From: Nitrospira sp. bin75
GTDB taxonomy: Bacteria > Nitrospirota > Nitrospiria > Nitrospirales > UBA8639
NCBI GenBank assembly: GCA_002238765.1
Contig: MPMZ01000003.1
Coordinates: forward strand, 1 to 64,000
DNA length: 64,000 nucleotides
Direction: 5' to 3'
Shown here: positions 1 to 64,000 of the stretch, piece after piece
Layout of the letters: every line of letters starts with the position of its first letter
Position numbering within the stretch: the stretch's first letter is position 1
Notes under the pieces: model-generated
Databases searched by the model: none
Seen by the model: the letters and a program-made list of their open reading frames with translations, nothing else
Told to the model about the DNA's origin: nothing
Program-made: the position numbers and the translations under genes

Positions 1-873
1 GGACAAACCGTGTGGCACAGCCCCCGGCTGGTATCGATGCCCGGGGCCGGGTCGGTCCGGTCCTCGTTGCAGATCGGCGATCCGTCGGTCATTGCCGAGC
101 GCACGGGGATCACGACCGTCGCCGATTTCCGTGCGAGGGATCTGGCTGCCGGCGGAGAAGGGGCTCCGTTGACGCCGTACGTGCATTATCACGTGTTTCA
201 GTCCCGGAGGAAGTCGCGGCTGATCGTCAATCTCGGCGGGATCGCAAACGTGACTTGGTTGCCGCGGGGAGGCGGGTTGCAGGACGTGGTCGCGTGTGAC
301 GTGGGTCCCTGTAACCTGCTGTTGGACGGGTTGCTGGCGCAGGCCACGCACGGGCAACAATCGATCGACCGGAACGGGACCCTGGCCGCTCGCGGATGCG
401 AGCAGAACGCGCTCGTGCAGGTACTCCTGCGACATCCGTTCTTGGCGCGGCGCCCCCCGAAATCCACGGGCCGGGAAGAATTCGGCGACCGCTACATCAG
501 GCGCACCCGGCAGGTCGCCGCGCGACGCGGCCTGTCGTTGGAAGATACACTGGCCTCGGCCTGTGCCGGGATCGCGCGAATGATTCGCGAGTCCGGGCCT
601 TGGGCGGTGGACGAGGTGATTGCCGGGGGTGGCGGCGTGCGGAATCGAGGGCTTATGGGAGCCCTGAAACGGGAATTCGGTCCGGATCGTGTCATGTCCA
701 TGGACCAGGCCGGTGTGAAGAGCCAGGCGTTGGAAGCCATGGCCTTTGCGGTGTTGGCCCATGAGACCATCAGAGGCGTGCCGGCCAACCTGCCTTGGGT
801 CACCGGCGCGAAGTCGCCGGTCGTGCTGGGCACGGTGACCCCCGGACGGAATCCAATCGTTTTCACACCATAG
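1..873 (+). CDS. anmK: Anhydro-N-acetylmuramic acid kinase, 3' part
   Basis: The reading frame is open from base 1, so the start lies upstream and only the last 290 codons are visible (E. coli AnmK has 369). The enzyme phosphorylates and hydrates 1,6-anhydro-MurNAc to MurNAc-6-phosphate during cytoplasmic recycling of cell-wall fragments. Visible family marks are GQTVWH at the very start, LQIGDP, ITTVADFRARDLAAGGEGAP, NLGGIANVTWLP, the DVGPCNLLLD segment, and GGGGVRNRGLM near the C-terminus. These match the AnmK ATP- and sugar-binding segments in order. It suits a genome with a full peptidoglycan pathway. Identity is confident; only the N-terminus is missing. Confidence 0.93.
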   Translation, partial: GQTVWHSPRLVSMPGAGSVRSSLQIGDPSVIAERTGITTVADFRARDLAAGGEGAPLTPYVHYHVFQSRRKSRLIVNLGGIANVTWLPRGGGLQDVVACDVGPCNLLLDGLLAQATHGQQSIDRNGTLAARGCEQNALVQVLLRHPFLARRPPKSTGREEFGDRYIRRTRQVAARRGLSLEDTLASACAGIARMIRESGPWAVDEVIAGGGGVRNRGLMGALKREFGPDRVMSMDQAGVKSQALEAMAFAVLAHETIRGVPANLPWVTGAKSPVVLGTVTPGRNPIVFTP

Positions 874-889
874 CGCGTCGGGAGCCATC

Positions 890-1498
890 ATGGATTTTAT
901 CGAAGAACTTCTGGAGAGACTGCTTGAATGGCTCCCGCCTGATTGGCTCCCCCTTGACTCTCACGCCCCGCATTATCAGACGCTTGTGGTGGGGCTGATT
1001 GTCGTGGCGGGGTTTGTTGTGGTTGTCGTCCTGGTGCGGCTTGGGAGACGCAAGCGTGTGAATACTGACGGTATGTGGATCGACGAAATCGGAGAGCATG
1101 TCTCGGCCATGGCCCGTCCGCTCATGGACGGCCCGGATGTCTCGATGTTCAACCTCCTGCTCCTGGCCGTTCGCGACCACTTCTTGTTGCTGTCGAAAAT
1201 TTCCTTGAGAAGCCTTGTGCAACTGCGCGTCGAGGACGATGCGTTCAAACGCGTGGTGGCTCAACACCTGCGGCACGTGACGGTGGATTTTGTCCTGGTC
1301 CATCCGGGGACCCGGCTTCCCGTCAAAGCCATTTTCGTCAGAAAACCGGAAGACGATCCCATGACGGCGAGTTCGCAGGAACGATTGGTAGAAGCGGTAT
1401 TTCAGAAAGCCGGAATCGAAGTGATCCGCCTCGATCAGGAAGTCCGGTACAGCGTGGAGCGATTGACCAATCTGTTAGGGCTGGACGAAGACATGTGA
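890..1498 (+). CDS. Membrane-anchored DUF2726-like protein
   Basis: A 202-residue protein starting 16 bp after anmK, so probably cotranscribed with it. Residues 1-28 are amphipathic, 30-50 form one strongly hydrophobic membrane helix, and a basic patch (RRKR) follows, which predicts a cytoplasmic C-terminal domain. From about residue 90 the sequence resembles DUF2726: a segment rich in LLLAVRDHF, then VDFVLVHPGTRLPVKAIF, then a KAGIEVIRLDQEVRY end, the layout of a restriction-endonuclease-like fold. The usual acidic/lysine nuclease residues are not clear, so catalytic activity is uncertain. The family has no settled function; a role in nucleic-acid handling at the membrane would be a guess. 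Confidence 0.7.
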   Translation: MDFIEELLERLLEWLPPDWLPLDSHAPHYQTLVVGLIVVAGFVVVVVLVRLGRRKRVNTDGMWIDEIGEHVSAMARPLMDGPDVSMFNLLLLAVRDHFLLLSKISLRSLVQLRVEDDAFKRVVAQHLRHVTVDFVLVHPGTRLPVKAIFVRKPEDDPMTASSQERLVEAVFQKAGIEVIRLDQEVRYSVERLTNLLGLDEDM

Positions 1499-1559
1499 AG
1501 CGGGGAAGGCCGTGCTATGGCATCTTGGTTTACAATGGCACCTCCGGTTTATTGTGATA

Positions 1560-1585
1560 GCGGGATGCAGGGCAAGGCGTCCCGC
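1560..1585. terminator. Hairpin between convergent genes
   Basis: GCGGGATGC and GCGTCCCGC can pair (eight of nine positions plus one G-U) around an 8-base loop. The hairpin lies between the convergent DUF2726 gene and the hypothetical gene on the minus strand. No clear U-run follows on either strand, so Rho-independent termination is only possible. Confidence 0.3.
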
Positions 1586-1675
1586 AGCGAAACCCGAGGC
1601 TTATCAAACTAGATAGGCGAGGGTTGAGCGAGGACACAACGCCGCCATGCGCCCGATAGCGCAATAAAGCAACGG

Positions 1676-2284
1676 CTATTCGGTGATGACCGGCAGCACG
1701 GCCCGTAACGCCTGGTGGGCGAGATGATGCGTCTCACCGCTCAACACGGCGGGGTCGCTGAACGGAACGAATCGGGCCAGCTTGAAAAAGGGCCGGTGAG
1801 CCAACACGGCTGCCACTTCGGAGGACCGCTCCCGGGTGAGTTCCAGCGTGTAGCCGGAGCCCTGCTTCCACTCCCAGAGGGAATGGCTCAGACAGAGGTG
1901 GATATCGCGGTCTGCGACTGACGGAAAGCGGTTGATGAGGTTTTCCTTGTACCGCCGGAGATGGCCGCCTTCCAGGATCAGGGCAAAGACCATGTGATGA
2001 CCCCACCAGACAAGGGAACGGAAAGAAAATTTGACGTCTCTGGTAAAGAACCGTGGGTAATCCAGATATTGATACGGGAAGTCTTCCAGGTGCTCTCCCT
2101 TGACGAATTGGCTGGCGTCCGGGTCGAAGGCGTCCGGAACCAGGAGGGCATGGGCCTTGAACTCGCGTTGAAAGGTTTCATGGATCCGTTCCAGCAGGTC
2201 CCGGATTTTGGGAGAGACGTGGGCTTTGGTTGAAAAGAATTCGGTGTCGGACAGCAGGGCAATTTCTTTGGAGGTAAAGTTCAT
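1676..2284 (-). CDS. Hypothetical protein, 202 aa
   Basis: An unrecognised soluble protein with no signal peptide and no membrane helix. It is rich in aromatic residues and histidine (YQYLDYPRFFTRDVKF, WWGHHMVF, HLCLSHSLWEWKQ) and has a mixed alpha/beta look. The codon use and high third-position GC match the neighbours, and nothing on the opposite strand competes as a gene. It is transcribed divergently from xth with a 78-bp gap that must hold both promoters. I do not recognise the family and assign no function. Confidence 0.7.
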   Translation of the reverse strand: MNFTSKEIALLSDTEFFSTKAHVSPKIRDLLERIHETFQREFKAHALLVPDAFDPDASQFVKGEHLEDFPYQYLDYPRFFTRDVKFSFRSLVWWGHHMVFALILEGGHLRRYKENLINRFPSVADRDIHLCLSHSLWEWKQGSGYTLELTRERSSEVAAVLAHRPFFKLARFVPFSDPAVLSGETHHLAHQALRAVLPVITE

Positions 2285-2362
2285 GGATCACGACGGGGCG
2301 ACGAGGAAACGGAGGCATACTGGCATGGTCCGCAAAACGGCTGCAAGCGCGGGACTGTTCTG

Positions 2363-3136
2363 ATGAAGGTGGCCACGTTCAACGTGAATTCGATCCGGAA
2401 GCGCATGTCCGTGGTGAAACGGTGGTTGAAACATCATGCGCCGGACGTGCTCTGTCTCCAGGAAACGAAGGTGCAGGATTCTGAGTTCCCTGTCCAAGCA
2501 TTTGCCGCCACGGGGTATCACGTGCGGTTCTGTGGGATGAAAGGGTACAACGGGGTGGCCCTCTTCACGCGGCGAGAACCTGAGTGGATCTCGTATGGGT
2601 TGAACAAGGGACCGGCCGGGGATGGGCCGCGTTTGTTACACGCCGTGGTGGACGGCATTGCCATCGTCAACACGTATATCCCGCAGGGCTTCAGCATCGA
2701 CCATCCCAAGTATCAATACAAATTGGAGTGGTTCAAGCGGCTGCGCCGGTATTTCGCCCGTCACCTGTCTCCCGATGAGCCCGCAATCTGGTGCGGGGAC
2801 ATGAACGTGGCCCCGGAACCCATTGACGTCCATCACCCGGAAAAACACTTTACCCACGTCTGTTTTCATTACGAGGCCCGGCGAGCCTACCGGCGCGTCA
2901 TTGAATGGGGGTTCGAGGATCTGTTCCGGCGTCTCTACCCGGACCGGCAACAGTTTACGTTTTTTGATTACCGGCAACCCGATGCCCTCAAAGCGAACCG
3001 GGGCTGGCGCGTGGACCACATCCTCGCGACCGGGTCATTGGCCGGGCGCTGTACGGCCGTCGAAGTCGATCTCAAGCCGAGGCAAGGGAAAACCCCGTCA
3101 GACCATACCGTGCTTTGGGCGGAATTTTCGGTGTAA
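2363..3136 (+). CDS. xth: Exodeoxyribonuclease III
   Basis: A 257-residue AP endonuclease / 3'-5' exonuclease of base-excision repair, in the endonuclease/exonuclease/phosphatase fold. The diagnostic motifs are all present: ATFNVNSIRKR (residues 4-14), LQETKVQDSEFP with metal ligand Glu34, NTYIPQG, WCGDMNVAP with the catalytic Asp and Asn, WRVDHIL, and SDHTVLWAEF at the C-terminus with the catalytic Asp-His pair. Length is typical (E. coli XthA has 268). The next base-rich array of GCTAT repeats starts directly at its stop codon. Confidence 0.96.
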   Translation: MKVATFNVNSIRKRMSVVKRWLKHHAPDVLCLQETKVQDSEFPVQAFAATGYHVRFCGMKGYNGVALFTRREPEWISYGLNKGPAGDGPRLLHAVVDGIAIVNTYIPQGFSIDHPKYQYKLEWFKRLRRYFARHLSPDEPAIWCGDMNVAPEPIDVHHPEKHFTHVCFHYEARRAYRRVIEWGFEDLFRRLYPDRQQFTFFDYRQPDALKANRGWRVDHILATGSLAGRCTAVEVDLKPRQGKTPSDHTVLWAEFSV

Positions 3137-3282
3137 CGCTTTGCTATACTTTGCTGTGGTTTCGCTATGTTTTAGCTATGTTTAGAGATTTATCGCTATA
3201 CTTGAGATGTTTTTTGCTATTATATGCTATGCATTGCTATTAAATGCTATGTTTGGCGATGCCGTGCTATGTCCTGTTATTT
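3137..3282. repeat. 10-bp-phased GCTAT array
   Basis: Fourteen degenerate units of about 10 bp run in tandem, each resembling TTTTGCTATG. GCTAT starts at 3143, 3164, 3175, 3195, 3216, 3226, 3236, 3246 and 3266. Weaker matches (GCTGT, GAGAT, GCGAT, GTTAT) fall in the remaining steps at about 3153, 3185, 3205, 3256 and 3276. The array fills the whole gap between the convergent xth and arginine decarboxylase genes and is far more AT-rich than its surroundings. There are no spacers, so it is not a CRISPR. Confidence 0.85.
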
Positions 3283-3873
3283 GCGGGGTAGCCGTTTTTT
3301 CTGGGTGTGGAGGGTGTCGGGAATGTTCTCAAGCGGGATGAATACCGCAAGGGCCACCACGGTGCTCCACACCCCGGGCTTGCCGATCGCCGACTGGGTG
3401 ATGTTCTGCGTCCGAACGATCTTTCCCCCCATTTTGAAGACTTGTTTCCGTTCATTCCATGCCACGTCCGGATCGAAGTCGATCCCCAACGTCGTGGCCA
3501 GCATCTGGGCCGCCAGGTCTTCCGTGTACTCGCCGGCTTCTTCGTCGGTTTCCCCATACGCGTGATGTTCGGAGAGGTAGCCGTAGGTTTTATGCCGGCC
3601 CTGGGGGATCGCCACGCCGATGGAAGCCGAGATCAACCGGTTGCGTTCGTTGGTTTCACTCCTGGCCATGACACAGTAAGTGATCTCACCGGGATTCAAC
3701 AGTTTTTCACCATGCTTCCGTGGAATGATCTTGCAATTGGGCGGCAGGATGGACGATACGCTGACCAGATTGCAGTAGGCCACACCGGCGCTTCGCAAGG
3801 CTTCTTCAAACGAGGCCAGTTTTTCGCGATGGACGCCGACCCCTCGGGTCAGAAAAATATGCGTGGGAACCAT
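3277..3873 (-). CDS. pdaD: Pyruvoyl-dependent arginine decarboxylase
   Basis: A 198-residue proenzyme that cleaves itself to create a pyruvoyl cofactor and then decarboxylates arginine to agmatine, the first step of polyamine synthesis from arginine. The self-cleavage site is visible in NLVSVSSILPP: the Ser40-Ser41 bond would be cut, giving a small beta chain (1-40) and an alpha chain (41-198) with an N-terminal pyruvoyl group. GEITYCVMAR and ASIGVAIP are further family segments. The deoxyhypusine-synthase-like gene 2.7 kb away on the same strand also fits polyamine metabolism. Start at MVPTHIFLTRG agrees with the family N-terminus. The last codons run into the GCTAT array. Confidence 0.93.
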   Translation of the reverse strand: MVPTHIFLTRGVGVHREKLASFEEALRSAGVAYCNLVSVSSILPPNCKIIPRKHGEKLLNPGEITYCVMARSETNERNRLISASIGVAIPQGRHKTYGYLSEHHAYGETDEEAGEYTEDLAAQMLATTLGIDFDPDVAWNERKQVFKMGGKIVRTQNITQSAIGKPGVWSTVVALAVFIPLENIPDTLHTQKKRLPRK

Positions 3874-3959
3874 GTCACCTCCCGGTCCTCAAGACAGGAC
3901 GTGCCTGCGTACGGACAAAACGAGCGCTATAGTGACAAATTTTTCAGGAAACCGCAAGA

Positions 3960-4113
3960 CGGCCTCTACCCCACCCCCGCTTTCGCGGGGGCATGCCTGG
4001 CTCGCCCTCCCTCTTCGGAAATGCGCCCACTTACAAAGGGGAGGGAACAGACGGCTGTCCCTTTGCTCTTTCCCCTCCTTTGTAAGGAGGGGCGAAGGGG
4101 AGGTAGAGGGAGG
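3960..4113. repeat. Palindromic repeat cluster (family R1)
   Basis: The 269-bp gap upstream of pdaD holds a GC hairpin (CCCCCGC-TTTC-GCGGGGG, 3968-3987) and then a head-to-head pair of the R1 element. An inverted half lies at 4031-4044 (TTACAAAGGGGAGG) and a complete copy at 4072-4092 (CCCCTCCTTTG then TAAGGAGGGG), followed by CGAAGGGGAGGTAGAGG. Related copies are at 6467-6527, 15964-16008, 17792-17855 and, weaker, 46775-46808. It looks like a REP-type extragenic repeat. Confidence 0.8.
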
Positions 4114-4142
4114 GACAAGACGCCGACAAAAATGGACGCGCC

Positions 4143-5576
4143 TTATTGGGACAGGTGCAGGACCAACAGCTTTTGGTCGGAGAGTTCCTGGACCGCGTAT
4201 TTGACGCCTTCACGTCCCAGCCCGGAATCCTTCATCCCGCCGTACGGCATGTGGTCGGCCCGAAACGTCGGGATTTCATTGGCCAGCACCGTGCCCACGT
4301 CAAGCGCCTGGTAGGCGCGGAAGATCGAATCGACGTTGCGGGTAAAAATCCCGGCCTGGAGACCATAGGGGGAGTCGTTCACCATGTCGAAGGCCTGGTC
4401 GAGTTGTTGATACCGGGAAAGAGTCATCACCGGACCGAAGGCTTCTTCGCAGGAAATTTTCATGCGTGGATCCACGTCGGTCAGGACCGTGGGGTGCATC
4501 AACGACCCGTCACGAGTCCCGCCGGTTCTGAGCCGGGCGCCTTGCCGGACGGCTTCCTGGATCCAGGTCTCCACCCGGATGGCCGCGCGTTCGTCAATTA
4601 GCGGACCGACGACCGTGGCCTCGTCGGCAGGGTCTCCGGCCGGCAACGCTTTCACGAGCGGGAGCAAGCGGTCGAGGAAGGCGTCATACACGTCGTCGTG
4701 GAGGTACATGCGCTGGACGGAAATGCAGGTCTGTCCGGAATACGCAAAGCCGCCCGTGACGCACCGTTGGGCGGCCTGGTGCAGGTCGGCATCGGGTTCG
4801 ATGATGACCGCGGCGTTGCCTCCCAGTTCGAGCAGGACCCGTTTCTTCCCGGCTTTGTCTTTCAGGCTCCAGCCGACCGCGGCGCTGCCGGTAAAACTCA
4901 AGGCTTGAATTCTCGGATCGCGGACCATGGATTCCGCCAGGGCGTTGTCGCACGGCAGGACGCTCAAGGTTCCTTCCGGGAGATCGAGTTCCTCAAAGAG
5001 CCGTCCCAACCGCAACGCGGTGAGCGGGGTCTGCGGAGCCGGTTTCAGCAGAATGGGGTTGCCGACCGCGAGGCACGGGGCCACTTTATGCGCGACCAGA
5101 TTCAGGGGAAAATTGAACGGCGTAATGCACAGGACCGGTCCGATCGGCACGCGTTGCCCGAGACCCAGGTGGCGCTCCATGCCCGGGCTGATGTCCATCG
5201 GGATGACTTCGCCCGGTATCCGTTTGGCTTCCTCGCTCGCGATCGAAAAGGTTTGAACGGCCCGGTCCACTTCGCGCCGGGCATCGGTGATGGGTTTACC
5301 CGCTTCCAGGCAGATGGTGCGGGCAAAGTCTTCTTTTTGTTCTTTCAGCCTGACGGCGAGATTCTGGAGTGCCGTGGCGCGGGTATGGGAAGCGGAGCGG
5401 GCGAGACTGGAAAAGGCTTTCAGGCTGAGGGTCACGGCCTCCTCGATGTCCGCCGGTTGGGCGAGGCAGACTTCCGCGATCGGGGTGTCGGTAAAGGGGT
5501 TGGTCACGGCCTGACGCGTAGGGGTCTCGCGCCATTCGGAACCGACGAGGATGGGAGCGATGGTTTCCACGGACAC
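4143..5576 (-). CDS. NAD(P)-dependent aldehyde dehydrogenase
   Basis: A 477-residue member of the aldehyde dehydrogenase superfamily, oxidising an aldehyde to its acid in the cytoplasm. Key residues are visible: Asn155 in TPFNFPLN (oxyanion hole), Lys178 in ILLKPA (cofactor), SFTGSAAVG (dinucleotide binding), general base Glu250 in LELGG, and nucleophile Cys284 in GQTCISVQRM. The GQTCISVQR form resembles the ALDH21 / lactaldehyde / non-phosphorylating glyceraldehyde-3-phosphate group, but substrate cannot be read from sequence. Because it lies among polyamine genes, oxidation of an aminoaldehyde from polyamine breakdown is one possibility; that is inference from position only. Confidence 0.9.
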   Translation of the reverse strand: MSVETIAPILVGSEWRETPTRQAVTNPFTDTPIAEVCLAQPADIEEAVTLSLKAFSSLARSASHTRATALQNLAVRLKEQKEDFARTICLEAGKPITDARREVDRAVQTFSIASEEAKRIPGEVIPMDISPGMERHLGLGQRVPIGPVLCITPFNFPLNLVAHKVAPCLAVGNPILLKPAPQTPLTALRLGRLFEELDLPEGTLSVLPCDNALAESMVRDPRIQALSFTGSAAVGWSLKDKAGKKRVLLELGGNAAVIIEPDADLHQAAQRCVTGGFAYSGQTCISVQRMYLHDDVYDAFLDRLLPLVKALPAGDPADEATVVGPLIDERAAIRVETWIQEAVRQGARLRTGGTRDGSLMHPTVLTDVDPRMKISCEEAFGPVMTLSRYQQLDQAFDMVNDSPYGLQAGIFTRNVDSIFRAYQALDVGTVLANEIPTFRADHMPYGGMKDSGLGREGVKYAVQELSDQKLLVLHLSQ

Positions 5577-5642
5577 GGGAGGGAATCAGGGGCAGTGTTG
5601 AACGTTCAGCCGTACTCGTACGGTGACAAGGACCCGCGCTTC

Positions 5643-6347
5643 TTACAGGGACTCGGAAGACGCTTTGGGAGAGGACACCGTTTGGAGCAGCTTGTCGATC
5701 TCTTCCTTGAACACCTCGTAGGGAAAGGCGCCTGGGATCGCGATGGCTTCTTGGGGATCATCCGTGACGTACAAAATAAAATGCGGGGTGCCCCGGATCC
5801 CCAGTTGGCCTCCCTCCATCCGGTCTTTAAAAATGTCCTGGGTATAACGTGACGCCTCCAGGCATGCGGTAAATTGCTTGGCATCGAGCCGGAGGTCTTC
5901 AGCCTGTTGCCGGAGTTGCGCCGCCGAGAATTTGTTGCTGCTTGAAAATAAACGGTCGTGCATCGCCCAATACTGTCCCTGCTCTCCCGCGCATCGGGCC
6001 GCCATGGCGGTATCCACGCTCGGACCGCTGGGGGACCGCGGGAAATCACGATACACCAGGCGCATCTTGCCGGTGTCAATGTATTCGGAGAACAGGATCG
6101 GCCAGGTTTCCTGGAAAAACTTTTCGCAGTACCCACACGTGAAATCCGAATATTCCAAGAGCGTGAGCGGGGCCTGGGGATTGCCGCGGACCCGGTCATC
6201 TTCCTCGGTAAACCCTTGATCCGCCCGGACCCCGGCCGACAACGCGAGCCCGAGGCTCAACACTGCGATCGCCAGCCCGCCTGTGATGGTCAAACGATCG
6301 GACCGCACGGGGGAAGATGTATGCGCCGATGGTGAAGAGGTCTTCAT
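5643..6347 (-). CDS. DsbA-like thioredoxin-fold protein
   Basis: A 234-residue exported thiol-disulfide oxidoreductase. Residues 19-41 form a signal or anchor segment (ITGGLAIAVLSLGLALSAGV) ending near RADQG. The thioredoxin domain follows with LEYSDFTCGYCEKFF, a CxxC pair at Cys71 and Cys74, and later the cis-proline loop GTPHFIL. The order matches the DSBA-like / DsbG-like families that act in the periplasm. I chose the start at 6347 because an AAGGAG ribosome site sits just upstream and the signal peptide then begins properly; a longer frame reaching 6548 would translate repeat DNA. No DsbB partner is present nearby. Confidence 0.88.
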   Translation of the reverse strand: MKTSSPSAHTSSPVRSDRLTITGGLAIAVLSLGLALSAGVRADQGFTEEDDRVRGNPQAPLTLLEYSDFTCGYCEKFFQETWPILFSEYIDTGKMRLVYRDFPRSPSGPSVDTAMAARCAGEQGQYWAMHDRLFSSSNKFSAAQLRQQAEDLRLDAKQFTACLEASRYTQDIFKDRMEGGQLGIRGTPHFILYVTDDPQEAIAIPGAFPYEVFKEEIDKLLQTVSSPKASSESL

Positions 6348-6466
6348 CGTGTCTCCTTTTTCATGAAGAGAGCTATTTCTTACAGTGTGGGGTGACGCAA
6401 GGTTTCTGTCAAGCCGAAGCGTCGGGAGGGCCGTTTCTTGTGACGTCTTCGTTCGGTACTCCGGTT

Positions 6467-6527
6467 CCCCTCCTTTGCCTGCCCTGAGCGAAGTCGAAGG
6501 GTAAGGAGGGGCGAGGGGAGGTAGAGG
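6467..6527. repeat. R1 repeat interrupted by an R2 element
   Basis: The R1 palindrome halves CCCCTCCTTTG (6467-6477) and TAAGGAGGGG (6502-6511) are intact and followed by the same GGGGAGGTAGAGG tail as the copy at 4072. They are separated by exactly 24 bases, 6478-6501, which are a CCTGAGCGAAGTCGAAGG-type R2 element. The uninterrupted copy at 4072-4092 shows the empty site. Confidence 0.85.
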
Positions 6528-6551
6528 CATGTAGCAGGACCGCATCACGGC

Positions 6552-7655
6552 CTACCCGGCGTCCGGTGACGAGGAAGACCCTTCGAGTAAGGCCATGAGT
6601 AACAGCGGCCAGACCACCGTCGCGTCACTCAACACTTCGGCGAAGCGTCCTCCTTGTTCGGGTGGAACGAATTTCCCCCAGGAGATGCCCTCCTGGTAGG
6701 TGCAGCCGCTGAGGCCGCCCCAGTAGTCGGGTTCCGGGCAAATGCGAACGCCATAGTGGAACCGGGGCGGGGTGATGGTAGTGCCCATCCGCATATTCAG
6801 GATTTCGATGTACGGGGGAACCTGTTGCGCCCAATTCCGGGGCACGCCGCCGCCGATGGTAAAAATGCCCAGTTTCTTGGCGCCCAGCAGGTTACGGGTG
6901 TAGCTGTTGAGATCGAGGAACGGATTGAAGGTGGGACGATGTTGTTGCAACCGGTCCCAGATCGTCTGGCTATCATCGGGAACGGGTTCCGCACCCGATT
7001 GCGCGGGTCCCTTTCCTTTCATCGCCCAGATGGACGTATCGAGGCCCAGTTCCGAGTCCGTGAACGCGGGCACGTACACCGGGACCCCTTGCAGGAAGGC
7101 ACTCTTGAGGATACCCGGCCCGGAAAATTGTTCGGCCAGGGTCCGCCCCAGTTCCCGGTTCAGGAGTTCCGACGAGAGCGGTTCGTCGGGGCTGAGCCGG
7201 TTCAGGGTGGTCGCGGCCACTTCCTCGACGTGGTTCAGGTTCAGCTCCATTTCGAGCGTGTCATAGACCCGGTTATACCCCTTTTCAAAGAGTTCGACGT
7301 CGTCCATGGCCGGTTGGTATTTGTAATGCGTTTGTCCGACGGCTTCGCTCATGCCATGGGCCATCAACGCCCCGGTGGAGACGATGGCCTGGACCATTCC
7401 TCGATCGAGCATCGTACAGATGACTTTCCCCATTTTGGCGATGGTCATGGCCCCTGACAGCGTCATGACCACGAAACAGTCGGGGTCTTCGATCATGGCT
7501 TTGAGCACCCCGAAGGCTTCCCCGAGCCGCCGGCCCCCGAACGCGGTTTTTTTCATCGCGGTCAGCAGGTCGGAGAAGGAATGAATGCGTGCGGGGTCCA
7601 GGGCTTCCAGGGCCTCGAGCCCGTCGTCGGCCCCGTCATGAAATGCGCGCGACAT
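6552..7655 (-). CDS. Deoxyhypusine-synthase-like protein
   Basis: A 367-residue homologue of deoxyhypusine synthase. Bacteria have no hypusine, so members of this family are thought to act in polyamine synthesis (homospermidine-synthase-like, sometimes called SpeY). Family segments visible are LSGAMTIAKMGKVI near the N-terminus, IVSTGALMAHGMSE, the IGGGVPRNWAQQ NAD-binding loop, and QEGISWGKF, in which Lys328 corresponds to the lysine that forms the enzyme-aminobutyl intermediate. I use the start at 7655 (MSRAFHDG), which has an AGGAA site six bases upstream; an in-frame ATG at 7706 would add 17 unconserved residues. With pyruvoyl arginine decarboxylase nearby it suggests an arginine-to-polyamine route. 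Confidence 0.88.
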   Translation of the reverse strand: MSRAFHDGADDGLEALEALDPARIHSFSDLLTAMKKTAFGGRRLGEAFGVLKAMIEDPDCFVVMTLSGAMTIAKMGKVICTMLDRGMVQAIVSTGALMAHGMSEAVGQTHYKYQPAMDDVELFEKGYNRVYDTLEMELNLNHVEEVAATTLNRLSPDEPLSSELLNRELGRTLAEQFSGPGILKSAFLQGVPVYVPAFTDSELGLDTSIWAMKGKGPAQSGAEPVPDDSQTIWDRLQQHRPTFNPFLDLNSYTRNLLGAKKLGIFTIGGGVPRNWAQQVPPYIEILNMRMGTTITPPRFHYGVRICPEPDYWGGLSGCTYQEGISWGKFVPPEQGGRFAEVLSDATVVWPLLLMALLEGSSSSPDAG

Positions 7656-7797
7656 CAGGTTTTCCTGTTGCGGCGTTGTCCGATGCGAGGTTGGGGCGTG
7701 GGGCAAAAAAACGAAGCGGGATCAACCGAGGTCTTGCCCATCTCAAAGGACATGAGAAAAAAGCCTGGTGTCATGAGGACATGCCGGGAGCGGGAAA

Positions 7798-7875
7798 TGG
7801 TGGTCCCAACGGGATTTGAACCCGTGTCTGCACCTTGAGAGGGTGCCGTCCTGGGCCAAGCTAGACGATGGGACC
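7798..7875 (-). tRNA. tRNA-Glu (CUC)
   Basis: On the minus strand this reads as a complete cloverleaf: acceptor GGTCCCA pairing with TGGGACC, discriminator A, encoded CCA (7798-7800), anticodon stem GCACC/GGTGC with the loop CTCTCAA giving anticodon CUC, and the T-loop GGTTCAAATCC. It decodes GAG. About 120 bp of plain intergenic DNA lies between it and the start of the deoxyhypusine-synthase-like gene. Confidence 0.97.
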
Positions 7876-7973
7876 AGCCTATGGGTTATGCAGTCGCGAT
7901 CAATGCGTCGAAACGGCAGCACTCTACCATTACCGAAACACGCCGTGCAATTCGTGGCCAGGGTTGCGACGTA

Positions 7974-8030
7974 TTGCAGAATAGCTTGGCATTGTGTAGT
8001 ATATGCATTAACTGTCATGCTTGTATTACA
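7974..8030 (+). promoter_or_regulatory. Probable relBE promoter and operator
   Basis: TTGCAG (7974-7979), a 17-bp spacer and TAGTAT (7997-8002) form a plausible sigma70 promoter. Over the -10 and start region lies an imperfect inverted repeat with 13-bp arms, TGTAGTATATGCA (7995-8007) and TGCTTGTATTACA (8018-8030), ten bases apart and matching at about ten positions. This is the usual place for RelB autorepression. Both are read by eye. Confidence 0.4.
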
Positions 8031-8068
8031 TCTGACCTATACGGCCCAGTGAATATGGAGGGTCCAAC

Positions 8069-8281
8069 ATGGCGTCTCTCCGTTTGAACAGGGAACTGGA
8101 AACCAGGCTGGATCATCTGGCGCAAACAACCGGGCGAACCAAGACGTTTTATATCCGCCAACTCATCGAAGACCATATCGATGAGTTGGAAGATCGCTAC
8201 ATTGCCGAGTCCAGACTTGAAAATCCTGCTGATCGACTGACGAGCAAGAAGATGAGGCAGGAACTTGGGCTGGGAAATTGA
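8069..8281 (+). CDS. relB: RelB/DinJ-type antitoxin
   Basis: A 70-residue protein that begins with a ribbon-helix-helix pattern (ASLRLNRELETRLDHLAQTTGRTKTFYIRQLIEDHI), first a beta strand that would dimerise on DNA, then two helices. The C-terminal part would wrap the toxin. A GGAGGG ribosome site lies eight bases before the ATG. Its end overlaps the toxin start by 17 bases, which couples their translation. The pair resembles RelBE/StbE modules; the antitoxin neutralises the mRNA-cutting toxin and represses the operon. Confidence 0.88.
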   Translation: MASLRLNRELETRLDHLAQTTGRTKTFYIRQLIEDHIDELEDRYIAESRLENPADRLTSKKMRQELGLGN

Positions 8282-8540
8282 ATATGACCGTCGGGTTCTA
8301 AAGGATATGAAAAAGCTGGACAAGAACGTTCAGCGGCAGATCCTTGATTACTTTGACGAATGTCTTGCTCCTTCTCCCAATCCTCGCCGTTTTGGCAAAC
8401 CTCTCAAGTCCATTTTCTCTGGTCTATGGCGCTATCGCATAGGCGATTACCGTGCCATTTGCCGGCTTGAGGATAAGAAACTCATCGTCCTGGTCATTCG
8501 CGTTGCACACCGGAGCAGAGTGTATAAAAAGCCGGTGTAG
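8265..8540 (+). CDS. relE: RelE-family mRNA interferase toxin
   Basis: A 91-residue RelE/ParE-fold protein with the family N-terminus WEIEYDRRVLKDMKKLDKNVQRQI, the strand segment GLWRYRIGDYRAICR and the C-terminal VIRVAHRSRVYKK. The basic residues and the Arg-His-Arg cluster near the C-terminus suit ribosome-dependent mRNA cleavage. The frame opens with TTG at 8265, overlapping relB; the family N-terminus W-I/E-I-E follows at once, so no later start is needed. It looks intact. Confidence 0.9.
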   Translation: MGWEIEYDRRVLKDMKKLDKNVQRQILDYFDECLAPSPNPRRFGKPLKSIFSGLWRYRIGDYRAICRLEDKKLIVLVIRVAHRSRVYKKPV

Positions 8541-8560
8541 GCCGTAGATCAAGAAACCGG

Positions 8561-9268
8561 TCAAGAAGGGCAATGTTTGATTTGAACGCCGTCGGGGGAT
8601 CCGATGATTAACGTGGACGTCCGGTTGATGAAGAGGCCGTTCTCCACGACGCCCGGTATGCCATTGAGCCGCGCTTCGAGTTGCCCGGGGTCCGGGATCG
8701 AGTCCACCAGGAAATCGAGAATGTAATGGCCCCCGTCGGTCTCGAATGCCGTTCCCTGTTTTTCCCTGAGCGTCGGCACGCCGCCCAACGCCTGAAGCTG
8801 CTTGGCGGCTTGTGGCCAGCCGAACGGGGTTACTTCCACGGGGACGGGCATGGGCTTGCCCAGCACCGGCACGCATTTCGTGGGATCGACCAGGACGATG
8901 AACGTGCGCGCGGCCGTGGCTACGATTTTTTCCCGAAGTAAGGCCCCCCCCCCGCCCTTGATCAACTGGAAGTGGGGATCCACCTGATCCGCGCCGTCCA
9001 CCGCCACGTCCAAGGTCCACTCTGCCTGTTCCGGGAGAAGAGGGATTTGCAGTTCCCTGGCCAATTCCGCGGTTTCACGGGACGTGGGGACGCCGTGCAC
9101 CCGGAGTCCGGCCTGCACGCGTTTGCCGAGGGCCAGCAGGAAATATTTCACGGTGGACCCGGTCCCCAAGCCTACCAGCGCCCCATCCTTGATGAACTCC
9201 AAGGCGGCCTCGCCGGCCTCGCGTTTGCCGGTTTCCCGCGGGTCCGGCGACTGTGGGGAAAGCGTCAT
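8561..9268 (-). CDS. rpiA: Ribose-5-phosphate isomerase A
   Basis: A 235-residue enzyme interconverting ribose-5-phosphate and ribulose-5-phosphate in the non-oxidative pentose phosphate pathway. The phosphate loop GLGTGSTVKYF (33-43), the DVAVDGADQVDP segment (87-98) and KGGGGALLREK with the catalytic glutamate near residue 113 are all visible. Length is normal (E. coli RpiA has 219). It follows glk by seven bases on the same strand, so the two are probably one transcript of sugar-phosphate enzymes. Confidence 0.97.
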   Translation of the reverse strand: MTLSPQSPDPRETGKREAGEAALEFIKDGALVGLGTGSTVKYFLLALGKRVQAGLRVHGVPTSRETAELARELQIPLLPEQAEWTLDVAVDGADQVDPHFQLIKGGGGALLREKIVATAARTFIVLVDPTKCVPVLGKPMPVPVEVTPFGWPQAAKQLQALGGVPTLREKQGTAFETDGGHYILDFLVDSIPDPGQLEARLNGIPGVVENGLFINRTSTLIIGSPDGVQIKHCPS

Positions 9269-9275
9269 GGTTGGT

Positions 9276-10346
9276 TTACGACTCTGCTTCCATGGGCGCT
9301 TCCATGCGCGCGGCCACGGAAGCCGCGCCGAGCAGGGCGGCCTTGTCGTTCATGATGACGTGGACCGGAATCGATGAGAGCAGCCGTTTGTACCGCCCTT
9401 TGCTGATGAATGCCTGGCTGAAGCGTTGATCGCGGAGTTTGTCGATAATTTTCGGCGGGATTCCCCCGCCGATGTACACCCCGCCCCGTGCCAATGTGTT
9501 GAGGGCGCAGTTCCCGGCTTCCGCGGCCAGGACCGAGACGAACACGTCCAGCGCCTGCACGCAAATATCGGGCTTGCCGGCGAGCCCGGCTTCGGCGATC
9601 AGCGCGGGCGGGTCTCCGGTGGGCAGACGTTCGGCAAACCAGGTCGGCTCATTCCTCTTGGTGTCACGGAGAAACTGGTAGATGCCGTGCAGGCCGGTTC
9701 CCGACAACACCCGTTCGAAACTGACGTGCAGGAAACTCGTGCGCAGGTACCGGAGCAGGTCGATCTCCAGGTCGCTCCCCGGGGCAAAACTGGCATGTCC
9801 GCCTTCGGACGGCAACGCGTGATACCGGTCTCCGTCCCAATACAGCACGGCCTCGCCCAGCCCTGTGCCCGGGGCGATCAGAACTTTGGTTCCATCTTCC
9901 TGCGGTTCGCCATGGACGACTTCGGTTTCTTCCGGCTCGAGGACCAACACGCCATGGGCCATGGCTTCGACGTCGTTCAGGAGGCGCACGCCGCAGGAGG
10001 TGTTCAAGGTCTCGGTCAAGGCGTGCCCGTCGATGGTCCAGGGGAGATTCGTGGCGCGGCAGCGGTTGTCCACGACCGGGCCGGCGACGCCGAAACAGGC
10101 CGCATGGAGCGGCATGGTCGGTGAAATTTCCGGAGCGTCTTCATCGATTTCCGTGTCTTCGCCTTCTTCTTCATCGCTCTCGCCGGCAGGCGCAGGCGGA
10201 CGCAAGAATTCTTCGAGGACTTCCTCGAACGACTCGAAGTCCGCGTTCCAGAATTTCTCCTCCCGAATGGGGGCGACCCGTGTCTCCTGCCAATCAAACA
10301 ATGCCAGATAGGTTTTGGTTCCGCCGATGTCTCCCGCTACAATCAT
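9276..10346 (-). CDS. glk: Glucokinase
   Basis: A 356-residue ATP-dependent glucokinase of the bacterial Glk (hexokinase-fold) family. Visible are the phosphate loop DIGGTKT (6-12), FGVAGP, the NLPWTIDG glucose site, LLNDVEAMAHG with the catalytic Asp, IAPGTGLGEA, PSEGGHASFAP and the VLSGTGL loop. An acidic, low-complexity insert (about residues 55-74, many Glu and Asp) lies between the first strands and is not in the E. coli enzyme (321 aa). The start at 10346 is good: the family N-terminus MIVAGDIGGT follows and an AGGAG site precedes it. Confidence 0.93.
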   Translation of the reverse strand: MIVAGDIGGTKTYLALFDWQETRVAPIREEKFWNADFESFEEVLEEFLRPPAPAGESDEEEGEDTEIDEDAPEISPTMPLHAACFGVAGPVVDNRCRATNLPWTIDGHALTETLNTSCGVRLLNDVEAMAHGVLVLEPEETEVVHGEPQEDGTKVLIAPGTGLGEAVLYWDGDRYHALPSEGGHASFAPGSDLEIDLLRYLRTSFLHVSFERVLSGTGLHGIYQFLRDTKRNEPTWFAERLPTGDPPALIAEAGLAGKPDICVQALDVFVSVLAAEAGNCALNTLARGGVYIGGGIPPKIIDKLRDQRFSQAFISKGRYKRLLSSIPVHVIMNDKAALLGAASVAARMEAPMEAES

Positions 10347-10400
10347 GATGCTCCTTTTTCGTGTTCCATGTGTTGATGACTGCGCCGCCTCCCGCTTTCT

Positions 10401-10477
10401 TCATCACTCCCCCCTTGAGGGGGAGTCGGCAGGCCAAGGGCACCAGCCCGCCGGCGAGCCGGTGGGCTGGTAAGGGG
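10401..10477. repeat. R3 repeat, copy 1
   Basis: A hairpin (ACTCCCCC, loop, GGGGGAGT) is followed by a tail reading AGCCCGCCGGCGAGCCGGT. The same unit, with a few changes, occurs at 36492-36564, where it supplies the stop codon of pyrF. Here it fills most of the 206-bp gap between the MEKHLA gene and glk and may terminate the former. Confidence 0.8.
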
Positions 10478-10552
10478 CCCAGCCACCATAAAAGAAGCGG
10501 ATGAACGTTTGCAACGAGCGTGCGCTGACGGGAGGAGACGGGAAAGGCTGCT

Positions 10553-11035
10553 TTAATCTCCAGCCAGCGGTTCCCACCGTGAAAACGTCGCGGCTTGCCC
10601 TTGGACGGTCCCGTGGTCGTCCAGGATGTTCCAGACCGTGGCCTGTTGCACGAGAAACCGGCGGCCCGTCCGTGAAATGCGTATCCCCTGGTAGTCGGTA
10701 ATGAACCCCTGCGCGGCCACTTGGTCGAGCATCCGGGCCCGCTCGGCTTGATTCACGGGTTCCGCGGTCAAGCGCGACGGGATCCCGGTAAAGCCGTCCC
10801 AGGTCCCTTCCCACAAGGCGAGGGCCTGTCGATTGCCGTAATTGAGGATGGGGTCTTCCGCCTTGGTGTGGGAGGCCACCACAAACGGCGAAACATAAAG
10901 CCGTTCGCTTTGTTCTTCAAGCGTGCCCGTCCGGTCGATGAGTTCATGCTTCAACCAGAACGCATAGCTGTCCAACAGCCACCGGATCCAGTTGAAATCC
11001 ATGGGAGGCAGCGGTTCCGGGAACCCGGTGTTCAT
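10553..11035 (-). CDS. MEKHLA-domain protein
   Basis: A 160-residue protein that is almost entirely a MEKHLA domain, a PAS-like module of unknown ligand. Matching segments are LYVSPFVVASH, DPILNYGNRQALALWE, FTGIPSRLTAEP, ERARMLDQVAAQGFI, YQGIRISRTGRRF and GQAATFSRW at the end. I place the start at 11035 (MNTGFPEPLPP), since the domain begins soon after; a frame reaching 11179 would add unconserved residues. Found alone, as in many bacteria and plants' HD-ZIP proteins, it may sense a small molecule, but no function is established. Confidence 0.85.
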   Translation of the reverse strand: MNTGFPEPLPPMDFNWIRWLLDSYAFWLKHELIDRTGTLEEQSERLYVSPFVVASHTKAEDPILNYGNRQALALWEGTWDGFTGIPSRLTAEPVNQAERARMLDQVAAQGFITDYQGIRISRTGRRFLVQQATVWNILDDHGTVQGQAATFSRWEPLAGD

Positions 11036-11159
11036 ACGTCTTGTCCGGACAAAAGGATGCGCGTTGTTAAAGACTGCGGCCCAAGCAAGGACATCCTTCC
11101 GTTGCCATATCGTGGTGGCGACGGACGATGAAATTCGTGGCCCATGGTGTCTTGGCTTC

Positions 11160-12191
11160 TTATCGTGAACGGAAATCACAAAGACGTGTGTGCTTCACGA
11201 GTTGCTGGATGTTTTGCAAAGTGAAGACCTTGCCTTGAGTGGCAAGAAGCAACTTCTTCATGTCCTCACGGCGTACGCCGAAGCCGCGTCCGGCAATACA
11301 GGCGACCACTTCGAATTTTGGCTTGTTTGGCGGTTGTCCTTCCATGCTGAGCGAGCCAAGATGCTGAACTCGTGTGATCTTATCGCGAGCCGTGCCGTCG
11401 TCTTCGGTAAGTTTGGCCTCGATGACGATCTGCGGGTTGAACTCGTTGGGGATGATGAAATCAGGGGTTTGGTCGAAACCCGGCAAGCGTCCGGCTCTCT
11501 TAGTTTTTCGAGAACTGATGCCTGCGCGGGACAGAACGTCCTCGATGGCGTTTTCGACGATATTACCGACAATCTCGCTGATGGAGTCCCTGTGGCCAGC
11601 AAACGGCCGGCCAAGGAAACGCTCATAAAGCAATATCGAATAGGGAACACCCAAATCCGCAAGGGATTGGAGGCTGGTAAGCCCCGATGTCGTATCGGCC
11701 TTGTCGAGCCTGTGGAGGCTGTCGGGAGAAACCTTTGGGGCACCGGATTCAAGAATGTGGCAGGCGGCGGTGACCAATGCTTGAATGCGCTGCTCCGTCA
11801 CGCTTCCCTTTCTCGGCAGGGGCACTTCTGGCTTCATGCGGATATTGCGGTCAATCTCACGCGCCGCGCCCTGTGTCACCCCAATTTCTGTGTGCCGGCT
11901 TGTGTAGTAGGCCCACTCCGACGGGGTGAAGCCTATCATGCAGCGAAGGACAATCAATGAAATCGGCGCGTCGAATACGGCTGGCATGACCGTTGTTGGC
12001 GTCACGTTCTGGAAATTTCTCGTAGCACGTTTTAAGGTTTCGTAGCCAGCCTCGAACGTGGTGAACTCGACGAATCCTTTGCCCTTCGGCATGACCAGAA
12101 ATTCGGATTCCAGACACCCAAACACCGCATCGACATACGCGTCCAAATTGGACTGAACTTCGTCGAAGCCGACTTCAAAAGGAAACGGCAT
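11160..12191 (-). CDS. Probable restriction endonuclease
   Basis: A 343-residue protein with a PD-(D/E)XK nuclease signature: Pro243-Asp244 in TPDFIIP, then Glu258-Ala-Lys260 in IVIEAKLTEDD, preceded by a helix with a conserved Glu. The N-terminal half is unrecognised and could be the DNA-recognition part. It begins 17 bases inside the end of the adjoining DNA methyltransferase gene, so both are translated together, the usual arrangement of a restriction-modification pair. Start at 12191 (MPFPFEVGFDEV) is my choice; other in-frame starts are at 12206 and 12236. The recognition sequence cannot be read from the protein. Confidence 0.75.
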   Translation of the reverse strand: MPFPFEVGFDEVQSNLDAYVDAVFGCLESEFLVMPKGKGFVEFTTFEAGYETLKRATRNFQNVTPTTVMPAVFDAPISLIVLRCMIGFTPSEWAYYTSRHTEIGVTQGAAREIDRNIRMKPEVPLPRKGSVTEQRIQALVTAACHILESGAPKVSPDSLHRLDKADTTSGLTSLQSLADLGVPYSILLYERFLGRPFAGHRDSISEIVGNIVENAIEDVLSRAGISSRKTKRAGRLPGFDQTPDFIIPNEFNPQIVIEAKLTEDDGTARDKITRVQHLGSLSMEGQPPNKPKFEVVACIAGRGFGVRREDMKKLLLATQGKVFTLQNIQQLVKHTRLCDFRSR

Positions 12192-14367
12192 CGCGCATGT
12201 CCTCATCGGGCTTTGTTGCTGACAGCGACGGCTCAAGCGATACCGCCTTGGGCTTGGCAGCTTCTACAAGGTTTATGACGTGGTCGGGATATCCGAGGGT
12301 GGAAAGCACGCCAGCGAAAGCCGTGATCTTTTGCACGGTAGATTGGGTGTTGTCCCAGCTTTCGTGGAGTTTCCAGATTGCCATACGGGTAAGATGACCA
12401 AGAACGATGCATCGAGTATCGCCACGGGTAGCCGTTCTGCCAGAAATCTCCAGCATTGCTAAATCCTTTGCTACAATCCCGGCAAGCTGCCGCGACGTGT
12501 CGAACAGCCAACTACGTGGGACCATGCCTGTTGACCGGCACACGAAAACCGTGTCGATGATCGAAGAGGTCGTGCCATGGATATGAATTGAGCCACTCAT
12601 TTCGGCTGGGCATGGCAACGACGCCGAACAAACCAGGCCTGCATCCAGGATGGCTACCCCTACGGCGTAATAGGCTTCCTGCTTGTTGTGGTGGTAGGTG
12701 AATGTGAGAGGGGCACCGGGCTTCAAGGCACGCGCCATACGCGAATAGACGGCGGATAATCCTTCGGTGAAATGGCCCAAGTCGCGATTTTGTGAGACAT
12801 TGCCCGTCAGTTCATCGGCCGACCGCGTGGACGCGCGATCAAAACCCTCGGCTTTGTCTCCGACAAGTCGACGGAGCCAGACGTAGCAGAAATCCATCAG
12901 TTCGCCGTACTGGACGTTGCCGAAGTACGGTGGATCCGTAAACACGGCGTCGAGACTATTCGGGTCAAGTTGGATCTCTGTGGCGTTCGCGCAACGGATA
13001 GTTACCGCACGGTGGTTGCCATTGCGCTTCTCGCCGATCCATTCGCCGTTGATGGGGACCCGGGCCTTGTATATTCCATTGCGGCGAACTTCGAAAGGCG
13101 CGTCGCAATAGCGCTTCGCCTTGGTGTATTTGTCGATTATATTGGACCATCCACCGGAACCAACATTAGAGCCTGCACCGTCGGTGATGCCGAGAAAGTT
13201 GGATTCGCATTGCACCAGCCCGACAGGAAAGCCATGTACGGAGAAGATATCCAGGGCTTTGAGCGCCATGGTGTCATAGCGGCAGAGCATGTTCTGATAG
13301 CGGAGTAAATCAGAAAGGTTGGTGGCAAGCGCATGGCGCATGCGTTCGTCTTCTATCTTAGAGATCAATCGGCAACTTAACTCTAAGCCAAGAAGTTGAC
13401 GCGGATTAAACATATCTCTATAGCGCCGATAGCCCCACCGATGCAGGCGGTCGGTTTCGTCGCCAGAGAGAATTTCCTGATCCGGTACGAAGATAGAGGT
13501 CAACTGTTCCCATCGTCTGATCGCGGCCGCAACGCACGAGATGTCTTCGCCGTCGGGGCTTTTGAAGAAGCGGCCTTTATGCTTGGATTTTCGTTTCGGG
13601 TTGTAATATTCGATAGCGAACATGCGGTGTCCAAGGGGTGCGCGCAGTTTTCCAGGGTAAGTATTGGGATGTCCGCAGTGGGGGCAGGTGCAACGTCCCT
13701 TTTGCGCGGGTCCAGCTTGGCGAAGAGCGGTCTTGCACGAGGAGCAATGGCCGGGCTTCCTGCGGTCGTCGACCTCGTTGAGGTCGCCACAAGCCTGACA
13801 CACAAGGACGTTCTTCGGATGGCGCCTGTTTTCGGCGAGAAGGTAGCCCGGGAATAGATCGAACTGTTTTCCGCAAGCTTTACAATCGAGCACTTTGACC
13901 CAAAGAAAGGACTTCACAGGCACATCGGCGTCGCCATAGAGTGGGCAAGATGTGCGGTAATATTGATTAATATCAGCACGTAGGGATTCGAGAAGGTTTT
14001 GGGCCGCCTGTTTGTATGCCCGTATGTCGAGATGTTCGATTTCCTCGCGGACGATCCAGGCAGACATTGGATTGATATCGAAGCCCTGCACATTGCAGCC
14101 GACCCGGTTGGCCTCTATCAAAGGAGTGCCGCCGCCCATAAAAGGGTCCGCGATTTTGAATCCCGAAAAGTCGTTTGCCCCAAAAAAGATGTCTGCCAGG
14201 CAATCGTTCCCGAATTCGGCGAGGATCAGCCCGCGAAACAAGGTTCCGGGACGACGGGCGAACCATTTATGAACGCCGATGATGGGGCGATAATTTTGCT
14301 GGATTTGCTTTTCCTTGAGAGCCATTCCGGCAATCAGAGAAACGTCAAAATTCTTTTCAATACTCAT
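12175..14367 (-). CDS. DUF1156-type DNA adenine methyltransferase
   Basis: A 730-residue DNA methylase. The N-terminus contains the DUF1156-like HKWFARRPGTLFRG (33-46), then the SAM-binding loop DPFMGGGT (74-81), and the catalytic DPPY motif at 478-481 (VFTDPPYFGNVQYGEL), typical of amino-methyltransferases. Between them are two zinc-ribbon pairs (Cys162/165 with Cys190/193, Cys208/211 with Cys228/231), an insertion seen in this methylase family. It probably modifies adenine to protect host DNA from the nuclease encoded downstream. Such methylases also occur in larger DUF499-type defence islands, but none of those partners is here. The flanking genes (MEKHLA, aroK) are chromosomal, so this looks like an inserted two-gene module. 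Confidence 0.88.
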   Translation of the reverse strand: MSIEKNFDVSLIAGMALKEKQIQQNYRPIIGVHKWFARRPGTLFRGLILAEFGNDCLADIFFGANDFSGFKIADPFMGGGTPLIEANRVGCNVQGFDINPMSAWIVREEIEHLDIRAYKQAAQNLLESLRADINQYYRTSCPLYGDADVPVKSFLWVKVLDCKACGKQFDLFPGYLLAENRRHPKNVLVCQACGDLNEVDDRRKPGHCSSCKTALRQAGPAQKGRCTCPHCGHPNTYPGKLRAPLGHRMFAIEYYNPKRKSKHKGRFFKSPDGEDISCVAAAIRRWEQLTSIFVPDQEILSGDETDRLHRWGYRRYRDMFNPRQLLGLELSCRLISKIEDERMRHALATNLSDLLRYQNMLCRYDTMALKALDIFSVHGFPVGLVQCESNFLGITDGAGSNVGSGGWSNIIDKYTKAKRYCDAPFEVRRNGIYKARVPINGEWIGEKRNGNHRAVTIRCANATEIQLDPNSLDAVFTDPPYFGNVQYGELMDFCYVWLRRLVGDKAEGFDRASTRSADELTGNVSQNRDLGHFTEGLSAVYSRMARALKPGAPLTFTYHHNKQEAYYAVGVAILDAGLVCSASLPCPAEMSGSIHIHGTTSSIIDTVFVCRSTGMVPRSWLFDTSRQLAGIVAKDLAMLEISGRTATRGDTRCIVLGHLTRMAIWKLHESWDNTQSTVQKITAFAGVLSTLGYPDHVINLVEAAKPKAVSLEPSLSATKPDEDMRDAVSF

Positions 14368-14456
14368 TGGTGCCCGCGGCCTTTTTCATAAATTTCTCGC
14401 CAATATGCAGAACACGAGGCAGGTGATGCAGTGTATCAAGAAGACTCACGATGCGG

Positions 14457-14984
14457 CTAGCCTGATCGCTCGATACCGTGGTCGCGCGCAATGGTCAGAA
14501 TGTGAGAGACGATCTTCTCCGGTGAGAGGTCGTCGGTTGCAATGGTATGATCGGCCGCGGCCTGATATTTCGGGGTTCGTTCATCCAGGACGTCCTGGAT
14601 TTCCTCGACAAACGTCTTGCCCGCGGTGAGGGCCGGGCGTTGCGTGTCATCCGAAATCCGCCGGGTAATCGTCGAAACCGTGGCGGTCAGCCAGAACAGC
14701 AGGCCGTTGGGCTTCAACGCCGTCACGTTCTCCGGTCGCAGGATCAGCCCCCCGCCTGTATCGATGACCAGGCAATCCTGGTTTTTGAGTACGAGGCACA
14801 CCTCCGTTTCGAGATTGCGAAAGTGTTCCCACCCGTCGCGGGCCACAATGTCCGGAATGGGCCGTTGCGCCTTTTCGACGATGCGCACGTCCGTGGAAAC
14901 CGCTTTCCACCCGAGTCGCGTCGCGAGGAGTTCCGCCACGGTGCTTTTCCCCGTTCCTCGATAACCGATGAGCACCAGATTCAT
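14457..14984 (-). CDS. aroK: Shikimate kinase
   Basis: A 175-residue P-loop kinase that phosphorylates shikimate on the way to chorismate and the aromatic amino acids. It has the Walker A loop GYRGTGKS (7-14), the substrate residues in VSTDVRIVE and FRNLETEV, the GGGLILRPEN shikimate loop, and the lid region around DDTQRPAL. I start at the ATG at 14984 with a GAGG site upstream; an in-frame GTG nine bases earlier also exists. It follows aroE by 12 bases, a gap that belongs to repeat R4, so the two form one aromatic-pathway operon. Confidence 0.95.
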   Translation of the reverse strand: MNLVLIGYRGTGKSTVAELLATRLGWKAVSTDVRIVEKAQRPIPDIVARDGWEHFRNLETEVCLVLKNQDCLVIDTGGGLILRPENVTALKPNGLLFWLTATVSTITRRISDDTQRPALTAGKTFVEEIQDVLDERTPKYQAAADHTIATDDLSPEKIVSHILTIARDHGIERSG

Positions 14985-14989
14985 GGCCC

Positions 14990-15025
14990 TCACCCTTACC
15001 CTCTCCCGGGGGGAGAGGGAGAACT
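14990..15025. repeat. R4 repeat inside the aroE end
   Basis: CCCTCTCCC and GGGAGAGGG arms lie around a short GGG loop, with a CCCTCACCC lead. On the minus strand this gives the last codons and stop of aroE and the aroE-aroK gap. Related elements sit at 33526-33556 (after leuS), 34188-34236 (lptE end), 48191-48250 and 48718-48761. Confidence 0.7.
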
Positions 15026-15889
15026 AGAGGAAGATCTTGAAAAGCGCGACTCCAGGACCTGACGCATAACGGGGACGGGTGCGTTTTGGCCCGTCCACAA
15101 CTCGAATTGGGCGACGGCCTGATGCAGGAACATTTCCAAGCCCCGGATCGTAGGACAGCCGGCGTTCCGGGCTTCCTTCAGCAATCGCGTATCCAACGGG
15201 TTGTAGACGATATCCATGACCGTCAGGTCGGGATGGAAAAATTGTTGAGGCACGCAGGTCTGATCGGTGTGGGGGTCCATTCCCACGGGGGTGCAGTGAA
15301 TCAAGACCTGCGCCTGGGCCAGGGCCGGTTCCAGGGTGTTTGCATCGAGCGGGTGATCTTCGATGGGAAGCGGCGTCCCTTCACGAAGATTGCGGGCCAG
15401 GGTTTGGCGTTCCTCCTCTTCGATCCCAAGGATCGTCAGCCGGCCGGCAGGGGTCGCCAGCGCGAGGCCGAACGCAATGGCCCGTGCGGCTCCGCCGGAT
15501 CCGATCATGACCACCTGTTTGCCGGCGAGGTCGACGCTTGCGTGTTGTAACGCCAAGAGGGCGCCGGAGGCGTCCGTATTATGTCCGGCCAGGGTGTTGT
15601 CCGATTTGACGATGGTATTGACGGCCCCGATGTGCCGGGCCGTGGCATCGATCGTATCCAGGTGGGCCATGACCGAGACTTTATGGGGAATCGTGACGCT
15701 GAATCCCCTGAGGTTGCCCAACGCGCGGATTCCGTGAAGGGCATGGGGCAGGTCTTCGACGGGAAACGCCAGGTACACGTAATTCAGTCCCAAGTGTCGA
15801 AACGCGGCATTATGAATGGCCGGGGACAGCGAGTGTTTCACCGGATGGCCGAGGACGCCGCACAATTGCGTATCGGTATTGATTTCCAT
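14996..15889 (-). CDS. aroE: Shikimate dehydrogenase
   Basis: A 297-residue NADPH-dependent enzyme reducing 3-dehydroshikimate to shikimate. Motifs: HSLSPAIHNAAF for shikimate binding, VTIPHK with the catalytic Lys, AVNTIV, HNTDASG with the catalytic Asp, GSGGAARAIAFGLA for NADP, and VYNPLDTRLL. An AAGGAG site lies eight bases before the ATG at 15889; a longer frame from 15913 lacks one. The C-terminus is odd: after the family end (MRQVLESR) come about a dozen residues, serine run then PSPPGRG, encoded by an R4 repeat that has become the end of the gene. Confidence 0.95.
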   Translation of the reverse strand: MEINTDTQLCGVLGHPVKHSLSPAIHNAAFRHLGLNYVYLAFPVEDLPHALHGIRALGNLRGFSVTIPHKVSVMAHLDTIDATARHIGAVNTIVKSDNTLAGHNTDASGALLALQHASVDLAGKQVVMIGSGGAARAIAFGLALATPAGRLTILGIEEEERQTLARNLREGTPLPIEDHPLDANTLEPALAQAQVLIHCTPVGMDPHTDQTCVPQQFFHPDLTVMDIVYNPLDTRLLKEARNAGCPTIRGLEMFLHQAVAQFELWTGQNAPVPVMRQVLESRFSRSSSSSPSPPGRG

Positions 15890-15963
15890 AGAGGCTCCTT
15901 CGTTTTCGATCAAGTCGGGGACAGGCTCTAGCTGGCAGGGTCGCGTCCCAGCCTGTTCCTCTC

Positions 15964-16008
15964 AACTCTACCCCACCTTCGCTTCCCCTTACAAAGGGGA
16001 GGAAAAAG
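15964..16008. repeat. R1 repeat, reversed copy
   Basis: CTCTACCCCACCTTCGC followed by CCCCTTACAAAGGGGAGG is the R1 unit on the opposite strand relative to the copy at 4072. It lies between aroE and the FadL-type gene, and the rest of that 186-bp gap shows nothing else. Confidence 0.75.
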
Positions 16009-16075
16009 GCAACGACCCTGAATGGCCGGGAAGGAAGGACTCACAATGGACCGACGGGAGAAACGGGGCGAGCAA

Positions 16076-17614
16076 TCAGAATGACCGGGGCGCGCCGAAA
16101 TTCACGCGGAGATTCAATGACCCCACGTGAATGGTGGTGTCCCAGACGCCGTGGACCCGAGGATCAATATTGTTAGAAATTCCACGCGATTGGTAGAAAA
16201 TGCCCTGATAGGCCACGTCGATCCCTATGGCGGCCACACCCAGACCATCCCGACCGGTCCCGCAAGGAATTACGCCCAGAAAGAGCCCGCCGCGCCGGCA
16301 CAGAAACCCGATTCCGGCGGAATACGAATGAGAATTGGAATCCGGGACGTCCGGCCTGAACGTCCGTTCCGGCACCGGGCTGTCGGAATACACGTACCCG
16401 CCTCGAACGGCCACGTCCCAGGACGGCAACCAAGCCGGCTTGACGAACTTGTATTCGGTGCCGGCCATCACGACGTACGAGGTTTGCCAGTTTCGCGGGT
16501 TGGGAAGCACCGCGCCATTGGACAGGGTTACGTCAAGGTGATCGAACGAGGTCCAATCCGCGAAATCCACGTCGACTTCCACTTTCCACTCGCGCCGGGT
16601 ATCCCGTATGGGCCACACCGCAAGACCGGCGGTGACGACTTGCGGCAGGTTCAGATCAGCCTTTGCTCCCAGCGCAAAACCCCGACTCTTGTTCAACAAC
16701 TGTCCCCTCAAGTTCAACGTCGCCCGGCTGCGATAGACCAACGCGACATTGACCAGGGGTTGCTCGTGCTCATTGCGAACAGGCGTCAACAGCAAACCGA
16801 CGTGATATCCGAGGGCCGTGTCCCGGCCGTTCAATTCGATTCCGTCGTCGGGGGCAAACGGGAACCCGGCTCGCGCCAGATCCGCACCGGTTTGCTGCAC
16901 CTCTACGTGCCCCTCGCCGAACAAGTCGGAAAACGTATACACATCCAACCCGGCGCCAAGCGCCAACGAGGGGTGTACTCTGAACGCTACGGTCGGGGTG
17001 ACGTCCAGGATCGGGGACGCCGCCCTCGTGAGGATAGGGGCGAGGCCGGACGTCCGGGGATAGCGCGTGATGTTGCCGAAGGGGGAATAAACCCCCAGTC
17101 CCAGCGTCAGAGACTTGAGCGAAGGGGCCCCCAAATCACCGAGCCGGGCAGTCACGAAGAAACTGCTCGGGGGAGGATTGGCAAAGGTCCCGCCGAAATC
17201 ACCTTCAATCGCCGGTCCCGAAGATGGCCTGAAATCAATGTCGCCGTTTACGAGCAGCGTGCCTGCCGTTATTTGAAGGCCATGCAGGTCCGTGATGGCA
17301 GCCGGGTTGAAATGGACGGCTGACGGGTCATCGGCCTGGGCGGCGAAGGCTCCGCCTTGAGCCGTGGCCGCCGCGCTTTGATCCAGAATTCTGAAGCCTT
17401 CGCCAAAGGCCGGGAGAGCAAAGCCCGTGACCGTGACGAGTGCCAGGATAGTCCTGAGCGTAGCGTAGCGAAGTCGAAGGGCAAGAAGCGGGCCGGGCAA
17501 AGAAGGGCGGGAATAGCTGCTCTGTCGAAGCATGGTGCACGGTGGAGCGAAGGGGCCGGAAGAACGGGAGGAGAGGACAGGCACGAATGAGTGAGACCAT
17601 TGAGATGATTTCAT
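16076..17614 (-). CDS. FadL/OmpP1-family outer-membrane porin
   Basis: A protein of up to 512 residues of the FadL/TodX/OmpP1 family, 14-strand outer-membrane barrels that take up long-chain fatty acids or other hydrophobic compounds. After a signal peptide ending near FALPAFGEG, the mature protein opens with the classic FRILDQSAAATAQGGAFAAQADDPSAVHFNPAAI plug segment (quoted here in parts: GFRILDQSAA, AQADDPSAVHFNPAA). Many alternating barrel strands follow and the last residue is Phe (GAPRSF), as outer-membrane insertion requires. The N-terminus is long: about 45 residues precede the hydrophobic core, and part of it, LALRLRYATLRTIL, is encoded by an R2 repeat. The true start may be the internal Met at residue 28. 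Confidence 0.87.
   Translation of the reverse strand: MKSSQWSHSFVPVLSSRSSGPFAPPCTMLRQSSYSRPSLPGPLLALRLRYATLRTILALVTVTGFALPAFGEGFRILDQSAAATAQGGAFAAQADDPSAVHFNPAAITDLHGLQITAGTLLVNGDIDFRPSSGPAIEGDFGGTFANPPPSSFFVTARLGDLGAPSLKSLTLGLGVYSPFGNITRYPRTSGLAPILTRAASPILDVTPTVAFRVHPSLALGAGLDVYTFSDLFGEGHVEVQQTGADLARAGFPFAPDDGIELNGRDTALGYHVGLLLTPVRNEHEQPLVNVALVYRSRATLNLRGQLLNKSRGFALGAKADLNLPQVVTAGLAVWPIRDTRREWKVEVDVDFADWTSFDHLDVTLSNGAVLPNPRNWQTSYVVMAGTEYKFVKPAWLPSWDVAVRGGYVYSDSPVPERTFRPDVPDSNSHSYSAGIGFLCRRGGLFLGVIPCGTGRDGLGVAAIGIDVAYQGIFYQSRGISNNIDPRVHGVWDTTIHVGSLNLRVNFGAPRSF
17451..17481. repeat. R2 repeat inside the FadL signal-peptide region
   Basis: GTCCTGAGCG, a doubled TAGCG step, then AAGTCGAAGGG: an R2 element lying entirely within the coding sequence of the FadL-type porin, where it encodes basic and hydrophobic residues just before the signal-peptide core. 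Confidence 0.8.
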
Positions 17615-17645
17615 GACGGTGCTTTCCCTCAGAATGGATATTGGA

Positions 17646-17671
17646 CCGTACGGTACTATTTGTACTGTACC
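17646..17671. promoter_or_regulatory. Inverted repeat near divergent starts
   Basis: ACCGTACGGT is a perfect 10-bp palindrome, and it partly overlaps GGTAC-N10-GTACC. These lie about 32-58 bases upstream of the longest FadL start, in a 280-bp gap between divergently transcribed genes. A regulator site is possible; I have no match to a known operator. Confidence 0.3.
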
Positions 17672-17791
17672 TCAATGGGGCGGCGACGGCAAGACAAGAG
17701 GCCGGAATCGACGGAACATGAAAAAGACAAGCTGTATTGTTGGAAGCCGTGGGGTTCAGTACAATACCGTTGCAGAGGTGCCAACCCTCAT

Positions 17792-17855
17792 TCCCCTCCT
17801 TTGTAAGGACGGGGACTTTTTCCGAAGAGGAAAAGTCGGGGAGGTAGAAAAGGGG
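17792..17855. repeat. R1 repeat, altered copy
   Basis: CCCCTCCTTTGTAAGGA begins the R1 palindrome. A further hairpin, GACTTTTTCC-gaag-GGAAAAGTC, is inserted before the GGGGAGGTAGA tail. It lies upstream of the glyoxalase-like gene. The remainder of the gap holds the inverted repeat listed separately. Confidence 0.75.
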
Positions 17856-17894
17856 AGCAAAAGGCCAACGTCTCGGATCGGAGCAAGACAGACG

Positions 17895-18293
17895 ATGATC
17901 GTCAAAAAATTACTGCACACACGCATGCGCGTCAGTGACATGGATGCCACCATCGCGTTTTACCGGGACGTGTTGGGGTTGGAAGTGTTGGAGCGCAAGG
18001 TGTCGCCGCGCGGGTCGCATCTGGCTTTTCTGGCGGTCCCCAACAGCGAGGAACTCATTGAACTGTGCAGTTTCCCGGAGAGCGGCCCCGTCCGCGTGCA
18101 GGAAGATCTGGTCCATCTCGCGTTTGAAGTGGATGACCTTGACCGGACGATGGCTCAGTTGAAGGCCAAGCACGTTCCCATCACGGACGGCCCGACTCGC
18201 ACGTCGTCAGGGAGCCGGTTTATTTTTATCGATGCTCCGGACGGCTATGAAGTGGAGTTGATCGAACGGCCGCCGGGGACGGCCATCGTGTAA
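17895..18293 (+). CDS. Glyoxalase I-like (VOC family) protein
   Basis: A 132-residue vicinal-oxygen-chelate protein closely resembling lactoylglutathione lyase, which converts the methylglyoxal-glutathione hemithioacetal to S-lactoylglutathione. The metal ligands are in place: His in KLLHTRMRV near residue 8, Glu in EELIELCSF, His in LVHLAFEV, and Glu in GYEVELIERP near residue 123. FYRDVLGLEVL is the standard strand-helix signature. The start at 17895 gives the family N-terminus; an upstream frame extends to 17613 but translates repeat DNA. A Shine-Dalgarno site is poor. It is followed by uvrC after 12 bases. Confidence 0.88.
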   Translation: MIVKKLLHTRMRVSDMDATIAFYRDVLGLEVLERKVSPRGSHLAFLAVPNSEELIELCSFPESGPVRVQEDLVHLAFEVDDLDRTMAQLKAKHVPITDGPTRTSSGSRFIFIDAPDGYEVELIERPPGTAIV

Positions 18294-18305
18294 CGGACTT
18301 CACCC

Positions 18306-20036
18306 ATGCCCAACCCCCGCCCGAGCATCCTGAGCGGAGCGAACCGGAGTCGAAGGGCTCTCGAATCGACCCTGGCGCACCTGCCCGATCAGCCCGGTGT
18401 GTACCTGCTGAAAGGCAAGGGCGGGGAAATCCTCTACATCGGGAAAGCCCGGGTGCTGGCGGACCGGGTGCGCTCGTATTTTCAGAAAGGCGGCGACCCG
18501 ACTCCCAAGACCCGCGTGTTGACGTCCCTGGTCCGGGACATCGAAACGATCGTCACCCGATCCGAATTGGAAGCCCTCCTACTCGAGAGCAACCTGGTCA
18601 AACGCCATCGCCCCCGGTTCAACGTGGTGCTTCGCGATGACAAGCACTATCCGTTTCTGCGCCTGCCGGTGAAGGAGAATTTTCCCCGCCTCTCGATCGT
18701 GCGTCGCGTGAAGAACGACGGGGCGCTGTACTTCGGTCCCTACGTGCCGGCGGGCGCGCTTCGGGAAACCCTGAAGGTCATCAAGAAGGTGTTCCCGCTG
18801 GCCACGTGCAAGATCGACATTGACGGGACGGCCGAGCGCGCCTGTCTGGAGTTTGAAATCAAGCGGTGCATGGCGCCCTGTACCGGTAACCAGTCGCAGG
18901 AAGATTATCAACGCATCGTCGAACAGGTACGCTGTTTTCTGGAAGGGCGGGACAAGGAACTGCTGGACGGGTTGCGCAAGGACATGGAAGCGGCCGCCGA
19001 TCGGGAGGAATTCGAAGAAGCGGCCCGGTTGCGGGATCGTATGGCCAGTATTGCCAAGACGTTGGAAAAACAGCGCGTGGCGCAAATCGGGCCCATGGAC
19101 CAGGACATCATCGGCTTGGCCAGGATGGGCAGGGCGGCGGATCTGCAACTGTTGTTTGTGCGCGGCGGCTTGTTGATCGGTCGCAAGGACTTTTTTTGGG
19201 CTGATACGAAAGAGGCTCCGGATGAAGAGTTGATCCGGTCCGCCATCGAGCAATTCTATAATAAGGACACCCTGCCCCCCAGGGAACTGTTGGTGTCCGA
19301 AACATTGGCCGACCGGGAATTGATTCAGCGCTGGCTCAGTCAAAAGAAAGGCCGGCGCGTGCGCATCCTGACGCCCGAGCGAGGCGCGAAACGCCAATTG
19401 CTCCACTTAGCCGAAGAAAATGCCGCCGCGGCCATTGCGGAGCATTTGCGCAATACGGCGGTGGAACACAGGGAGGCCGAAGACCTGCAACGGCTCCTCG
19501 GGTTGCCCAGGACGCCGAGCCGGGTGGAAGGGTTTGATATTTCCAATACCATGGGCACCCATTCCGTGGCTTCGATGGTGGTGTGGGAAGACGGAAAAAT
19601 GAAGAAAGCGGATTACCGGCGGTTTCGTATCAGGACCGTCGAAGGGGCGAATGACTTTGCGAGCATGGAGGAAGTCGTCAAGCGCCGGTACGGCGGCACC
19701 CTCGGCACCCGGGCCGATAAGATGCTGCCGCTTCCCGATTTGATTCTGATCGATGGAGGAGCCGGGCAATTGGGAGCCGCGGTGGATGCCTTGCGTAGCG
19801 CCGGTCTCGCTCACCTGCCCATCGTCGGATTAGCCAAGGCCAAGGGCGAGAAAGAAGAGCGGATCTACGCACCCGGTCAACGCGACCCGCTCATCCTGTC
19901 CCCGACGTCCCACGTCTCCCGGCTGGTCCAGCGCATCCGGGACGAAGCGCATCGCTTCGCCATTGCCTACCATCGCAAACTCCGCGGCCAAGCCTTCGTC
20001 ATGCCGGTGTCGAAATCGGCCAAAACCCGCAGATAA
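18306..20036 (+). CDS. uvrC: Excinuclease ABC subunit C lacking HhH domain
   Basis: A 576-residue UvrC, which makes both incisions in nucleotide excision repair. The GIY-YIG nuclease domain (PGVYLLKGKGGEILYIGKA, about 35-53), the UvrB-contact UVR helix (REEFEEAARLRDRMASI) and the RNase H-like nuclease domain (EGFDISNTMG, LILIDGGAGQL, IRDEAHRFAI) are intact. The protein then ends with RKLRGQAFVMPVSKSAKTRR and lacks the tandem helix-hairpin-helix domain (about 60 residues) found at the C-terminus of E. coli UvrC. No shifted-frame remnant follows. The first 25 codons include a translated R2 repeat. The stop codon marks the left edge of the accessory island. Confidence 0.92.
   Translation: MPNPRPSILSGANRSRRALESTLAHLPDQPGVYLLKGKGGEILYIGKARVLADRVRSYFQKGGDPTPKTRVLTSLVRDIETIVTRSELEALLLESNLVKRHRPRFNVVLRDDKHYPFLRLPVKENFPRLSIVRRVKNDGALYFGPYVPAGALRETLKVIKKVFPLATCKIDIDGTAERACLEFEIKRCMAPCTGNQSQEDYQRIVEQVRCFLEGRDKELLDGLRKDMEAAADREEFEEAARLRDRMASIAKTLEKQRVAQIGPMDQDIIGLARMGRAADLQLLFVRGGLLIGRKDFFWADTKEAPDEELIRSAIEQFYNKDTLPPRELLVSETLADRELIQRWLSQKKGRRVRILTPERGAKRQLLHLAEENAAAAIAEHLRNTAVEHREAEDLQRLLGLPRTPSRVEGFDISNTMGTHSVASMVVWEDGKMKKADYRRFRIRTVEGANDFASMEEVVKRRYGGTLGTRADKMLPLPDLILIDGGAGQLGAAVDALRSAGLAHLPIVGLAKAKGEKEERIYAPGQRDPLILSPTSHVSRLVQRIRDEAHRFAIAYHRKLRGQAFVMPVSKSAKTRR
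18326..18357. repeat. R2-like repeat within uvrC start
   Basis: ATCCTGAGCGGAGCGAACC then GGAGTCGAAGGG is a slightly longer R2 element placed in frame, encoding roughly ILSGANRSRRA before the first conserved residue of uvrC. Either the true start is downstream or the insertion has been tolerated. Confidence 0.7.
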
Positions 20037-20180
20037 AAGGACGGGTTTTCCATACTTTGTTTATCCTTTTGCCTATCGAAAACGTCACCGCTGGCGTCAG
20101 ACGAGATGACTGGGGAATGATTCACGAGGATTCCGAATTGGTTGATTGCTGAATGCCGTCAACGAGGGCATAATGCGTTC

Positions 20181-20417
20181 ATGGCAGTACAAATCACCAT
20201 TAGAGGGGTGCCCGAGGAAGTCCGCGATGAACTCGCAATGCGGGCGGCACTCCAATGCCAGTCCATGCAGGAATTCCTTCGTTGCGAACTGGCACGTCTC
20301 GCGGAACGGCCCTCCGTTGGCATGTGGCTGCAAGCCGTTCGCAACCGCAAGGTAGGAACGAAAACACGGATCCCACCGTCCCTCATCCTCCGCGCCCGTG
20401 ACGCGGACCGCCCGTGA
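20181..20417 (+). CDS. FitA/VapB-like antitoxin
   Basis: A 78-residue protein with the FitA-type ribbon-helix-helix start AVQITIRGVPEEVRDELAMRAA, then QSMQEFLRCELARLAERP, typical of antitoxins paired with PIN-domain toxins. The C-terminal tail should bind the toxin active site. The toxin gene directly downstream (overlapping by four bases) is broken, so this antitoxin is an orphan here. I start at the ATG at 20181, because the conserved strand follows at once; 13 residues upstream in frame are unconserved. About 140 bp of gene-free sequence separates it from uvrC. Confidence 0.8.
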   Translation: MAVQITIRGVPEEVRDELAMRAALQCQSMQEFLRCELARLAERPSVGMWLQAVRNRKVGTKTRIPPSLILRARDADRP

Positions 20418-20531
20418 CGACCGTCGTCGACGGATCCGTGCTGGTAGCGGCCTTGGTCGTGTCGGGACGCGAAGGAGCAACTTGCGACACCCAATATTCT
20501 CATGCCATCGGTGAATGAAAACAAACGGTAA
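20414..20531 (+). pseudogene. Decayed vapC (PIN-domain toxin) remnant
   Basis: GTG at 20414 opens MTTVVDGSVLVAALV, the unmistakable N-terminus of a PIN-domain VapC with its first catalytic Asp. After 16 codons the frame is lost: at 20459-20463 a GTGTGT run seems to hold two extra bases. The neighbouring frame then reads SGREG as in intact VapC, and a later piece, LATPNILMPSVNE, resembles the next family segment in the first frame. Nothing of the remaining 90 or so residues is found, and the DruA-like gene begins 22 bases later. The end coordinate is approximate. Confidence 0.65.
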
Positions 20532-20552
20532 GTCGTATACTTGGATCAAAGC

Positions 20553-21719
20553 ATGAAACTCACAGCGGCAGAGTGCCGTCTTCGCAAGCGCTTACTCGGT
20601 CTCGTTGAGCAGTTACCATCCTCACCTCGTACGTTGAGCAAAATACAAATACGAGGTCTTCACTCAGGAAAACGGTTGTCCGTCATGGCAACTATGAACG
20701 GCTCTTTCGATTATCATCTCAGGCTGCTACGTGAGCATCTTGCTCATCCTCAAGAGATTGCTGTCTCCGAAATCAATCCTTCCTTAAGTATAGTCGTAGG
20801 GAATACCCAAGACTCCCAGCTCTTCAATGCTGCTTCCCTTCTCTGGTCGGTGCCAGTAAGCAAGGGGTTCGGACGACGTATACGATACCTTGTGAGAGAC
20901 AAAAACAATGGCAAACTCATCGGTATCATTGGCCTCACGGACCCCGTTTTTAACCTCACGCCACGCGACGCCTGGGTTGGCTGGAATTCCAGTGATCGTG
21001 CAGAACGTCTGATTCACGTGATGGATGCCTTTGTACTGGGTGCCTTACCGCCTTATAGCAAAATTCTCGGCGGCAAACTGGTGGCCCTATTGGCGACATC
21101 TAAAGAAGTGGTCACGAATTTTCACCAAAAGTACCGAACCTATGAGGGCATAATCAGTAAAAGCAAGAAGGATCCTCGTCTTGTCCTCCTCACAACGTCT
21201 TCGGCCCTTGGTCGATCATCGCTCTACAACCGCCTCCGGATACCGGGAAGCGTCACGTTTCTTACGGATGTTGAGACTGATCGTGTCCCGACGTGGTACA
21301 CGCAGGGCTATGGACATTTCCACATCCCCGAGGACATGTTCGCAGAACTGCAAAGAGTCCTCATTCGACGCAATCATCCTTATGCTAAGGGCAACAGGTT
21401 TGGTAACGGTCCCAACTGGCGCATTCGGGTTATTCGCCAAGCCGCCGTGGAATTGGGAATTGATACCGAAGTAATTCAGCACGGCATTCGTCGCCAAGTG
21501 TATGTCATCCCTCTTGCAAACAATGCACGTGAGATACTTCTTGGGACAAGAAAACGTCCGTCTTATATCACCAGGACAGCCGCAGAAATCGCCGACTACT
21601 GGCGTGAAAGGTGGGCAATTCCTCGGGCGCAACGGCATCCCGAATGGAGGAACTGGAACGTAGGCGGAACGATCTCCAGCCTCCGCCGTCTTCACGTAAT
21701 CGCTGAAAGAATGGGGTAA
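20553..21719 (+). CDS. DruA-family (DUF4338) protein
   Basis: A 388-residue protein with the DUF4338 core at about residues 105-200: GFGRRIRYLV, GKLIGIIGLTDPVF, RDAWVGW (138-144), RLIHVMDAFVLGALPPYSKILGGKLVALL, then a helix before QKYRTYEG. DUF4338 is the hallmark of DruA from the Druantia anti-phage system and of relatives of unknown biochemistry. The N-terminal 100 residues and the C-terminal 190 have no motif I know; DRVPTWYTQGYGHFHIPEDMF is the later conserved-looking stretch. It is the first gene of a three-gene operon with NurA- and HerA-like partners. No Druantia druE-type helicase is present. I chose ATG at 20553; a TTG at 20541 is in frame. No strong ribosome site is visible. Confidence 0.78.
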   Translation: MKLTAAECRLRKRLLGLVEQLPSSPRTLSKIQIRGLHSGKRLSVMATMNGSFDYHLRLLREHLAHPQEIAVSEINPSLSIVVGNTQDSQLFNAASLLWSVPVSKGFGRRIRYLVRDKNNGKLIGIIGLTDPVFNLTPRDAWVGWNSSDRAERLIHVMDAFVLGALPPYSKILGGKLVALLATSKEVVTNFHQKYRTYEGIISKSKKDPRLVLLTTSSALGRSSLYNRLRIPGSVTFLTDVETDRVPTWYTQGYGHFHIPEDMFAELQRVLIRRNHPYAKGNRFGNGPNWRIRVIRQAAVELGIDTEVIQHGIRRQVYVIPLANNAREILLGTRKRPSYITRTAAEIADYWRERWAIPRAQRHPEWRNWNVGGTISSLRRLHVIAERMG

Positions 21720-21726
21720 TGCAAGC

Positions 21727-22890
21727 GTGTCGCTAGCGAATCTGGACAGAGAAGCGCTCCGCAAGAAGGTCATGGAAGCGTATAACGTCGATGATCCTCA
21801 TCTCCAGCGATTTCGGGAGTACGCGCGTCGACTCCGAAACAGCGTGAAACCGCTTCGTACCTATTCCGTCAACGCGGTCTCATTTGTCTCAGCAGATGGC
21901 GGTGACAACCGACTCACTTTCAATCCAGCAGTTGTTGAACTTATACGTGTCGTGGACTCACGTGGTAAAGAATGTGCCCTTGACGCAGTCGCCGGAACTA
22001 CCGGCATCGAAGAATTGGAGGAAAGGGCCAAGCTGCAATCAACGCATAACGTCACACCCCTGCAACGATTATCCCGAGATACAGGCAAGACACTCAGAGA
22101 GATGTCCTATCTCATTAGAGGTATTGGGACTCCAGGAAAGAGCACTGGGGCGATGCGATGTTACCGGGACATCGTTGAGTGGGCGGTGCTGTATGACCTT
22201 GTTGCGAATCCTAGTCTGCAATGGGGAGGTGACACAATTCTGGTTCGGGATGGTCTGCTTCGAACGAAATCATTTTCACGAGACATGTTCCCTCTCCTGG
22301 ATCAAAAACTCCGCGACGGCATTGCAGCCCACAAGAACGAGAACGTACAACTGTCACTTGTAGGCGTCGCCAAACAAAGTGCCGTGCTTGGACGACTCGC
22401 TGTTGCTCTGGAACTTGAGGCCACGTTCCATAAGAACTATCCATGCTATGTCCAAGTTGAAGAAGACATTGAAGCCGAGTGCTACAACTTCGATCGCACT
22501 TGGCTCCAAACATATGAGACGACTGACGAGGATGACACCGGACGTCGGCTGTACCAATCCCTAGGCCGTCTCTATCTTGTGAAATTTGGAGACAGGCCAA
22601 TGGACCCTGTCTGGCCCGTTGATATCGCCGTCTGGCAAGTAGACCAAGCAGACCGCATTCTGGGACAACTGACAGTCGATGCCCAGCAGGGCTTTCCAAT
22701 TCCAGACTATCCCATGTGCATCCAGAGAGCACACGACTTTGCGAAGTTGTCCGGTCTTGAGGTCCAGGATCTCCAAGACATGCTTGTTGAAGGAATGTGT
22801 GGCAAGCTTACGGCTGAAGAATCTGAGCGCCTGCTTCGCATGAAGTATCTGGGGCAGACCTTAGCAAATCTGAGATACAAGGAGGCTTAA
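21727..22890 (+). CDS. NurA-like nuclease
   Basis: A 387-residue protein with the NurA order of motifs: SFVSADGGDNR with Asp57 in place of the usual DGS aspartate, ILVRDGLLR with Asp175, LVGVAKQSAVLGR with Lys216, and PIPDYPMCIQRAHDFAKLS near residue 325-342 with a His where NurA has its conserved His. NurA is a manganese-dependent 5'-3' nuclease that works with the HerA translocase in archaeal DNA-end resection. The partner gene follows here after a single base. GTG at 21727 starts seven bases after the DruA-like stop. No other fold suggests itself; the assignment rests on motif order, not on overall identity. Confidence 0.7.
   Translation: MSLANLDREALRKKVMEAYNVDDPHLQRFREYARRLRNSVKPLRTYSVNAVSFVSADGGDNRLTFNPAVVELIRVVDSRGKECALDAVAGTTGIEELEERAKLQSTHNVTPLQRLSRDTGKTLREMSYLIRGIGTPGKSTGAMRCYRDIVEWAVLYDLVANPSLQWGGDTILVRDGLLRTKSFSRDMFPLLDQKLRDGIAAHKNENVQLSLVGVAKQSAVLGRLAVALELEATFHKNYPCYVQVEEDIEAECYNFDRTWLQTYETTDEDDTGRRLYQSLGRLYLVKFGDRPMDPVWPVDIAVWQVDQADRILGQLTVDAQQGFPIPDYPMCIQRAHDFAKLSGLEVQDLQDMLVEGMCGKLTAEESERLLRMKYLGQTLANLRYKEA
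22881..22887 (+). promoter_or_regulatory. Strong ribosome-binding site within the NurA gene end
   Basis: AAGGAGG, a near-perfect anti-16S match, lies in the last codons of the NurA-like gene, five bases before the GTG of the HerA-like gene. With stop and start one base apart, this points to fixed-ratio, coupled synthesis of the two proteins. Confidence 0.7.
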
Positions 22891-22891
22891 A

Positions 22892-24937
22892 GTGCTGTTT
22901 GCCAACTCACGAATCGTGGGAACCTTCAAAGGATTTAATGATCGCGGCCTTGAATTTGCAGCCGAGATCGTTGCCCCATACGATGCCAGCATGCTTGATC
23001 GTCCGCAGCTCGGTCAGTTCCTCCTTGTTGAACTAGCTTCACAGGAAGAAGCAGCGCTGGGACGCATAACCCGTTTCGTTCCTTCTGGATTATTGGCGAC
23101 ACCGGAAGGGGAAGACTACGTCAATACGATGCAACGTAGGCAGCAAAACGTTCCGGAGGATCTCAAGCAGCAGCGGCTGAAGTATCGCGTCCAAGTGAAA
23201 TTGCTCGGAGCGGTACGCGCAAAAGATGACGGAATCATCTATGTCCCATCACAGCGCAGATTGCCGCACCTTGGCGCGCGTGTCGCATTGCCCAGTGACC
23301 AAGTTCTGCAGGAACTCTGCAAACTGAGCCGGGGTACGACTGAGTTGGGGGCCTATGTACTGGGAGAGTTTGTTTTCTGCGGTGGCGGACACCAGCAGCG
23401 GCAGCCGGAACTGATTTCATTTGATCCACACCTCCAAGTCACTTTCGACATAAAAAAACTCGTTTCCAGACGATCCGTCGTCTTCGCACGGGCAGGCTAT
23501 GGAAAATCCAATCTTATCAAGTTCCTGATTGCCGAGTTGTACAAGACGCAGCCAAGGACCGCGAACGATCGCCCCGTTGGTACGCTAATTTTCGATCCCG
23601 ACGGTGAGTACTTTTGGCCTGATCGTGTGGAGAATCGCCCTGGACTGTGCGACGTGCCACACTTGAAAGATCAACTCCTCGTATTTACCAACAGGCCAGC
23701 TCCGAGTCCGTACTATGGCAGTTGGAAAGCCGGTGAAGTGAGACTCGATATCCGCGACCTCTCTCCACGCGATGTGATCAGTATTGCCATTTCTTCAGAT
23801 CGCCAGAACCAACAAAACGTCCTCAAACTCAAAAGCGTCTCTCGTGAAAATTGGCGTAGGCTCGTTGATCTGATCCACAACGAAGAGTTACAGGCGAGCG
23901 ATCAGGAAGTCGGCAACTGCCTTGGCTACACCGGGGACCAAATTTCTCAGTCTGTAGCGGAAATCAGCGCGGCTCGTAGCAACATGTTCGGTGTCGTGCG
24001 TACACTCCATGACCCGACCAGTCATGTGTTGGCCGAAACACTCCAGGCGCTGTCTCAAGGAAAGGTCGTCGTAATCGATATCAGTCTGTTGAGTTCGGGT
24101 GCCGGTAACATGCTTGCCGGTCTACTCCTCCGGCGAATTTTCTCACACAATCAGGAGCACTTCACGGGCGGACAACCCATTATTCCTGTTGTGGCCATTA
24201 TAGAAGAAGCACAAAGCGTCCTTGGTCGAAACCTCGACGACACCAGCCCTTTTGTTGAATGGGTGAAGGAAGGACGCAAATACGATCTGGGAGCCATGCT
24301 CATCACACAGCAACCAGGCGCAATGGCACCCGAACTGCTTAGCCAAGCGGACAACTGGTTTTGTTTTCATTTGCTTTCAGAGGGCGATGCCGGCGTTCTC
24401 GGAAAATACAATTCCCACTATTCGACAGACATTCTTGCGCATCTCATCGCAGAACCCATTCCGGGTAATTGCTACATGTGGAGTGCACCGCATCAACCCT
24501 TCGTACTTCCGGTCCGATTGAGAGACTTCGGTGAAATCTACGGAGACAATATACAGGAAGACGAAGGGAAACCACCGATCGAAGACACGGGAGCCAAAGA
24601 AGTCGTCAAGGCGGCGTCAGATGCGATGGCTCACATCAAGGAGAAGTTGGTGGAGCAATTGAGGGATAGTACGACCAAGTACTGGCGTATGCCGAGTGAA
24701 GCCGGTAGGCAGGAATTGCTTGGGATCAAGGACGGTCAGTTGTACTACCTCATCAAGAATAGCAAGGCCCCAGAAGATATCCAGACGGAAGATGAACTGA
24801 AACGTCCGCTTCTCACATTCTTGCTCGGCGAAGGAGCGCTCCATGTTAAAGAGTACGGTGGCAAGCAGTATTATTGCGCGACCTCCCAGGACTGGGAATG
24901 CGCGACAGGAATGAAGCCGACGCCTTCAGACCTCTGA
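22892..24937 (+). CDS. HerA-like hexameric ATPase
   Basis: A 681-residue P-loop ATPase of the HerA/FtsK superfamily. It has an N-terminal HAS-barrel-like region (residues 1-110), Walker A ARAGYGKSN (199-207), IFDPDGEYFW (233-242), Walker B VVAIIEEAQS (433-442) and the sensor strand GAMLITQQP (467-475). A charged C-terminal extension (about 560-681, with AHIKEKLVEQLRD and an ending rich in aromatic residues) could bind the nuclease or DNA. HerA enzymes form rings that translocate double-stranded DNA and feed it to NurA. Here the ATPase, the NurA-like protein and a DUF4338 protein form an operon. GTG start with AAGGAGG upstream is clear. Confidence 0.87.
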   Translation: MLFANSRIVGTFKGFNDRGLEFAAEIVAPYDASMLDRPQLGQFLLVELASQEEAALGRITRFVPSGLLATPEGEDYVNTMQRRQQNVPEDLKQQRLKYRVQVKLLGAVRAKDDGIIYVPSQRRLPHLGARVALPSDQVLQELCKLSRGTTELGAYVLGEFVFCGGGHQQRQPELISFDPHLQVTFDIKKLVSRRSVVFARAGYGKSNLIKFLIAELYKTQPRTANDRPVGTLIFDPDGEYFWPDRVENRPGLCDVPHLKDQLLVFTNRPAPSPYYGSWKAGEVRLDIRDLSPRDVISIAISSDRQNQQNVLKLKSVSRENWRRLVDLIHNEELQASDQEVGNCLGYTGDQISQSVAEISAARSNMFGVVRTLHDPTSHVLAETLQALSQGKVVVIDISLLSSGAGNMLAGLLLRRIFSHNQEHFTGGQPIIPVVAIIEEAQSVLGRNLDDTSPFVEWVKEGRKYDLGAMLITQQPGAMAPELLSQADNWFCFHLLSEGDAGVLGKYNSHYSTDILAHLIAEPIPGNCYMWSAPHQPFVLPVRLRDFGEIYGDNIQEDEGKPPIEDTGAKEVVKAASDAMAHIKEKLVEQLRDSTTKYWRMPSEAGRQELLGIKDGQLYYLIKNSKAPEDIQTEDELKRPLLTFLLGEGALHVKEYGGKQYYCATSQDWECATGMKPTPSDL

Positions 24938-24957
24938 CACTAGAGGAGCAAAAAGCC

Positions 24958-25226
24958 GTGGACAAACAACCGAAAAATCCTTTTCATCCGGGCGAAATGC
25001 TGCTGGAGGAATTTCTGGAGCCCATGAGAGTGAGCCAGGCGGCTTTCGCACAGAAATCGGCTGGAGCCGAGCGCGTTTGAATGAACTGATACGAGGCAAG
25101 CGAGGCATCACCGCAGAAGCGGCGCTCGATCTGGCCGACACCCTGGGGACCTCGCCGAAACTTTGGCTGAACTTGCAAGCGACGTACGATTTGGCCAAGG
25201 CCGTCGAGGCAAGACGGGTGGCGTAA
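24958..25226 (+). pseudogene. higA: Frameshifted higA antitoxin
   Basis: From GTG at 24958 the protein reads MDKQPKNPFHPGEMLLEEF and continues to SQAAFAQKS, the start of a HigA-type Xre antitoxin, then hits a stop after AGAERV. One frame over, from about 25056, the family continues intact: IGWSRARLNELIRGKRGI, then AEAALDLADTLGTSPKLW, ending at TAA (25224-25226). The join falls in an A-run (CAGAAATCGG), where loss of one A explains the shift. No higB toxin is beside it. It may be a dead copy, or a sequencing slip; only reads could tell. Confidence 0.8.
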
Positions 25227-25370
25227 GTCACTTGCTTTCTGCCGACGCGGAGCGCTCGTTGACATCGGCCTCCCGTTCTCACCTCAACTCTGCCTCGTTC
25301 GTAGACAAGAACGAAGAATTCAATACTCCCCGGCACTCGGCGTTTGTTTTGCATTACATCATTGTCTTCA

Positions 25371-25434
25371 TCTATATAATTTGATATATAAATAAATATC
25401 TAAATATTAATTTGATATATAATAACATATTAAA
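25371..25434 (+). promoter_or_regulatory. AT-rich hipBA promoter with paired operators
   Basis: This stretch is almost pure A and T. It contains two perfect copies of TAATTTGATATATAA (25377-25391 and 25408-25422), 31 bp apart, three helical turns, and an inverted repeat GATAT-N8-ATATC (25383-25400). The E. coli HipB operator also has two 5-bp arms separated by eight bases, though with different bases. Autorepression by the HipB-like protein starting at 25435 is likely. The upstream part of the 208-bp gap shows nothing else. Confidence 0.5.
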
Positions 25435-26040
25435 ATGAATTATAAGACCGAATATATAGCCAGTACGCTCCGTTTCGCCCGCGAAGCCAGAGGTCTCAGC
25501 CAGCGTGAGTTGAGCAGCAAATCAGGGGTGCCGCAGGGCCATATCTCGAAGATCGAGAACGGTGCCGTCGATCTCAGAGTTTCGAGCTTGGTCGCGCTTG
25601 CCCGCACCCTTGATCTCGAGGCGATGCTCGTGCCCAGCAAGTCGGTTCCGGCCGTTCAGTCGATTGCAAGCAGTACCCCAGCCAGTGCCCAGCAGGATGG
25701 CAAAGCCAACCGACGGGTCCTAAGGGAATTGGCACGTCTGCAAAGCGCGATTAAGAATCTGCCGACCGACCTTTTTCCCAAAAGCGAACAGGAGTGGTTT
25801 CAACGCCACGTGCGCGGGCTTTCGTACTTTCGCCCAACACTACTTGAAGTCCGGACCATCCGGGAGGCCAATCGGGCGATCAGGGCGTTTGGTCACGGCA
25901 CCCATGATCCGAATGCTATCCGCCAATCCTTGCTCCGGCTTCGAGATTTGCGAAACGCGCTGGCTCATGGCCGGATTGCGGGTGATGAAACCGAGTCCAC
26001 GCGCCCGGCCTACAGCTTGGACGAGGACGATCATGGCTGA
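25435..26040 (+). CDS. hipB: HipB-like Xre antitoxin with extra domain
   Basis: A 201-residue protein. Residues 8-65 are a Cro/C1 helix-turn-helix (FAREARGLSQRELSSKSGVP, HISKIENGAVDLRVSSLVAL). HipB of E. coli is only 88 residues; this one has a second helical domain from about 95 to 185 (RRVLRELARLQSAIKNLP through LRLRDLRNALAHG) that I do not recognise. It should repress its operon and neutralise HipA. The gene overlaps hipA by eight bases. The leader shows no clear Shine-Dalgarno sequence, so initiation may be weak. Base composition is like the chromosome although the promoter is AT-rich. Confidence 0.85.
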   Translation: MNYKTEYIASTLRFAREARGLSQRELSSKSGVPQGHISKIENGAVDLRVSSLVALARTLDLEAMLVPSKSVPAVQSIASSTPASAQQDGKANRRVLRELARLQSAIKNLPTDLFPKSEQEWFQRHVRGLSYFRPTLLEVRTIREANRAIRAFGHGTHDPNAIRQSLLRLRDLRNALAHGRIAGDETESTRPAYSLDEDDHG

Positions 26041-27256
26041 TGTCAACGTTCTCGACGTCCTGCTTCACGACGAGCCCATCGGTACGCTCACCCGCGTTGA
26101 CGGCGACCGGATTTTCTTTGCCTTCAAGGATGCTTATGTTGCGGATAAGAATCGGCCGGTGCTTGGATTGAGTTTTAAGGATTTACTTGGTGAACTGATC
26201 ACCGCTTTCAGGCCCACCCGGACACGGCTCATGCCGTTCTTCTCGAATCTGCTGCCCGAAGGGCATATGCGCACCTATCTCGCCGAGCGTGCAGGCGTGA
26301 AACCCGTGCGCGAGTTTTTCCTGCTCTGGATACTCGGCATGGACCTGCCGGGCGCGATTACGATCAGACCTGCAGATGATGAAGAGTGGCCGCCCGATGA
26401 TCGTGACACGACCGACGAGAGTGATCGTGATGATGACCGCAATAACGCCTTGCGTTTTTCTTTGGCCGGTGTGCAACTCAAATTCTCGGCCATCAACGAG
26501 GCCGGCAGTGGGCTGACCATTCCGGCCAAGGGCATCGGCGGCTCGTGGGTCGTCAAGCTGCCTTCGCGCGAATTTGCAGGCGTCCCCGAAAACGAATTTT
26601 CGATGATGACGTTGGCCCGGCTGATCGGTATGGACGTGCCTGCGATGCGGCTTGTCGATATCGACACCATTCGGAATCTACCGGACGGGACCGGCACTCT
26701 TAAAGGGCAGGCGCTGGCAATCGAGCGCTTCGACCGGTTAACGGGCGGTGGGGCTGTTCACATGGAAGATTTCGCGCAGATATTCGGTGTCTATCCCGAG
26801 GCAAAATATGAGAAGGCCAGTGCGCGCAGCATTGGCAGGGTTATTGGTGCCGAGGGCAGTGAAGCGGACGTTGTCGAATTTATTCGGCGACTGACTTTCA
26901 ACGTGCTGATCGGTAATGCCGACATGCACCTGAAGAACTGGTCGCTGATCTACCCCGACCGTCGGCACGCCGCCCTGGCACCGGCCTATGATTTTGTTTC
27001 CACGATCGCCTACATCCCGGATGGAAAATCCGCCCTGAATTTCAGCCGGACCAGAATCTTCGCCGAATATTCAGAGGACGAACTCTCCCATCTTGCCGCC
27101 AAGGCTCGATTGCCGGAAAAACTCGTTCTCGATACCGCCCGTGAAACCGTTGCGCTGTTTCACCAGCACTGGCAAGCCGAAAAGGCAAATCTTCCGCTGG
27201 CGGCCAAAGTTGTTCAGGCCGTTGAAGCCCATTTGAAGACGATATCCATTGCTTGA
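26033..27256 (+). CDS. hipA: HipA-family serine/threonine kinase toxin
   Basis: A 407-residue HipA-type kinase. The E. coli enzyme phosphorylates glutamyl-tRNA synthetase and induces dormancy. Visible are the N-terminal HipA domain (LMPFFSNLLPEGHMR, 67-80), the P-loop serine segment RFSLAGVQLKFS (141-152), the ATP lysine in WVVKLPS (175), ENEFSMMTLA, the catalytic loop GNADMHLKNWSL with Asp297 and Asn302, and the metal Asp320 in APAYDF. An acidic insert (about 115-137) lies before the P-loop. Every catalytic residue is present, so the toxin looks active. I use the ATG at 26033, overlapping hipB; longer frames exist but translate hipB. Confidence 0.92.
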   Translation: MADVNVLDVLLHDEPIGTLTRVDGDRIFFAFKDAYVADKNRPVLGLSFKDLLGELITAFRPTRTRLMPFFSNLLPEGHMRTYLAERAGVKPVREFFLLWILGMDLPGAITIRPADDEEWPPDDRDTTDESDRDDDRNNALRFSLAGVQLKFSAINEAGSGLTIPAKGIGGSWVVKLPSREFAGVPENEFSMMTLARLIGMDVPAMRLVDIDTIRNLPDGTGTLKGQALAIERFDRLTGGGAVHMEDFAQIFGVYPEAKYEKASARSIGRVIGAEGSEADVVEFIRRLTFNVLIGNADMHLKNWSLIYPDRRHAALAPAYDFVSTIAYIPDGKSALNFSRTRIFAEYSEDELSHLAAKARLPEKLVLDTARETVALFHQHWQAEKANLPLAAKVVQAVEAHLKTISIA

Positions 27257-27415
27257 ATAGGTCTGACCTGTACGCCTGTCTGGCGGTGTCGTCCTGTGGG
27301 TACAAATTGCCAAGGTATTCGCCGCGCCAAGAGAAACGTCGGAGGCTCTCCCTGCATCCAAAACTTGAATTTTTCACAGGGATCATGTGACCTGCTCCCT
27401 GCCCGTACGCCCCTT

Positions 27416-27441
27416 GTCGGCTTACGCTACGCTAAGCCGAC
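27416..27441. repeat. R5 palindrome
   Basis: GTCGGCTTA and TAAGCCGAC are perfect 9-bp arms around CGCTACGC. Relatives, with GTCGGGTTA arms, are at 48267-48294, 48531-48583 and 36570-36672. It follows hipA; the rest of that 273-bp gap shows no gene. Confidence 0.75.
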
Positions 27442-27529
27442 CTACTATATCCAAGCCCAAAGGCAACAAATCCAAAAACAAAAGACCTGAAATCCTTCGA
27501 ACTCTCGACATTTCTTAAAGGACAAGAAA

Positions 27530-28462
27530 ATGAGCAGATCAGGGGAAAAAGATCACTATATTCCAGTCGGATACCTCAAAAACTGGAAAAAAGAAGACGG
27601 ACAACTGTTCGTCTACGACATCAAAGAACGGAAACAATTCGAAAGAGGACCGAAAGGAATCGCACACGAACCGAGATTCCATGGATCAATTGAAACAGAA
27701 ATAAGAGACAACATCGAAAATCCAGCCTTTGACGCACTCCGAATGATAAAAGAGAAAGAGGAAATTCAACAGGATACTCTGGACCGAATACTCCTTCTAA
27801 TGGCTCTGATTATCCTATGCAATCCGAGAGATCGAAGAAAAAGGCAGAAGACAATTCACGGAGTGGAAAGAATACAAAAAGATCTCCAACAGGCCCTTGA
27901 CTTGAAAAATCCGGAAGTGCCAATAGAGAAAAAAATCAGAATTCTGCAAGAACGATCAAAATACGTTGAACTAACAATTGCGGAGCAGAATCCAGAAGCG
28001 ACACAAAAAGAAGTTGAAGAAAAACGAAAAGTCGTGGAAGAGGCTGAAGAAAGAGAGAAAAGGGCCATAAACGTAGCTGAAAGTCTTTCTATGGAAATTC
28101 CCAACATCAAGAAAATACACGAAATCCTCAGAAAAAGAAGTTGGATACTTCTTAAAACAGAAGAAAATCTTCCCGAATTTATTACGTGCGACCATCCCGT
28201 ATCCTTTTCGCCAATCTATGACATTTCAGAAACCGAAGGCCCTATCTACATCGGTTACAAATCCGCAAACACCTATGTCACATTCCCATTGAACCCCAGA
28301 CAAGCCATATACGGAACATTCCAAAGACTGGAAGAAAGCGAAATAACAATCGAAGCAAACGAAAAAGGTGAAAGAGTAGTAGCAGAAATCAATGGGGACA
28401 TATGGAGCAGCGCAATCCGTCAAGTATACGGAAAATCACCCTTCCTCCCACAAGTTCCTTAA
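27530..28462 (+). CDS. DUF4238-family protein
   Basis: A 310-residue protein whose start, EKDHYIPVGYLKNWKKEDG, then LFVYDIKERKQF, is the mark of DUF4238, a family of unknown function common in accessory regions and near defence genes. The middle (about 115-190) is a highly charged coiled coil (EKKIRILQERSKYVE, VEEKRKVVEEAEEREKRA); the C-terminal part has the ITCDHPVSFSP segment of the family. An AAGGA site precedes the ATG. The gene is markedly richer in A (AAA and GAA codons) than its neighbours, which indicates recent transfer. Nothing shows whether it works with hipBA. Confidence 0.82.
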   Translation: MSRSGEKDHYIPVGYLKNWKKEDGQLFVYDIKERKQFERGPKGIAHEPRFHGSIETEIRDNIENPAFDALRMIKEKEEIQQDTLDRILLLMALIILCNPRDRRKRQKTIHGVERIQKDLQQALDLKNPEVPIEKKIRILQERSKYVELTIAEQNPEATQKEVEEKRKVVEEAEEREKRAINVAESLSMEIPNIKKIHEILRKRSWILLKTEENLPEFITCDHPVSFSPIYDISETEGPIYIGYKSANTYVTFPLNPRQAIYGTFQRLEESEITIEANEKGERVVAEINGDIWSSAIRQVYGKSPFLPQVP

Positions 28463-28518
28463 AACCACCAAGATCAATCGACACCATTACAGCGGGAATT
28501 ATCCAGAATAGTTGACGG

Positions 28519-28635
28519 TTATTTCTTGCTGGATTTCCTTTTGGGGGGGCTTGGCAGTATGGTGTCCTTGGGTGGTTGATAGGTGGCGACGAGTTTCACC
28601 ATGCGATCGAGGGCCTGTTGGGTGGATGGGTTCAT
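28519..28635 (-). CDS. Small basic protein, 38 aa
   Basis: A short frame, ATG at 28635 with a GGAAGTGAGG ribosome site immediately upstream. It encodes MNPSTQQALDRMVKLVATYQ, then a proline-rich linker and a basic tail (PKRKSSKK). A helix followed by a lysine-rich end could bind nucleic acid. It is kept because of the ribosome site and the protein-like helix, but it may be spurious. Confidence 0.35.
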   Translation of the reverse strand: MNPSTQQALDRMVKLVATYQPPKDTILPSPPKRKSSKK

Positions 28636-28687
28636 GCCTCACTTCCTTTCTGCCTGAGGATGATGCGCACTGCAAAAGACCTCTTCG

Positions 28688-29706
28688 GTGCTCCTATTGT
28701 TCAGTTTGTACGCCCTGTCAAGTACGGCCTTTGGCGCGGCAGGCGAGCGGCCGACGCTCACACCCCGTCAGTACCGGAATGCCATCACGGGTCGCCTTCA
28801 GCAGAGCGACCCCGCCTTCGGCAGCTTCGCAATGAATCTGTACACTCCTGGCCTTGCCCCCGTCAGAAGTGCCGAGACGACCTTCACGGGCGACCGTTTT
28901 ACCTTGTCGGTCGAAAGGCAGAACGGCAGTAGATTCACTTTGGATACCAACCGCCATTACACAGAAGTGGTCAACGACGATTCCATCTCGACCAATCCGG
29001 TCAGCAATCGGCCGTTTGCCTCTGGCTATATGGCATCTGTGAGTGGCAGTCGTGCGGCCATTGCAGGAACGTCAGTCGAATGGTCCCGGACAGATCCGAT
29101 TATTTGGCCGGCGGGTATTGGTTGTTTTTCGATGCGGATCTCAATGCAATCGAGATGGGAGCCTTCATCGATGGGACGGACTATCCTGCCGACTTCACCT
29201 CGAACTTGCCGGTGACGGGTACCGCTACCTATCGCGGACGCGCTGGAGGACTATACGTCGCCGCAGCCGGATCAGACACGCTGTCTCCAGGAGCGACGGA
29301 ACTCGGGGAATATGAGGGACGGGCCGGCTTGACCGCTGATTTTGGAACTATGCGCATTCACGGCCTCGTCGATCAGGTGCAGACCTTCAACGTGGTGGGC
29401 CAGCATGCCAATGGGGTGCCGCATGTCAATCCGTACCTCGAAGATGCCAATATGGAGATGATGTTAGGCCCGGTGTCGATCAATCAAAATGGCACCTTTT
29501 GGGGGTCCAATGTGGAATTTACGAGTGATGAGTATACGATTACCTCTTCTACGGGGTCCTGGGCCGGTCAGTTTTCCAATGTGGCTGATCGTCAAGGGAA
29601 TCCCCGGGCCGCGGCAGGCACAAATGCGGGGTTCTTCGAGACCGCAGGAGGAAGTCGGGTTGGCTTGACCGGGGCCTTTTACGGGGCTACCGAACGGTTT
29701 GAGTAA
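28688..29706 (+). pseudogene. Frameshifted TbpB-like surface protein gene
   Basis: The first part (28688 to about 29095) opens with a signal peptide (LLLFSLYALSSTAFGAAGE) and continues to SVEWSRTD. The second part, one frame over, continues SDYLAGGYWLFFDADL and ends GLTGAFYGATERFE at 29706. Joined at about 29096 they give one protein with features of transferrin-binding-protein-B-like beta-barrel domains: WAGQFSNVADRQGNPR, AGTNAGFFET and the GAFYG end. The start is also uncertain: the first frame has only GTG at 28688, and an ATG pair at 28661-28666 lies in another frame. A role in capturing a ligand at the surface is inference. The gene is probably inactive in this copy. Confidence 0.6.
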
Positions 29707-29731
29707 GGGTGCCACCGAACGGGGCAAGGTC

Positions 29732-29917
29732 TCAGGGCCTCGCCCCGCTTTTATTGTCATTTGATTGCGGAAGATTGAGCATTTCCACGCCCACCACTTC
29801 GTTTGCTTCGTTGTAATCGAGCACCACTCCCGGTGAGACTTCTTCGGACTCGACGATGGCAGAGTTGTCGATGCGCAGGTAAAGCGCGTCGGCTTCCTTA
29901 TCGACGTGTAGTTTCAT
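29732..29917 (-). CDS. DUF2283-family small protein
   Basis: A 61-residue protein matching DUF2283: KLHVDKEADALYLRID, then ESEEVSPGVVLDYNEANEVVGVEML. The family is widespread next to toxin-antitoxin and other accessory genes, and its function is unknown. It lies 98 bp downstream of the PIN-domain gene on the same strand, and may share its transcript. The ATG is preceded by AGGAAA. Confidence 0.85.
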   Translation of the reverse strand: MKLHVDKEADALYLRIDNSAIVESEEVSPGVVLDYNEANEVVGVEMLNLPQSNDNKSGARP

Positions 29918-30015
29918 TATTTTCCTTTCATATTGCAGTCGAAGAATATGCTCTCCACCCGCCAGGCGCCATACTCCAAGGTCGTCGGCAGGCGGAATTT
30001 CACGGATCTTGCTGC

Positions 30016-30414
30016 CTATAAATGCCGCACGTTGGACAATGTGGCCATCTTGCGGTCCAGCGTCAGGGTCTCCAACCCGGCTCGTGAGTCGTCATCGGCG
30101 ATGAGTCTGTCGAAGAGTCCGGGACTGCCTGAGGCTGAAAGGGCTTCAATGACGGCCGGCCCGTTCAGAGGGGCAACCAAGCCGCTGGTCAGCGCGTCTC
30201 GGAGACCGGCACGGGCGTTGGCGCTGAGGATGCCGTAGTGGTGCATCAAGGCGGCGTAGGCTTCCCCTATAGTTTGGTTGGACGCGAATAGTTCGCACTT
30301 CCGTTCCTCCATCAAAGCGACAAGACGGCGTATACAGCGCTCGAAGTCGTCTTGCGGCTCCCGTACAACCAGCCTGACCAGGATTGAGGTGTCAACGCCG
30401 TAGTGAGGGGCCAT
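30016..30414 (-). CDS. VapC-like PIN-domain toxin
   Basis: A 132-residue PIN-domain ribonuclease. The acidic metal site is visible: Asp in HYGVDTSILVRL near residue 8, Glu in QTIGEAYAAL, and Asp in LTLDRKMA; a further Asp run is in LIADDDSRAG. In VapBC systems such toxins cut tRNA or rRNA. The gene overlaps the AbrB-type antitoxin gene by 23 bases, so it is translationally coupled. Unlike the vapC remnant at 20414, it is intact. Confidence 0.87.
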   Translation of the reverse strand: MAPHYGVDTSILVRLVVREPQDDFERCIRRLVALMEERKCELFASNQTIGEAYAALMHHYGILSANARAGLRDALTSGLVAPLNGPAVIEALSASGSPGLFDRLIADDDSRAGLETLTLDRKMATLSNVRHL

Positions 30415-30643
30415 ATCCTTGTTCCCGTTGGTCCCGGAATTTGCGGATGTCGAATGGCGGATGTCCGGGTGGAATCTTGTCTCTGAGCGTCCCCAATTTC
30501 GAATAGTCGATCCGCCTGGGGCGCAGGATGAACCCGTCGGGGCTTTCTTCCAGTTCGAGTTTATCGCCGGGCCCCACGCCTAGTGTCTCCAACACCCGCG
30601 CTGGGAACGTAACTTGTCGCTTTGATGTAATCGTGACAATCAT
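30392..30643 (-). CDS. AbrB/MazE-type antitoxin
   Basis: An 83-residue protein with a swapped-hairpin AbrB DNA-binding domain: VTITSKRQVTFPARVLETLG, then GDKLELEESPDGFILRP. The C-terminal tail (about 50-83) is charged and would bind the PIN toxin. It starts at 30643 with a strong AAGGAGG site; a longer frame is unconserved. It is divergent from leuS, and the 251-bp gap between them must carry both promoters; I see no other gene there. Confidence 0.88.
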   Translation of the reverse strand: MIVTITSKRQVTFPARVLETLGVGPGDKLELEESPDGFILRPRRIDYSKLGTLRDKIPPGHPPFDIRKFRDQREQGYGPSLRR

Positions 30644-30894
30644 GGCGATCCTCCTTACCAAAAGAATATATAAGTAAGGCGAAAGAATCAAGCGCCGAGC
30701 AACCCTTCCGGTGCCGTTAATTGGACCCATTCAACTCAAGGGGTGAACATAATAGAAATTGCGCAATCTGCCAAGGGCCGATGACTGCTCTGATTGCGGG
30801 TAGCTCATATCTTGTCGCCTATCCGTCGCTGTGGTACATTTTTTCTTCATCCCAGGCGCGGGGCGGGCATTGCCCAACCGCGTTCATCCGGCCC

Positions 30895-33522
30895 ATGTCC
30901 AAATTCTACGATCACCAGGCCATTGAAAAGAAGTGGCAAGTCTACTGGCGCGAGCACCAGCCTTTTCGTTCGGACGTCGACCCCGCGAAACCCAAGTTTT
31001 ATGTCCTCGATATGTTCCCGTACCCGTCGGGTGCCGGACTCCACGTGGGTCATCCCAAGGGCTATATCGCGACCGACATCATCGCCCGCTACAAACGGAT
31101 GCGGGGGTGGAACGTGCTGCACCCCATGGGCTGGGACGCCTTCGGCCTGCCGGCGGAACAATACGCGATTAAAACCGGGACCCATCCCCGGGAGACCACC
31201 ACACGGAACATTGCAAACTTCAAGCGGCAATTCCAGTCCCTGGGCATGGATTACGACTGGTCGCGGGAAATCGATACCACGGACCCCCAATACGTGCGAT
31301 GGACGCAATGGATCTTCCGGAAACTTTATGAAAAGGGGCTGGCGTATCTGGCGGAAGTCCCGGTGAACTGGTGCCCGGCCCTGGGCACCGTGCTGGCCAA
31401 TGAGGAAGTGATCGACGGCAAGAGCGAGATCGGCGGGCATCCGGTCGTGCGGGTGCCCATGCGCCAGTGGATGCTGCGCATCACGGCCTATGCCGAGCGG
31501 TTGATCGACGACCTGGAGTTGGTGGATTGGCCGGAGTCCATCAAGCGGATGCAGCGGGAGTGGGTCGGCCGTTCGGAAGGCGCCAGAATTTTCTTTGAAG
31601 TCTCAGGGCATGCGCCGCAATCGATCGAAGTGTTTACCACCCGGCCTGACACCCTGTTCGGGGCTACCTATATGGTCCTGGCCCCTGAGCATTTCTTGGT
31701 AGCGACCATCACGACCCCCGAGCAACGTCCGGCGGTGGAAGCCTATGTCGAAGCCGTGTCCCGCCGGAGCGAGCGGGCGCGCGTGGCCGAACTGGGTGAG
31801 AAGACCGGGGTCTTCACCGGCGCGTGTGCCGTGCATTCGGTCACGGGCAAGCCCATTCCGATCTGGATTGCGGATTACGTGTTGGCGACCTACGGAACCG
31901 GCGCGATCATGGCGGTGCCGGGGCATGACACGCGGGATTATGCCTTTGCGAAGCAGATGGACTTGCCGATTGTCGAAGTCGTGGCCGGCGGCGATCTTTC
32001 CACCGGCGCGTATACGGGCGACGGCACGAACGTGAATTCCGACTTCCTGGACGGCTTGGCCACTTCCGAAGCCAAGACCCGCATGTGCGACTGGCTGGCG
32101 CAACACGGCAAGGGTGAGAAGACCGTGAATTATAAATTGCGCGATTGGCTCTTCAGCCGGCAGCGATATTGGGGTGAGCCGTTTCCCGTGCTCCATCTGG
32201 AAGACGGGACGACCAAGCTCGTTCCCGAATCGGAGTTGCCGGTGGTGCTGCCGGAGTTGGAGGATTTTCGTCCCAGCGGGGAGTTCGAAACGCCCCTGGC
32301 TCGCGTCCGCGATTGGGTGGAAGTGACAGATCCCGAAACTCGGCAGAAGGCCCTGCGTGATACCAATACCATGCCCCAGTGGGCCGGGAGTTGCTGGTAT
32401 TACCTTCGCTTTTGCGACCCCCGGAATGACCGGGAACCGTGGTCCGAAGACGCCGAACAGTATTGGATGCCCGTTGATTTATACGTGGGCGGAGCCGAGC
32501 ACGCTGTCCTGCACCTGCTCTATTCACGGTTTTGGCATAAGGTGCTGTATGACCTCGGGCTGGTGCATACGCCCGAACCGTTTCAGAAATTGCTGAATCC
32601 GGGCATGATTCTGGGACACAGCTATCGCTACTTCGACAACAATCTCTCCGATGATCCCGGGTTTGCGGCGCGAGCGTATCCAGCGTCTGACGTGCGTTTT
32701 GAACACGACACTCCGGTTCACAAACAGACGGGAGAGGAACTGAAAGCCCGATGGGTGGCTTCACAGGACGTGCGGTGGGAAGAGGGGACGCCGTTGCATC
32801 CGACGCTTGACGGGCTGGTGCTGGAGGAAGTCACGGAGAAAATGTCGAAGAGTCGGGGTAACGTGGTGAATCCGGACGAGATTATTGCCGAATACGGGAC
32901 GGATGCGCTGCGGCTGTATGAAATGTTCATGGGACCGTTGGAAAAAGGCGCTCCCTGGTCTTCCGAATCCATCCCGGGTGTGGCGCGGCTTCTGCAGCGC
33001 GCCTATCGTCTGGTGTTGGGTGAACACGAACCCGTGCCGGTCGTCGAGGGGCAGGGAACGCCCGATCAGGCGCGTCTCACGGCCCGGACGATTCAGGGGG
33101 TGACGCAGGACCTTGAGGAGATGGGCTTCAATACGGCCATTTCGAAACTGATGGTCTTTGTGCGGGATATTACCAAAGACGGACCGTTGCCGCGTGCGTC
33201 GGCCGAAGCTTTTGCCGTGTTGCTGTCGCCGTTTGCCCCGCACCTGGCGGAAGAATTATGGGAGGGGTTGGGACGCGAGCCGAGTCTCGCGCACCAAGCC
33301 TGGCCGGCGTTCGATCCCGCCCTGGTGGTCCGTGAGGAATTGACCATACCCCTTCAGGTCAACGGTAAGCTGCGCAGCAAGATTCAGGTGCCGGCCGGCG
33401 CGCAGAAAGACGAGATCCTCGAACTCGCACACGCGGATAAAAAATTGGGGGAATGGTTGCAGGGGACCACGCCTCGAAAAGTGATCTACGTCGAAAAGAA
33501 GTTGGTCAATTTTGTGGTCTGA
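30895..33522 (+). CDS. leuS: Leucyl-tRNA synthetase
   Basis: An 875-residue class I synthetase that charges tRNA-Leu. HIGH-type motif [10 protein letters not shown] and the KMSKS loop EKMSKSRGN are both present, with the CP1 editing domain between them ([39 protein letters not shown], where the Asp that binds the misacylated amino acid is kept). The C-terminal segment ITVNGKLR appears as [15 protein letters not shown] start at 30895 ([15 protein letters not shown]), the family N-terminus. The upstream in-frame stretch to 30721 is unconserved. It is the first gene of a leuS-lptE-holA group, a common arrangement, and marks the right edge of the island. Confidence 0.97.
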
Positions 33523-33525
33523 GTT

Positions 33526-33556
33526 CCCTCTCCCCTTGGGGGAGGGGGGGACAGGG
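33526..33556. repeat. R4 repeat between leuS and lptE
   Basis: CCCTCTCCCC, loop TTG, then GGGGAGGGG and more G. This hairpin fills most of the 44-bp gap between leuS and lptE and could weaken read-through to lptE. Confidence 0.65.
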
Positions 33557-33566
33557 AAAAAGGGAC

Positions 33567-34214
33567 ATGCATCTGATGAACAGATTCGTCTCGGCTCTGG
33601 TTTTCGTCTCGATGTTGCTTGTCGTGCTCCCGGGATGCGGCTACAGGTTTTCCGTGGAAGGGCCGGGTCCGCGGGTGGGGGGAGGTCCCGACCCTGATCA
33701 AGCGGGACCCCCGGTGAGATTGGTCATTCGAGACCTGCTCAACCGCACGTTCCAGAGCAATCTGGAATTTGCGTATACCCGATACATGCGGGAGCAATTC
33801 GCCGTGAGCAGCGGAGCGCAAGTCGTGGCGGATGACGCCAAAGCCGATTACGTCATGACGGGCGAGATCGTCTCAGTCTCGGTCCCGTCAATCACGTTTT
33901 CGGCCGGCCAAACCCGGGAACGCCGTGTGAACGTGGTGGTGCGCGTGACGGTGGCTCATCGAGAGACGGGCCGGAGTCTCTGGGCGGAAACGGCCACGGG
34001 TACCGGAGAGTTTTTTGTGAATCGTGCGCCCGACGTCGAAGCCCGCCAGGATCAAATTCAGTTCAACCGGGTCCTGCAAGACCGGGCCTTGGAGCAGGCC
34101 GGCCAGGATGTCGTGGAACTATTGGCCGCAGCCTTCTGGCACGCCAGGGACCAGGGAATCTTTTCCGGGGCGGGTGCCCCCACCACCTCTCCCTCAACCG
34201 GCTCCGGGGACTAG
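33567..34214 (+). CDS. lptE: LPS-assembly lipoprotein LptE
   Basis: A 215-residue lipoprotein of the LptE family, which plugs the LptD barrel during lipopolysaccharide insertion. Residues 7-24 form a lipoprotein signal with the lipobox LPGC and Cys24. Family parts are CGYRFSVEG, FQSNLEFAYTRYMREQF, ADYVMTGEIVSVSVPSITF, and VTVAHRETGRSLWAE. The last 15 residues (PTTSPSTGSG) come from an R4-type repeat. Presence of LptE implies a lipopolysaccharide-bearing outer membrane. Location between leuS and holA is the usual one. Confidence 0.9.
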   Translation: MHLMNRFVSALVFVSMLLVVLPGCGYRFSVEGPGPRVGGGPDPDQAGPPVRLVIRDLLNRTFQSNLEFAYTRYMREQFAVSSGAQVVADDAKADYVMTGEIVSVSVPSITFSAGQTRERRVNVVVRVTVAHRETGRSLWAETATGTGEFFVNRAPDVEARQDQIQFNRVLQDRALEQAGQDVVELLAAAFWHARDQGIFSGAGAPTTSPSTGSGD

Positions 34215-34236
34215 AGTGAGGGAAAAAGAGCGAGGG
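34188..34236. repeat. R4-like repeat at the lptE end
   Basis: CACCTCTCCCTCAACCGG and a GAGTGAGGG / GAGGGTGAAGG tail resemble the outer arms of R4. The element spans the last codons and stop of lptE and the gap to holA. Confidence 0.5.
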
Positions 34237-34246
34237 TGAAGGTCCG

Positions 34247-35311
34247 GTGATCAAACCTGCCGAACTCGGTCCGTCCTTACGACAAGAGAAGAGGTTGTTT
34301 CTGGTCCTTGGGGAAGAGGACTGCTTGCGCGATCAAGCCATCGAGACGATCCGGGACGCCTCGCGTTCCAAAGGCGCGAATGCGGGCGACGGACAAAGCA
34401 ACGGTGACGAGTTTTCCTGTGACGTCTTGTACGGCGATGACACGAATGCCCGGGAAGTGCTGGCCCGTGTCCAGGAAGTTCCCTTCTTTTCAAGCCACCA
34501 GGTGGTTCTTCTGAAATGGGCGGACAAGCTTCCCGCCAAGGAGGGGGAGGCTCTAATCCCCTATTTTTCCGCGCCGTCCGATTCGACGACCATGATCGTC
34601 TCCGCGGCGAAACTGGATGGCCGGCTGAAATGGGTCCAAGCCTTGAAGAAGCAAGCCGTGGTGGTGAACTGTGCGCCCCTGTATGACAATCAACGATTGG
34701 GGTGGGTCCGCCAGGAAGCCGCGCGTGTGGGGATTCAACTGGATGCCGAAGCCGCGGGGTTACTGAAAGAACTGGCCGGCGAAGGGTTGTCCGTGGTCCG
34801 GCGGGAATTGGAGAAGTTGTCGCTTTACGTGTCAGCGAAAGAAACGGTCACCGCTCATGACGTCATTGCCGTCCAAGGGGCGGAACCCGGCGCGTCGGTG
34901 TTTGATCTGTCGGGCGCCATTATCCATGGCCGGGTGTCGCAAGCCCTCCTCATTCTGCAGAAAACATTGGAGTCGGGTGAGGCCCCGCTTCGGATTCTCG
35001 GCGCGTTGCTGTGGCAGTACCGGCGTCTGTGGAAAGCCAAAGACGGGCTGAGCCGCCGGGTCAGTGAGGCAGCGGTTGCGAAGTCTCTGGGGATCGCGCC
35101 TTTCCGGCAGGGCGAGTTTTTTGCCGTGCTCACACGCGCTCCCTCGGCGCATTTTCCCGAGGCGTTTCAAGCCTTTTCGGTTACGGATCGTGCGCTGAAA
35201 GGTGCGGCCGCCGCTTCCCCTCACCGGATCATGCATGCTTTGATCATGGACTTGTGCCGGTCGGCGAAAGCTTTGTCGCGGCCCCCATTGCGACCTGAAC
35301 GTGCGGGGTAA
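34247..35311 (+). CDS. holA: DNA polymerase III subunit delta
   Basis: A 354-residue clamp-loader delta subunit, which opens the beta sliding clamp. The pattern is that of HolA: RLFLVLGEEDCLRDQAIETI at the N-terminus (the degenerate AAA+ domain), VPFFSSHQVVLLK, KKQAVVVNC, ELAGEGLSVVRRELEKLSLYV, and the C-terminal collar domain with EAPLRILGALLWQYRRLWKAKDG. GTG at 34247 is the start, with AAGG upstream. It ends convergently to rpsT. Confidence 0.93.
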   Translation: MIKPAELGPSLRQEKRLFLVLGEEDCLRDQAIETIRDASRSKGANAGDGQSNGDEFSCDVLYGDDTNAREVLARVQEVPFFSSHQVVLLKWADKLPAKEGEALIPYFSAPSDSTTMIVSAAKLDGRLKWVQALKKQAVVVNCAPLYDNQRLGWVRQEAARVGIQLDAEAAGLLKELAGEGLSVVRRELEKLSLYVSAKETVTAHDVIAVQGAEPGASVFDLSGAIIHGRVSQALLILQKTLESGEAPLRILGALLWQYRRLWKAKDGLSRRVSEAAVAKSLGIAPFRQGEFFAVLTRAPSAHFPEAFQAFSVTDRALKGAAAASPHRIMHALIMDLCRSAKALSRPPLRPERAG

Positions 35312-35374
35312 AGCCGGGCCATGGCCCGGGAGATGCCATGCAGAACCCTCGCCCCTGACCTGAAATTAGGCGAA

Positions 35375-35400
35375 GCCCCCGACATTTTTTATCGGGGGGC
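35375..35400. terminator. Bidirectional hairpin between holA and rpsT
   Basis: GCCCCCGA pairs with TCGGGGGGC around a T-rich loop (CATTTTTTA). It lies between convergent holA and rpsT, within a larger R4-like CTCGCCCCTGACC / GGGTGAGGGGG repeat. It could terminate either transcript, though no perfect U-tail follows. Confidence 0.4.
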
Positions 35401-35415
35401 CGGGTGAGGGGGTCT

Positions 35416-35688
35416 TTATTGGGCCTTGAGGGCGTTGAACCGGGTCGAGAGTTGAGAAATGCGTCGGGAAGCGGTATTCCGATGGAGCGCGCCTTTGGTC
35501 ACGGCCTTGTGAAGGGCTGCGGTGGCTTCCCGGAGAAGGGGTTGAGCCGTTTTGGCATCGTGCTGTTGGAGAGCGGTTGTAAATTTCTTGACGACCGTGT
35601 TGGTGCGATGCAGGATCGCGTGGTTTCGAATATGACGCTTTTCGGACTGACGGGCACGTTTAATGGCTGATTTATGAACAACCGGCAT
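35416..35688 (-). CDS. rpsT: Ribosomal protein S20
   Basis: A 90-residue basic, helical protein of the small subunit that binds the 5' and 3' minor domains of 16S rRNA. VHKSAIKRARQSEKRHIRN at the start and KGALHRNTASRRISQLSTR near the end are S20 signatures. The size fits (E. coli has 87). It is divergently oriented to pyrF. Confidence 0.97.
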   Translation of the reverse strand: MPVVHKSAIKRARQSEKRHIRNHAILHRTNTVVKKFTTALQQHDAKTAQPLLREATAALHKAVTKGALHRNTASRRISQLSTRFNALKAQ

Positions 35689-35768
35689 CCTTGTTTCTCC
35701 ATTCAGAGGTTTGAATTTTTCATTATTAACATAGCCTCTTCTCGATGGTCAACGGGAAAGAGACACGA

Positions 35769-36509
35769 ATGGATCGAAACATGAGAGGCGCGGGGATTCA
35801 AGCCAAAGACCGGCTCGTGTTTGCCTTGGACGTGTCGACGGCACAGGCCGCCGAGTCGATGCTGGATCGTGTCCGGGAGTCCGTTGGGGTGATCAAAGTC
35901 GGGTTGGAACTCTTTGCGAGCGAAGGACCTGCGGTCGTCCGGATGGTGCGGCAGTATGGGAAACCCGTGTTTCTCGACTTGAAGGTGTTGGATGTTGCGG
36001 AGACGGTGCAACGGACCACCGCGCGCGTCGCGGACATGGGCGTGGCCTTCCTGACCGTGCATGCCGAGCGAAAGGCGCTGTCCGCCGCGGTGAAGGGACG
36101 GGAAGCCAATCCGGCCATGAAGATTTTGGCGGTGACGGTGTTGACGAACGTCGAACGTGCGGATCTTCGGGAAGGGGGATACGATGGGACCATCGAGCAA
36201 GCGGTGGTGACTCGTGCACGAGTGGCTGCCGACGTGGGGTGTGACGGGGTGATTGCCTCGGGGCAGGAACCCGCGGCCATTCGATCGGCCGTCGACTCGC
36301 CGTTGTTGATTGTGACGCCCGGCGTACGGCTTGCCGGGAATGACGTGGATGAGCATGCTCGTGTCGTGACGCCTCGCCAAGCCATTCACGCCGGAGCGGA
36401 TTACGTGGTGGTGGGCCGGCCGATTCGGGATGCGCCGGACCCGCGTGCCGCGGCTCAGGCCATCGTGGACGAGATGCAAGCGGCCTTTGATGAATCACTC
36501 CCCCCTTGA
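35769..36509 (+). CDS. pyrF: Orotidine 5'-phosphate decarboxylase
   Basis: A 246-residue enzyme making UMP from OMP, the last step of pyrimidine synthesis. It keeps DRLVFALDVSTAQ, KVGLELF, the catalytic Asp-x-Lys-x-x-Asp array FLDLKVLDVAET, TVHAE, the loop ILAVTVLTNV, and the phosphate site VTPGVRLAG with DYVVVGRPI. I choose the ATG at 35769, but those at 35745 and 35781 are also possible. The stop codon and last residues (ESLPP) belong to an R3 repeat. Confidence 0.95.
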   Translation: MDRNMRGAGIQAKDRLVFALDVSTAQAAESMLDRVRESVGVIKVGLELFASEGPAVVRMVRQYGKPVFLDLKVLDVAETVQRTTARVADMGVAFLTVHAERKALSAAVKGREANPAMKILAVTVLTNVERADLREGGYDGTIEQAVVTRARVAADVGCDGVIASGQEPAAIRSAVDSPLLIVTPGVRLAGNDVDEHARVVTPRQAIHAGADYVVVGRPIRDAPDPRAAAQAIVDEMQAAFDESLPP

Positions 36510-36564
36510 GGGGGAGTCGGAGAGCCAAGGGCACGGCCCGCAGGCGAACCGGTGGGGGGTAGGG
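36492..36564. repeat. R3 repeat, copy 2
   Basis: CACTCCCCCCTTGAGGGGGA (hairpin) then GCCCGCAGGCGAACCGGTGG. The TGA of pyrF lies in the loop. Compared with copy 1 at 10401-10477 it is about 85% alike by eye. As a hairpin directly at the end of pyrF it could serve as its terminator. Confidence 0.8.
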
Positions 36565-36569
36565 AACAT

Positions 36570-36672
36570 CGGGTTACGCTACGCCTGTCCTGAGCGTAGC
36601 GCGGCGGCGCGAAGGCGAAGGGCCTGTCCTGAGCGAAGTCGAAGGAAGCGTAGTCGAAGGGCGAACCCGACC
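36570..36672. repeat. R5 palindrome filled with R2 elements
   Basis: CGGGTTACGCTACG and GCGAACCCGACC are the outer R5 arms. Between them lie two copies of R2 (CCTGTCCTGAGCGTAGCG and CCTGTCCTGAGCGAAGTCGA) plus further GTAGTCGAAGGG steps. The cluster fills the gap between pyrF and tRNA-His; about 100 bp before the tRNA are otherwise plain. Confidence 0.8.
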
Positions 36673-36771
36673 TGCGGCTACCGACATAGGCGTTTGTCTT
36701 GCATCGTCTCAAGCCTTTTCAGTAAAATCGCCCTACGTTCGTGAAACGGTTGTTGTCACGACTCGTCGGGT

Positions 36772-36849
36772 GGTGGGTGTAGCTCAGTTGGTTAGAGCGC
36801 CGGATTGTGGTTCCGGAGGTCGCGGGTTCAATTCCCGTCACTCACCCCA
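36772..36849 (+). tRNA. tRNA-His (GUG)
   Basis: Complete cloverleaf. The acceptor stem GTGGGTG pairs with CACTCAC, and the extra G-1 at 36772 stands opposite discriminator C (36846), as in tRNA-His. D-arm GCTCAGTTGGTTAGAGC, anticodon loop TTGTGGT with anticodon GUG, T-loop GGTTCAATTCC and the encoded CCA (36847-36849) are all present. Confidence 0.97.
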
Positions 36850-36923
36850 TTTTCCCCTTTCAATGTCCAGTCTTCCCGCTCCGTGCCACTTTCCCGACCC
36901 GGTGGTGCTTCACGGTCCGTTGA

Positions 36924-39176
36924 ATGGTGTGGCGTGAACAGAAACGTTGGTCAGTGAGGCCGTCCCGTTCATGGGCCCGTCGTGTGAGCTTCCTCGTCGT
37001 TTTTCTTTTGACGAGTGTCTGTTCATGGCCCCAATCCGAGGCTCGGGACGTGGCCTGTGCATCGGCGGAAGCCTGTTTTCGACAGGCCGCGTCTTTTTCC
37101 GACGAGCATCCCGATCAAGTGCTTCTGCAGGCCGACCGTTTTGGCCACGTGCAGGAGGCGTATCCAGGCACCCTGTGGGCCCGGCGCGCAGGATTTCGCA
37201 TCGGATGGTCCCTGCTCGAACATGATCCTGCCCGGGCCCTTGACTATCTCCGGACGGCCCGCATGGATTTCCCGCTGCTCGAAGATTACGTGTTGTTGAA
37301 ACTCGGTCGGGCATTGAGGCGGATGGGTTCATTGCATGCATCCGCCCTGACGTTTGAATCGGCGCTGGGGTTGTCCGTTTCTTCCGCCTTGCGCAACGAG
37401 ACGTCGTATGAAGCGGGATTCGCCTGGTTCGAGAACGGGCATTGCCAGTCCGCCGTCGCGCACCTGGAGCAAGCCATTTCCGGTGATCCGGATTCTCCAT
37501 CTGCTCCCCGGGCTTTCTCCGTTGTGGCCGATTGCGCCGCCCGGTTGCAACGAGTGATCCGGGCGAAACACGCGCTGGGCGAGCTGTGGCGAAACTATCC
37601 CGAATCTCCGGAGGCTCAAGCGGTGGACAAAATCGTGCAGTCAGATCAGCCGGGTGCGCTGCCTTGGACTCCTTCGTCGGAAGATTATTATCAACGAGGC
37701 CGGACGTGGTACGACCTCGCACGCTTTGAAGCCGCCATCCGGGATTTTCAGAAGTTCCTGGCCGATCGACCGCACGGCCCGCGTTCCGAGCAGGGGCTTT
37801 TTCAGTTGGCAATGGCCCACGTGCGATTGAAGCAGTATGCCCAAGCCGAGCCCATCTTCCGCCGGCTGTTGACCACCTCTTCCACGTATGCCGGCAAAGC
37901 CGCCGTGTGGTTGGCCAAGGTGTACTTGCGGCGGGATCAGGGCCGGATGCTTCTGAAGTTTCGCGATTCGATTCCTCCCGGCTTGAGTGCGAATGAACGC
38001 AGCCGGATCGGATGGCTGAGCGGCGTGTGGGCTGAAGGGGAACACGCGATTCAGCAAGCCGTCTCGGCCTATGAGGACGCCTATCGTGTGGCGGAGCTTC
38101 CTGCAGCCAAAACGGATTCGTTGTGGCGTTTGGGATGGCTGCACTATCAACAAGGTGCTTGGGACGATGCGGTTGAAGCCTTTCATTCGCTTGCGGCCAC
38201 CGCTTCCGGCCGGAACCGGCAAAATCGGGCGCATTATTGGGCGGCGCGGGCGCTTGAACGGATGGGTCGCGTCGATGAGGCGCAAACGTTGTACGGGCAG
38301 GTGTCTGCCGAATGGCCCATGACTTATTACGGGCAATTGTCCGCGTTTCGCCTGCGGCGTTCATTCCACGTGGAACGCGAGCAAGGTGACTTCCGCGCGA
38401 TCCAGGCGTTGAACGGTCCCGCATCGTCTTCATTCCGAATCAATCCGCATTTCCAAAAGGCCATGGAACTGTCGAGACTGGGGCTTCGCCGGGAAGCGGC
38501 GGAAGAATTGTTGGTGGTCAAGAAGCAATACGGCGATCAGCCGCAAACTCTCTATGCCTTGGCGCGGCACATGCTGGCAGTCGGAGATCATGAATCACCG
38601 ATCGTGATCGCCAAACGGTACTTTCGGGAGCCACTTGAGCGTCGCCGGATTTCTCTTGATTCCCCGCTATGGCGCATGGCGTATCCAACGGGCTATATCC
38701 CGACGATACGGCGCTATGCCGATTCGCACGTGGCCCCTTTTTTGGTTGCGGGGATTATCCGTGAGGAAAGTTTGTATAATCCCGAGGCCTTGTCACCCGT
38801 CGGCGCCATGGGGTTGATGCAACTCATGCCGGAGACGGCGAACCGCGTCGCCCGCCGCCTGGGCCTTGGATCCGTGGACCGGGAGGATTTGTTGCAAGCA
38901 GATGTGAACGTCCGGTTAGGAGTTGATTATATTGGTGAATTGTTACGTGACTATAAGGGCAATCTCATTCGAGCCGTCGCGGCGTATAATGCCGGTCCCG
39001 ACGCGGTGAACCGTTGGATTGCTAGGTTTGGCACTCGAGATCCGGACGAGTTTGTCGAACTGATCTCCTATAGGGAAACGCGTCGATACGTGAAACGAGT
39101 GCTTACAAGTTATCGTATCTATCAGGCCATTCATTCCACAACATGTAGTGCTTTACCTCTTGACAGGGCCTGCTAA
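36924..39176 (+). CDS. slt: Soluble lytic murein transglycosylase
   Basis: A 750-residue periplasmic enzyme that cuts the MurNAc-GlcNAc bond and forms 1,6-anhydro-MurNAc, the product AnmK recycles. A signal peptide lies at about residues 18-41 (RRVSFLVVFLLTSVCSW). Then comes a long superhelix of TPR-like helices (for example YYQRGRTWYDLARFEAAIRD, WRLGWLHYQQGAWDDAVEAF), and the C-terminal lysozyme-like domain IIREESLYNPEALSPVGAMG with catalytic Glu615, LMQLMPETA and AVAAYNAGPDAVNRW. The layout equals Slt70, though it is about 100 residues longer. ATG at 36924 starts the signal peptide. Confidence 0.93.
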   Translation: MVWREQKRWSVRPSRSWARRVSFLVVFLLTSVCSWPQSEARDVACASAEACFRQAASFSDEHPDQVLLQADRFGHVQEAYPGTLWARRAGFRIGWSLLEHDPARALDYLRTARMDFPLLEDYVLLKLGRALRRMGSLHASALTFESALGLSVSSALRNETSYEAGFAWFENGHCQSAVAHLEQAISGDPDSPSAPRAFSVVADCAARLQRVIRAKHALGELWRNYPESPEAQAVDKIVQSDQPGALPWTPSSEDYYQRGRTWYDLARFEAAIRDFQKFLADRPHGPRSEQGLFQLAMAHVRLKQYAQAEPIFRRLLTTSSTYAGKAAVWLAKVYLRRDQGRMLLKFRDSIPPGLSANERSRIGWLSGVWAEGEHAIQQAVSAYEDAYRVAELPAAKTDSLWRLGWLHYQQGAWDDAVEAFHSLAATASGRNRQNRAHYWAARALERMGRVDEAQTLYGQVSAEWPMTYYGQLSAFRLRRSFHVEREQGDFRAIQALNGPASSSFRINPHFQKAMELSRLGLRREAAEELLVVKKQYGDQPQTLYALARHMLAVGDHESPIVIAKRYFREPLERRRISLDSPLWRMAYPTGYIPTIRRYADSHVAPFLVAGIIREESLYNPEALSPVGAMGLMQLMPETANRVARRLGLGSVDREDLLQADVNVRLGVDYIGELLRDYKGNLIRAVAAYNAGPDAVNRWIARFGTRDPDEFVELISYRETRRYVKRVLTSYRIYQAIHSTTCSALPLDRAC

Positions 39177-39233
39177 AGATTTTATTTTAGTGATATTTTA
39201 CTCTCTCGGATCATAGCCAAGGAGTTCGTCACC

Positions 39234-39491
39234 ATGAGTCTTGAAAAAATGGAAACGTTGGAGGTTCGAGTGCGGGGGTTGGTGGAGTTGGTTCAAGAAT
39301 TAAAGCAGGCTAATGGCTCCCTTCAAGAACGGTTGAATTTGGTTCAAGAGGAATTGTCGAGGCAGGAGGTCCTTGCCCGCGAGTGGGAAGAAGAGCGAGT
39401 GACTCTCAAGTCGCGCATTGAAGGGGTCTTGGAGCAACTGGACAGCCTGGAAACATCGGAGACCGGCCTGCAAGAGGCTGTGCATGACTAA
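39234..39491 (+). CDS. ZapB-like coiled-coil protein
   Basis: An 85-residue protein that is heptad coiled coil from end to end (LEKMETLEVRVRGLVELVQE, SLQERLNLVQEELSRQ). AAGGAG lies eight bases before the ATG. Its stop overlaps the start of zapA by eight bases. In such operons this gene is annotated as ZapB or a cell-division coiled-coil protein, so a role at the Z-ring with ZapA is likely; the identification rests on position and coiled coil. Confidence 0.75.
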   Translation: MSLEKMETLEVRVRGLVELVQELKQANGSLQERLNLVQEELSRQEVLAREWEEERVTLKSRIEGVLEQLDSLETSETGLQEAVHD

Positions 39492-39777
39492 GAGCATCGA
39501 GGTTGACGTCTACGGGCAGAAGTTGGCCTTGCGACCTATTGAAGACGAAAGCTATGCGCATGAACTCGCCCGATACGTCGAAGGGCAAATGCAGACCATC
39601 GCGCAAGGGACGACCCGGTCCACGCCCATCAAGGTGGCCATCCTGGCCGCGATGAACATTGCGGATCAACTGTTTCGGCAAGAACGCCGCCGGCAGGCCG
39701 GCGAGGCCGAAATCGAGCGTCGAGCCGAGGGGCTGTTGGAGTGTATCGAATCCCGTATAGGGATGGACGGCCCCTGA
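39484..39777 (+). CDS. zapA: Cell division protein ZapA
   Basis: A 97-residue ZapA, which bundles FtsZ filaments. KSIEVDVYGQKLALRPIEDE, then YAHELARYVEGQMQTIA and KVAILAAMNIADQLFR match the family's small beta head and long helix; the C-terminal helix would form the antiparallel tetramer. The ATG at 39484 lies within the upstream gene's last codons, so translation is coupled. Confidence 0.92.
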   Translation: MTKSIEVDVYGQKLALRPIEDESYAHELARYVEGQMQTIAQGTTRSTPIKVAILAAMNIADQLFRQERRRQAGEAEIERRAEGLLECIESRIGMDGP

Positions 39778-40317
39778 TCAGTCCCTGTTCTTGCACGAAG
39801 CGTAGCGCTCTGGTAACGTAGGTCGTCAAAAATTTTAACCTTTGAGAGGGATACATTCGTCGATCAGGAAGAACGAGTGGCGTATGACATGGAATGAAAC
39901 GAATTTTGTAACATTGCGGGTGTGTATAACTATGAGGTTTGAATTGAGGAGTGGTTCACCCTGCCGGGCTGGGACTGCATCCGTGAGGCAGGAAGAGTCA
40001 ACCGGGTAGATAGCCGATAAGAGATCCAAGGTAATGGCGGAGAGAATTTTAAACAGATGTCGAAACCTGGGCGTCAGCCAATATCTACCTTTTGCGATGT
40101 TTTTCACACACCCTAACATCGCGTAGAGTCGTTTTTCCGTTTTCTTCATTCCCTGCCTTTTCTTCGTCCCCCTCGTTTCCTGTCGCACGAGTCCACTGTA
40201 GAAGACGGCCTGACCAGCTCGTGGTTTCAGACGCTGTCGGCCCCATGGCAACATGAACATTGTCAATGATACCAAAGGCTGACGTACGCGCCTTTGTCTG
40301 AGTGGTGAGAGAAGGGG
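39778..40317. other. 540-bp gap, no supported gene
   Basis: Between zapA and rny I see no convincing coding sequence. A minus-strand frame exists but lacks a family match. There are local hairpins (for example CCTGCC at 39960-39965 with GGCAGG at 39987-39992) and AT-rich segments. In many proteobacteria 6S RNA lies next to zapA, so an RNA gene is possible, but I could not recognise the 6S bubble structure. Confidence 0.4.
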
Positions 40318-41895
40318 GTGACGACCATTTTTACGGATATGATCATCATGGTAGTCGTTGGAGCCATCGGCCTTGGTGCGGGGGTCGTGTTGAACGGGGT
40401 GCTTCAACGTACGCGCTTCGCCACGCAACGTCGTGAAGCCGAAGACCAACTGCTCCAATTAACGCAGTCGGCGGAACGCGAAGCCGAGCATATTGTCAAG
40501 GAAGCGAAGATTGAAGCGAAGGATCTCGTATTCCAAGCCAAAGCTCAACTGGAAAAGACGGAAAAAGAAAAACGGAGCGAGTTGCAGTGGGTGGAAAAAC
40601 GCGTCGGGCAACGTGAAGAAGGATTGGAAAGAAAAATCGCGAATTTTGATCGTCGCGAGGAGGAATTTCGCAAGAGAGAACGTACCGTCTCGGATCGGGA
40701 AGTGTCGTTGGCGAATCAAGAACGGGCGTGTGAACAAACGATACGGGAACATCGCGAGGCCTTGGAGCGGGTGGCCGGGTTGACCACGGAAGAAGGCAAG
40801 CGACAACTGCTGGCCGAGATTGAAGGTGAGGTTCGCTTGGAAGCCACGGGCCTGATGAAGCGGATCCTTGAAGAAGCTCGGGAAACGGCGGACCGGGAAG
40901 CCCAGCAAATCGTGACCAACGCGATTCAACGGATCACTCGTGATTACGTCAATGAAGCCACCATCTCGGTGGTGGCCCTGGCCAGTGACGGGATGAAGGG
41001 GCGCATCATCGGACGGGAAGGCCGGAACATTCGAGCCCTGGAAGCGGCCACGGGGGTGGATTTGATCGTCGATGAAACCCCGGAAGCCGTCATCGTTTCC
41101 GGGTTCGATCCTTTGCGACGAGAGGTTGCCAAAATCTCGCTCGAACGGTTGATGCAGGATGGTCGCATCCATCCGACGCGGATTGAAGAGGTCGTGGAAA
41201 AGGTCAAAGGCGACCTCGAGAAAGTGATGCGGGAAGAAGCCGAAAAGGTGATCTTCGAGGTCGGACTTTCGGATTTTCATCCCGAGATCGTGAAACTCCT
41301 GGGTCGGTTACGCTACCGGACCAGCTACGGACAGAATAATTTGTATCATGCCCGTGAGGCGTCGTATATCTGCGGCATCATGGCGGCGGAATTGGGCTTG
41401 GATATCAAGTTGGCCAAACGTGGGGCGCTGTTGCACGACATCGGGAAAGTGGTGAGCCACGAAGAAGAGGGCACGCATGCGATGTTGGGCGCCGAAATTG
41501 CGAAGAAGTACGGCGAGTCCGAAAAAGTCGTGAATGCGATTGCCGCACACCATGAACAGGTGGACCCGATTTGCCCGGAATCCGTGTTGGTCGCGGCGGC
41601 GGAAGCCTTGTCTGCCGCCAGGCCCGGTGCGCGACGCGAAACGCTGGAAGCTTACGTGAAACGATTGGAAAAATTGGAAGGCTTGGCCGTGGGCTATGAG
41701 GGCGTGGATAAAGCCTATGCCATTCAGGCCGGGCGGGAAGTGCGCGTGATTGTTCGACAGGAAAAACTGTCCGACAATGAAGCCCTTGTTCTGTCTCGTG
41801 ACCTGTCCAAGAAAATCGAACAAGAAATGACGTACCCCGGTCAGATTAAAGTGACGGTGATTCGGGAAAGTCGATTCGTCGAATTTGCCAAATAG
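40318..41895 (+). CDS. rny: Ribonuclease Y
   Basis: A 525-residue membrane-anchored endoribonuclease that starts mRNA decay. It has an N-terminal membrane helix (IIMVVVGAIGLGAGVVLNGV, 9-28), a long charged coiled coil (about 40-180), a KH domain (MKGRIIGREGRNIRALEAAT), and an HD metal domain with LLHDIGKVVSHEEEG and AAHHEQVDP. GTG at 40318 follows GGGGGTGAC; the membrane helix comes at once. Heads the rny-ymdB-xseA-xseB-tlyA group. Confidence 0.97.
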   Translation: MTTIFTDMIIMVVVGAIGLGAGVVLNGVLQRTRFATQRREAEDQLLQLTQSAEREAEHIVKEAKIEAKDLVFQAKAQLEKTEKEKRSELQWVEKRVGQREEGLERKIANFDRREEEFRKRERTVSDREVSLANQERACEQTIREHREALERVAGLTTEEGKRQLLAEIEGEVRLEATGLMKRILEEARETADREAQQIVTNAIQRITRDYVNEATISVVALASDGMKGRIIGREGRNIRALEAATGVDLIVDETPEAVIVSGFDPLRREVAKISLERLMQDGRIHPTRIEEVVEKVKGDLEKVMREEAEKVIFEVGLSDFHPEIVKLLGRLRYRTSYGQNNLYHAREASYICGIMAAELGLDIKLAKRGALLHDIGKVVSHEEEGTHAMLGAEIAKKYGESEKVVNAIAAHHEQVDPICPESVLVAAAEALSAARPGARRETLEAYVKRLEKLEGLAVGYEGVDKAYAIQAGREVRVIVRQEKLSDNEALVLSRDLSKKIEQEMTYPGQIKVTVIRESRFVEFAK

Positions 41896-41926
41896 CGAAG
41901 ACGGGCAACGGGAAGCGGTTGAATTT

Positions 41927-42706
41927 GTGGTTGTGTTGTTTATCGGTGACATTGTTGGTGAACCGGGACGGCGTAGCGTCACCCAGAATATCCATCGGGT
42001 GAGCGAACAGTATCGCGTCGATATTGTGGTCGGGAACGCCGAGAACGTGGCCGGCGGATTCGGCGTTACGGCTGACTTGGCCAATGATTTGTTCGACCTG
42101 GGGTTTTCGGCACTCACGACGGGCAATCACGTCTGGGATAAGAAGGAAATGGTGGACTATATTCGCAAGGAGCCCAGGATCCTGCGCCCGGCCAATTATC
42201 CCGACGGGACGCCCGGGCACGGGTCGTTCGTCATTGACCGGCCGAATGGCGAGAAAATCGGTCTGGTCCAGGTCATGGGCCGGGCGTTCATGCCGGCGCT
42301 CGATTGTCCCTTTCAGGTGGTCAAACGCGAAGTCGCAAAGCTGCAAGCTCAGACGCCCTGCATTATCGTGGATATGCACGCGGAAACGACGGCGGAGAAG
42401 ATGGCCATGGGACATTTTCTGGACGGCCAAGTGACGGCCGTCGTGGGCACGCATACGCACGTGCAAACCGCGGATGAGCAGATCCTGCCCAAGGGGACGG
42501 CCTATTTGACGGATATCGGGATGACCGGTCCCGTCAATTCCGTGATCGGCATGAAAAAAGAACTCGTGATCGACAAATTTCTCACGCAGATGCCCAGACG
42601 CTTTGAAGTCGCCTCCGGCCCGGCGGTGCTGGGTGCGACCGTGATCGAACTGGACCCCTCAACCGGAAGAGCCACCGGCATCCAACGCGTGCGAGAAATC
42701 GCGTAA
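41927..42706 (+). CDS. ymdB: YmdB-type metallophosphoesterase
   Basis: A 259-residue calcineurin-like phosphodiesterase of the TIGR00282/YmdB family. Metal ligands are in LFIGDIVGEPGR, GNAENVAGGFG, GNHVWDKKE and GTHTHVQTADE, with the HAETTAEKMA segment between. B. subtilis YmdB hydrolyses cyclic nucleotides and affects biofilm genes, and the gene is commonly next to rny. I choose GTG at 41927, giving the family N-terminus VVVLFIGD; a TTG start at 41885 would overlap rny. Confidence 0.9.
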   Translation: MVVLFIGDIVGEPGRRSVTQNIHRVSEQYRVDIVVGNAENVAGGFGVTADLANDLFDLGFSALTTGNHVWDKKEMVDYIRKEPRILRPANYPDGTPGHGSFVIDRPNGEKIGLVQVMGRAFMPALDCPFQVVKREVAKLQAQTPCIIVDMHAETTAEKMAMGHFLDGQVTAVVGTHTHVQTADEQILPKGTAYLTDIGMTGPVNSVIGMKKELVIDKFLTQMPRRFEVASGPAVLGATVIELDPSTGRATGIQRVREIA

Positions 42707-42723
42707 CGCGACGCTTCTGACTC

Positions 42724-44067
42724 GTGTCTGCTTCTCCCCCGACTGTTTATACGGTTACCCAACTGACGACGAGCATTCGCGCGACCCTGGAACACGCGTT
42801 TCCGGACGTGTGGGTCGAAGGCGAAGTGTCGAATCTCCGGATCCCGTCCTCCGGGCACGTCTATTTTTCCCTGAACGATCAGGAAAGCCAAATCCGGGCG
42901 GTCCTCTTTCGCCGTATGGCCGCGGCGCTTTCGTTCAAGGTCGAAAACGGTCTCACGGTGCTGGCAAAAGGCTGCGTCAGCGTCTATGAACCGAGAGGCG
43001 ACTATCAGCTTCTTCTGGAGTATCTCGAGCCCAAGGGCATCGGTGCTCTGCAGGTGGCCTTTGAACAACGCAAAAAACAATTCGAGCAGGAAGGGTTGTT
43101 TGATCCCGCGCGCAAGCGCTCCCTTCCGTTTCTCCCTCGTCGCGTCGGGGTGATTACGTCCGGCACGGGGGCCGCGTTGCACGATATCGTGACGGTGATG
43201 CACCGGCGATGCCCGGTCATCGGCATCCACCTGTTTCCCGTGGCCGTGCAGGGGCCCGGTGCCGCGCAGCAGATCGCGGATGCCGTTCGGCTGGCCAATC
43301 ACCACACGGACCTCGACGTGCTCATTGTCGGAAGAGGGGGAGGGTCATGGGAAGATCTCTGGAGCTTTAATGAAGAAGTCGTGGTTCGTGCCATCGCCGG
43401 CTCTCGTATTCCGGTGATTTCGGCGGTGGGCCATGAAATCGATTTCACGTTATCGGATTTTGTCGCTGATTATCGAGCCCCGACGCCTTCGGCCGCGGCG
43501 GAATCCGTTTCTCCCGTTCTGGTCGACTTGATTGAAGGCATACGGGAAAAGCACGCGAGACTGGGCCAGACCATGCGCGGCACCCTGAGGGGGCACAGGC
43601 ATCAGGTGGCGTTGGCCTTGTCCAGGCTTCCCGTTCCTTCGCAAATCCTCCAACGTCAGGTGCAACGCGTTGATGAGCTCGGTTTCCGTCTTGGGGGCGG
43701 CATACGGGTCATGCTGGCGACGGTGCGGCCGAAACTGGCGGTGTTGGCCGCGGGGCTGGAAAGGGCCGGCCCTGGCCAATCGTGGCAACGGGGAAACCTG
43801 ATGTTGCCCCAGCTTCTTCGACGTCTCTCCAGGGCCATGCCGTGGGTGATTGCCGGGAAAAAACATCAGTTGCGAACCGTGGCCAGCACCCTGGATACCC
43901 TGAGTCCTCTCTCGGTTTTGTCTCGCGGGTACAGCATACTTGAGACTGATCCCGGGGGAATAATCGTGAAGGATGCGCAAACCGTCCAAGTCGGCGACCG
44001 GATTCGAGCGCGATTGGCCGAAGGAAGGCTGTCTTGTCTCGTTGAACAAACGGAGCGGCAATCTTGA
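42724..44067 (+). CDS. xseA: Exodeoxyribonuclease VII large subunit
   Basis: A 447-residue nuclease subunit. The N-terminal OB fold (YTVTQLTTSIRATLEHAFPD, VWVEGEVSNLR, SGHVYFSLND) binds single-stranded DNA. The nuclease core has RVGVITSGTGAALHD, IVGRGGGSWEDLWSFNEE and ISAVGHEIDFTLSDF, then the long helical region and the C-terminal LSPLSVLSRGYSI. With xseB it forms a single-strand-specific exonuclease. GTG at 42724 gives the expected N-terminus. Confidence 0.96.
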   Translation: MSASPPTVYTVTQLTTSIRATLEHAFPDVWVEGEVSNLRIPSSGHVYFSLNDQESQIRAVLFRRMAAALSFKVENGLTVLAKGCVSVYEPRGDYQLLLEYLEPKGIGALQVAFEQRKKQFEQEGLFDPARKRSLPFLPRRVGVITSGTGAALHDIVTVMHRRCPVIGIHLFPVAVQGPGAAQQIADAVRLANHHTDLDVLIVGRGGGSWEDLWSFNEEVVVRAIAGSRIPVISAVGHEIDFTLSDFVADYRAPTPSAAAESVSPVLVDLIEGIREKHARLGQTMRGTLRGHRHQVALALSRLPVPSQILQRQVQRVDELGFRLGGGIRVMLATVRPKLAVLAAGLERAGPGQSWQRGNLMLPQLLRRLSRAMPWVIAGKKHQLRTVASTLDTLSPLSVLSRGYSILETDPGGIIVKDAQTVQVGDRIRARLAEGRLSCLVEQTERQS

Positions 44068-44222
44068 CGTCACGGGAACACCTTGTATAATGCGATTCTT
44101 TGCGTCATTGTCTTCTCAGCAGGCCTTCGCTCTTCTGCAAAAGCGAACCATGGTCGACACCACACAAGACGCGTAGAGAGAATGGAACGTGATTCACCTG
44201 ACACCAAAGTTCGAAGGTAGGG

Positions 44223-44462
44223 ATGGCAGCCGTAAAATTTGAAGATGCCTTGGCCAGGCTTGAGACCATCGTCACCGAGTTGGAACGAGGGGATCTCCCG
44301 CTGAATGACTCCTTGAAGATGTTTGAAGAGGGGATCAAGCTCTCCAAAACCTGTCTCAAGATGCTGGATGATGCCGAACGGAAAGTGGAAATCATGGTGC
44401 AGGACAAAGATGGCAAAAAACGGGTGGAAGCGTATTCCGTCGAGGAAGAAGGAACAAGCTGA
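44223..44462 (+). CDS. xseB: Exodeoxyribonuclease VII small subunit
   Basis: A 79-residue helical-hairpin protein with the XseB signature FEDALARLETIVTELERGDL, then PLNDSLKMFEEGIKLSK. It binds the XseA C-terminal helices. A GGTAGGG site precedes the ATG. The 155-bp gap after xseA is longer than other gaps in this operon and shows no gene. A dxs gene often follows xseB in other genomes; here tlyA comes next. Confidence 0.93.
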   Translation: MAAVKFEDALARLETIVTELERGDLPLNDSLKMFEEGIKLSKTCLKMLDDAERKVEIMVQDKDGKKRVEAYSVEEEGTS

Positions 44463-44549
44463 ACGCCCGCGCTGGCTGAAAGCCAACGGCCCTTCCGGAT
44501 GACGAATATGATGTGGTCAGTTCCTCGTTCAGTCAACGAATGAAGGAAC

Positions 44550-45359
44550 ATGTACAAGCCCACATTGATGTCCACCAAGGTCCCCAAACAGCGACTCGAC
44601 GAAGTGCTGGTCAGACGTCAGTTGGCCGGCAGCCGGGAGCAGGCGCAGCGGATGATCCTGGCTGGCCTGGTCACGGTGGACGGGGCGCGCGTGGAAAAGC
44701 GGGCGACACTCGTTTCAGGGCAAGCGGACGTTGCCGTCGAAGGGCCGGCGAGCCCGTTCGTCAGCCGGGGTGGAGACAAACTCTCGGCCGCGTTGGACGC
44801 TTTTTTCCTCCGCGTTGCGGACCGGATCGTCCTGGACGTCGGCGCATCGACGGGCGGGTTTACGCATTGTCTCCTCCAGCACGGGGCCCGTCGAGTCTAT
44901 GCCGTGGACGTGGGGTATGGGCAATTGGATTGGCGCCTCAGAAACGATCAGCGAGTCGTCGTCCTCGAGCGCTGTAACATCAGGCATCTCGATTGTGCAG
45001 CCGTTCCCGAGCCCATCCAATTGGCCGTCATCGACGTCTCCTTTATTTCGCTCCGCTTGGTGTTGCCTTGTGTGGTCAAATTTCTGGCGGCCGGGGCGAC
45101 GGTCCTTGCGCTAGTCAAACCGCAATTTGAAGCCGGCATGAAGCAGGTGGGGCGGGGCGGCGTGGTTCGAAATGATACGATCCGGCAGGAAGTGGCCAGG
45201 CGTATCCAGGACATGGCGCAACAACTGGGATTTGATTGCCTCGGGCTGTTCGATTCCCCCGTGCAGGGGAAAAAAGGGAATCGCGAAATTTTTTTGGGTC
45301 TGCGATGGCCGGGTTCGGATTCGGCGACCGCATCTCCGCAACCTGAGGACGTGGCATGA
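44550..45359 (+). CDS. tlyA: TlyA-family rRNA methyltransferase
   Basis: A 269-residue S4 plus FtsJ-like protein. The S4 RNA-binding domain (QRLDEVLVRRQLAGSREQAQ) is followed by VSRGGDKLSAAL and the SAM site LDVGASTGGFTHCLLQ. DVSFISLRLVLP, ALVKPQFEAG and FDSPVQGKKGNREIFLGL complete the family pattern. TlyA 2'-O-methylates 16S/23S rRNA in mycobacteria; the older name hemolysin A persists. ATG at 44550 has AAGGA close by; a second ATG is at 44568. The stop overlaps the next start by ATGA. Confidence 0.92.
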   Translation: MYKPTLMSTKVPKQRLDEVLVRRQLAGSREQAQRMILAGLVTVDGARVEKRATLVSGQADVAVEGPASPFVSRGGDKLSAALDAFFLRVADRIVLDVGASTGGFTHCLLQHGARRVYAVDVGYGQLDWRLRNDQRVVVLERCNIRHLDCAAVPEPIQLAVIDVSFISLRLVLPCVVKFLAAGATVLALVKPQFEAGMKQVGRGGVVRNDTIRQEVARRIQDMAQQLGFDCLGLFDSPVQGKKGNREIFLGLRWPGSDSATASPQPEDVA

Positions 45360-46288
45360 ATATTCTAGTTACGGGCGGTGCGGGATTTATCGGGTCTCAT
45401 ATCGTAGACCAGTTTGTCGGGGAGGGGCATCGCGTCTCCGTGATCGACGATCTCTCTACGGGGAAACGGAAGCAGGTTCACCGCAAGGCTGTCTTCTACA
45501 AATTGGACGTGTGCAGTCCACGCGTGGAAAAAGTGTTCAAGAAAGAGCGTCCTCTCGCCATCGTGCACCTGGCCGCTCAAATGAACGTCCGAAAGTCGAC
45601 GGAGGATCCCGTCTTCGACGCGCAAGTGAACATTGTGGGCATCCTCCGGCTTCTGGAGTTGGCCGTCCGGTACGGCGCCAGAAAAATTCTGTTTGCCTCG
45701 TCCGGCGGCACGGTGTACGGCGAGCAGGAGGCGTTTCCGGCTTCGGAATCCCATCCCACGCGCCCGCTGTCCCCGTACGGGATCAGTAAACTCACCTGTG
45801 AATACTATCTCGAGTACTATCGCCACGTGGCCGGCCTGAAATACGTGGCCCTCCGGCTGGCCAATGTGTATGGCCCGAGACAGAATGCCGACGGTGAAGC
45901 CGGCGTGGTCGCGATTTTCACGCAGCAAATGCTGGCGGGCGAACAACCCCGGATTAACGGGAACGGGTTACAGACGCGGGATTACGTTTACGTCGGAGAC
46001 GTGGTGGACGCGGTGCGGGCGGCATTGGACCCATCGGTCGAGGGAATTTTCAACGTCGGGACCGGAATCGAGACGACGGTGAACGAGATCTTCACCCGGC
46101 TGAAAGAACTGACGAACACCGAGTGCCGGGAAATCTACGGTCCCGAGAAAAAAGGCGAGCAAATGCGCAGTGCGCTGGATGCAGGCAAACTGGAGAAAGA
46201 GACGGACTGGGCGCCGGGCGTGTCCCTCTCGGAAGGCTTGGATGAGACGGTGAAGTTTTTTCAGCAACAGAAGCGCCGGCGCTTCTGA
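45356..46288 (+). CDS. NAD-dependent sugar epimerase (GalE-like)
   Basis: A 310-residue extended short-chain dehydrogenase/reductase. NAD-binding VTGGAGFIGSHIVDQF (5-20), HLAAQMNVRKS, the Ser of ASSGGTVYGEQ, and the YGISK Tyr-x-x-x-Lys pair are intact; RLANVYGPRQ and NGNGLQTRDYVYVGD are standard for UDP-glucose 4-epimerases. Substrate is probably a UDP-sugar for surface polysaccharide, but it cannot be fixed from sequence. It overlaps tlyA by four bases. Confidence 0.9.
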   Translation: MNILVTGGAGFIGSHIVDQFVGEGHRVSVIDDLSTGKRKQVHRKAVFYKLDVCSPRVEKVFKKERPLAIVHLAAQMNVRKSTEDPVFDAQVNIVGILRLLELAVRYGARKILFASSGGTVYGEQEAFPASESHPTRPLSPYGISKLTCEYYLEYYRHVAGLKYVALRLANVYGPRQNADGEAGVVAIFTQQMLAGEQPRINGNGLQTRDYVYVGDVVDAVRAALDPSVEGIFNVGTGIETTVNEIFTRLKELTNTECREIYGPEKKGEQMRSALDAGKLEKETDWAPGVSLSEGLDETVKFFQQQKRRRF

Positions 46289-46306
46289 CCGGCGCTTGAC
46301 TGATGA

Positions 46307-46627
46307 TCAATAACGCGGAACCGAATGGTCGATTTCAACGGACCAGGCTTCAATGCCCCCGACCAGGTTTTTCACGTTGGAGAATCCTTGCTGGAGGAGA
46401 AATCCCACGGCGTCGGCGCTGCGCATGCCTTTATGACACAAGGCCACGATTTCATCGGCCGGGTCGAGTTGATTGAGCGATTGGGGTAACGTGCCCAAGG
46501 GAATGAGCGTGGACCCTTCAATCCTGGCCATGGAAAATTCATGCGGTTCCCGAACGTCCAATAAGAACACCTTATCCCCTTTATCCAAGCGATCCTTCAG
46601 TTCTCGTACGGTAATGGTATAACTCAT
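46307..46627 (-). CDS. Rhodanese-domain protein
   Basis: A 106-residue single-domain rhodanese: ITVRELKDRLDKGDKVFLLD, then VREPHEFSMARIEGSTLIPL, with the active-site loop ALCHKGMRSADA (Cys at about residue 70) and NLVGGIEAWS. It can carry a persulfide for sulfur transfer. AAAGGAGG lies eight bases before the ATG, and the promoter upstream is good (listed separately). It converges on the epimerase gene with an 18-bp gap. Confidence 0.95.
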   Translation of the reverse strand: MSYTITVRELKDRLDKGDKVFLLDVREPHEFSMARIEGSTLIPLGTLPQSLNQLDPADEIVALCHKGMRSADAVGFLLQQGFSNVKNLVGGIEAWSVEIDHSVPRY

Positions 46628-46650
46628 CTGCAGACCTCCTTTAAAAAAAT

Positions 46651-46680
46651 ATGATAGTCTTGGCAGTGAGCCGGTGTCAA
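46651..46680 (-). promoter_or_regulatory. Sigma70-type promoter of the rhodanese gene
   Basis: On the minus strand, TTGACA (46675-46680), an 18-bp spacer and TATCAT (46651-46656). A short leader with AAAGGAGG leads to the rhodanese ATG. Confidence 0.6.
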
Positions 46681-46774
46681 TTCGCGTTTGTGGCCCGTCA
46701 TTGCAGGAACTTTTATTGACAGAATGAAGGGCTAGAGAGGGGAACCATGCAAAGAAGGGGTTGTCCGTTTTCTC

Positions 46775-46808
46775 CCCTTTGTCAGGGGAAGGCAGGTGGT
46801 GTAGAGCC
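46775..46808. repeat. Weak R1 copy upstream of asnS
   Basis: CCCCTTTGTCAGGGGA and a short AGGCAGGTGGTGTAGAG tail recall R1 with shorter arms. It lies about 75 bp upstream of asnS. Confidence 0.45.
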
Positions 46809-46880
46809 ACCCGTTCCTGGTGCACGGGGTTTTGCCGTCTTGGTTGCCGCCTCCGGCCCGATGAAGGCGCAGATGCCGGC

Positions 46881-48179
46881 ATGAGCATTCCGATCGTTTC
46901 CGTCTCTCATATTGCTGAAGTGGTGGGGCAAGAGGTTTGTCTCCGGGGATGGGTTCGGCATCATCGCTCGAGCGGCAAACTGCAGTTTCTCACGCTGAGG
47001 GACGGGTCCGGGGATATCCAGGCCATTTTGAGCAAAGGAACGCTGGGGGAGGAACAATTCGGTCTCGCGAATCAATTGACCCAGGAATCCTCCCTGTTGG
47101 TCACCGGCGTGCCGCGTGCGGAGGCGCGGGCTCCGGGTGGGTATGAAATCGAGGTGACCGCCTTCGAGATCATTCACCTTTCCGAGCCGTTTCCGATTCA
47201 ACCCAAAGAGCATGGCGTCGGGTTTCTGATGGACCACCGCCACCTCTGGCTTCGTTCGACTCGGCAACAGGCCATCCTGAAAATCCGGCACGCGATCATC
47301 AAGGCCTGCCGGGACTTTTTCGACGAACGGGAGTTTGTCCTGTTTGACGCGCCTATTTTTACGCCGAATGCGTGCGAGGGAACGACCACCCTTTTTCAAA
47401 CGCAATATTTCGAGGAGACGGCCTACTTGACGCAGAGCGGGCAATTGTACGGGGAAGCGGCCGCCGCGGCCTTCGGAAAGGTGTACTGCTTCGGCCCGAC
47501 GTTTCGGGCCGAGCAATCCAAGACCCGCCGTCATTTGATGGAGTTTTGGATGGTGGAGCCTGAAATGGCGTTTGCGGAATTGCCCGACGCAATGGACTTG
47601 GCGGAGGCATTCGTGGCAATGGTGGTGGAACGGGTCCTGGAGAACTGCCGGAATGAATTACAGGTGTTGGAACGGGACGTGTCCAAATTGGAAGCGGTCG
47701 TCCCGCCCTTCCCGCGACTCACCTATGATGAAGCGGTTCTGCGCTTGCAGGGCCTGGGGTCGTCGATACAGGCCGGCGAGGATTTCGGCGCGGACGATGA
47801 AACCACCTTGTCCAATCAGTTTGAGAAACCCGTCCTGGTGCATCGGTATCCCGCGGCAATCAAGGCGTTTTATATGCAACCCGACCCCGACAATTCCAAC
47901 CGGGCGCTGTGCATGGATATGTTGGCTCCTGAAGGATACGGTGAAATTATCGGAGGCGGGCAACGCATCCATGATTACCGGACGCTGGCCACACGCTTGC
48001 AGGACCATCAACTGGCAGAGGAAGCCTTCCGGTGGTATCTGGACCTGCGGCGCTACGGGTCCGTGCCCCATGCCGGGTTCGGCATGGGCATTGAGCGCGC
48101 CGTGGCCTGGATTTGCGGCCTCGCCCACGTACGCGAAACCATTCCCTTTCCCCGCATGCTCTACCGCCTGTACCCGTAG
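46881..48179 (+). CDS. asnS: Asparaginyl-tRNA synthetase
   Basis: A 432-residue class IIb synthetase. An OB-fold anticodon domain leads ([20 protein letters not shown]), then motif 2 [20 protein letters not shown] and motif 3 [26 protein letters not shown] is the AsnS-type, not AspS-type, active-site segment. Direct charging of tRNA-Asn is implied. I start at ATG 46881 ([15 protein letters not shown]); longer frames translate a repeat. Confidence 0.94.
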
Positions 48180-48190
48180 CCTTGAGAGAA

Positions 48191-48250
48191 AGCCTCGCCC
48201 CTGGTGGGAGAGCCTGTCCTGAGCTTGTCGAAGGGGGCAGGGTGAGGGGG
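48191..48250. repeat. R4 repeat interrupted by an R2 element
   Basis: GCCTCGCCCCTGGTGGGAGAG and GGCAGGGTGAGGGGG are parts of one R4-like unit. Between them lies an R2 copy (48213-48235, CCTGTCCTGAGCTTGTCGAA then GGG). It immediately follows asnS. Confidence 0.75.
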
Positions 48251-48266
48251 AAGTCGGATCTCGTAG

Positions 48267-48294
48267 GTCGGGTTAGTCGAAGGCGTAACCCGAC
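48267..48294. repeat. R5 palindrome
   Basis: GTCGGGTTA and TAACCCGAC are perfect 9-bp arms around GTCGAAGGCG. Confidence 0.75.
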
Positions 48295-48387
48295 ACTCCC
48301 AACTGGATCGAACGCGTGAATCCCCTGCCCCCCTTCCTGGCCGTCGTCACGCGGTCGGTGCCGTTTCCACGGTTTTTGCAAGCGGTT

Positions 48388-48500
48388 GATTTTGTACAAT
48401 TTGCGAAGTTTTGTACATTTTGTAACATTTGTAACAAATTTTAACTTTTGTACGCTTTGTACAATTCACCGCGTTTTGTAAATTTTTCGTCATTCAACGC
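48388..48500. repeat. 10-bp-phased TTTTGTACA array
   Basis: About eleven degenerate units of 9-10 bp follow each other, based on TTTTGTACA. Clear ones start near 48391, 48410, 48419, 48428, 48446, 48455 and 48474, with poorer ones between. The tract is AT-rich, gene-free and resembles the GCTAT array at 3137-3282 in period but not in consensus. Confidence 0.7.
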
Positions 48501-48530
48501 TGAATTTGTCACGTTAATCGCCTCTCCGCT

Positions 48531-48583
48531 GTCGGGTTACGCTACGCCTGTCCTGAGCGTAGTCGAAGGGCATCCCGACCTGC
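48531..48583. repeat. R5 palindrome containing R2
   Basis: GTCGGGTTACGCTACG, then R2 (CCTGTCCTGAGCGTAGTCGA then AGGG), then CATCCCGACCTGC. It is a shorter form of the cluster at 36570-36672. Confidence 0.75.
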
Positions 48584-48625
48584 ACGCCTACCCGCATGGA
48601 AGAAGGCGCGTTGGGGCATGTCCCT

Positions 48626-48679
48626 GCCTGTAGGGGACGGCCTGCGCCTGCCCTGAGCGAAGCCGAAGGGTGCCGTCCA
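48626..48679. repeat. Hairpin interrupted by R2
   Basis: TAGGGGACGGCCTGCG and TGCCGTCC flank an R2 copy (48647-48670, CCTGCCCTGAGCGAAGCCGA then AGGG), as though R2 had entered the loop of a GGACGGC / GCCGTCC stem. Confidence 0.6.
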
Positions 48680-48717
48680 TCAGGATCGCGCGGCTCCGAA
48701 GCCACGACCTCTATCCC

Positions 48718-48761
48718 CCCTCACCCCAGCCCTCTCCCGCGTTGGGGAGAGGGTTTAGATT
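48718..48761. repeat. R4 repeat
   Basis: CCCCTCACCCCAGCCCTCTC, CCGCGTTGGGGAGAGGG: the fullest copy of R4, with 8-bp arms CCCTCTCC / GGAGAGGG. About 100 bp of plain DNA separates it from the dcw promoter. Confidence 0.7.
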
Positions 48762-48868
48762 TCTTCTCTTTTACAGGGACTTTCCCCGATTAAATCCGCG
48801 TAACTTTATTGGGTAGCAGGAACTTCAGGCGTCTTGGCTCGCCAATAGCAGTAAGTGTTTGATTTTTC

Positions 48869-48896
48869 TTGACAAAATTGTGAATACGAGTATAGT
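48869..48896 (+). promoter_or_regulatory. Sigma70 promoter of the dcw cluster
   Basis: Consensus TTGACA (48869-48874), 16-bp spacer, TATAGT (48891-48896). It lies about 63 bp before rsmH and is the only strong promoter seen upstream of the tightly packed cluster; transcription should start near 48903. Confidence 0.75.
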
Positions 48897-48904
48897 TTGC
48901 CCGT

Positions 48905-48951
48905 TAAGTGTCAAAAAGTGGAATAAAGTGGGAGTAAATAGGAGTAATATT
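48905..48951 (+). promoter_or_regulatory. MraZ-box-like operator repeats
   Basis: AAGTG recurs at 48906, 48916 and 48926, exactly 10 bp apart, as TAAGTGT, AAAGTGG and AAAGTGG, followed by a weaker TAAATAGG at 48935. AAAGTG(G/T) boxes at 10-bp steps are the known binding pattern of MraZ regulators. They cover the predicted start of transcription. No mraZ gene lies in this window. Confidence 0.65.
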
Positions 48952-48958
48952 GGGCTAG

Positions 48959-49891
48959 TTGGATAATTCGATTCATGTTCCGGTGTTGTTAGAGGAGGTT
49001 GTGACTTGGTTACAACCACGTGCCCAAGGGTGTTACCTGGATTGCACTATAGGCTTGGGAGGGACGGCCGAGCAGATCCTGAAGTCCAGCACGCCCGATG
49101 GAGTACTCATCGGGATCGATCTGGACCCGCATGCGATTGCTCATGCACAAACAAGGCTTCAAGCCTACGAATCCAGGGTCTCCCTGTTTTGTGAAAATTT
49201 TCAACGTGTGAAATCGGTGATGACCTTGGCCAACAGAGACAACGCAGACGGCATTCTGTTCGATTTGGGAGTGTCCTCTGCGCAATTGGATCGGCCCGAA
49301 CGAGGGCTGAGCTTTCAACAGGACGGCCCGTTGGATATGCGGATGAATCCCACTCACGGTCAAACGGCTGAAGATCTCGTCAACACGCTGCCTGAAACGC
49401 AGCTTGCCAATATCATTCATGAGTTGGGGGAGGAACGCTATTCCCGCCGCATTGCCCGGGCCATCGTCCGGGTTCGCCGCCAAGCCCCCCTTCGGACCAC
49501 GATGGACTTGTCGCGGGTGATCCGGCAATCGGTGCCGCAGTCGTATCGGCACGGGCGCCTGCATCCGGCGACGCGGACCTTTCAGGCGTTTCGGATGGCG
49601 GTCAACGACGAACTGGACGCGCTGAAAACCGGGCTGGACGAAGTCGTCGACGTCCTGGCCCCGGGAGGCCGTCTGTGTGTGATTTCGTTTCACTCCTTGG
49701 AAGATCGTGTGGTGAAACAGACGTTTCGGCGCCTGGCGCACGAAGCTCCGGACCACTGGACCATCCTGACGAAGAAGCCTGTTTCCCCTTCCCTGCAGGA
49801 ACGCCGGGTCAATCCCCGTGCCCGCAGTGCGAAGTTGCGGGTCCTTGAACGAACGCCCGGGTGGGGAGACGGACAAAGAGGCCACGCATGA
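48959..49891 (+). CDS. rsmH: 16S rRNA (cytosine-1402-N4)-methyltransferase
   Basis: A 310-residue SAM-dependent methyltransferase (also mraW) acting on C1402 of 16S rRNA. HVPVLLEEVVTWL, the SAM loop DCTIGLGGTAEQIL, GIDLDPHAI, ILFDLGVSSAQLD, GLSFQQDGPLDMRM, ATRTFQAFRMAVNDEL and CVISFHSLEDRVVK are all family segments. The start is unusual: the only fitting codon is TTG at 48959, since a stop lies just before it and the conserved part begins within five residues. The nearest Shine-Dalgarno-like AGGAG is about 15 bases away, inside the repeat region. Confidence 0.96.
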   Translation: MDNSIHVPVLLEEVVTWLQPRAQGCYLDCTIGLGGTAEQILKSSTPDGVLIGIDLDPHAIAHAQTRLQAYESRVSLFCENFQRVKSVMTLANRDNADGILFDLGVSSAQLDRPERGLSFQQDGPLDMRMNPTHGQTAEDLVNTLPETQLANIIHELGEERYSRRIARAIVRVRRQAPLRTTMDLSRVIRQSVPQSYRHGRLHPATRTFQAFRMAVNDELDALKTGLDEVVDVLAPGGRLCVISFHSLEDRVVKQTFRRLAHEAPDHWTILTKKPVSPSLQERRVNPRARSAKLRVLERTPGWGDGQRGHA

Positions 49892-50220
49892 AATGGGTTC
49901 TCTGGACGTTGTTGACGGTGAGCGTGAGCGGGGTGCTCCTTTTTTACGTGTGGGGAAAGGTCGACGTCGTGCGGCTGGGGTATGAACTGGACGCCTTGTT
50001 GAAGAAAAAAGCCGCGTTCACGCAGGAGCACGACCGCTTGCAGGCCCGGCTCTCTCAATTGACGGCGCCCGAGCGTCTGGCGTCGGAGGCCGGCGACAAA
50101 CTGGGGATGAGACCGCCGGGCGCGAAGCAGGTGGTCCTGGTCCCGAGTCGCCCGGAGAGTGGAACATCGAGCGACGGTCCTGAGCCACCGCTTCGTTTGG
50201 CTCGGCAAACGGGAGACTGA
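49888..50220 (+). CDS. ftsL: Cell division protein FtsL
   Basis: A 110-residue bitopic protein. A short cytoplasmic start, a membrane helix at about 4-24 (VLWTLLTVSVSGVLLFYVWG), then a periplasmic coiled coil (LGYELDALLKKKAAFTQEHD) and LTAPERLASEAGDKLGMRPP, as in FtsL. With FtsB and FtsQ it recruits FtsW and FtsI. It overlaps rsmH by ATGA. Confidence 0.88.
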   Translation: MKWVLWTLLTVSVSGVLLFYVWGKVDVVRLGYELDALLKKKAAFTQEHDRLQARLSQLTAPERLASEAGDKLGMRPPGAKQVVLVPSRPESGTSSDGPEPPLRLARQTGD

Positions 50221-50222
50221 CC

Positions 50223-52001
50223 ATGAATCGGTCATTCATGAAGAAGGAATGCAAACTAACCGGGGAGGGATCCGGACGACGGGTCTTCGTCGGCCTGTGT
50301 TTTCTGGTCGGGTTCGCGATTCTGCTCTTTCGTTTTTTCGATCTTCAGGTTCTGCAAGCAGAAACGATGATGCAGAAAGCTCGCCAGCAGCACGAGAAGA
50401 TCATCACTCTCAATTCCAACCGCGGCGCTATTGTGGATCGGCAAGGGAAACCGTTGGCATTGAACCTTGACGTGCCGTCGGTATATGCCACGCCCTCTTC
50501 CATCGACAGTCCCACGCGTGTCGCCCGCCAACTCGCAGGGGTGTTGGGTGTTCCGCGGAAACCCCTGGAAAAGCGGTTACGGAACAAACGGGACTTCGTA
50601 TGGATTCAACGGAAAATTGAGGACTCTCAGGTCGGACGGTTGAACGATCTTGCGCTTCCCGGGGTCGGCGTCATGGTGGAAACGCGTCGCTTTTATCCCA
50701 AGGGGACGTTATTGGCGCACGTCCTGGGATTTGCGGGAATGGACAGTCAGGGTCTTGAAGGGCTCGAAAACGGATATGATGAGCACCTTCGGGGCCAGGT
50801 GCGTCGGGTCGTGTTACAGCGGGACGCGCTGGGACGAGTCATCATTCCCGAAAGTCAGCGCAAATCTCAGCCTCTTTCGGGACATGCCATCTCCCTGACC
50901 ATCGATGAAGTCATTCAGTATATCGCGGAGCAAGCCCTGGAACAGACCGTCCGGAACACCAAGGCGCGAGGCGGGGCCGTTCTTGTCATGGCTCCCAAGA
51001 CCGGCCAGATGTTGGCTTGGGCCCTTCGTCCCACGTTTGACCCGAATCATATTCATCAGGCGTCACCCGAGCGGTGGAGGAATCGGGGTGTGACCGATCC
51101 CTACGAACCGGGCTCGACGCTCAAAGTGGTGCTGGCCGCCGCCGCGCTGGAATCGAAGAGCATCACCCCCGACACCTTGCTGTACGCGGGTGATGGAGAG
51201 ATCCCGATCAGTGGCACCGTGATTCATGACCATGAAAAAGCCGGATGGGTGACGTTTCGTGAAGCCATACAACGATCCAGCAACGTGGCCTTCGTTAAAA
51301 TGTCGTGGGAGTTGGGGCGCGAACAGGTCTATCAATACTTGCGCACGTTCGGCTTTGGTGAAAAAACGGGAATCGATCTTCCCGGGGAATCCATCGGAAT
51401 CTTGAGACGTCCGGATCAATGGAGTCAGCGCACCCTCCCGTCTTTGGCCATCGGGCAGGAAATTGCCGTCACGCCGTTGCAACTCCTGACGGCCGTGTCG
51501 GCCGTTGCCAACGAGGGATGGCTCATGAGGCCGTTTCTGGTACGGGAGATTTCCGATCACCGGGGAAAAAGCGTCTGGGAGCACGTCCCCCATATTCGCC
51601 GCCGTCCCATTAGCGCCGGGACCGCAAAGACCGTCACGGACCTCCTGGTCAACGTGGTGGAACGGGGGACGGGAAAGCGCGCGGCCATCCCGGGATATCG
51701 GGTCGCGGGCAAGACCGGAACGGCGCAGAAGGTCGATCCTGCAACAGGCACGTATTCGTCCACCAAATTTGTGGGATCGTTCGTGGGATTCGTCCCCGCG
51801 GAGGATCCTCAATTAGCTATCTTGGTGATGATTGATGAACCGCAAGGCCCGGCTTGGGGAGGGGTGGTGGCGGCTCCGGTGTTTCGGAAGGTGGCGGAAC
51901 AGGCGCTCCGATATTTAAGCGTGGCTCCCGGCGAGGAAGCCCGGATGGTGGCGTCCCGTTCAAGGCCTGCCCTCGACGGGTATCAGCCAAACTGGGAATG
52001 A
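50223..52001 (+). CDS. ftsI: Septal peptidoglycan transpeptidase FtsI (PBP3)
   Basis: A 592-residue class B penicillin-binding protein. Membrane helix at about 19-40 (VFVGLCFLVGFAILLFRFFD), the pedestal domain with NRGAIVDRQGKPLA, and the transpeptidase domain with active Ser298 in EPGSTLKV, the SSN motif in RSSNVAFVKM and KTG in AGKTGTAQKVD. It cross-links septal peptidoglycan with FtsW. Starts two bases after ftsL; ends overlapping murE by ATGA. Confidence 0.95.
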   Translation: MNRSFMKKECKLTGEGSGRRVFVGLCFLVGFAILLFRFFDLQVLQAETMMQKARQQHEKIITLNSNRGAIVDRQGKPLALNLDVPSVYATPSSIDSPTRVARQLAGVLGVPRKPLEKRLRNKRDFVWIQRKIEDSQVGRLNDLALPGVGVMVETRRFYPKGTLLAHVLGFAGMDSQGLEGLENGYDEHLRGQVRRVVLQRDALGRVIIPESQRKSQPLSGHAISLTIDEVIQYIAEQALEQTVRNTKARGGAVLVMAPKTGQMLAWALRPTFDPNHIHQASPERWRNRGVTDPYEPGSTLKVVLAAAALESKSITPDTLLYAGDGEIPISGTVIHDHEKAGWVTFREAIQRSSNVAFVKMSWELGREQVYQYLRTFGFGEKTGIDLPGESIGILRRPDQWSQRTLPSLAIGQEIAVTPLQLLTAVSAVANEGWLMRPFLVREISDHRGKSVWEHVPHIRRRPISAGTAKTVTDLLVNVVERGTGKRAAIPGYRVAGKTGTAQKVDPATGTYSSTKFVGSFVGFVPAEDPQLAILVMIDEPQGPAWGGVVAAPVFRKVAEQALRYLSVAPGEEARMVASRSRPALDGYQPNWE

Positions 52002-53512
52002 CGTTAGCGACGTTACTGTTGCCCCTCGACGTGGTCAGCGCGACGGGCAACCTCGATGTGGAACTGTCCGGCATCACGGATGATTCACGGGAAGTCGCAC
52101 GAGGCAGTTTGTTTGTCGCCGTCAAAGGTCAGCAGGTCGATGGTCATGCTTTTGTCGTTCAGGTGTGCCGGCAACAGATAGGGGGCGTTGTGGTTCAAGC
52201 TCCGTTCCGAGCTCCATCCCACGTCAGGAAAGAAGGCGGTCCCGTCTGGATCGAAGTCAAGGATTCCAGGAAAGCGCTCGGCCGGTTAGCCTCGCGGTTT
52301 TTTCAGGATCCCTCGCAAGCCTTACTCATGGTGGGCGTGACGGGGACGAACGGCAAAACCACGGTGGCGCACGTGAGTCAGGCCATCCTGGAACGTGGCG
52401 GCTACCGGACGGGCCTCATGGGCACAGTGGGGTATCACGTTGGTCCGGAGTATCAGGCCGCCAGTCACACGACGCCGGGTGCGATTCCTTTGCAGGCGTT
52501 CCTGCATCGTATGGTGGACGCGGGGATGGATACGGCGGTCCTGGAAGTCTCCTCGCATGCCCTCGCGCTGGACCGGGTCGAAGGCTGTGAATTCGACGTG
52601 GTGGTCTTTACGAATTTGACCCAAGACCATTTGGATTTCCACGATACGATGGAGTCCTACTATCAGGCGAAAGTACGCCTCTTTCAGGAGTTCGTGGTCC
52701 CCGCCTCCAAAACGGGACCCAAACGGGCGATCGTCAATATTGACGATGAATGGGGTGTCCGATTGCAAGCCGAGACCCCGGTGCCGGTCTGGACGTATTC
52801 TCTTCGCCGGCATGCGGATATTTACGCGACGAACGTGATCCTCTCGATGGATGGAACCCGGTTTACCGTCCATACTCCACGTGGTGCATCGGAGATTCAA
52901 AGCGCCTTGGTCGGTGAACATAACGTCTCGAACCTCCTGGCGGGTATCGGCGTCGGCCTTGCGCGGGGAATGTCTCTGGATGACGTGCAACGAGGCATCC
53001 GGGGATTCCGAACGGTACCGGGCCGGTTCGAGCGCGTGGAGGCCGGGCAGGACTTTTCGGTGATCGTGGACTACGCCCATACGGAAGACGCACTGGCCCA
53101 GCTCCTGGCTGCCGCCCGGCAACTGTGCCGGGAACGGATTATGACGGTTTTTGGTTGTGGGGGTGATCGTGATCCGGGCAAACGACCGAAAATGGGACGG
53201 GTGGCTGCCCAACGCAGTGAGGTGGTGTTTCTGACCTCGGACAACCCTCGTACCGAAGATCCCGAGGCGATCCTGCGCGATATTGAACAGGGAGTGCTGG
53301 GTCTTTCGGTGTCGGAACGGGGCGCGTCGCACGTGATCCCTGATCGTCGGGCGGCCATTCGGGCGGCTCTCCTTGAAGCCCGGCCCGGCGACATGGTGTT
53401 GATCGCCGGCAAGGGGCATGAAGATTATCAGATTATCGGCGAGACGAGGCATCGCTTTGACGATCGGGAAGTCGCGCGTGAACTGTTGGCGGGCTTGCCG
53501 GACAGGAGATAG
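51998..53512 (+). CDS. murE: UDP-MurNAc-tripeptide synthetase MurE
   Basis: A 504-residue Mur ligase adding the third amino acid. ITDDSREVARGSLFVAVKG marks the N-terminal domain, VTGTNGKTTV the ATP loop, SSHALALDRVEG and NLTQDHLDFHDTMESY the central domain. DNPRTEDP is the DNPR form that binds meso-diaminopimelate, so that is the likely substrate. I use ATG at 51998, which overlaps ftsI; the frame itself extends upstream. Confidence 0.96.
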   Translation: MTLATLLLPLDVVSATGNLDVELSGITDDSREVARGSLFVAVKGQQVDGHAFVVQVCRQQIGGVVVQAPFRAPSHVRKEGGPVWIEVKDSRKALGRLASRFFQDPSQALLMVGVTGTNGKTTVAHVSQAILERGGYRTGLMGTVGYHVGPEYQAASHTTPGAIPLQAFLHRMVDAGMDTAVLEVSSHALALDRVEGCEFDVVVFTNLTQDHLDFHDTMESYYQAKVRLFQEFVVPASKTGPKRAIVNIDDEWGVRLQAETPVPVWTYSLRRHADIYATNVILSMDGTRFTVHTPRGASEIQSALVGEHNVSNLLAGIGVGLARGMSLDDVQRGIRGFRTVPGRFERVEAGQDFSVIVDYAHTEDALAQLLAAARQLCRERIMTVFGCGGDRDPGKRPKMGRVAAQRSEVVFLTSDNPRTEDPEAILRDIEQGVLGLSVSERGASHVIPDRRAAIRAALLEARPGDMVLIAGKGHEDYQIIGETRHRFDDREVARELLAGLPDRR

Positions 53513-53523
53513 GTTCTCCGACG

Positions 53524-54951
53524 ATGGCGATGTTTACGGGAGACGAAGTGCTTGCTGCAACCGGCGGAACGTTACTGAGAGGCACGACGGGTTGTCGGAT
53601 TCAACGGGTCTGTACCGATTCCCGGAAGGTGCGCAAAGGCGATTTGTTCGTCGCGTTAAAAGGCGCCCGGTTTGACGGGCATCAGTTTATCGATGAGGTC
53701 TTCACCCGTGGAGCGAACGGGGTCGTGCTTGAAGCCTTCCCGCGTCATGCCAAGGTCGGAAAACCCGCCCCGGCCCGGGCCGGCCGATCAGACCCGTTCG
53801 TCGTCAAGGTCGGGGATTCCTTGAGAGCCTATCAGGACCTTGCGACCTTCCACCGAACCCGCCTTGACATTCCGGTCGTGGCGGTGACGGGGAGCAACGG
53901 CAAAACCACCACGAAGGAGATGATTGCAAAAACGCTGTCCCAGCGTTGGCGCCTCAGGAAAACCGCCGGGAATATGAACAATCGAATCGGGTTGCCGCAC
54001 ACGGTGCTCGGGTTGACCGCGGCCCACCAGGCGGCGGTTCTGGAACTGGGCGTGGATGCCGAAGGTCAAACGACGCGGTTGGCGGAAATTGCCCGGCCGA
54101 CCGTCGGCCTCATTACGAACGTCGGAAACGACCATTTGGAGTTCTTCGGAAGCGTGGACGGGTCCGCCCGCGCGAAAGCCGAATTGTTGGCCCACCTTCC
54201 TCGAGAGGCCGCCGTGGTGTTGAACGCGGATGACCCGTATTACGACTTTTTTCGACGCCGTGCCCGCTGTTCGGTGGTCTCGTTCGGAATCCGGGGACAA
54301 GCGGACGTCCGGGGGAGTCATATTCAGCGGCAAGGCACGCGAACCGAATTTCGTCTCCACGTGATCGGACGTCAACGAGCGCATCGACTGTCTCTCCACG
54401 TGCATGGCACCCATAACGTGTTGAATGCGCTGGCCGCGATTGCGGTGGGTCACGTCCTGGGGCTGTCGGTCGCCAAGATGGCAACCGGTTTGAGTCGATT
54501 TCGTCCCGTGGCCATGAGGTCCCAGGTTTCCTCCTGGCAGGGGATCAGCGTGATCCAGGACTACTATAATGCAAACCCTGATTCCATGAAGGCGGCCGTG
54601 ACGCTGTTACAGGAATTCGGTGCCGGCCGGCGGACCATTGCCGTGCTTGGAGACATGTTTGAATTGGGAACGGAGACGCGGGCCCTCCATCGAGACGTCG
54701 GCGCTTTTCTTGCCGGCAGCCGCATTTCCTTGTTGGTGGCGTGTGGGGAATTCGGCGGGGAATTGGCTCGCGGGGCCTCTGCGGAGGGCATGCCCTCATC
54801 GCGGATTTTCAAAGCCCGGCGCGTCGTTGACGCGGCAGCAGTCCTCCGGAAGCTGGTTGAGCCCGGAGACGTCGTGTTGCTCAAAGCCTCCAGGGCCATG
54901 CGGTTCGAGTGCCTGGTGGACGCACTTCGATCCCGGCCCGCACACGCATAA
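53524..54951 (+). CDS. murF: UDP-MurNAc-pentapeptide synthetase MurF
   Basis: A 475-residue ligase adding D-Ala-D-Ala. Its N-terminal TDSRKVRKGDLFVALKGARF, ATP loop VTGSNGKTTTKEMIA, NMNNRIGLPHTVL, and the final-domain QDYYNANPDSMKAAV and AVLGDMFELGTE segments are typical. An AGGAGA site is found upstream, near the murE stop. It depends on Ddl, encoded later in the cluster. Confidence 0.96.
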   Translation: MAMFTGDEVLAATGGTLLRGTTGCRIQRVCTDSRKVRKGDLFVALKGARFDGHQFIDEVFTRGANGVVLEAFPRHAKVGKPAPARAGRSDPFVVKVGDSLRAYQDLATFHRTRLDIPVVAVTGSNGKTTTKEMIAKTLSQRWRLRKTAGNMNNRIGLPHTVLGLTAAHQAAVLELGVDAEGQTTRLAEIARPTVGLITNVGNDHLEFFGSVDGSARAKAELLAHLPREAAVVLNADDPYYDFFRRRARCSVVSFGIRGQADVRGSHIQRQGTRTEFRLHVIGRQRAHRLSLHVHGTHNVLNALAAIAVGHVLGLSVAKMATGLSRFRPVAMRSQVSSWQGISVIQDYYNANPDSMKAAVTLLQEFGAGRRTIAVLGDMFELGTETRALHRDVGAFLAGSRISLLVACGEFGGELARGASAEGMPSSRIFKARRVVDAAAVLRKLVEPGDVVLLKASRAMRFECLVDALRSRPAHA

Positions 54952-54967
54952 GGATAGGATCAGACAT

Positions 54968-56044
54968 ATGTTGTACTGGTTGTTGTACCCGCTGCACACG
55001 GACATCGCAATTTTCAACGTATTCCGGTACTTGAGCTTTCGCATCATTTACGCGGCGCTGACGGCTTTTGTCATCGCGTTTGTCCTGGCTCCACCCCTGA
55101 TCAGAAAATTGCAGGAACTTCGATTGGGACAACGGATCCGCGAAGAGGGACCGAGCCACCACCAGGCCAAACAAGGAACCCCCACCATGGGGGGCATTCT
55201 CATTATTTTTGCCGTGCTGTTGTCGACGCTGCTGTGGGCGGACGTCGGCAATCTGTACGTGTGGCTCGTCATCCTGTCCATTGTGGGCTTTGGGTTCGTC
55301 GGGTTCATCGACGACTACATCAAAATTGCGCGGGGGCGTTCGGAAGGGTTGACCGTTCTCCAAAAATTCGTGGCGCAAATAGGCATTGCCTTGGGAATCG
55401 GCCTGTTTTTCTATACCTCTCCGGGGTATTCCACGGAACTGAGCGTTCCGTTTTTCAAAGCGTTTACGCCCGACCTGGGGACGCTCTACATTCCGTTCGC
55501 GATCCTGGTGATCGTGGGCTGCTCCAACGCCGTGAATTTGACGGACGGCTTGGATGGGTTGGCGATCGGCCCGGTCATGGTGGCGTCGATGGCGTATGCC
55601 GTGGTGGCCTATGCCGCCGGAAATAAAGTGGTGTCGGACTATTTGCTGATTCCGTACATTGAAGGCGCCGGGGAATTGTCCGTCCTGATGGCGGCCGTGT
55701 TCGGCTCCAGTCTCGGGTTCCTGTGGTTCAACACGTATCCGGCGACGGTGTTCATGGGAGACGTGGGGTCCTTGCCCCTTGGCGCGGCTCTCGGCACGGT
55801 CGCCGTGGTCAGCAAGCACGAGTTGTTGCTGATCCTGGTTGGCGGCGTGTTCGTCATGGAGGCGGTCTCCGTGATCTTTCAGGTGTTGTTCTATAAATCG
55901 CGGAGGAAACGGATTTTTCTGATGGCGCCCATTCACCATCACTTTGAAATGAAAGGATGGGAAGAGCCCAAGGTCGTGGTTCGATTATGGATTGTGGCGA
56001 TTCTGCTGAGTCTCTTGAGCCTCAGCACGTTAAAATTGCGTTAA
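54968..56044 (+). CDS. mraY: Phospho-MurNAc-pentapeptide transferase MraY
   Basis: A 358-residue integral membrane enzyme with about ten helices that makes lipid I. GTPTMGGILIIF, the catalytic cytoplasmic loops with GFVGFIDDYIK, NAVNLTDGLDGLAIG, FMGDVGSLPLGAALG, and PIHHHFEMKGWEE are diagnostic. The ATG at 54968 follows AGGATAGGAT and gives the usual MLYWLLYPL start. Confidence 0.97.
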   Translation: MLYWLLYPLHTDIAIFNVFRYLSFRIIYAALTAFVIAFVLAPPLIRKLQELRLGQRIREEGPSHHQAKQGTPTMGGILIIFAVLLSTLLWADVGNLYVWLVILSIVGFGFVGFIDDYIKIARGRSEGLTVLQKFVAQIGIALGIGLFFYTSPGYSTELSVPFFKAFTPDLGTLYIPFAILVIVGCSNAVNLTDGLDGLAIGPVMVASMAYAVVAYAAGNKVVSDYLLIPYIEGAGELSVLMAAVFGSSLGFLWFNTYPATVFMGDVGSLPLGAALGTVAVVSKHELLLILVGGVFVMEAVSVIFQVLFYKSRRKRIFLMAPIHHHFEMKGWEEPKVVVRLWIVAILLSLLSLSTLKLR

Positions 56045-56048
56045 CCCT

Positions 56049-57494
56049 ATGCTTCTGACGCTGGAGAAGATGTCTCGACGGACGCCTCGCACGAATCCAC
56101 ACCGCCCGGCACCCGGTCTCTCCGGGCAGTCCGTGGCCGTGGTCGGGGCGGGCAAAAGCGGCGTAGCCGCGGCGCGGTTGCTGGCCGTGCTCGGAGCCAA
56201 GGTGGCCTTGGTCGATCACAAGCCTGAAACGGAATGGACCATGAGTGTTTCCGATGTCCGGGGGGTGCACCCGTTCGGCGGAGAACGATTCGAGCAGGGG
56301 CTGGAAGCCGTCGACCTGGTGATCGTGAGCCCCGGCGTTTCTCCGGCCCTGGAGGCGTTCGGCGGCGTACGCCGGCGAGGCGTACCGATTGTCGGCGAGG
56401 TTGAATTGGCCTCATGGTTCTTTTCCGTCCCCGTCATCGGCGTCACGGGAACGAATGGAAAGAGCACGGTCGTGTCGCTGCTTGGAACACTCTTGCAGGA
56501 ATGCGGATCGACTCCTTTTGTCGGCGGCAACCTGGGGCCACCGTTAACGGAAGCCGCCTTGGCCGTGCAGCAACGCGCGCGCATGGGTCCGGATGCGCCG
56601 GCTCCCTTTCATGAAATCGTCGCAGAATTGTCGAGCTTTCAATTGGAAACGATCGACCGGTTTCATCCGCACGTTGCCGTGCTGCTCAACATCACCCCGG
56701 ATCACCTGGACCGCCACCCGAGCTTCGCCGACTATGCCAGGGCCAAGGCCAACATTTTTCGAAATCAAACCTCAGAGGACTTTGCCGTGCTCAATGCCGA
56801 CGAAGCCCTGGTCCGGGATGTGCGGGATTCGCTGCAAGGGCAGCTCATCGAATTCAGCGTGTTCAATGAAGTGCCCAATGGCGTGTGGGTGTCCGGTGAG
56901 ATGATCGTGACTCGATGGAATGGACAACGGGACGAACTGATGCCGGTGAGCGACATTCCTCTTCCGGGGAATCACAACGTCTCCAACGTTCTCGCCGCCC
57001 TCGCCGTCGGCATGGTGATGGGCTGTTCCCGGGACGGCATGAGACGGGCCGTCCGCTCGTTTCAAGGATTGCCCCACGTCTGCGAGGTGGTGCGTAAGCG
57101 ACGAGGCGTGACGTTTATCAATGATTCCAAGGGGACGAACGTCGATGCCACACTGAAGGCTATCGCCAGTCTGCGGCAGCCGTTCGTCATCATTCTGGGG
57201 GGAAAAGAAAAAGGCAGGAGCGAGTTCGGTCGCTTGAAAGACGCACTCAGGCCGGGTGTCAAACATTGTATCGTGTTGGGGGAGTCGGCGGACGTCATTG
57301 CCCAAGCCATTGAAGGCGTGGGGGCGATCAGCCGCGTGTCTTCCTTGGCCGAGGGAATCACCTTGGCTGCGGATCTCGCCGCACAGGGTGAGGCCGTGTT
57401 GTTCTCTCCGGCCTGTGCGAGTTTCGACATGTTCCGGGATTATCGCGATCGAGGTCAACAATTTCGCGATCTCGTGAATGCCTTGACTGATTGA
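56049..57494 (+). CDS. murD: UDP-MurNAc-L-alanine:D-glutamate ligase MurD
   Basis: A 481-residue ligase. VAVVGAGKSGVAAARLL is the N-terminal nucleotide fold, SPGVSPALEAF, VTGTNGKSTVVSLLG (ATP loop), ELSSFQLETI, LNITPDHLDRHPSF, and in the third domain FINDSKGTNVDATLKAI and LGGKEKGRSEF, then SPACASFDMFRDYRDRG. ATG at 56049 begins four bases after mraY; the N-terminus has about 25 residues before the fold. Confidence 0.96.
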   Translation: MLLTLEKMSRRTPRTNPHRPAPGLSGQSVAVVGAGKSGVAAARLLAVLGAKVALVDHKPETEWTMSVSDVRGVHPFGGERFEQGLEAVDLVIVSPGVSPALEAFGGVRRRGVPIVGEVELASWFFSVPVIGVTGTNGKSTVVSLLGTLLQECGSTPFVGGNLGPPLTEAALAVQQRARMGPDAPAPFHEIVAELSSFQLETIDRFHPHVAVLLNITPDHLDRHPSFADYARAKANIFRNQTSEDFAVLNADEALVRDVRDSLQGQLIEFSVFNEVPNGVWVSGEMIVTRWNGQRDELMPVSDIPLPGNHNVSNVLAALAVGMVMGCSRDGMRRAVRSFQGLPHVCEVVRKRRGVTFINDSKGTNVDATLKAIASLRQPFVIILGGKEKGRSEFGRLKDALRPGVKHCIVLGESADVIAQAIEGVGAISRVSSLAEGITLAADLAAQGEAVLFSPACASFDMFRDYRDRGQQFRDLVNALTD

Positions 57495-57512
57495 TGGTGA
57501 GGGAAATCCACG

Positions 57513-58700
57513 ATGTCACGCGTTCGAGGCAACAAAATAGAACTCCCTTTGGCCTGGCAGACCGGAACCGACCGGCCCGCCTCGCGTCCCATGGACCGGA
57601 CCGTCCTGGTGGTGACGTACATGTTGACCCTCATTGGGTTGATTATCATGTTCAGCGCAAGCGGGGTGATGGCGGAAACACGGTACGGAGATGCGACGTT
57701 TTTTTTGAAACGGCAAAGTCTTTGGCTGCTGTTGGGGCTCCTGGTCCTGCATTGGGTGGCTCAACGGGATTACACCATGTGGCAAACACTCGCACCCTAT
57801 GGCCTGGTCCTGACGTTCGCGCTGTTGGTCCTGGTGCTGATTCCCGTTCTGGGCACGCAAGTGAATGGAGCGCGTCGGTGGCTTCGCGTTGCGGGGTTTT
57901 CCGTGCAACCGGGAGAGATCGCCAAACTGACCATTGTGTTGTACCTGGCTTCGTTTCTCGTCAGGAAAGAGCAGGACCTCCTCACCTTCAGTCGTGGGGT
58001 GCTGGCTCCCATGGCGGTCGTCGGGACGTTTGCGGGGTTGCTCTTGCTCGAACCCGATATGGGAACGGCCGTGGTCCTGACACTCCTCTTGTTCGGTTTG
58101 CTGTTTTTGGGTGGTGCCAGGCTTCCGCATCTTCTCGGGATGGGCATGGTTCTGCTCGCGGTGGCGTACGCGTTGATCATGCAGTCCGATTATCGCCGTC
58201 GACGGATGTTGAATTTTATAGACCCCTGGCAGGACCCGACCGATGCCGGCTTCCAACTCACGCAATCGTTTGTCGCGTTGGGGAACGGCGGAATCTTCGG
58301 CGTGGGGTTGGGTGAAGGGCGACAGAAATTGTTTTTTCTGCCTGAAGCGCACGCAGATTTTGTGTTGGCTTTGGTCGGGGAGGAACTCGGGTTTCTCGGG
58401 ACGGGGTTATTGATCGGATTATTCGCGATCCTGATCGTCAAGGGGTTCAGAATTGCAGGACGGGCTCCCGATGCCTTTGGCCGCCATTTGGCAGGTGGAG
58501 TCACCCTGTTGGTCGGGATACAGGTGCTCATCAATATGAGCGTGGTGTCCGGTCTGTTGCCGACGAAAGGATTGACGCTGCCTTTCGTGAGCTACGGAGG
58601 GTCTTCGTTGATCGTGAGTCTGATGGCGATCGGTATTCTGCTCAGCATTTCCCGGGCCGGTCCGGCGGACCAGCCCCTTTCTTCGTTCGGGATGGGATGA
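57513..58700 (+). CDS. ftsW: Peptidoglycan glycosyltransferase FtsW
   Basis: A 395-residue SEDS-family membrane protein of about ten helices that polymerises septal glycan with FtsI. GARRWLRVAGFSVQPGEIAK, LLLEPDMGTAVVLT, YRRRRMLNFIDPW, FQLTQSFVALGNGGIFGVGL, and LPTKGLTLPFVSYGGSSL are the diagnostic loops. The catalytic Asp lies in the QEAHADF-type loop, here LPEAHADFVLAL. Confidence 0.96.
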   Translation: MSRVRGNKIELPLAWQTGTDRPASRPMDRTVLVVTYMLTLIGLIIMFSASGVMAETRYGDATFFLKRQSLWLLLGLLVLHWVAQRDYTMWQTLAPYGLVLTFALLVLVLIPVLGTQVNGARRWLRVAGFSVQPGEIAKLTIVLYLASFLVRKEQDLLTFSRGVLAPMAVVGTFAGLLLLEPDMGTAVVLTLLLFGLLFLGGARLPHLLGMGMVLLAVAYALIMQSDYRRRRMLNFIDPWQDPTDAGFQLTQSFVALGNGGIFGVGLGEGRQKLFFLPEAHADFVLALVGEELGFLGTGLLIGLFAILIVKGFRIAGRAPDAFGRHLAGGVTLLVGIQVLINMSVVSGLLPTKGLTLPFVSYGGSSLIVSLMAIGILLSISRAGPADQPLSSFGMG

Positions 58701-59806
58701 ACGTGGTGATTGCAGCAGGTGGCACGGGAGGACATTTTTACCCGGCTCTCGCATTAGCCGAAGAGTTTTGTCGTCAAGCGGCCGATACGTCCGTGACGTT
58801 GGTGGGGACGGGTCGAGCCCTTGAGCAGCGGATGATGGCCGGCGCGCCATGGCGGATGGAAACCCTTCGAGTGCAGGGGGTCGTGGGTCGGGGGATGGTG
58901 GCTTCGATCAAGGCACTGCTGTTGATTCCCGGGGCGGTTTGGCGATGCCTCCGCTTGTTGCGCGCCTACAAAGCGGATCTCGTCGTCGGCACCGGCGGTT
59001 ATACCAGCCCGCCGGTGGTTTTCGCGGCGTTGTTGTTGGGAATCCCGCGCGCCGTGGTGGAACTGAACGCGGTCCCGGGAATCGCCAACCGCGTCCTCGG
59101 GCCCTTGGCCAACCGGATTTTCGTCTCGTTCGAACGCGCGACGCCGTATTTTCGCGCCGGCAAGGTTTCCGTGGTGGGAACCCCGTTGCGAAGGGCGTTT
59201 GTCGCGACCACGCCGAGCCTGGAATCCGGTCGAATCGACACGCTGTTGGTCTGTGGCGGCAGTCAAGGGGCTCAAGCCATGAACTCCATTGTGCTCGAAG
59301 CCGTTCGGACCTCTGCCCTGATTCGGCGCCGGGTCACGGTGATTCATCAGTCGGGCCTGAACGACTTCGATCGTGTTTCTCAAGCGTATCGCACGATGAA
59401 CGTGGAGGCGGAAGTGGTGCCGTTTGTCGAAGATATGGCCCGGACGCTTCGCCGGGCGGATCTGGTGATCTGTCGATGTGGAGCCTTGACGTTGTCGGAA
59501 ATTGCCGCCTGCGCCAAGCCCTCCGTCCTCATTCCGTTTCCCCAGGCGACGCACAACCACCAGGAATCGAACGCCCGCGTCGTGGAGCGGGCGGGGGCGG
59601 GCATCGTGCTGCTTCAGCCTGCGCTGACCGGCGCCGGGTTGGCTGAAGAGATTGAGGGATTGCTGCATCACCCGGATCGTGTTCGATGCATGGCGGAACA
59701 GAGCCTGCGTTTGCGACGCACCGATTCGGCTGAGGCCATGGTCCGCGAGTGTTATCGGTTACTGGGGAAAAGTTTCCCTGAACGTACGATGACGAACGGT
59801 GTTTAG
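58697..59806 (+). CDS. murG: Lipid II synthase MurG
   Basis: A 369-residue GT-B glycosyltransferase adding GlcNAc to lipid I on the inner face of the membrane. VVIAAGGTGGHFYPALALAE is the N-terminal acceptor loop; VVGTGGYTSPPVVFAALLLG, ELNAVPGIANRVLG (the family has EQN here), VCGGSQGAQAMNSIV and CRCGALTLSEIAACAKPSVL follow. The second loop reads ELN rather than EQN, a mild change. It overlaps ftsW by ATGA and murC by eight bases. Confidence 0.95.
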   Translation: MNVVIAAGGTGGHFYPALALAEEFCRQAADTSVTLVGTGRALEQRMMAGAPWRMETLRVQGVVGRGMVASIKALLLIPGAVWRCLRLLRAYKADLVVGTGGYTSPPVVFAALLLGIPRAVVELNAVPGIANRVLGPLANRIFVSFERATPYFRAGKVSVVGTPLRRAFVATTPSLESGRIDTLLVCGGSQGAQAMNSIVLEAVRTSALIRRRVTVIHQSGLNDFDRVSQAYRTMNVEAEVVPFVEDMARTLRRADLVICRCGALTLSEIAACAKPSVLIPFPQATHNHQESNARVVERAGAGIVLLQPALTGAGLAEEIEGLLHHPDRVRCMAEQSLRLRRTDSAEAMVRECYRLLGKSFPERTMTNGV

Positions 59807-61175
59807 AAAGATTCGGCATATTCATCTCGTGGGGATCGGTGGGAGTGGGATGAGCGGCATCGCCGAGGTGTTGTTGACGCTGGGCTATCACGTCACGGGA
59901 TCCGACGTGGCCCCGTCCGACAATACGCGACGGTTGGAAACCTTGGGGGGAAGAATTTCCATCGGGCATGACGCGTCCCACGTGGAAGGAGCGCAAGTGG
60001 TGGTGATCTCTTCAGCCGTTCAGGCCTCGAACCCGGAAGTGATGGCTGCGAAACAGAACGTCGTGCCGGTGATCCCGCGGGCCGAAATGCTGGCGGAACT
60101 CATGCGACTCAAGTTCGGCGTGGCGATTGCCGGGGCTCACGGAAAAACCACCACGACGTCCATTGTCGCGTCGGTCTTGGCGCATGCCGGCCTTGATCCG
60201 ACGTTCGTGGTCGGGGGCAAGGTGAATGCCATGGGCTCCCATGCCAGGTTGGGACGAAGTGACTTGCTCATTACCGAAGCTGATGAAAGTGACGGGTCGT
60301 TTCTTCGCCTGTCCCCTGCGATTGCGGTGGTGACGAATATCGATCGTGAGCATCTCGACCACTATCAATCCATGGATCGGCTGAAAGACGCTTTTTTGGA
60401 ATTCGTCAACAAAATTCCTTTTTACGGGGTGGCGATCCTGTGCGCGGATGACGAACATCTTCGCGCGATGCTGCCTCAGGTACAGAAGCGATATATCACC
60501 TATGGCCTGGAGTCCTCGGACTCTTCCATGCCGGATTTGCGTGCCACGGACATAGAAATCAAGGGATTGACGACGAACTTTCGCGTTCAATTTCGCGAAC
60601 GGACACTAGGCCCTTTTCGACTCACGATTCCGGGTGTCCACAACGTGTCCAATGCGTTGGCCGCGATCGGAGTCGGTTTGGAACTGGATATTCCGCTGGA
60701 TTTGGTTCGTGCCGGCGTCGCCTCATTCTCCGGCGTTGAACGGCGGTTTCATATCCGTGGAGAAAAAGGCGGCGTCGTGGTGGTTGACGATTACGGCCAT
60801 CACCCGACGGAAATCCGGGTGACTCTGGCCGCGGCCAGGGCCGTCTGGCCGGGGCGATTGGTGGTGGTCTTTCAACCACACCGGTACAGCCGCACGCACG
60901 ATCTGTTGAATGAATTTCCGAATGCCTTCGAGCAGTCGGATATCCTGTTTGTGACGCCGATTTATGCGGCGGGCGAAGAGTCGATCGAAGGCGTGTCCGG
61001 GGAAATCCTGGCCGAACGAATCCGGGCCGCGGGCCACCAGGCGGTTCATTGCGTGGAGAAGCAAGACGCGTTGGTCAGTCGACTGGTCGCGGAATTGCGA
61101 TCCGGCGATACGGTGCTCACGCTGGGCGCCGGAGACGTGTGGAAGGTGGGTGTCGAGTTGTTGGAGTCATTGTGA
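59799..61175 (+). CDS. murC: UDP-MurNAc-L-alanine ligase MurC
   Basis: A 458-residue ligase, first of the Mur ligase series. HLVGIGGSGMSGIAEVLLT, GSDVAPSDNTRRLE, IAGAHGKTTTTSIVA (ATP loop), EADESDGSFLRLSP, TNIDREHLDHYQSM, and DDYGHHPTEIRVTLAA and FQPHRYSRTHDL are the family marks. GTG at 59799 overlaps murG. Confidence 0.97.
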   Translation: MFRKIRHIHLVGIGGSGMSGIAEVLLTLGYHVTGSDVAPSDNTRRLETLGGRISIGHDASHVEGAQVVVISSAVQASNPEVMAAKQNVVPVIPRAEMLAELMRLKFGVAIAGAHGKTTTTSIVASVLAHAGLDPTFVVGGKVNAMGSHARLGRSDLLITEADESDGSFLRLSPAIAVVTNIDREHLDHYQSMDRLKDAFLEFVNKIPFYGVAILCADDEHLRAMLPQVQKRYITYGLESSDSSMPDLRATDIEIKGLTTNFRVQFRERTLGPFRLTIPGVHNVSNALAAIGVGLELDIPLDLVRAGVASFSGVERRFHIRGEKGGVVVVDDYGHHPTEIRVTLAAARAVWPGRLVVVFQPHRYSRTHDLLNEFPNAFEQSDILFVTPIYAAGEESIEGVSGEILAERIRAAGHQAVHCVEKQDALVSRLVAELRSGDTVLTLGAGDVWKVGVELLESL

Positions 61176-61206
61176 GTCTGTGGAGCGGACTGCCGGGGGC
61201 GGAGAC

Positions 61207-62127
61207 GTGCTGACCGTGTCGAACCATCATGATTGGAAAGCGGCCCTGTCGGGGATTCGCGGAGAGGTCCTGTTTGACGCGCCGTTGGCGGACTTGACCT
61301 CGCTTCGCATCGGGGGGCCGGCCGATGTCTTGGTCAGTCCGGAAGACGTCCATGACGTGTGTCGGATCGTTCGGCAAGCGTCTGCGGCTCAGGTTCCCGT
61401 CATGGTGTTGGGAGGGACGAACCTGTTGGTGCGGGACGGCGGCATTCGAGGCGTGGTCTTGAGTTTGTCCAATTTGGCGGCCATCGAAAAAGAAGACGAC
61501 CGGCTCGTGTTCGCCGAAGCCGGCGTGCGAATGCCGACCCTGCTGGGGTTTGCCGTGCACCATGCGTTGTCGGGGCTCGAATGGGCAGCCGGCATCCCGG
61601 GGACCGTCGGCGGCGCGGTCGTGATGAATGCGGGGACCAAGCTGGGAGAGATGCAAACCTGTTTGGACGCCATTCAAATGGTGAATCCCGAGGGCCGGTT
61701 ACGGACCTATCCGGCAACGGACGTCGTTTTTTCGTATCGTTCCGTCAACCTGCCCGAGGGCATTGTGGTGGGGGCCTGGCTTCGTCTGACCCCGGCCTCC
61801 AGGGAAACGATTGAATCACAGACCAAGTCTTATCTGCAGTATCGAAAGCGCTCGCAACCCCTCTCGCAACCCAATGCCGGGTCGGTCTTCAAGAATCCCC
61901 GGGAGATCCCGGCCGGCCGGCTGATCGAAGAAGCCGGACTGAAGGGGTACCGGGTGGGGGATGCGCAAGTGTCGCCCAAACATGCCAATTTTATCGTCAA
62001 TCTCGGACGTGCGCGCTCCACGGACGTGCTGCGTCTCATCGAAACGATCCGGCAGGAAGTCTTGCGGCGAACGGGCATCCGGTTGGAGTTGGAATGGAAA
62101 GTGGTGGGCGAGAGTGAGGTTCCTTAG
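61207..62127 (+). CDS. murB: UDP-N-acetylenolpyruvoylglucosamine reductase MurB
   Basis: A 306-residue FAD enzyme making UDP-MurNAc. The FAD-binding segments TSLRIGGPADVLVSPED and VMVLGGTNLLVRDGGIRG, then GLEWAAGIPGTVGGAVVMNA, the FSYRSVNLPE region, and QPNAGSVFKNP with the catalytic Ser, and HANFIVN are all present. The type-I form (with a Tyr-loop insert) is likely. GTG at 61207 is my choice; another is at 61216. Confidence 0.94.
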   Translation: MLTVSNHHDWKAALSGIRGEVLFDAPLADLTSLRIGGPADVLVSPEDVHDVCRIVRQASAAQVPVMVLGGTNLLVRDGGIRGVVLSLSNLAAIEKEDDRLVFAEAGVRMPTLLGFAVHHALSGLEWAAGIPGTVGGAVVMNAGTKLGEMQTCLDAIQMVNPEGRLRTYPATDVVFSYRSVNLPEGIVVGAWLRLTPASRETIESQTKSYLQYRKRSQPLSQPNAGSVFKNPREIPAGRLIEEAGLKGYRVGDAQVSPKHANFIVNLGRARSTDVLRLIETIRQEVLRRTGIRLELEWKVVGESEVP

Positions 62128-62150
62128 CATGCGGATACCGTGAAAGAACG

Positions 62151-63104
62151 ATGCCGTTAACTTCAGCCCATATAGGAGTTCTCATGGGAGGGCGATCAGC
62201 GGAACGTGAGATTTCCTTGAAAACCGGACGGTCGGTGTATGCCGCGTTGATTCGAAAAGGGTATGCCGCCACCCGTATCGACGTGGACGTCTCCTTGCCG
62301 CTCAAACTGCGGGCACGCAACGTTCAGTTGGCCTTTCTCGCCCTCCATGGCCGGGGCGGGGAGGATGGAACGGTGCAGGGCCTCTTGGAGATCATGGGCA
62401 TTCCGTATACCGGCTCAGGTGTCCAAGCCAGCGCGATGAGCATGAATAAAGCCGTGACCAAGGCATTCGTGCGGATGCAGGGTGTTCCCGTCGCGCCCGG
62501 CGTGGTCCTGCAGCGGACCGGCAACAGGATCATGCCGGCGCAACTGTCGTGGCCTCTGGTCGTCAAACCCGCGAACGAGGGCTCGACGGTGGGCGTGTCG
62601 CTGGTGCGAAAGCCCTCGCAGTGGACGGGTTCGCTGAAGCAGGCTTTTGCACACGATCACGAAGTGCTCGTGGAATCGTTTATCGACGGCCGTGAAATTG
62701 CCGTGTCCGTGTTGGACGGCGAAGCCTTGCCCCCGGTCGAAATTGTCGCGCCCAATGCATTTTATGATTATGCCGCCAAATATGAAAAAGCCGAAACGCG
62801 TTACCTCTGCCCGGCCCCCGTCACCACGGGCCAGGAGCAACGGGTGAAAGCCTTGGCGGTTCTGGCTTACCGGGTGATGGGATGCGCCGGCGCAGCCAGA
62901 ATCGATTTCCGGCTCAACCGCTCCGGCCGGCCCGTGTTCCTGGAAATCAACACGATCCCCGGGATGACCCGGAGGAGCTTGTTACCCATGTCCGCGGCCG
63001 CGGCCGGCCTGGATTACGATGCGCTGACGGAACGGATTTTACGGTCCGGATTGGCGCGGCAATCGAGTTGGAAGACTACGAGGGCGGGAAAGGGACGGGC
63101 ATGA
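62151..63104 (+). CDS. ddl: D-alanine-D-alanine ligase
   Basis: A 317-residue ATP-grasp ligase. VLMGGRSAEREISLKTGRSV, LALHGRGGEDGTVQGLLE, GIPYTGSGVQASAMSMNK, LVVKPANEGSTVGVSLV, and ARIDFRLNRSGRPVFLEINT with PGMTRRSLLPM are diagnostic. YEKAETRYLCPAP contains the residues of the omega loop. ATG at 62151 leads into the family N-terminus; it overlaps ftsQ by ATGA. Confidence 0.96.
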   Translation: MPLTSAHIGVLMGGRSAEREISLKTGRSVYAALIRKGYAATRIDVDVSLPLKLRARNVQLAFLALHGRGGEDGTVQGLLEIMGIPYTGSGVQASAMSMNKAVTKAFVRMQGVPVAPGVVLQRTGNRIMPAQLSWPLVVKPANEGSTVGVSLVRKPSQWTGSLKQAFAHDHEVLVESFIDGREIAVSVLDGEALPPVEIVAPNAFYDYAAKYEKAETRYLCPAPVTTGQEQRVKALAVLAYRVMGCAGAARIDFRLNRSGRPVFLEINTIPGMTRRSLLPMSAAAAGLDYDALTERILRSGLARQSSWKTTRAGKGRA

Positions 63105-63865
63105 GCCGCGGAAACCGATCACTTCGGCAGGAGCCGTCGTCGCGAAGGTGGTGGGTCCGGATGATTCAAGGAGGGCTTCTCGGCATCCTGGTGACCTTCT
63201 GCATGATGAGCTATCAGTGGATGCCATCAGCCGTGGCCGGCTTGCTGGCCATTGAGCGTGTCTCCATTTCCGGTACCGATCGACTCGATCGTCGAGTCGT
63301 GCTGTCGCTGTTGGATTTACCCGAAGATCGTTCGTTGCTGTCGGTGGATCTCTCAAGCCTGGAACGGAAAGTGGAGGCTCATCCTGCGGTGGCGTCCGCG
63401 TCGGTGGGGCGAGTCCTTCCCCACACCCTGACGGTCATCGTGGTCGAGCGAAAGCCGGCCGCGTTGTTTCAACACGCGGGAGGAACGTTGTTTTTGGACA
63501 AAGAAGGCGTGGTGTTGTCCCTTGCGCCGGACAGGCCGGCGGGAACGTTGCCTGAACTGGTGGGGATTTCAGCGGTAACACTGTTAGGCGGAGACCCCGA
63601 GACGCAAGCTCAAGCTCGAAGAGGGCTTCGCTTCGCCAAACACCTGCAGCGTCACGCCGGACATTCCGTGAGCGTCGATTTGAGTGATGCACGGTTCATG
63701 GTCGGAAAGACCGGCGGGCTGGTTTTTCGGGTGAAGAACGAATTCCAGGACATGTGGCAGCCGTATCTCGATCTGGAGCCGTCCCTTCGAGAGCGTTTCC
63801 GTCAAGGATCGCATGAGATTGATTTACGGTTTGCCGGCAAGGTGATCGTTCGAAAGAAAGGGTGA
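63101..63865 (+). CDS. ftsQ: Cell division protein FtsQ
   Basis: A 254-residue bitopic protein: basic cytoplasmic start, membrane helix at about 25-47 (LLGILVTFCMMSYQWM), then the POTRA domain (LLAIERVSISGTDRLDRRVV, LPEDRSLLSVDLSSLERKVE, HPAVASASVGRVLPHTLTVI) and the beta domain to the end (EIDLRFAGKVIVRKKG). It links FtsB/FtsL to the early divisome. Confidence 0.92.
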   Translation: MSRGNRSLRQEPSSRRWWVRMIQGGLLGILVTFCMMSYQWMPSAVAGLLAIERVSISGTDRLDRRVVLSLLDLPEDRSLLSVDLSSLERKVEAHPAVASASVGRVLPHTLTVIVVERKPAALFQHAGGTLFLDKEGVVLSLAPDRPAGTLPELVGISAVTLLGGDPETQAQARRGLRFAKHLQRHAGHSVSVDLSDARFMVGKTGGLVFRVKNEFQDMWQPYLDLEPSLRERFRQGSHEIDLRFAGKVIVRKKG

Positions 63866-63873
63866 GCAAGCTC

Positions 63874-64000
63874 ATGGCCAAAAAAGAACACATCGTTGTC
63901 GGGCTTGATATCGGCACCACCAAAATTTGTGCCATCGTGGCACAGGTGGCGCCTGGTGAGGGGGTCAACATCATTGGTGTGGGCTCGAGTCCATCCCGGG
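63874..64000 (+). CDS. ftsA: Cell division protein FtsA, 5' part
   Basis: The first 42 codons are visible before the window ends. KKEHIVVGLDIGTTKICAIV is the phosphate-1 loop of the actin-like FtsA, followed by AQVAPGEGVNIIGVGSSPS. A GTG at 63862 is an in-frame alternative start. FtsZ should follow outside the window. Confidence 0.92.
   Translation, partial: MAKKEHIVVGLDIGTTKICAIVAQVAPGEGVNIIGVGSSPSR

Follow-up and report, generated by a model that had tools for sequence, protein, structure and literature searches.

The locus analyzed here encodes a protein of the DruA (DUF4338) family together with a NurA-like nuclease and a HerA-like ATPase, raising the question of what DruA contributes to such a pair and whether the three serve in defence or in genome maintenance. 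The window, meaning the whole stretch of 64,000 nucleotides from Nitrospira sp. bin75 (contig MPMZ01000003.1), carries the three genes on one strand (+) with intergenic gaps of 7 bp and then 1 bp, and re-locating the open reading frames on that strand reproduced the coordinates and gaps given in an earlier note on this DNA. The main features are:

20037..30730, no strand: variable island between uvrC and leuS, with the triplet, toxin-antitoxin genes and orphan genes
20553..21719, + strand: DruA/DUF4338 protein, 388 aa (ATG start; Pfam PF14236, 5.6e-80; AF2 model)
21727..22890, + strand: NurA/TdpB-fold nuclease, 387 aa (GTG start; AF2 model; profile comparison with TdpB)
22892..24937, + strand: HerA/TdpA-type ring ATPase, 681 aa (GTG start; PF01935, 1.8e-27; profile comparison with TdpA)

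For DruA, an alternative TTG start is possible 12 nt upstream of the ATG. The identities proposed for the first and third genes were confirmed by domain searches: the DUF4338 domain spans DruA residues 59-331 and is matched by 15 of 15 triplet DruAs, the PADLOC DruA model matches the protein of the window at 2.5e-123, and the ATPase carries PF01935 with Walker A and B motifs that are invariant in 19 homologues. The presence of the triplet in many phyla, described below, excludes a chance arrangement, and the triplet is likely a defence system.

The triplet lies in a variable genomic island

In the window, uvrC (18306-20036) and the start of leuS (about 30928) are separated by an interval of ~10.9 kb, and the G+C content of the island drops to about 0.52, compared with 0.59-0.61 outside. 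The corresponding interval in three congeners (G003, G004 and G012) is about 1.4-1.8 kb long and lacks the triplet, which occurs in only 2 of 14 congeneric genomes (G000 and G006) and, in its DruA form, in 3 of 396 Nitrospirota genomes. Searches of the island for structured RNA and for inverted repeats at its flanks were negative. Its toxin-antitoxin content agrees in part with what had been read from the sequence: FitA-like RHH, hipB/hipA, MazE/AbrB-like and PIN genes are present, a vapC partner of FitA was not found, and the frame at 24874-25080, previously taken for higA, had no Pfam match. The combination of a variable low-G+C insert, patchy presence and toxin-antitoxin neighbours favours mobile defence over housekeeping repair, in keeping with the earlier note's view of the island.

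Several neighbours deserve mention in their own right. The FitA-like RHH antitoxin gene (20142-20417) lies just upstream of DruA without an intact PIN toxin partner, and a HipA-like gene (25844-27256) with a full HipA_C domain follows a HipB-like HTH gene (25435-26040). A DUF4238 protein at 27530-28462 (7.4e-29), with a weak match to the PADLOC model 'DUF4238-Pers', is a possible further defence gene, and the frame at 29080-29706, possibly frameshifted upstream, weakly matches a Slam-dependent surface lipoprotein/TbpB barrel.

The nuclease and the ATPase form a TdpA/TdpB-like pair

As a single sequence, the NurA-like protein gave no family match in Pfam, NCBIfam, PADLOC or PHROGs. Its AlphaFold model (pLDDT 83) matched TdpB first (Foldseek 3.8e-12; Z 26.1 over 336 residues) and NurA second (Foldseek 1.5e-5; Z 14.4), and TdpB was the only significant match among solved structures for a profile of 20 homologues (5.5e-6). 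Asp57, Glu151, Lys216 and Asp299 are kept wherever aligned in the 20-member alignment, position 175 is Asp or Glu, and His336 is present in 19 of the 20 members. The NurA-type assignment, made earlier from Asp57, Asp175, Lys216 and His336, came through this check intact: these positions are conserved, with Glu at 175 in some members, and the model has the RNase H-like nuclease fold of NurA and TdpB with acidic and histidine active-site residues (D57, E151, D/E175, H336).

The third protein has the DUF87 domain of HerA/FtsK ATPases, with invariant Walker A (G-x-G-K-S-N) and Walker B (E438-E439) motifs across the 19 homologues. Its profile retrieved TdpA first, at 1.4e-33, as the best match among all solved HerAs; archaeal HerA followed far behind at 1.7e-17, and the anti-phage HerAs were also behind. 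Because TdpB and TdpA are closest to the nuclease and the motor in profile and structure searches, the two proteins are a TdpA/TdpB-like pair, and the locus has both the TdpA-like ATPase and the TdpB-like nuclease that characterize TdpABC. With the archaeal HerA-NurA machine, to which the earlier note compared it, the pair shares the NurA fold and a HerA ATPase; its nearest solved relatives are TdpB and TdpA rather than the end-resection pair. Searches of plasmids found no homologue of the NurA-like protein and no close HerA, and a search of plasmids with a TdpA fragment for a tdp operon and TdpC returned only matches of 28-36% identity.

A methyltransferase takes the place of DruA in a sister clade

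With the NurA-like protein as bait, we searched 85,000 species genomes and 396 Nitrospirota genomes, as well as ~395 genomes from each of the phyla of the Bacteroidota, Acidobacteriota and planctomycete loci; the 395 Bacteroidota genomes added no further loci. In the clade of the window, every one of the 17 assessable loci has DruA next to the NurA-HerA pair; 16 are intact, and one (L094) is decayed, with an IS-like ORF interrupting it. This count leaves out one locus that ends at contig edges (L013), and another, with a NurA fragment at a contig edge (L137), was left unjudged. The hosts include Nitrospirales, Latescibacterota, Eisenbacteria, Phycisphaerae, Bacillota, Gammaproteobacteria, Bacteroidota, Poribacteria and Acidobacteriota among others, so the co-occurrence on which the candidate system depended was found in many phyla.

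A sister clade of the same NurA-HerA pair has a different partner. A PF01555 N4/N6 DNA methyltransferase adjoins the pair in 9 of its 10 loci, with no DruA, and in the tenth (L024) HerA is broken and the methyltransferase absent. In the HerA tree, the methyltransferase and DruA clades stand apart with full support, and in no locus of either clade do DruA and a PF01555 methyltransferase both adjoin one pair. Sister-clade hosts are found in Nitrospirota, Bacteroidota and the planctomycete phylum; one is a gammaproteobacterium and another a Thermoplasmata archaeon, and one locus lies on a viral contig. One locus (L007) has a different methyltransferase 1.2 kb from the pair, and the deeper, much more divergent pairs L138 and L139 have neither DruA nor a PF01555-type methyltransferase. 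The compact methyltransferase-NurA-HerA cassettes, which probably represent an undescribed restriction-modification system, are located at:

L021:7974-12323
L022:6736-11200
L092:7797-12168
L093:4601-8996
L135:3705-8245
L136:5290-12408
L005:6716-11062
L025
L026:3636-8091

The cassettes of L005 and L093 are preceded by a ParA-like gene and an HTH-like gene, with TPR repeats in L005. A search of a viral collection returned one relative, the L026 cassette, whose contig also carries a terminase-like gene.

These distributions bear on whether the operon instead serves DNA repair or genome maintenance through end resection, with the GNAT-fold DruA (see below) as an accessory and no part in defence. 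Archaeal NurA-HerA does resect DNA ends (PMC5715905). We nevertheless regard this explanation as very improbable given the patchy occurrence of the DruA form (3 of 396 Nitrospirota genomes and 2 of 14 congeners), its setting in a variable island with toxin-antitoxin genes, its spread over many phyla, the IS-decayed copy, the methyltransferase swap and the position of TdpA and TdpB as nearest relatives.

DruA has a GNAT fold and is distantly related to phage Mu Mom

Foldseek matches of the AF2 model of DruA (pLDDT 82.5) were weak and nearly all to acetyltransferases (best E 0.015). Re-alignment with VIA put phage Mu Mom first (8bv8; Z 9.8 over 178 residues), followed by SpeG, within 1 of Mom, and other GNATs at Z 8-9.3; given how closely these follow, the order among GNATs is not decisive. 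Every listed match is a GNAT or a protein containing acetyltransferase domains, and the model thus has the fold of the GNAT superfamily (Z 8-10, GNATs throughout the list). Independently of this model, DUF4338 has been called GNAT-like (PMC10853773).

Profile comparisons point in the same direction. The triplet DruA profile matched transposon-borne DUF4338 proteins with an hhalign probability of 98%, and the profile of the latter matched a 12-sequence Mom family at 96-97%, compared with at most 3.1% for all controls (five column-shuffled, one reversed and two unrelated profiles). Direct hhalign comparison of DruA with a single Mom or the Mom profile was not significant. Judged from sequence, DruA and Mom are distantly related, through a kinship that is only transitive via the transposon DUF4338 proteins. 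These proteins have in common with Mom an 'HY' motif and the pattern D-x(5,6)-G-x2-Y-x-A-x-N-[FW]-x3-G. In the triplet DruAs, the Mom-invariant His48 and Asp139 correspond to an invariant Trp98-Ser99 and an invariant Ser217, and Tyr225, which aligns with Mom Tyr149, is retained along with a later T-x-G-x-G. DruA thus falls outside the Mom-type enzymes as defined by family-level similarity and by His48, Asp139 and Tyr149, of which only the tyrosine aligns. With His48 and Asp139 replaced, the chemistry of the window DruA may differ or be lost; the invariance of W98, S99, S217 and Y225 themselves suggests an active site rather than decay.

The earlier note had cast DruA as a recogniser of invading or damaged DNA. 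This role is no longer favoured: the GNAT fold, the profile link to Mom and the methyltransferase swap point to a modification enzyme.

At a group of Nitrospirota loci (L059, L060, L064, L065, L066 and L069), short DUF4338 proteins adjoin IS66-like transposases or are fused to transposase-like domains in proteins of 700-800 aa. The HY/D-G-Y-A-N motif of these transposon DUF4338s matches that of phage Mom, hinting that transposons may carry DNA-modifying GNATs. Most other Nitrospirota DUF4338 genes that were inspected were set aside as transposon-linked or fused to transposase-like domains.

DruA joined the NurA-HerA pair at least twice

Triplets occur in two gene orders, DruA-Nur-Her and Nur-Her-DruA, and the triplet DruAs form two clades that match them. 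In the DruA tree, the DruA-Nur-Her group is placed among the Druantia I DruAs and the Nur-Her-DruA group next to the long DruAs that accompany FtsK translocases; a single clade of triplet DruAs is rejected (p-AU 2.5e-7), in a tree with some long DruA branches. Since two clades have opposite gene orders and one clade is rejected, the phylogeny indicates that DruA was recruited independently on two or more occasions, from different branches and to either end of the pair.

Other contexts of DruA are also informative. The window DruA is 39-45% identical to plasmid DruAs encoded near a DEAD/DEAH helicase. Long DruA proteins of ~700-1050 aa are encoded on plasmids of Haloplanus and Hymenobacter (L084:6642-16471; L085:7164-16642); hypothetical genes and the gene for an FtsK/SpoIIIE translocase lie downstream in a DndFGH-like arrangement. 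A second, independent operon in genome G127 links DruA with a canonical NurA (PF09376, 4e-14) and HerA, and also encodes a TmtA-like ATPase and a ThaI restriction-modification pair:

L058:1141-13722, - strand: TdeIII R-M, DruA, TmtA-like sacsin/HATPase, NurA, ThaI R-M and HerA, overlapping or closely spaced

As a second association of DruA, NurA and HerA, this operon counts in favour of the system proposed below. The ThaI and TdeIII methyltransferases that it has of its own count against the reading of DruA as a marker, as do the deeper pairs L138 and L139 with neither partner.

A restriction-modification-like mechanism is proposed

We propose, with about an even chance of being right, that the triplet is a three-gene restriction-modification-like system in which DruA marks self DNA and NurA-HerA degrades DNA that is unmarked. 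By analogy with TdpA-TdpB, the HerA homologue would form a hexamer that translocates DNA and carries the NurA-fold nuclease, and this ring would degrade DNA threaded onto it. DruA would decorate bases of host DNA with an acyl-type group, and NurA-HerA would spare the marked self DNA and destroy unmarked phage or plasmid DNA. A methyltransferase in the same slot, together with the Mom-like kinship, makes self-marking the most economical reading. Mom-family GNATs fused to nucleases provide a precedent (PMC7824862), and GNATs beside HerA/FtsK have been proposed as self-markers in BRC systems (PMC12839542). A more specific version is put forward tentatively, as somewhat short of probable: a GNAT related to Mom places a mark of acyl type, not methyl, on DNA, a processive NurA-HerA ring destroys unmarked DNA, and the same chemistry operates in Druantia I and in DUF4338-bearing DndFGH-like systems.

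The changed active-site residues of DruA leave room for a different chemistry or for a non-catalytic sensor role. In the latter case, the triplet would still act in defence, with DruA as a sensor, loader or adaptor of non-catalytic GNAT fold that passes invading DNA to NurA-HerA and with host DNA unmodified. This is possible, if doubtful. The window DruA lacks the Mom-type His and Asp, and the occurrence of DruA beside a large helicase in Druantia I and of long DruAs beside FtsK may indicate a general DNA-handling subunit; on the other hand, the methyltransferase swap in the sister clade is what a modification slot predicts, and the invariance of the replaced residues speaks for an active site over decay.

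GNAT substrates also include proteins, tRNA and small molecules, and this broad range would fit a DruA whose target is not host DNA but a protein or the DNA of the invader, so that the modification licenses attack by NurA-HerA or poisons the phage. That Mom modifies phage DNA (PMC7824862) speaks for it as well. We consider this unlikely, as a methyltransferase in that slot normally serves to protect self DNA, and a NurA-HerA pair that attacks DNA without breaks requires some signal to tell self from non-self.

If self-marking by DruA is correct, restriction systems would gain a compact three-gene member whose DNA mark is probably something other than a methyl group. A concrete and testable role would also fall to DruA, a defining part of Druantia I that has lacked an explanation. 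A single NurA-HerA machine would have taken on different modification enzymes, DruA on at least two occasions and a methyltransferase on one, and this modularity could guide searches for further systems of the kind and for new DNA modifications.

Comparison with known systems

No named system with the DruA-NurA-HerA trio was found in PADLOC 2023, NCBIfam or the open-access literature, and to that extent the triplet is uncatalogued, as the earlier note had supposed. The triplet probably represents a novel type of restriction-modification immunity.

TdpABC is a phosphorothioation system that combines a modification enzyme with an ATPase-nuclease complex, and its TdpC activates the DNA backbone with ATP. 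TdpA and TdpB (8wet, 8wfd) are the nearest solved homologues of the window ATPase and nuclease; the partner in the window is a DUF4338/GNAT protein, and if TdpC were a DUF4338 protein, the triplet would be a member of TdpABC. The archaeal end-resection complex has the same NurA fold (Z 14.4) and a HerA ATPase, but is less similar than TdpA/TdpB, and the window pair lies in a bacterial island with a DruA partner.

Druantia type I (DruABCDE) has DruA in common with the triplet, whereas the triplet lacks the large YprA-family DruE helicase and has NurA-HerA in place of DruB-DruE; no large helicase was found among the island ORFs between uvrC and leuS, and the DruE-type YprA helicase (DUF1998) encoded with DruA in Druantia is thus missing there. 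DndFGH-like systems, with a DUF4338 domain on DndF (PMC10853773), resemble the triplet in combining a DUF4338/GNAT-like domain with a HerA/FtsK translocase in anti-invader loci, as do BRC systems (HerA/FtsK, GNAT and TGT; PMC12839542) in combining a GNAT with such a translocase; both are large multi-gene systems with HerAs of different clades and no NurA nuclease mentioned. Phage Mu Mom, which modifies DNA adenine, shares the GNAT fold, is the top structural match of DruA and is linked to it in profile via the transposon DUF4338s. It is, however, very distant, with two of its invariant residues replaced in the window DruA, and is a phage self-protection gene without a NurA-HerA partner. The methyltransferase-NurA-HerA cassettes have the same pair in three compact genes, with a PF01555 N4/N6 DNA methyltransferase where the triplet has DruA. 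The novelty of the triplet would accordingly lie in a new modification partner on a restriction-modification-like ATPase-nuclease system.
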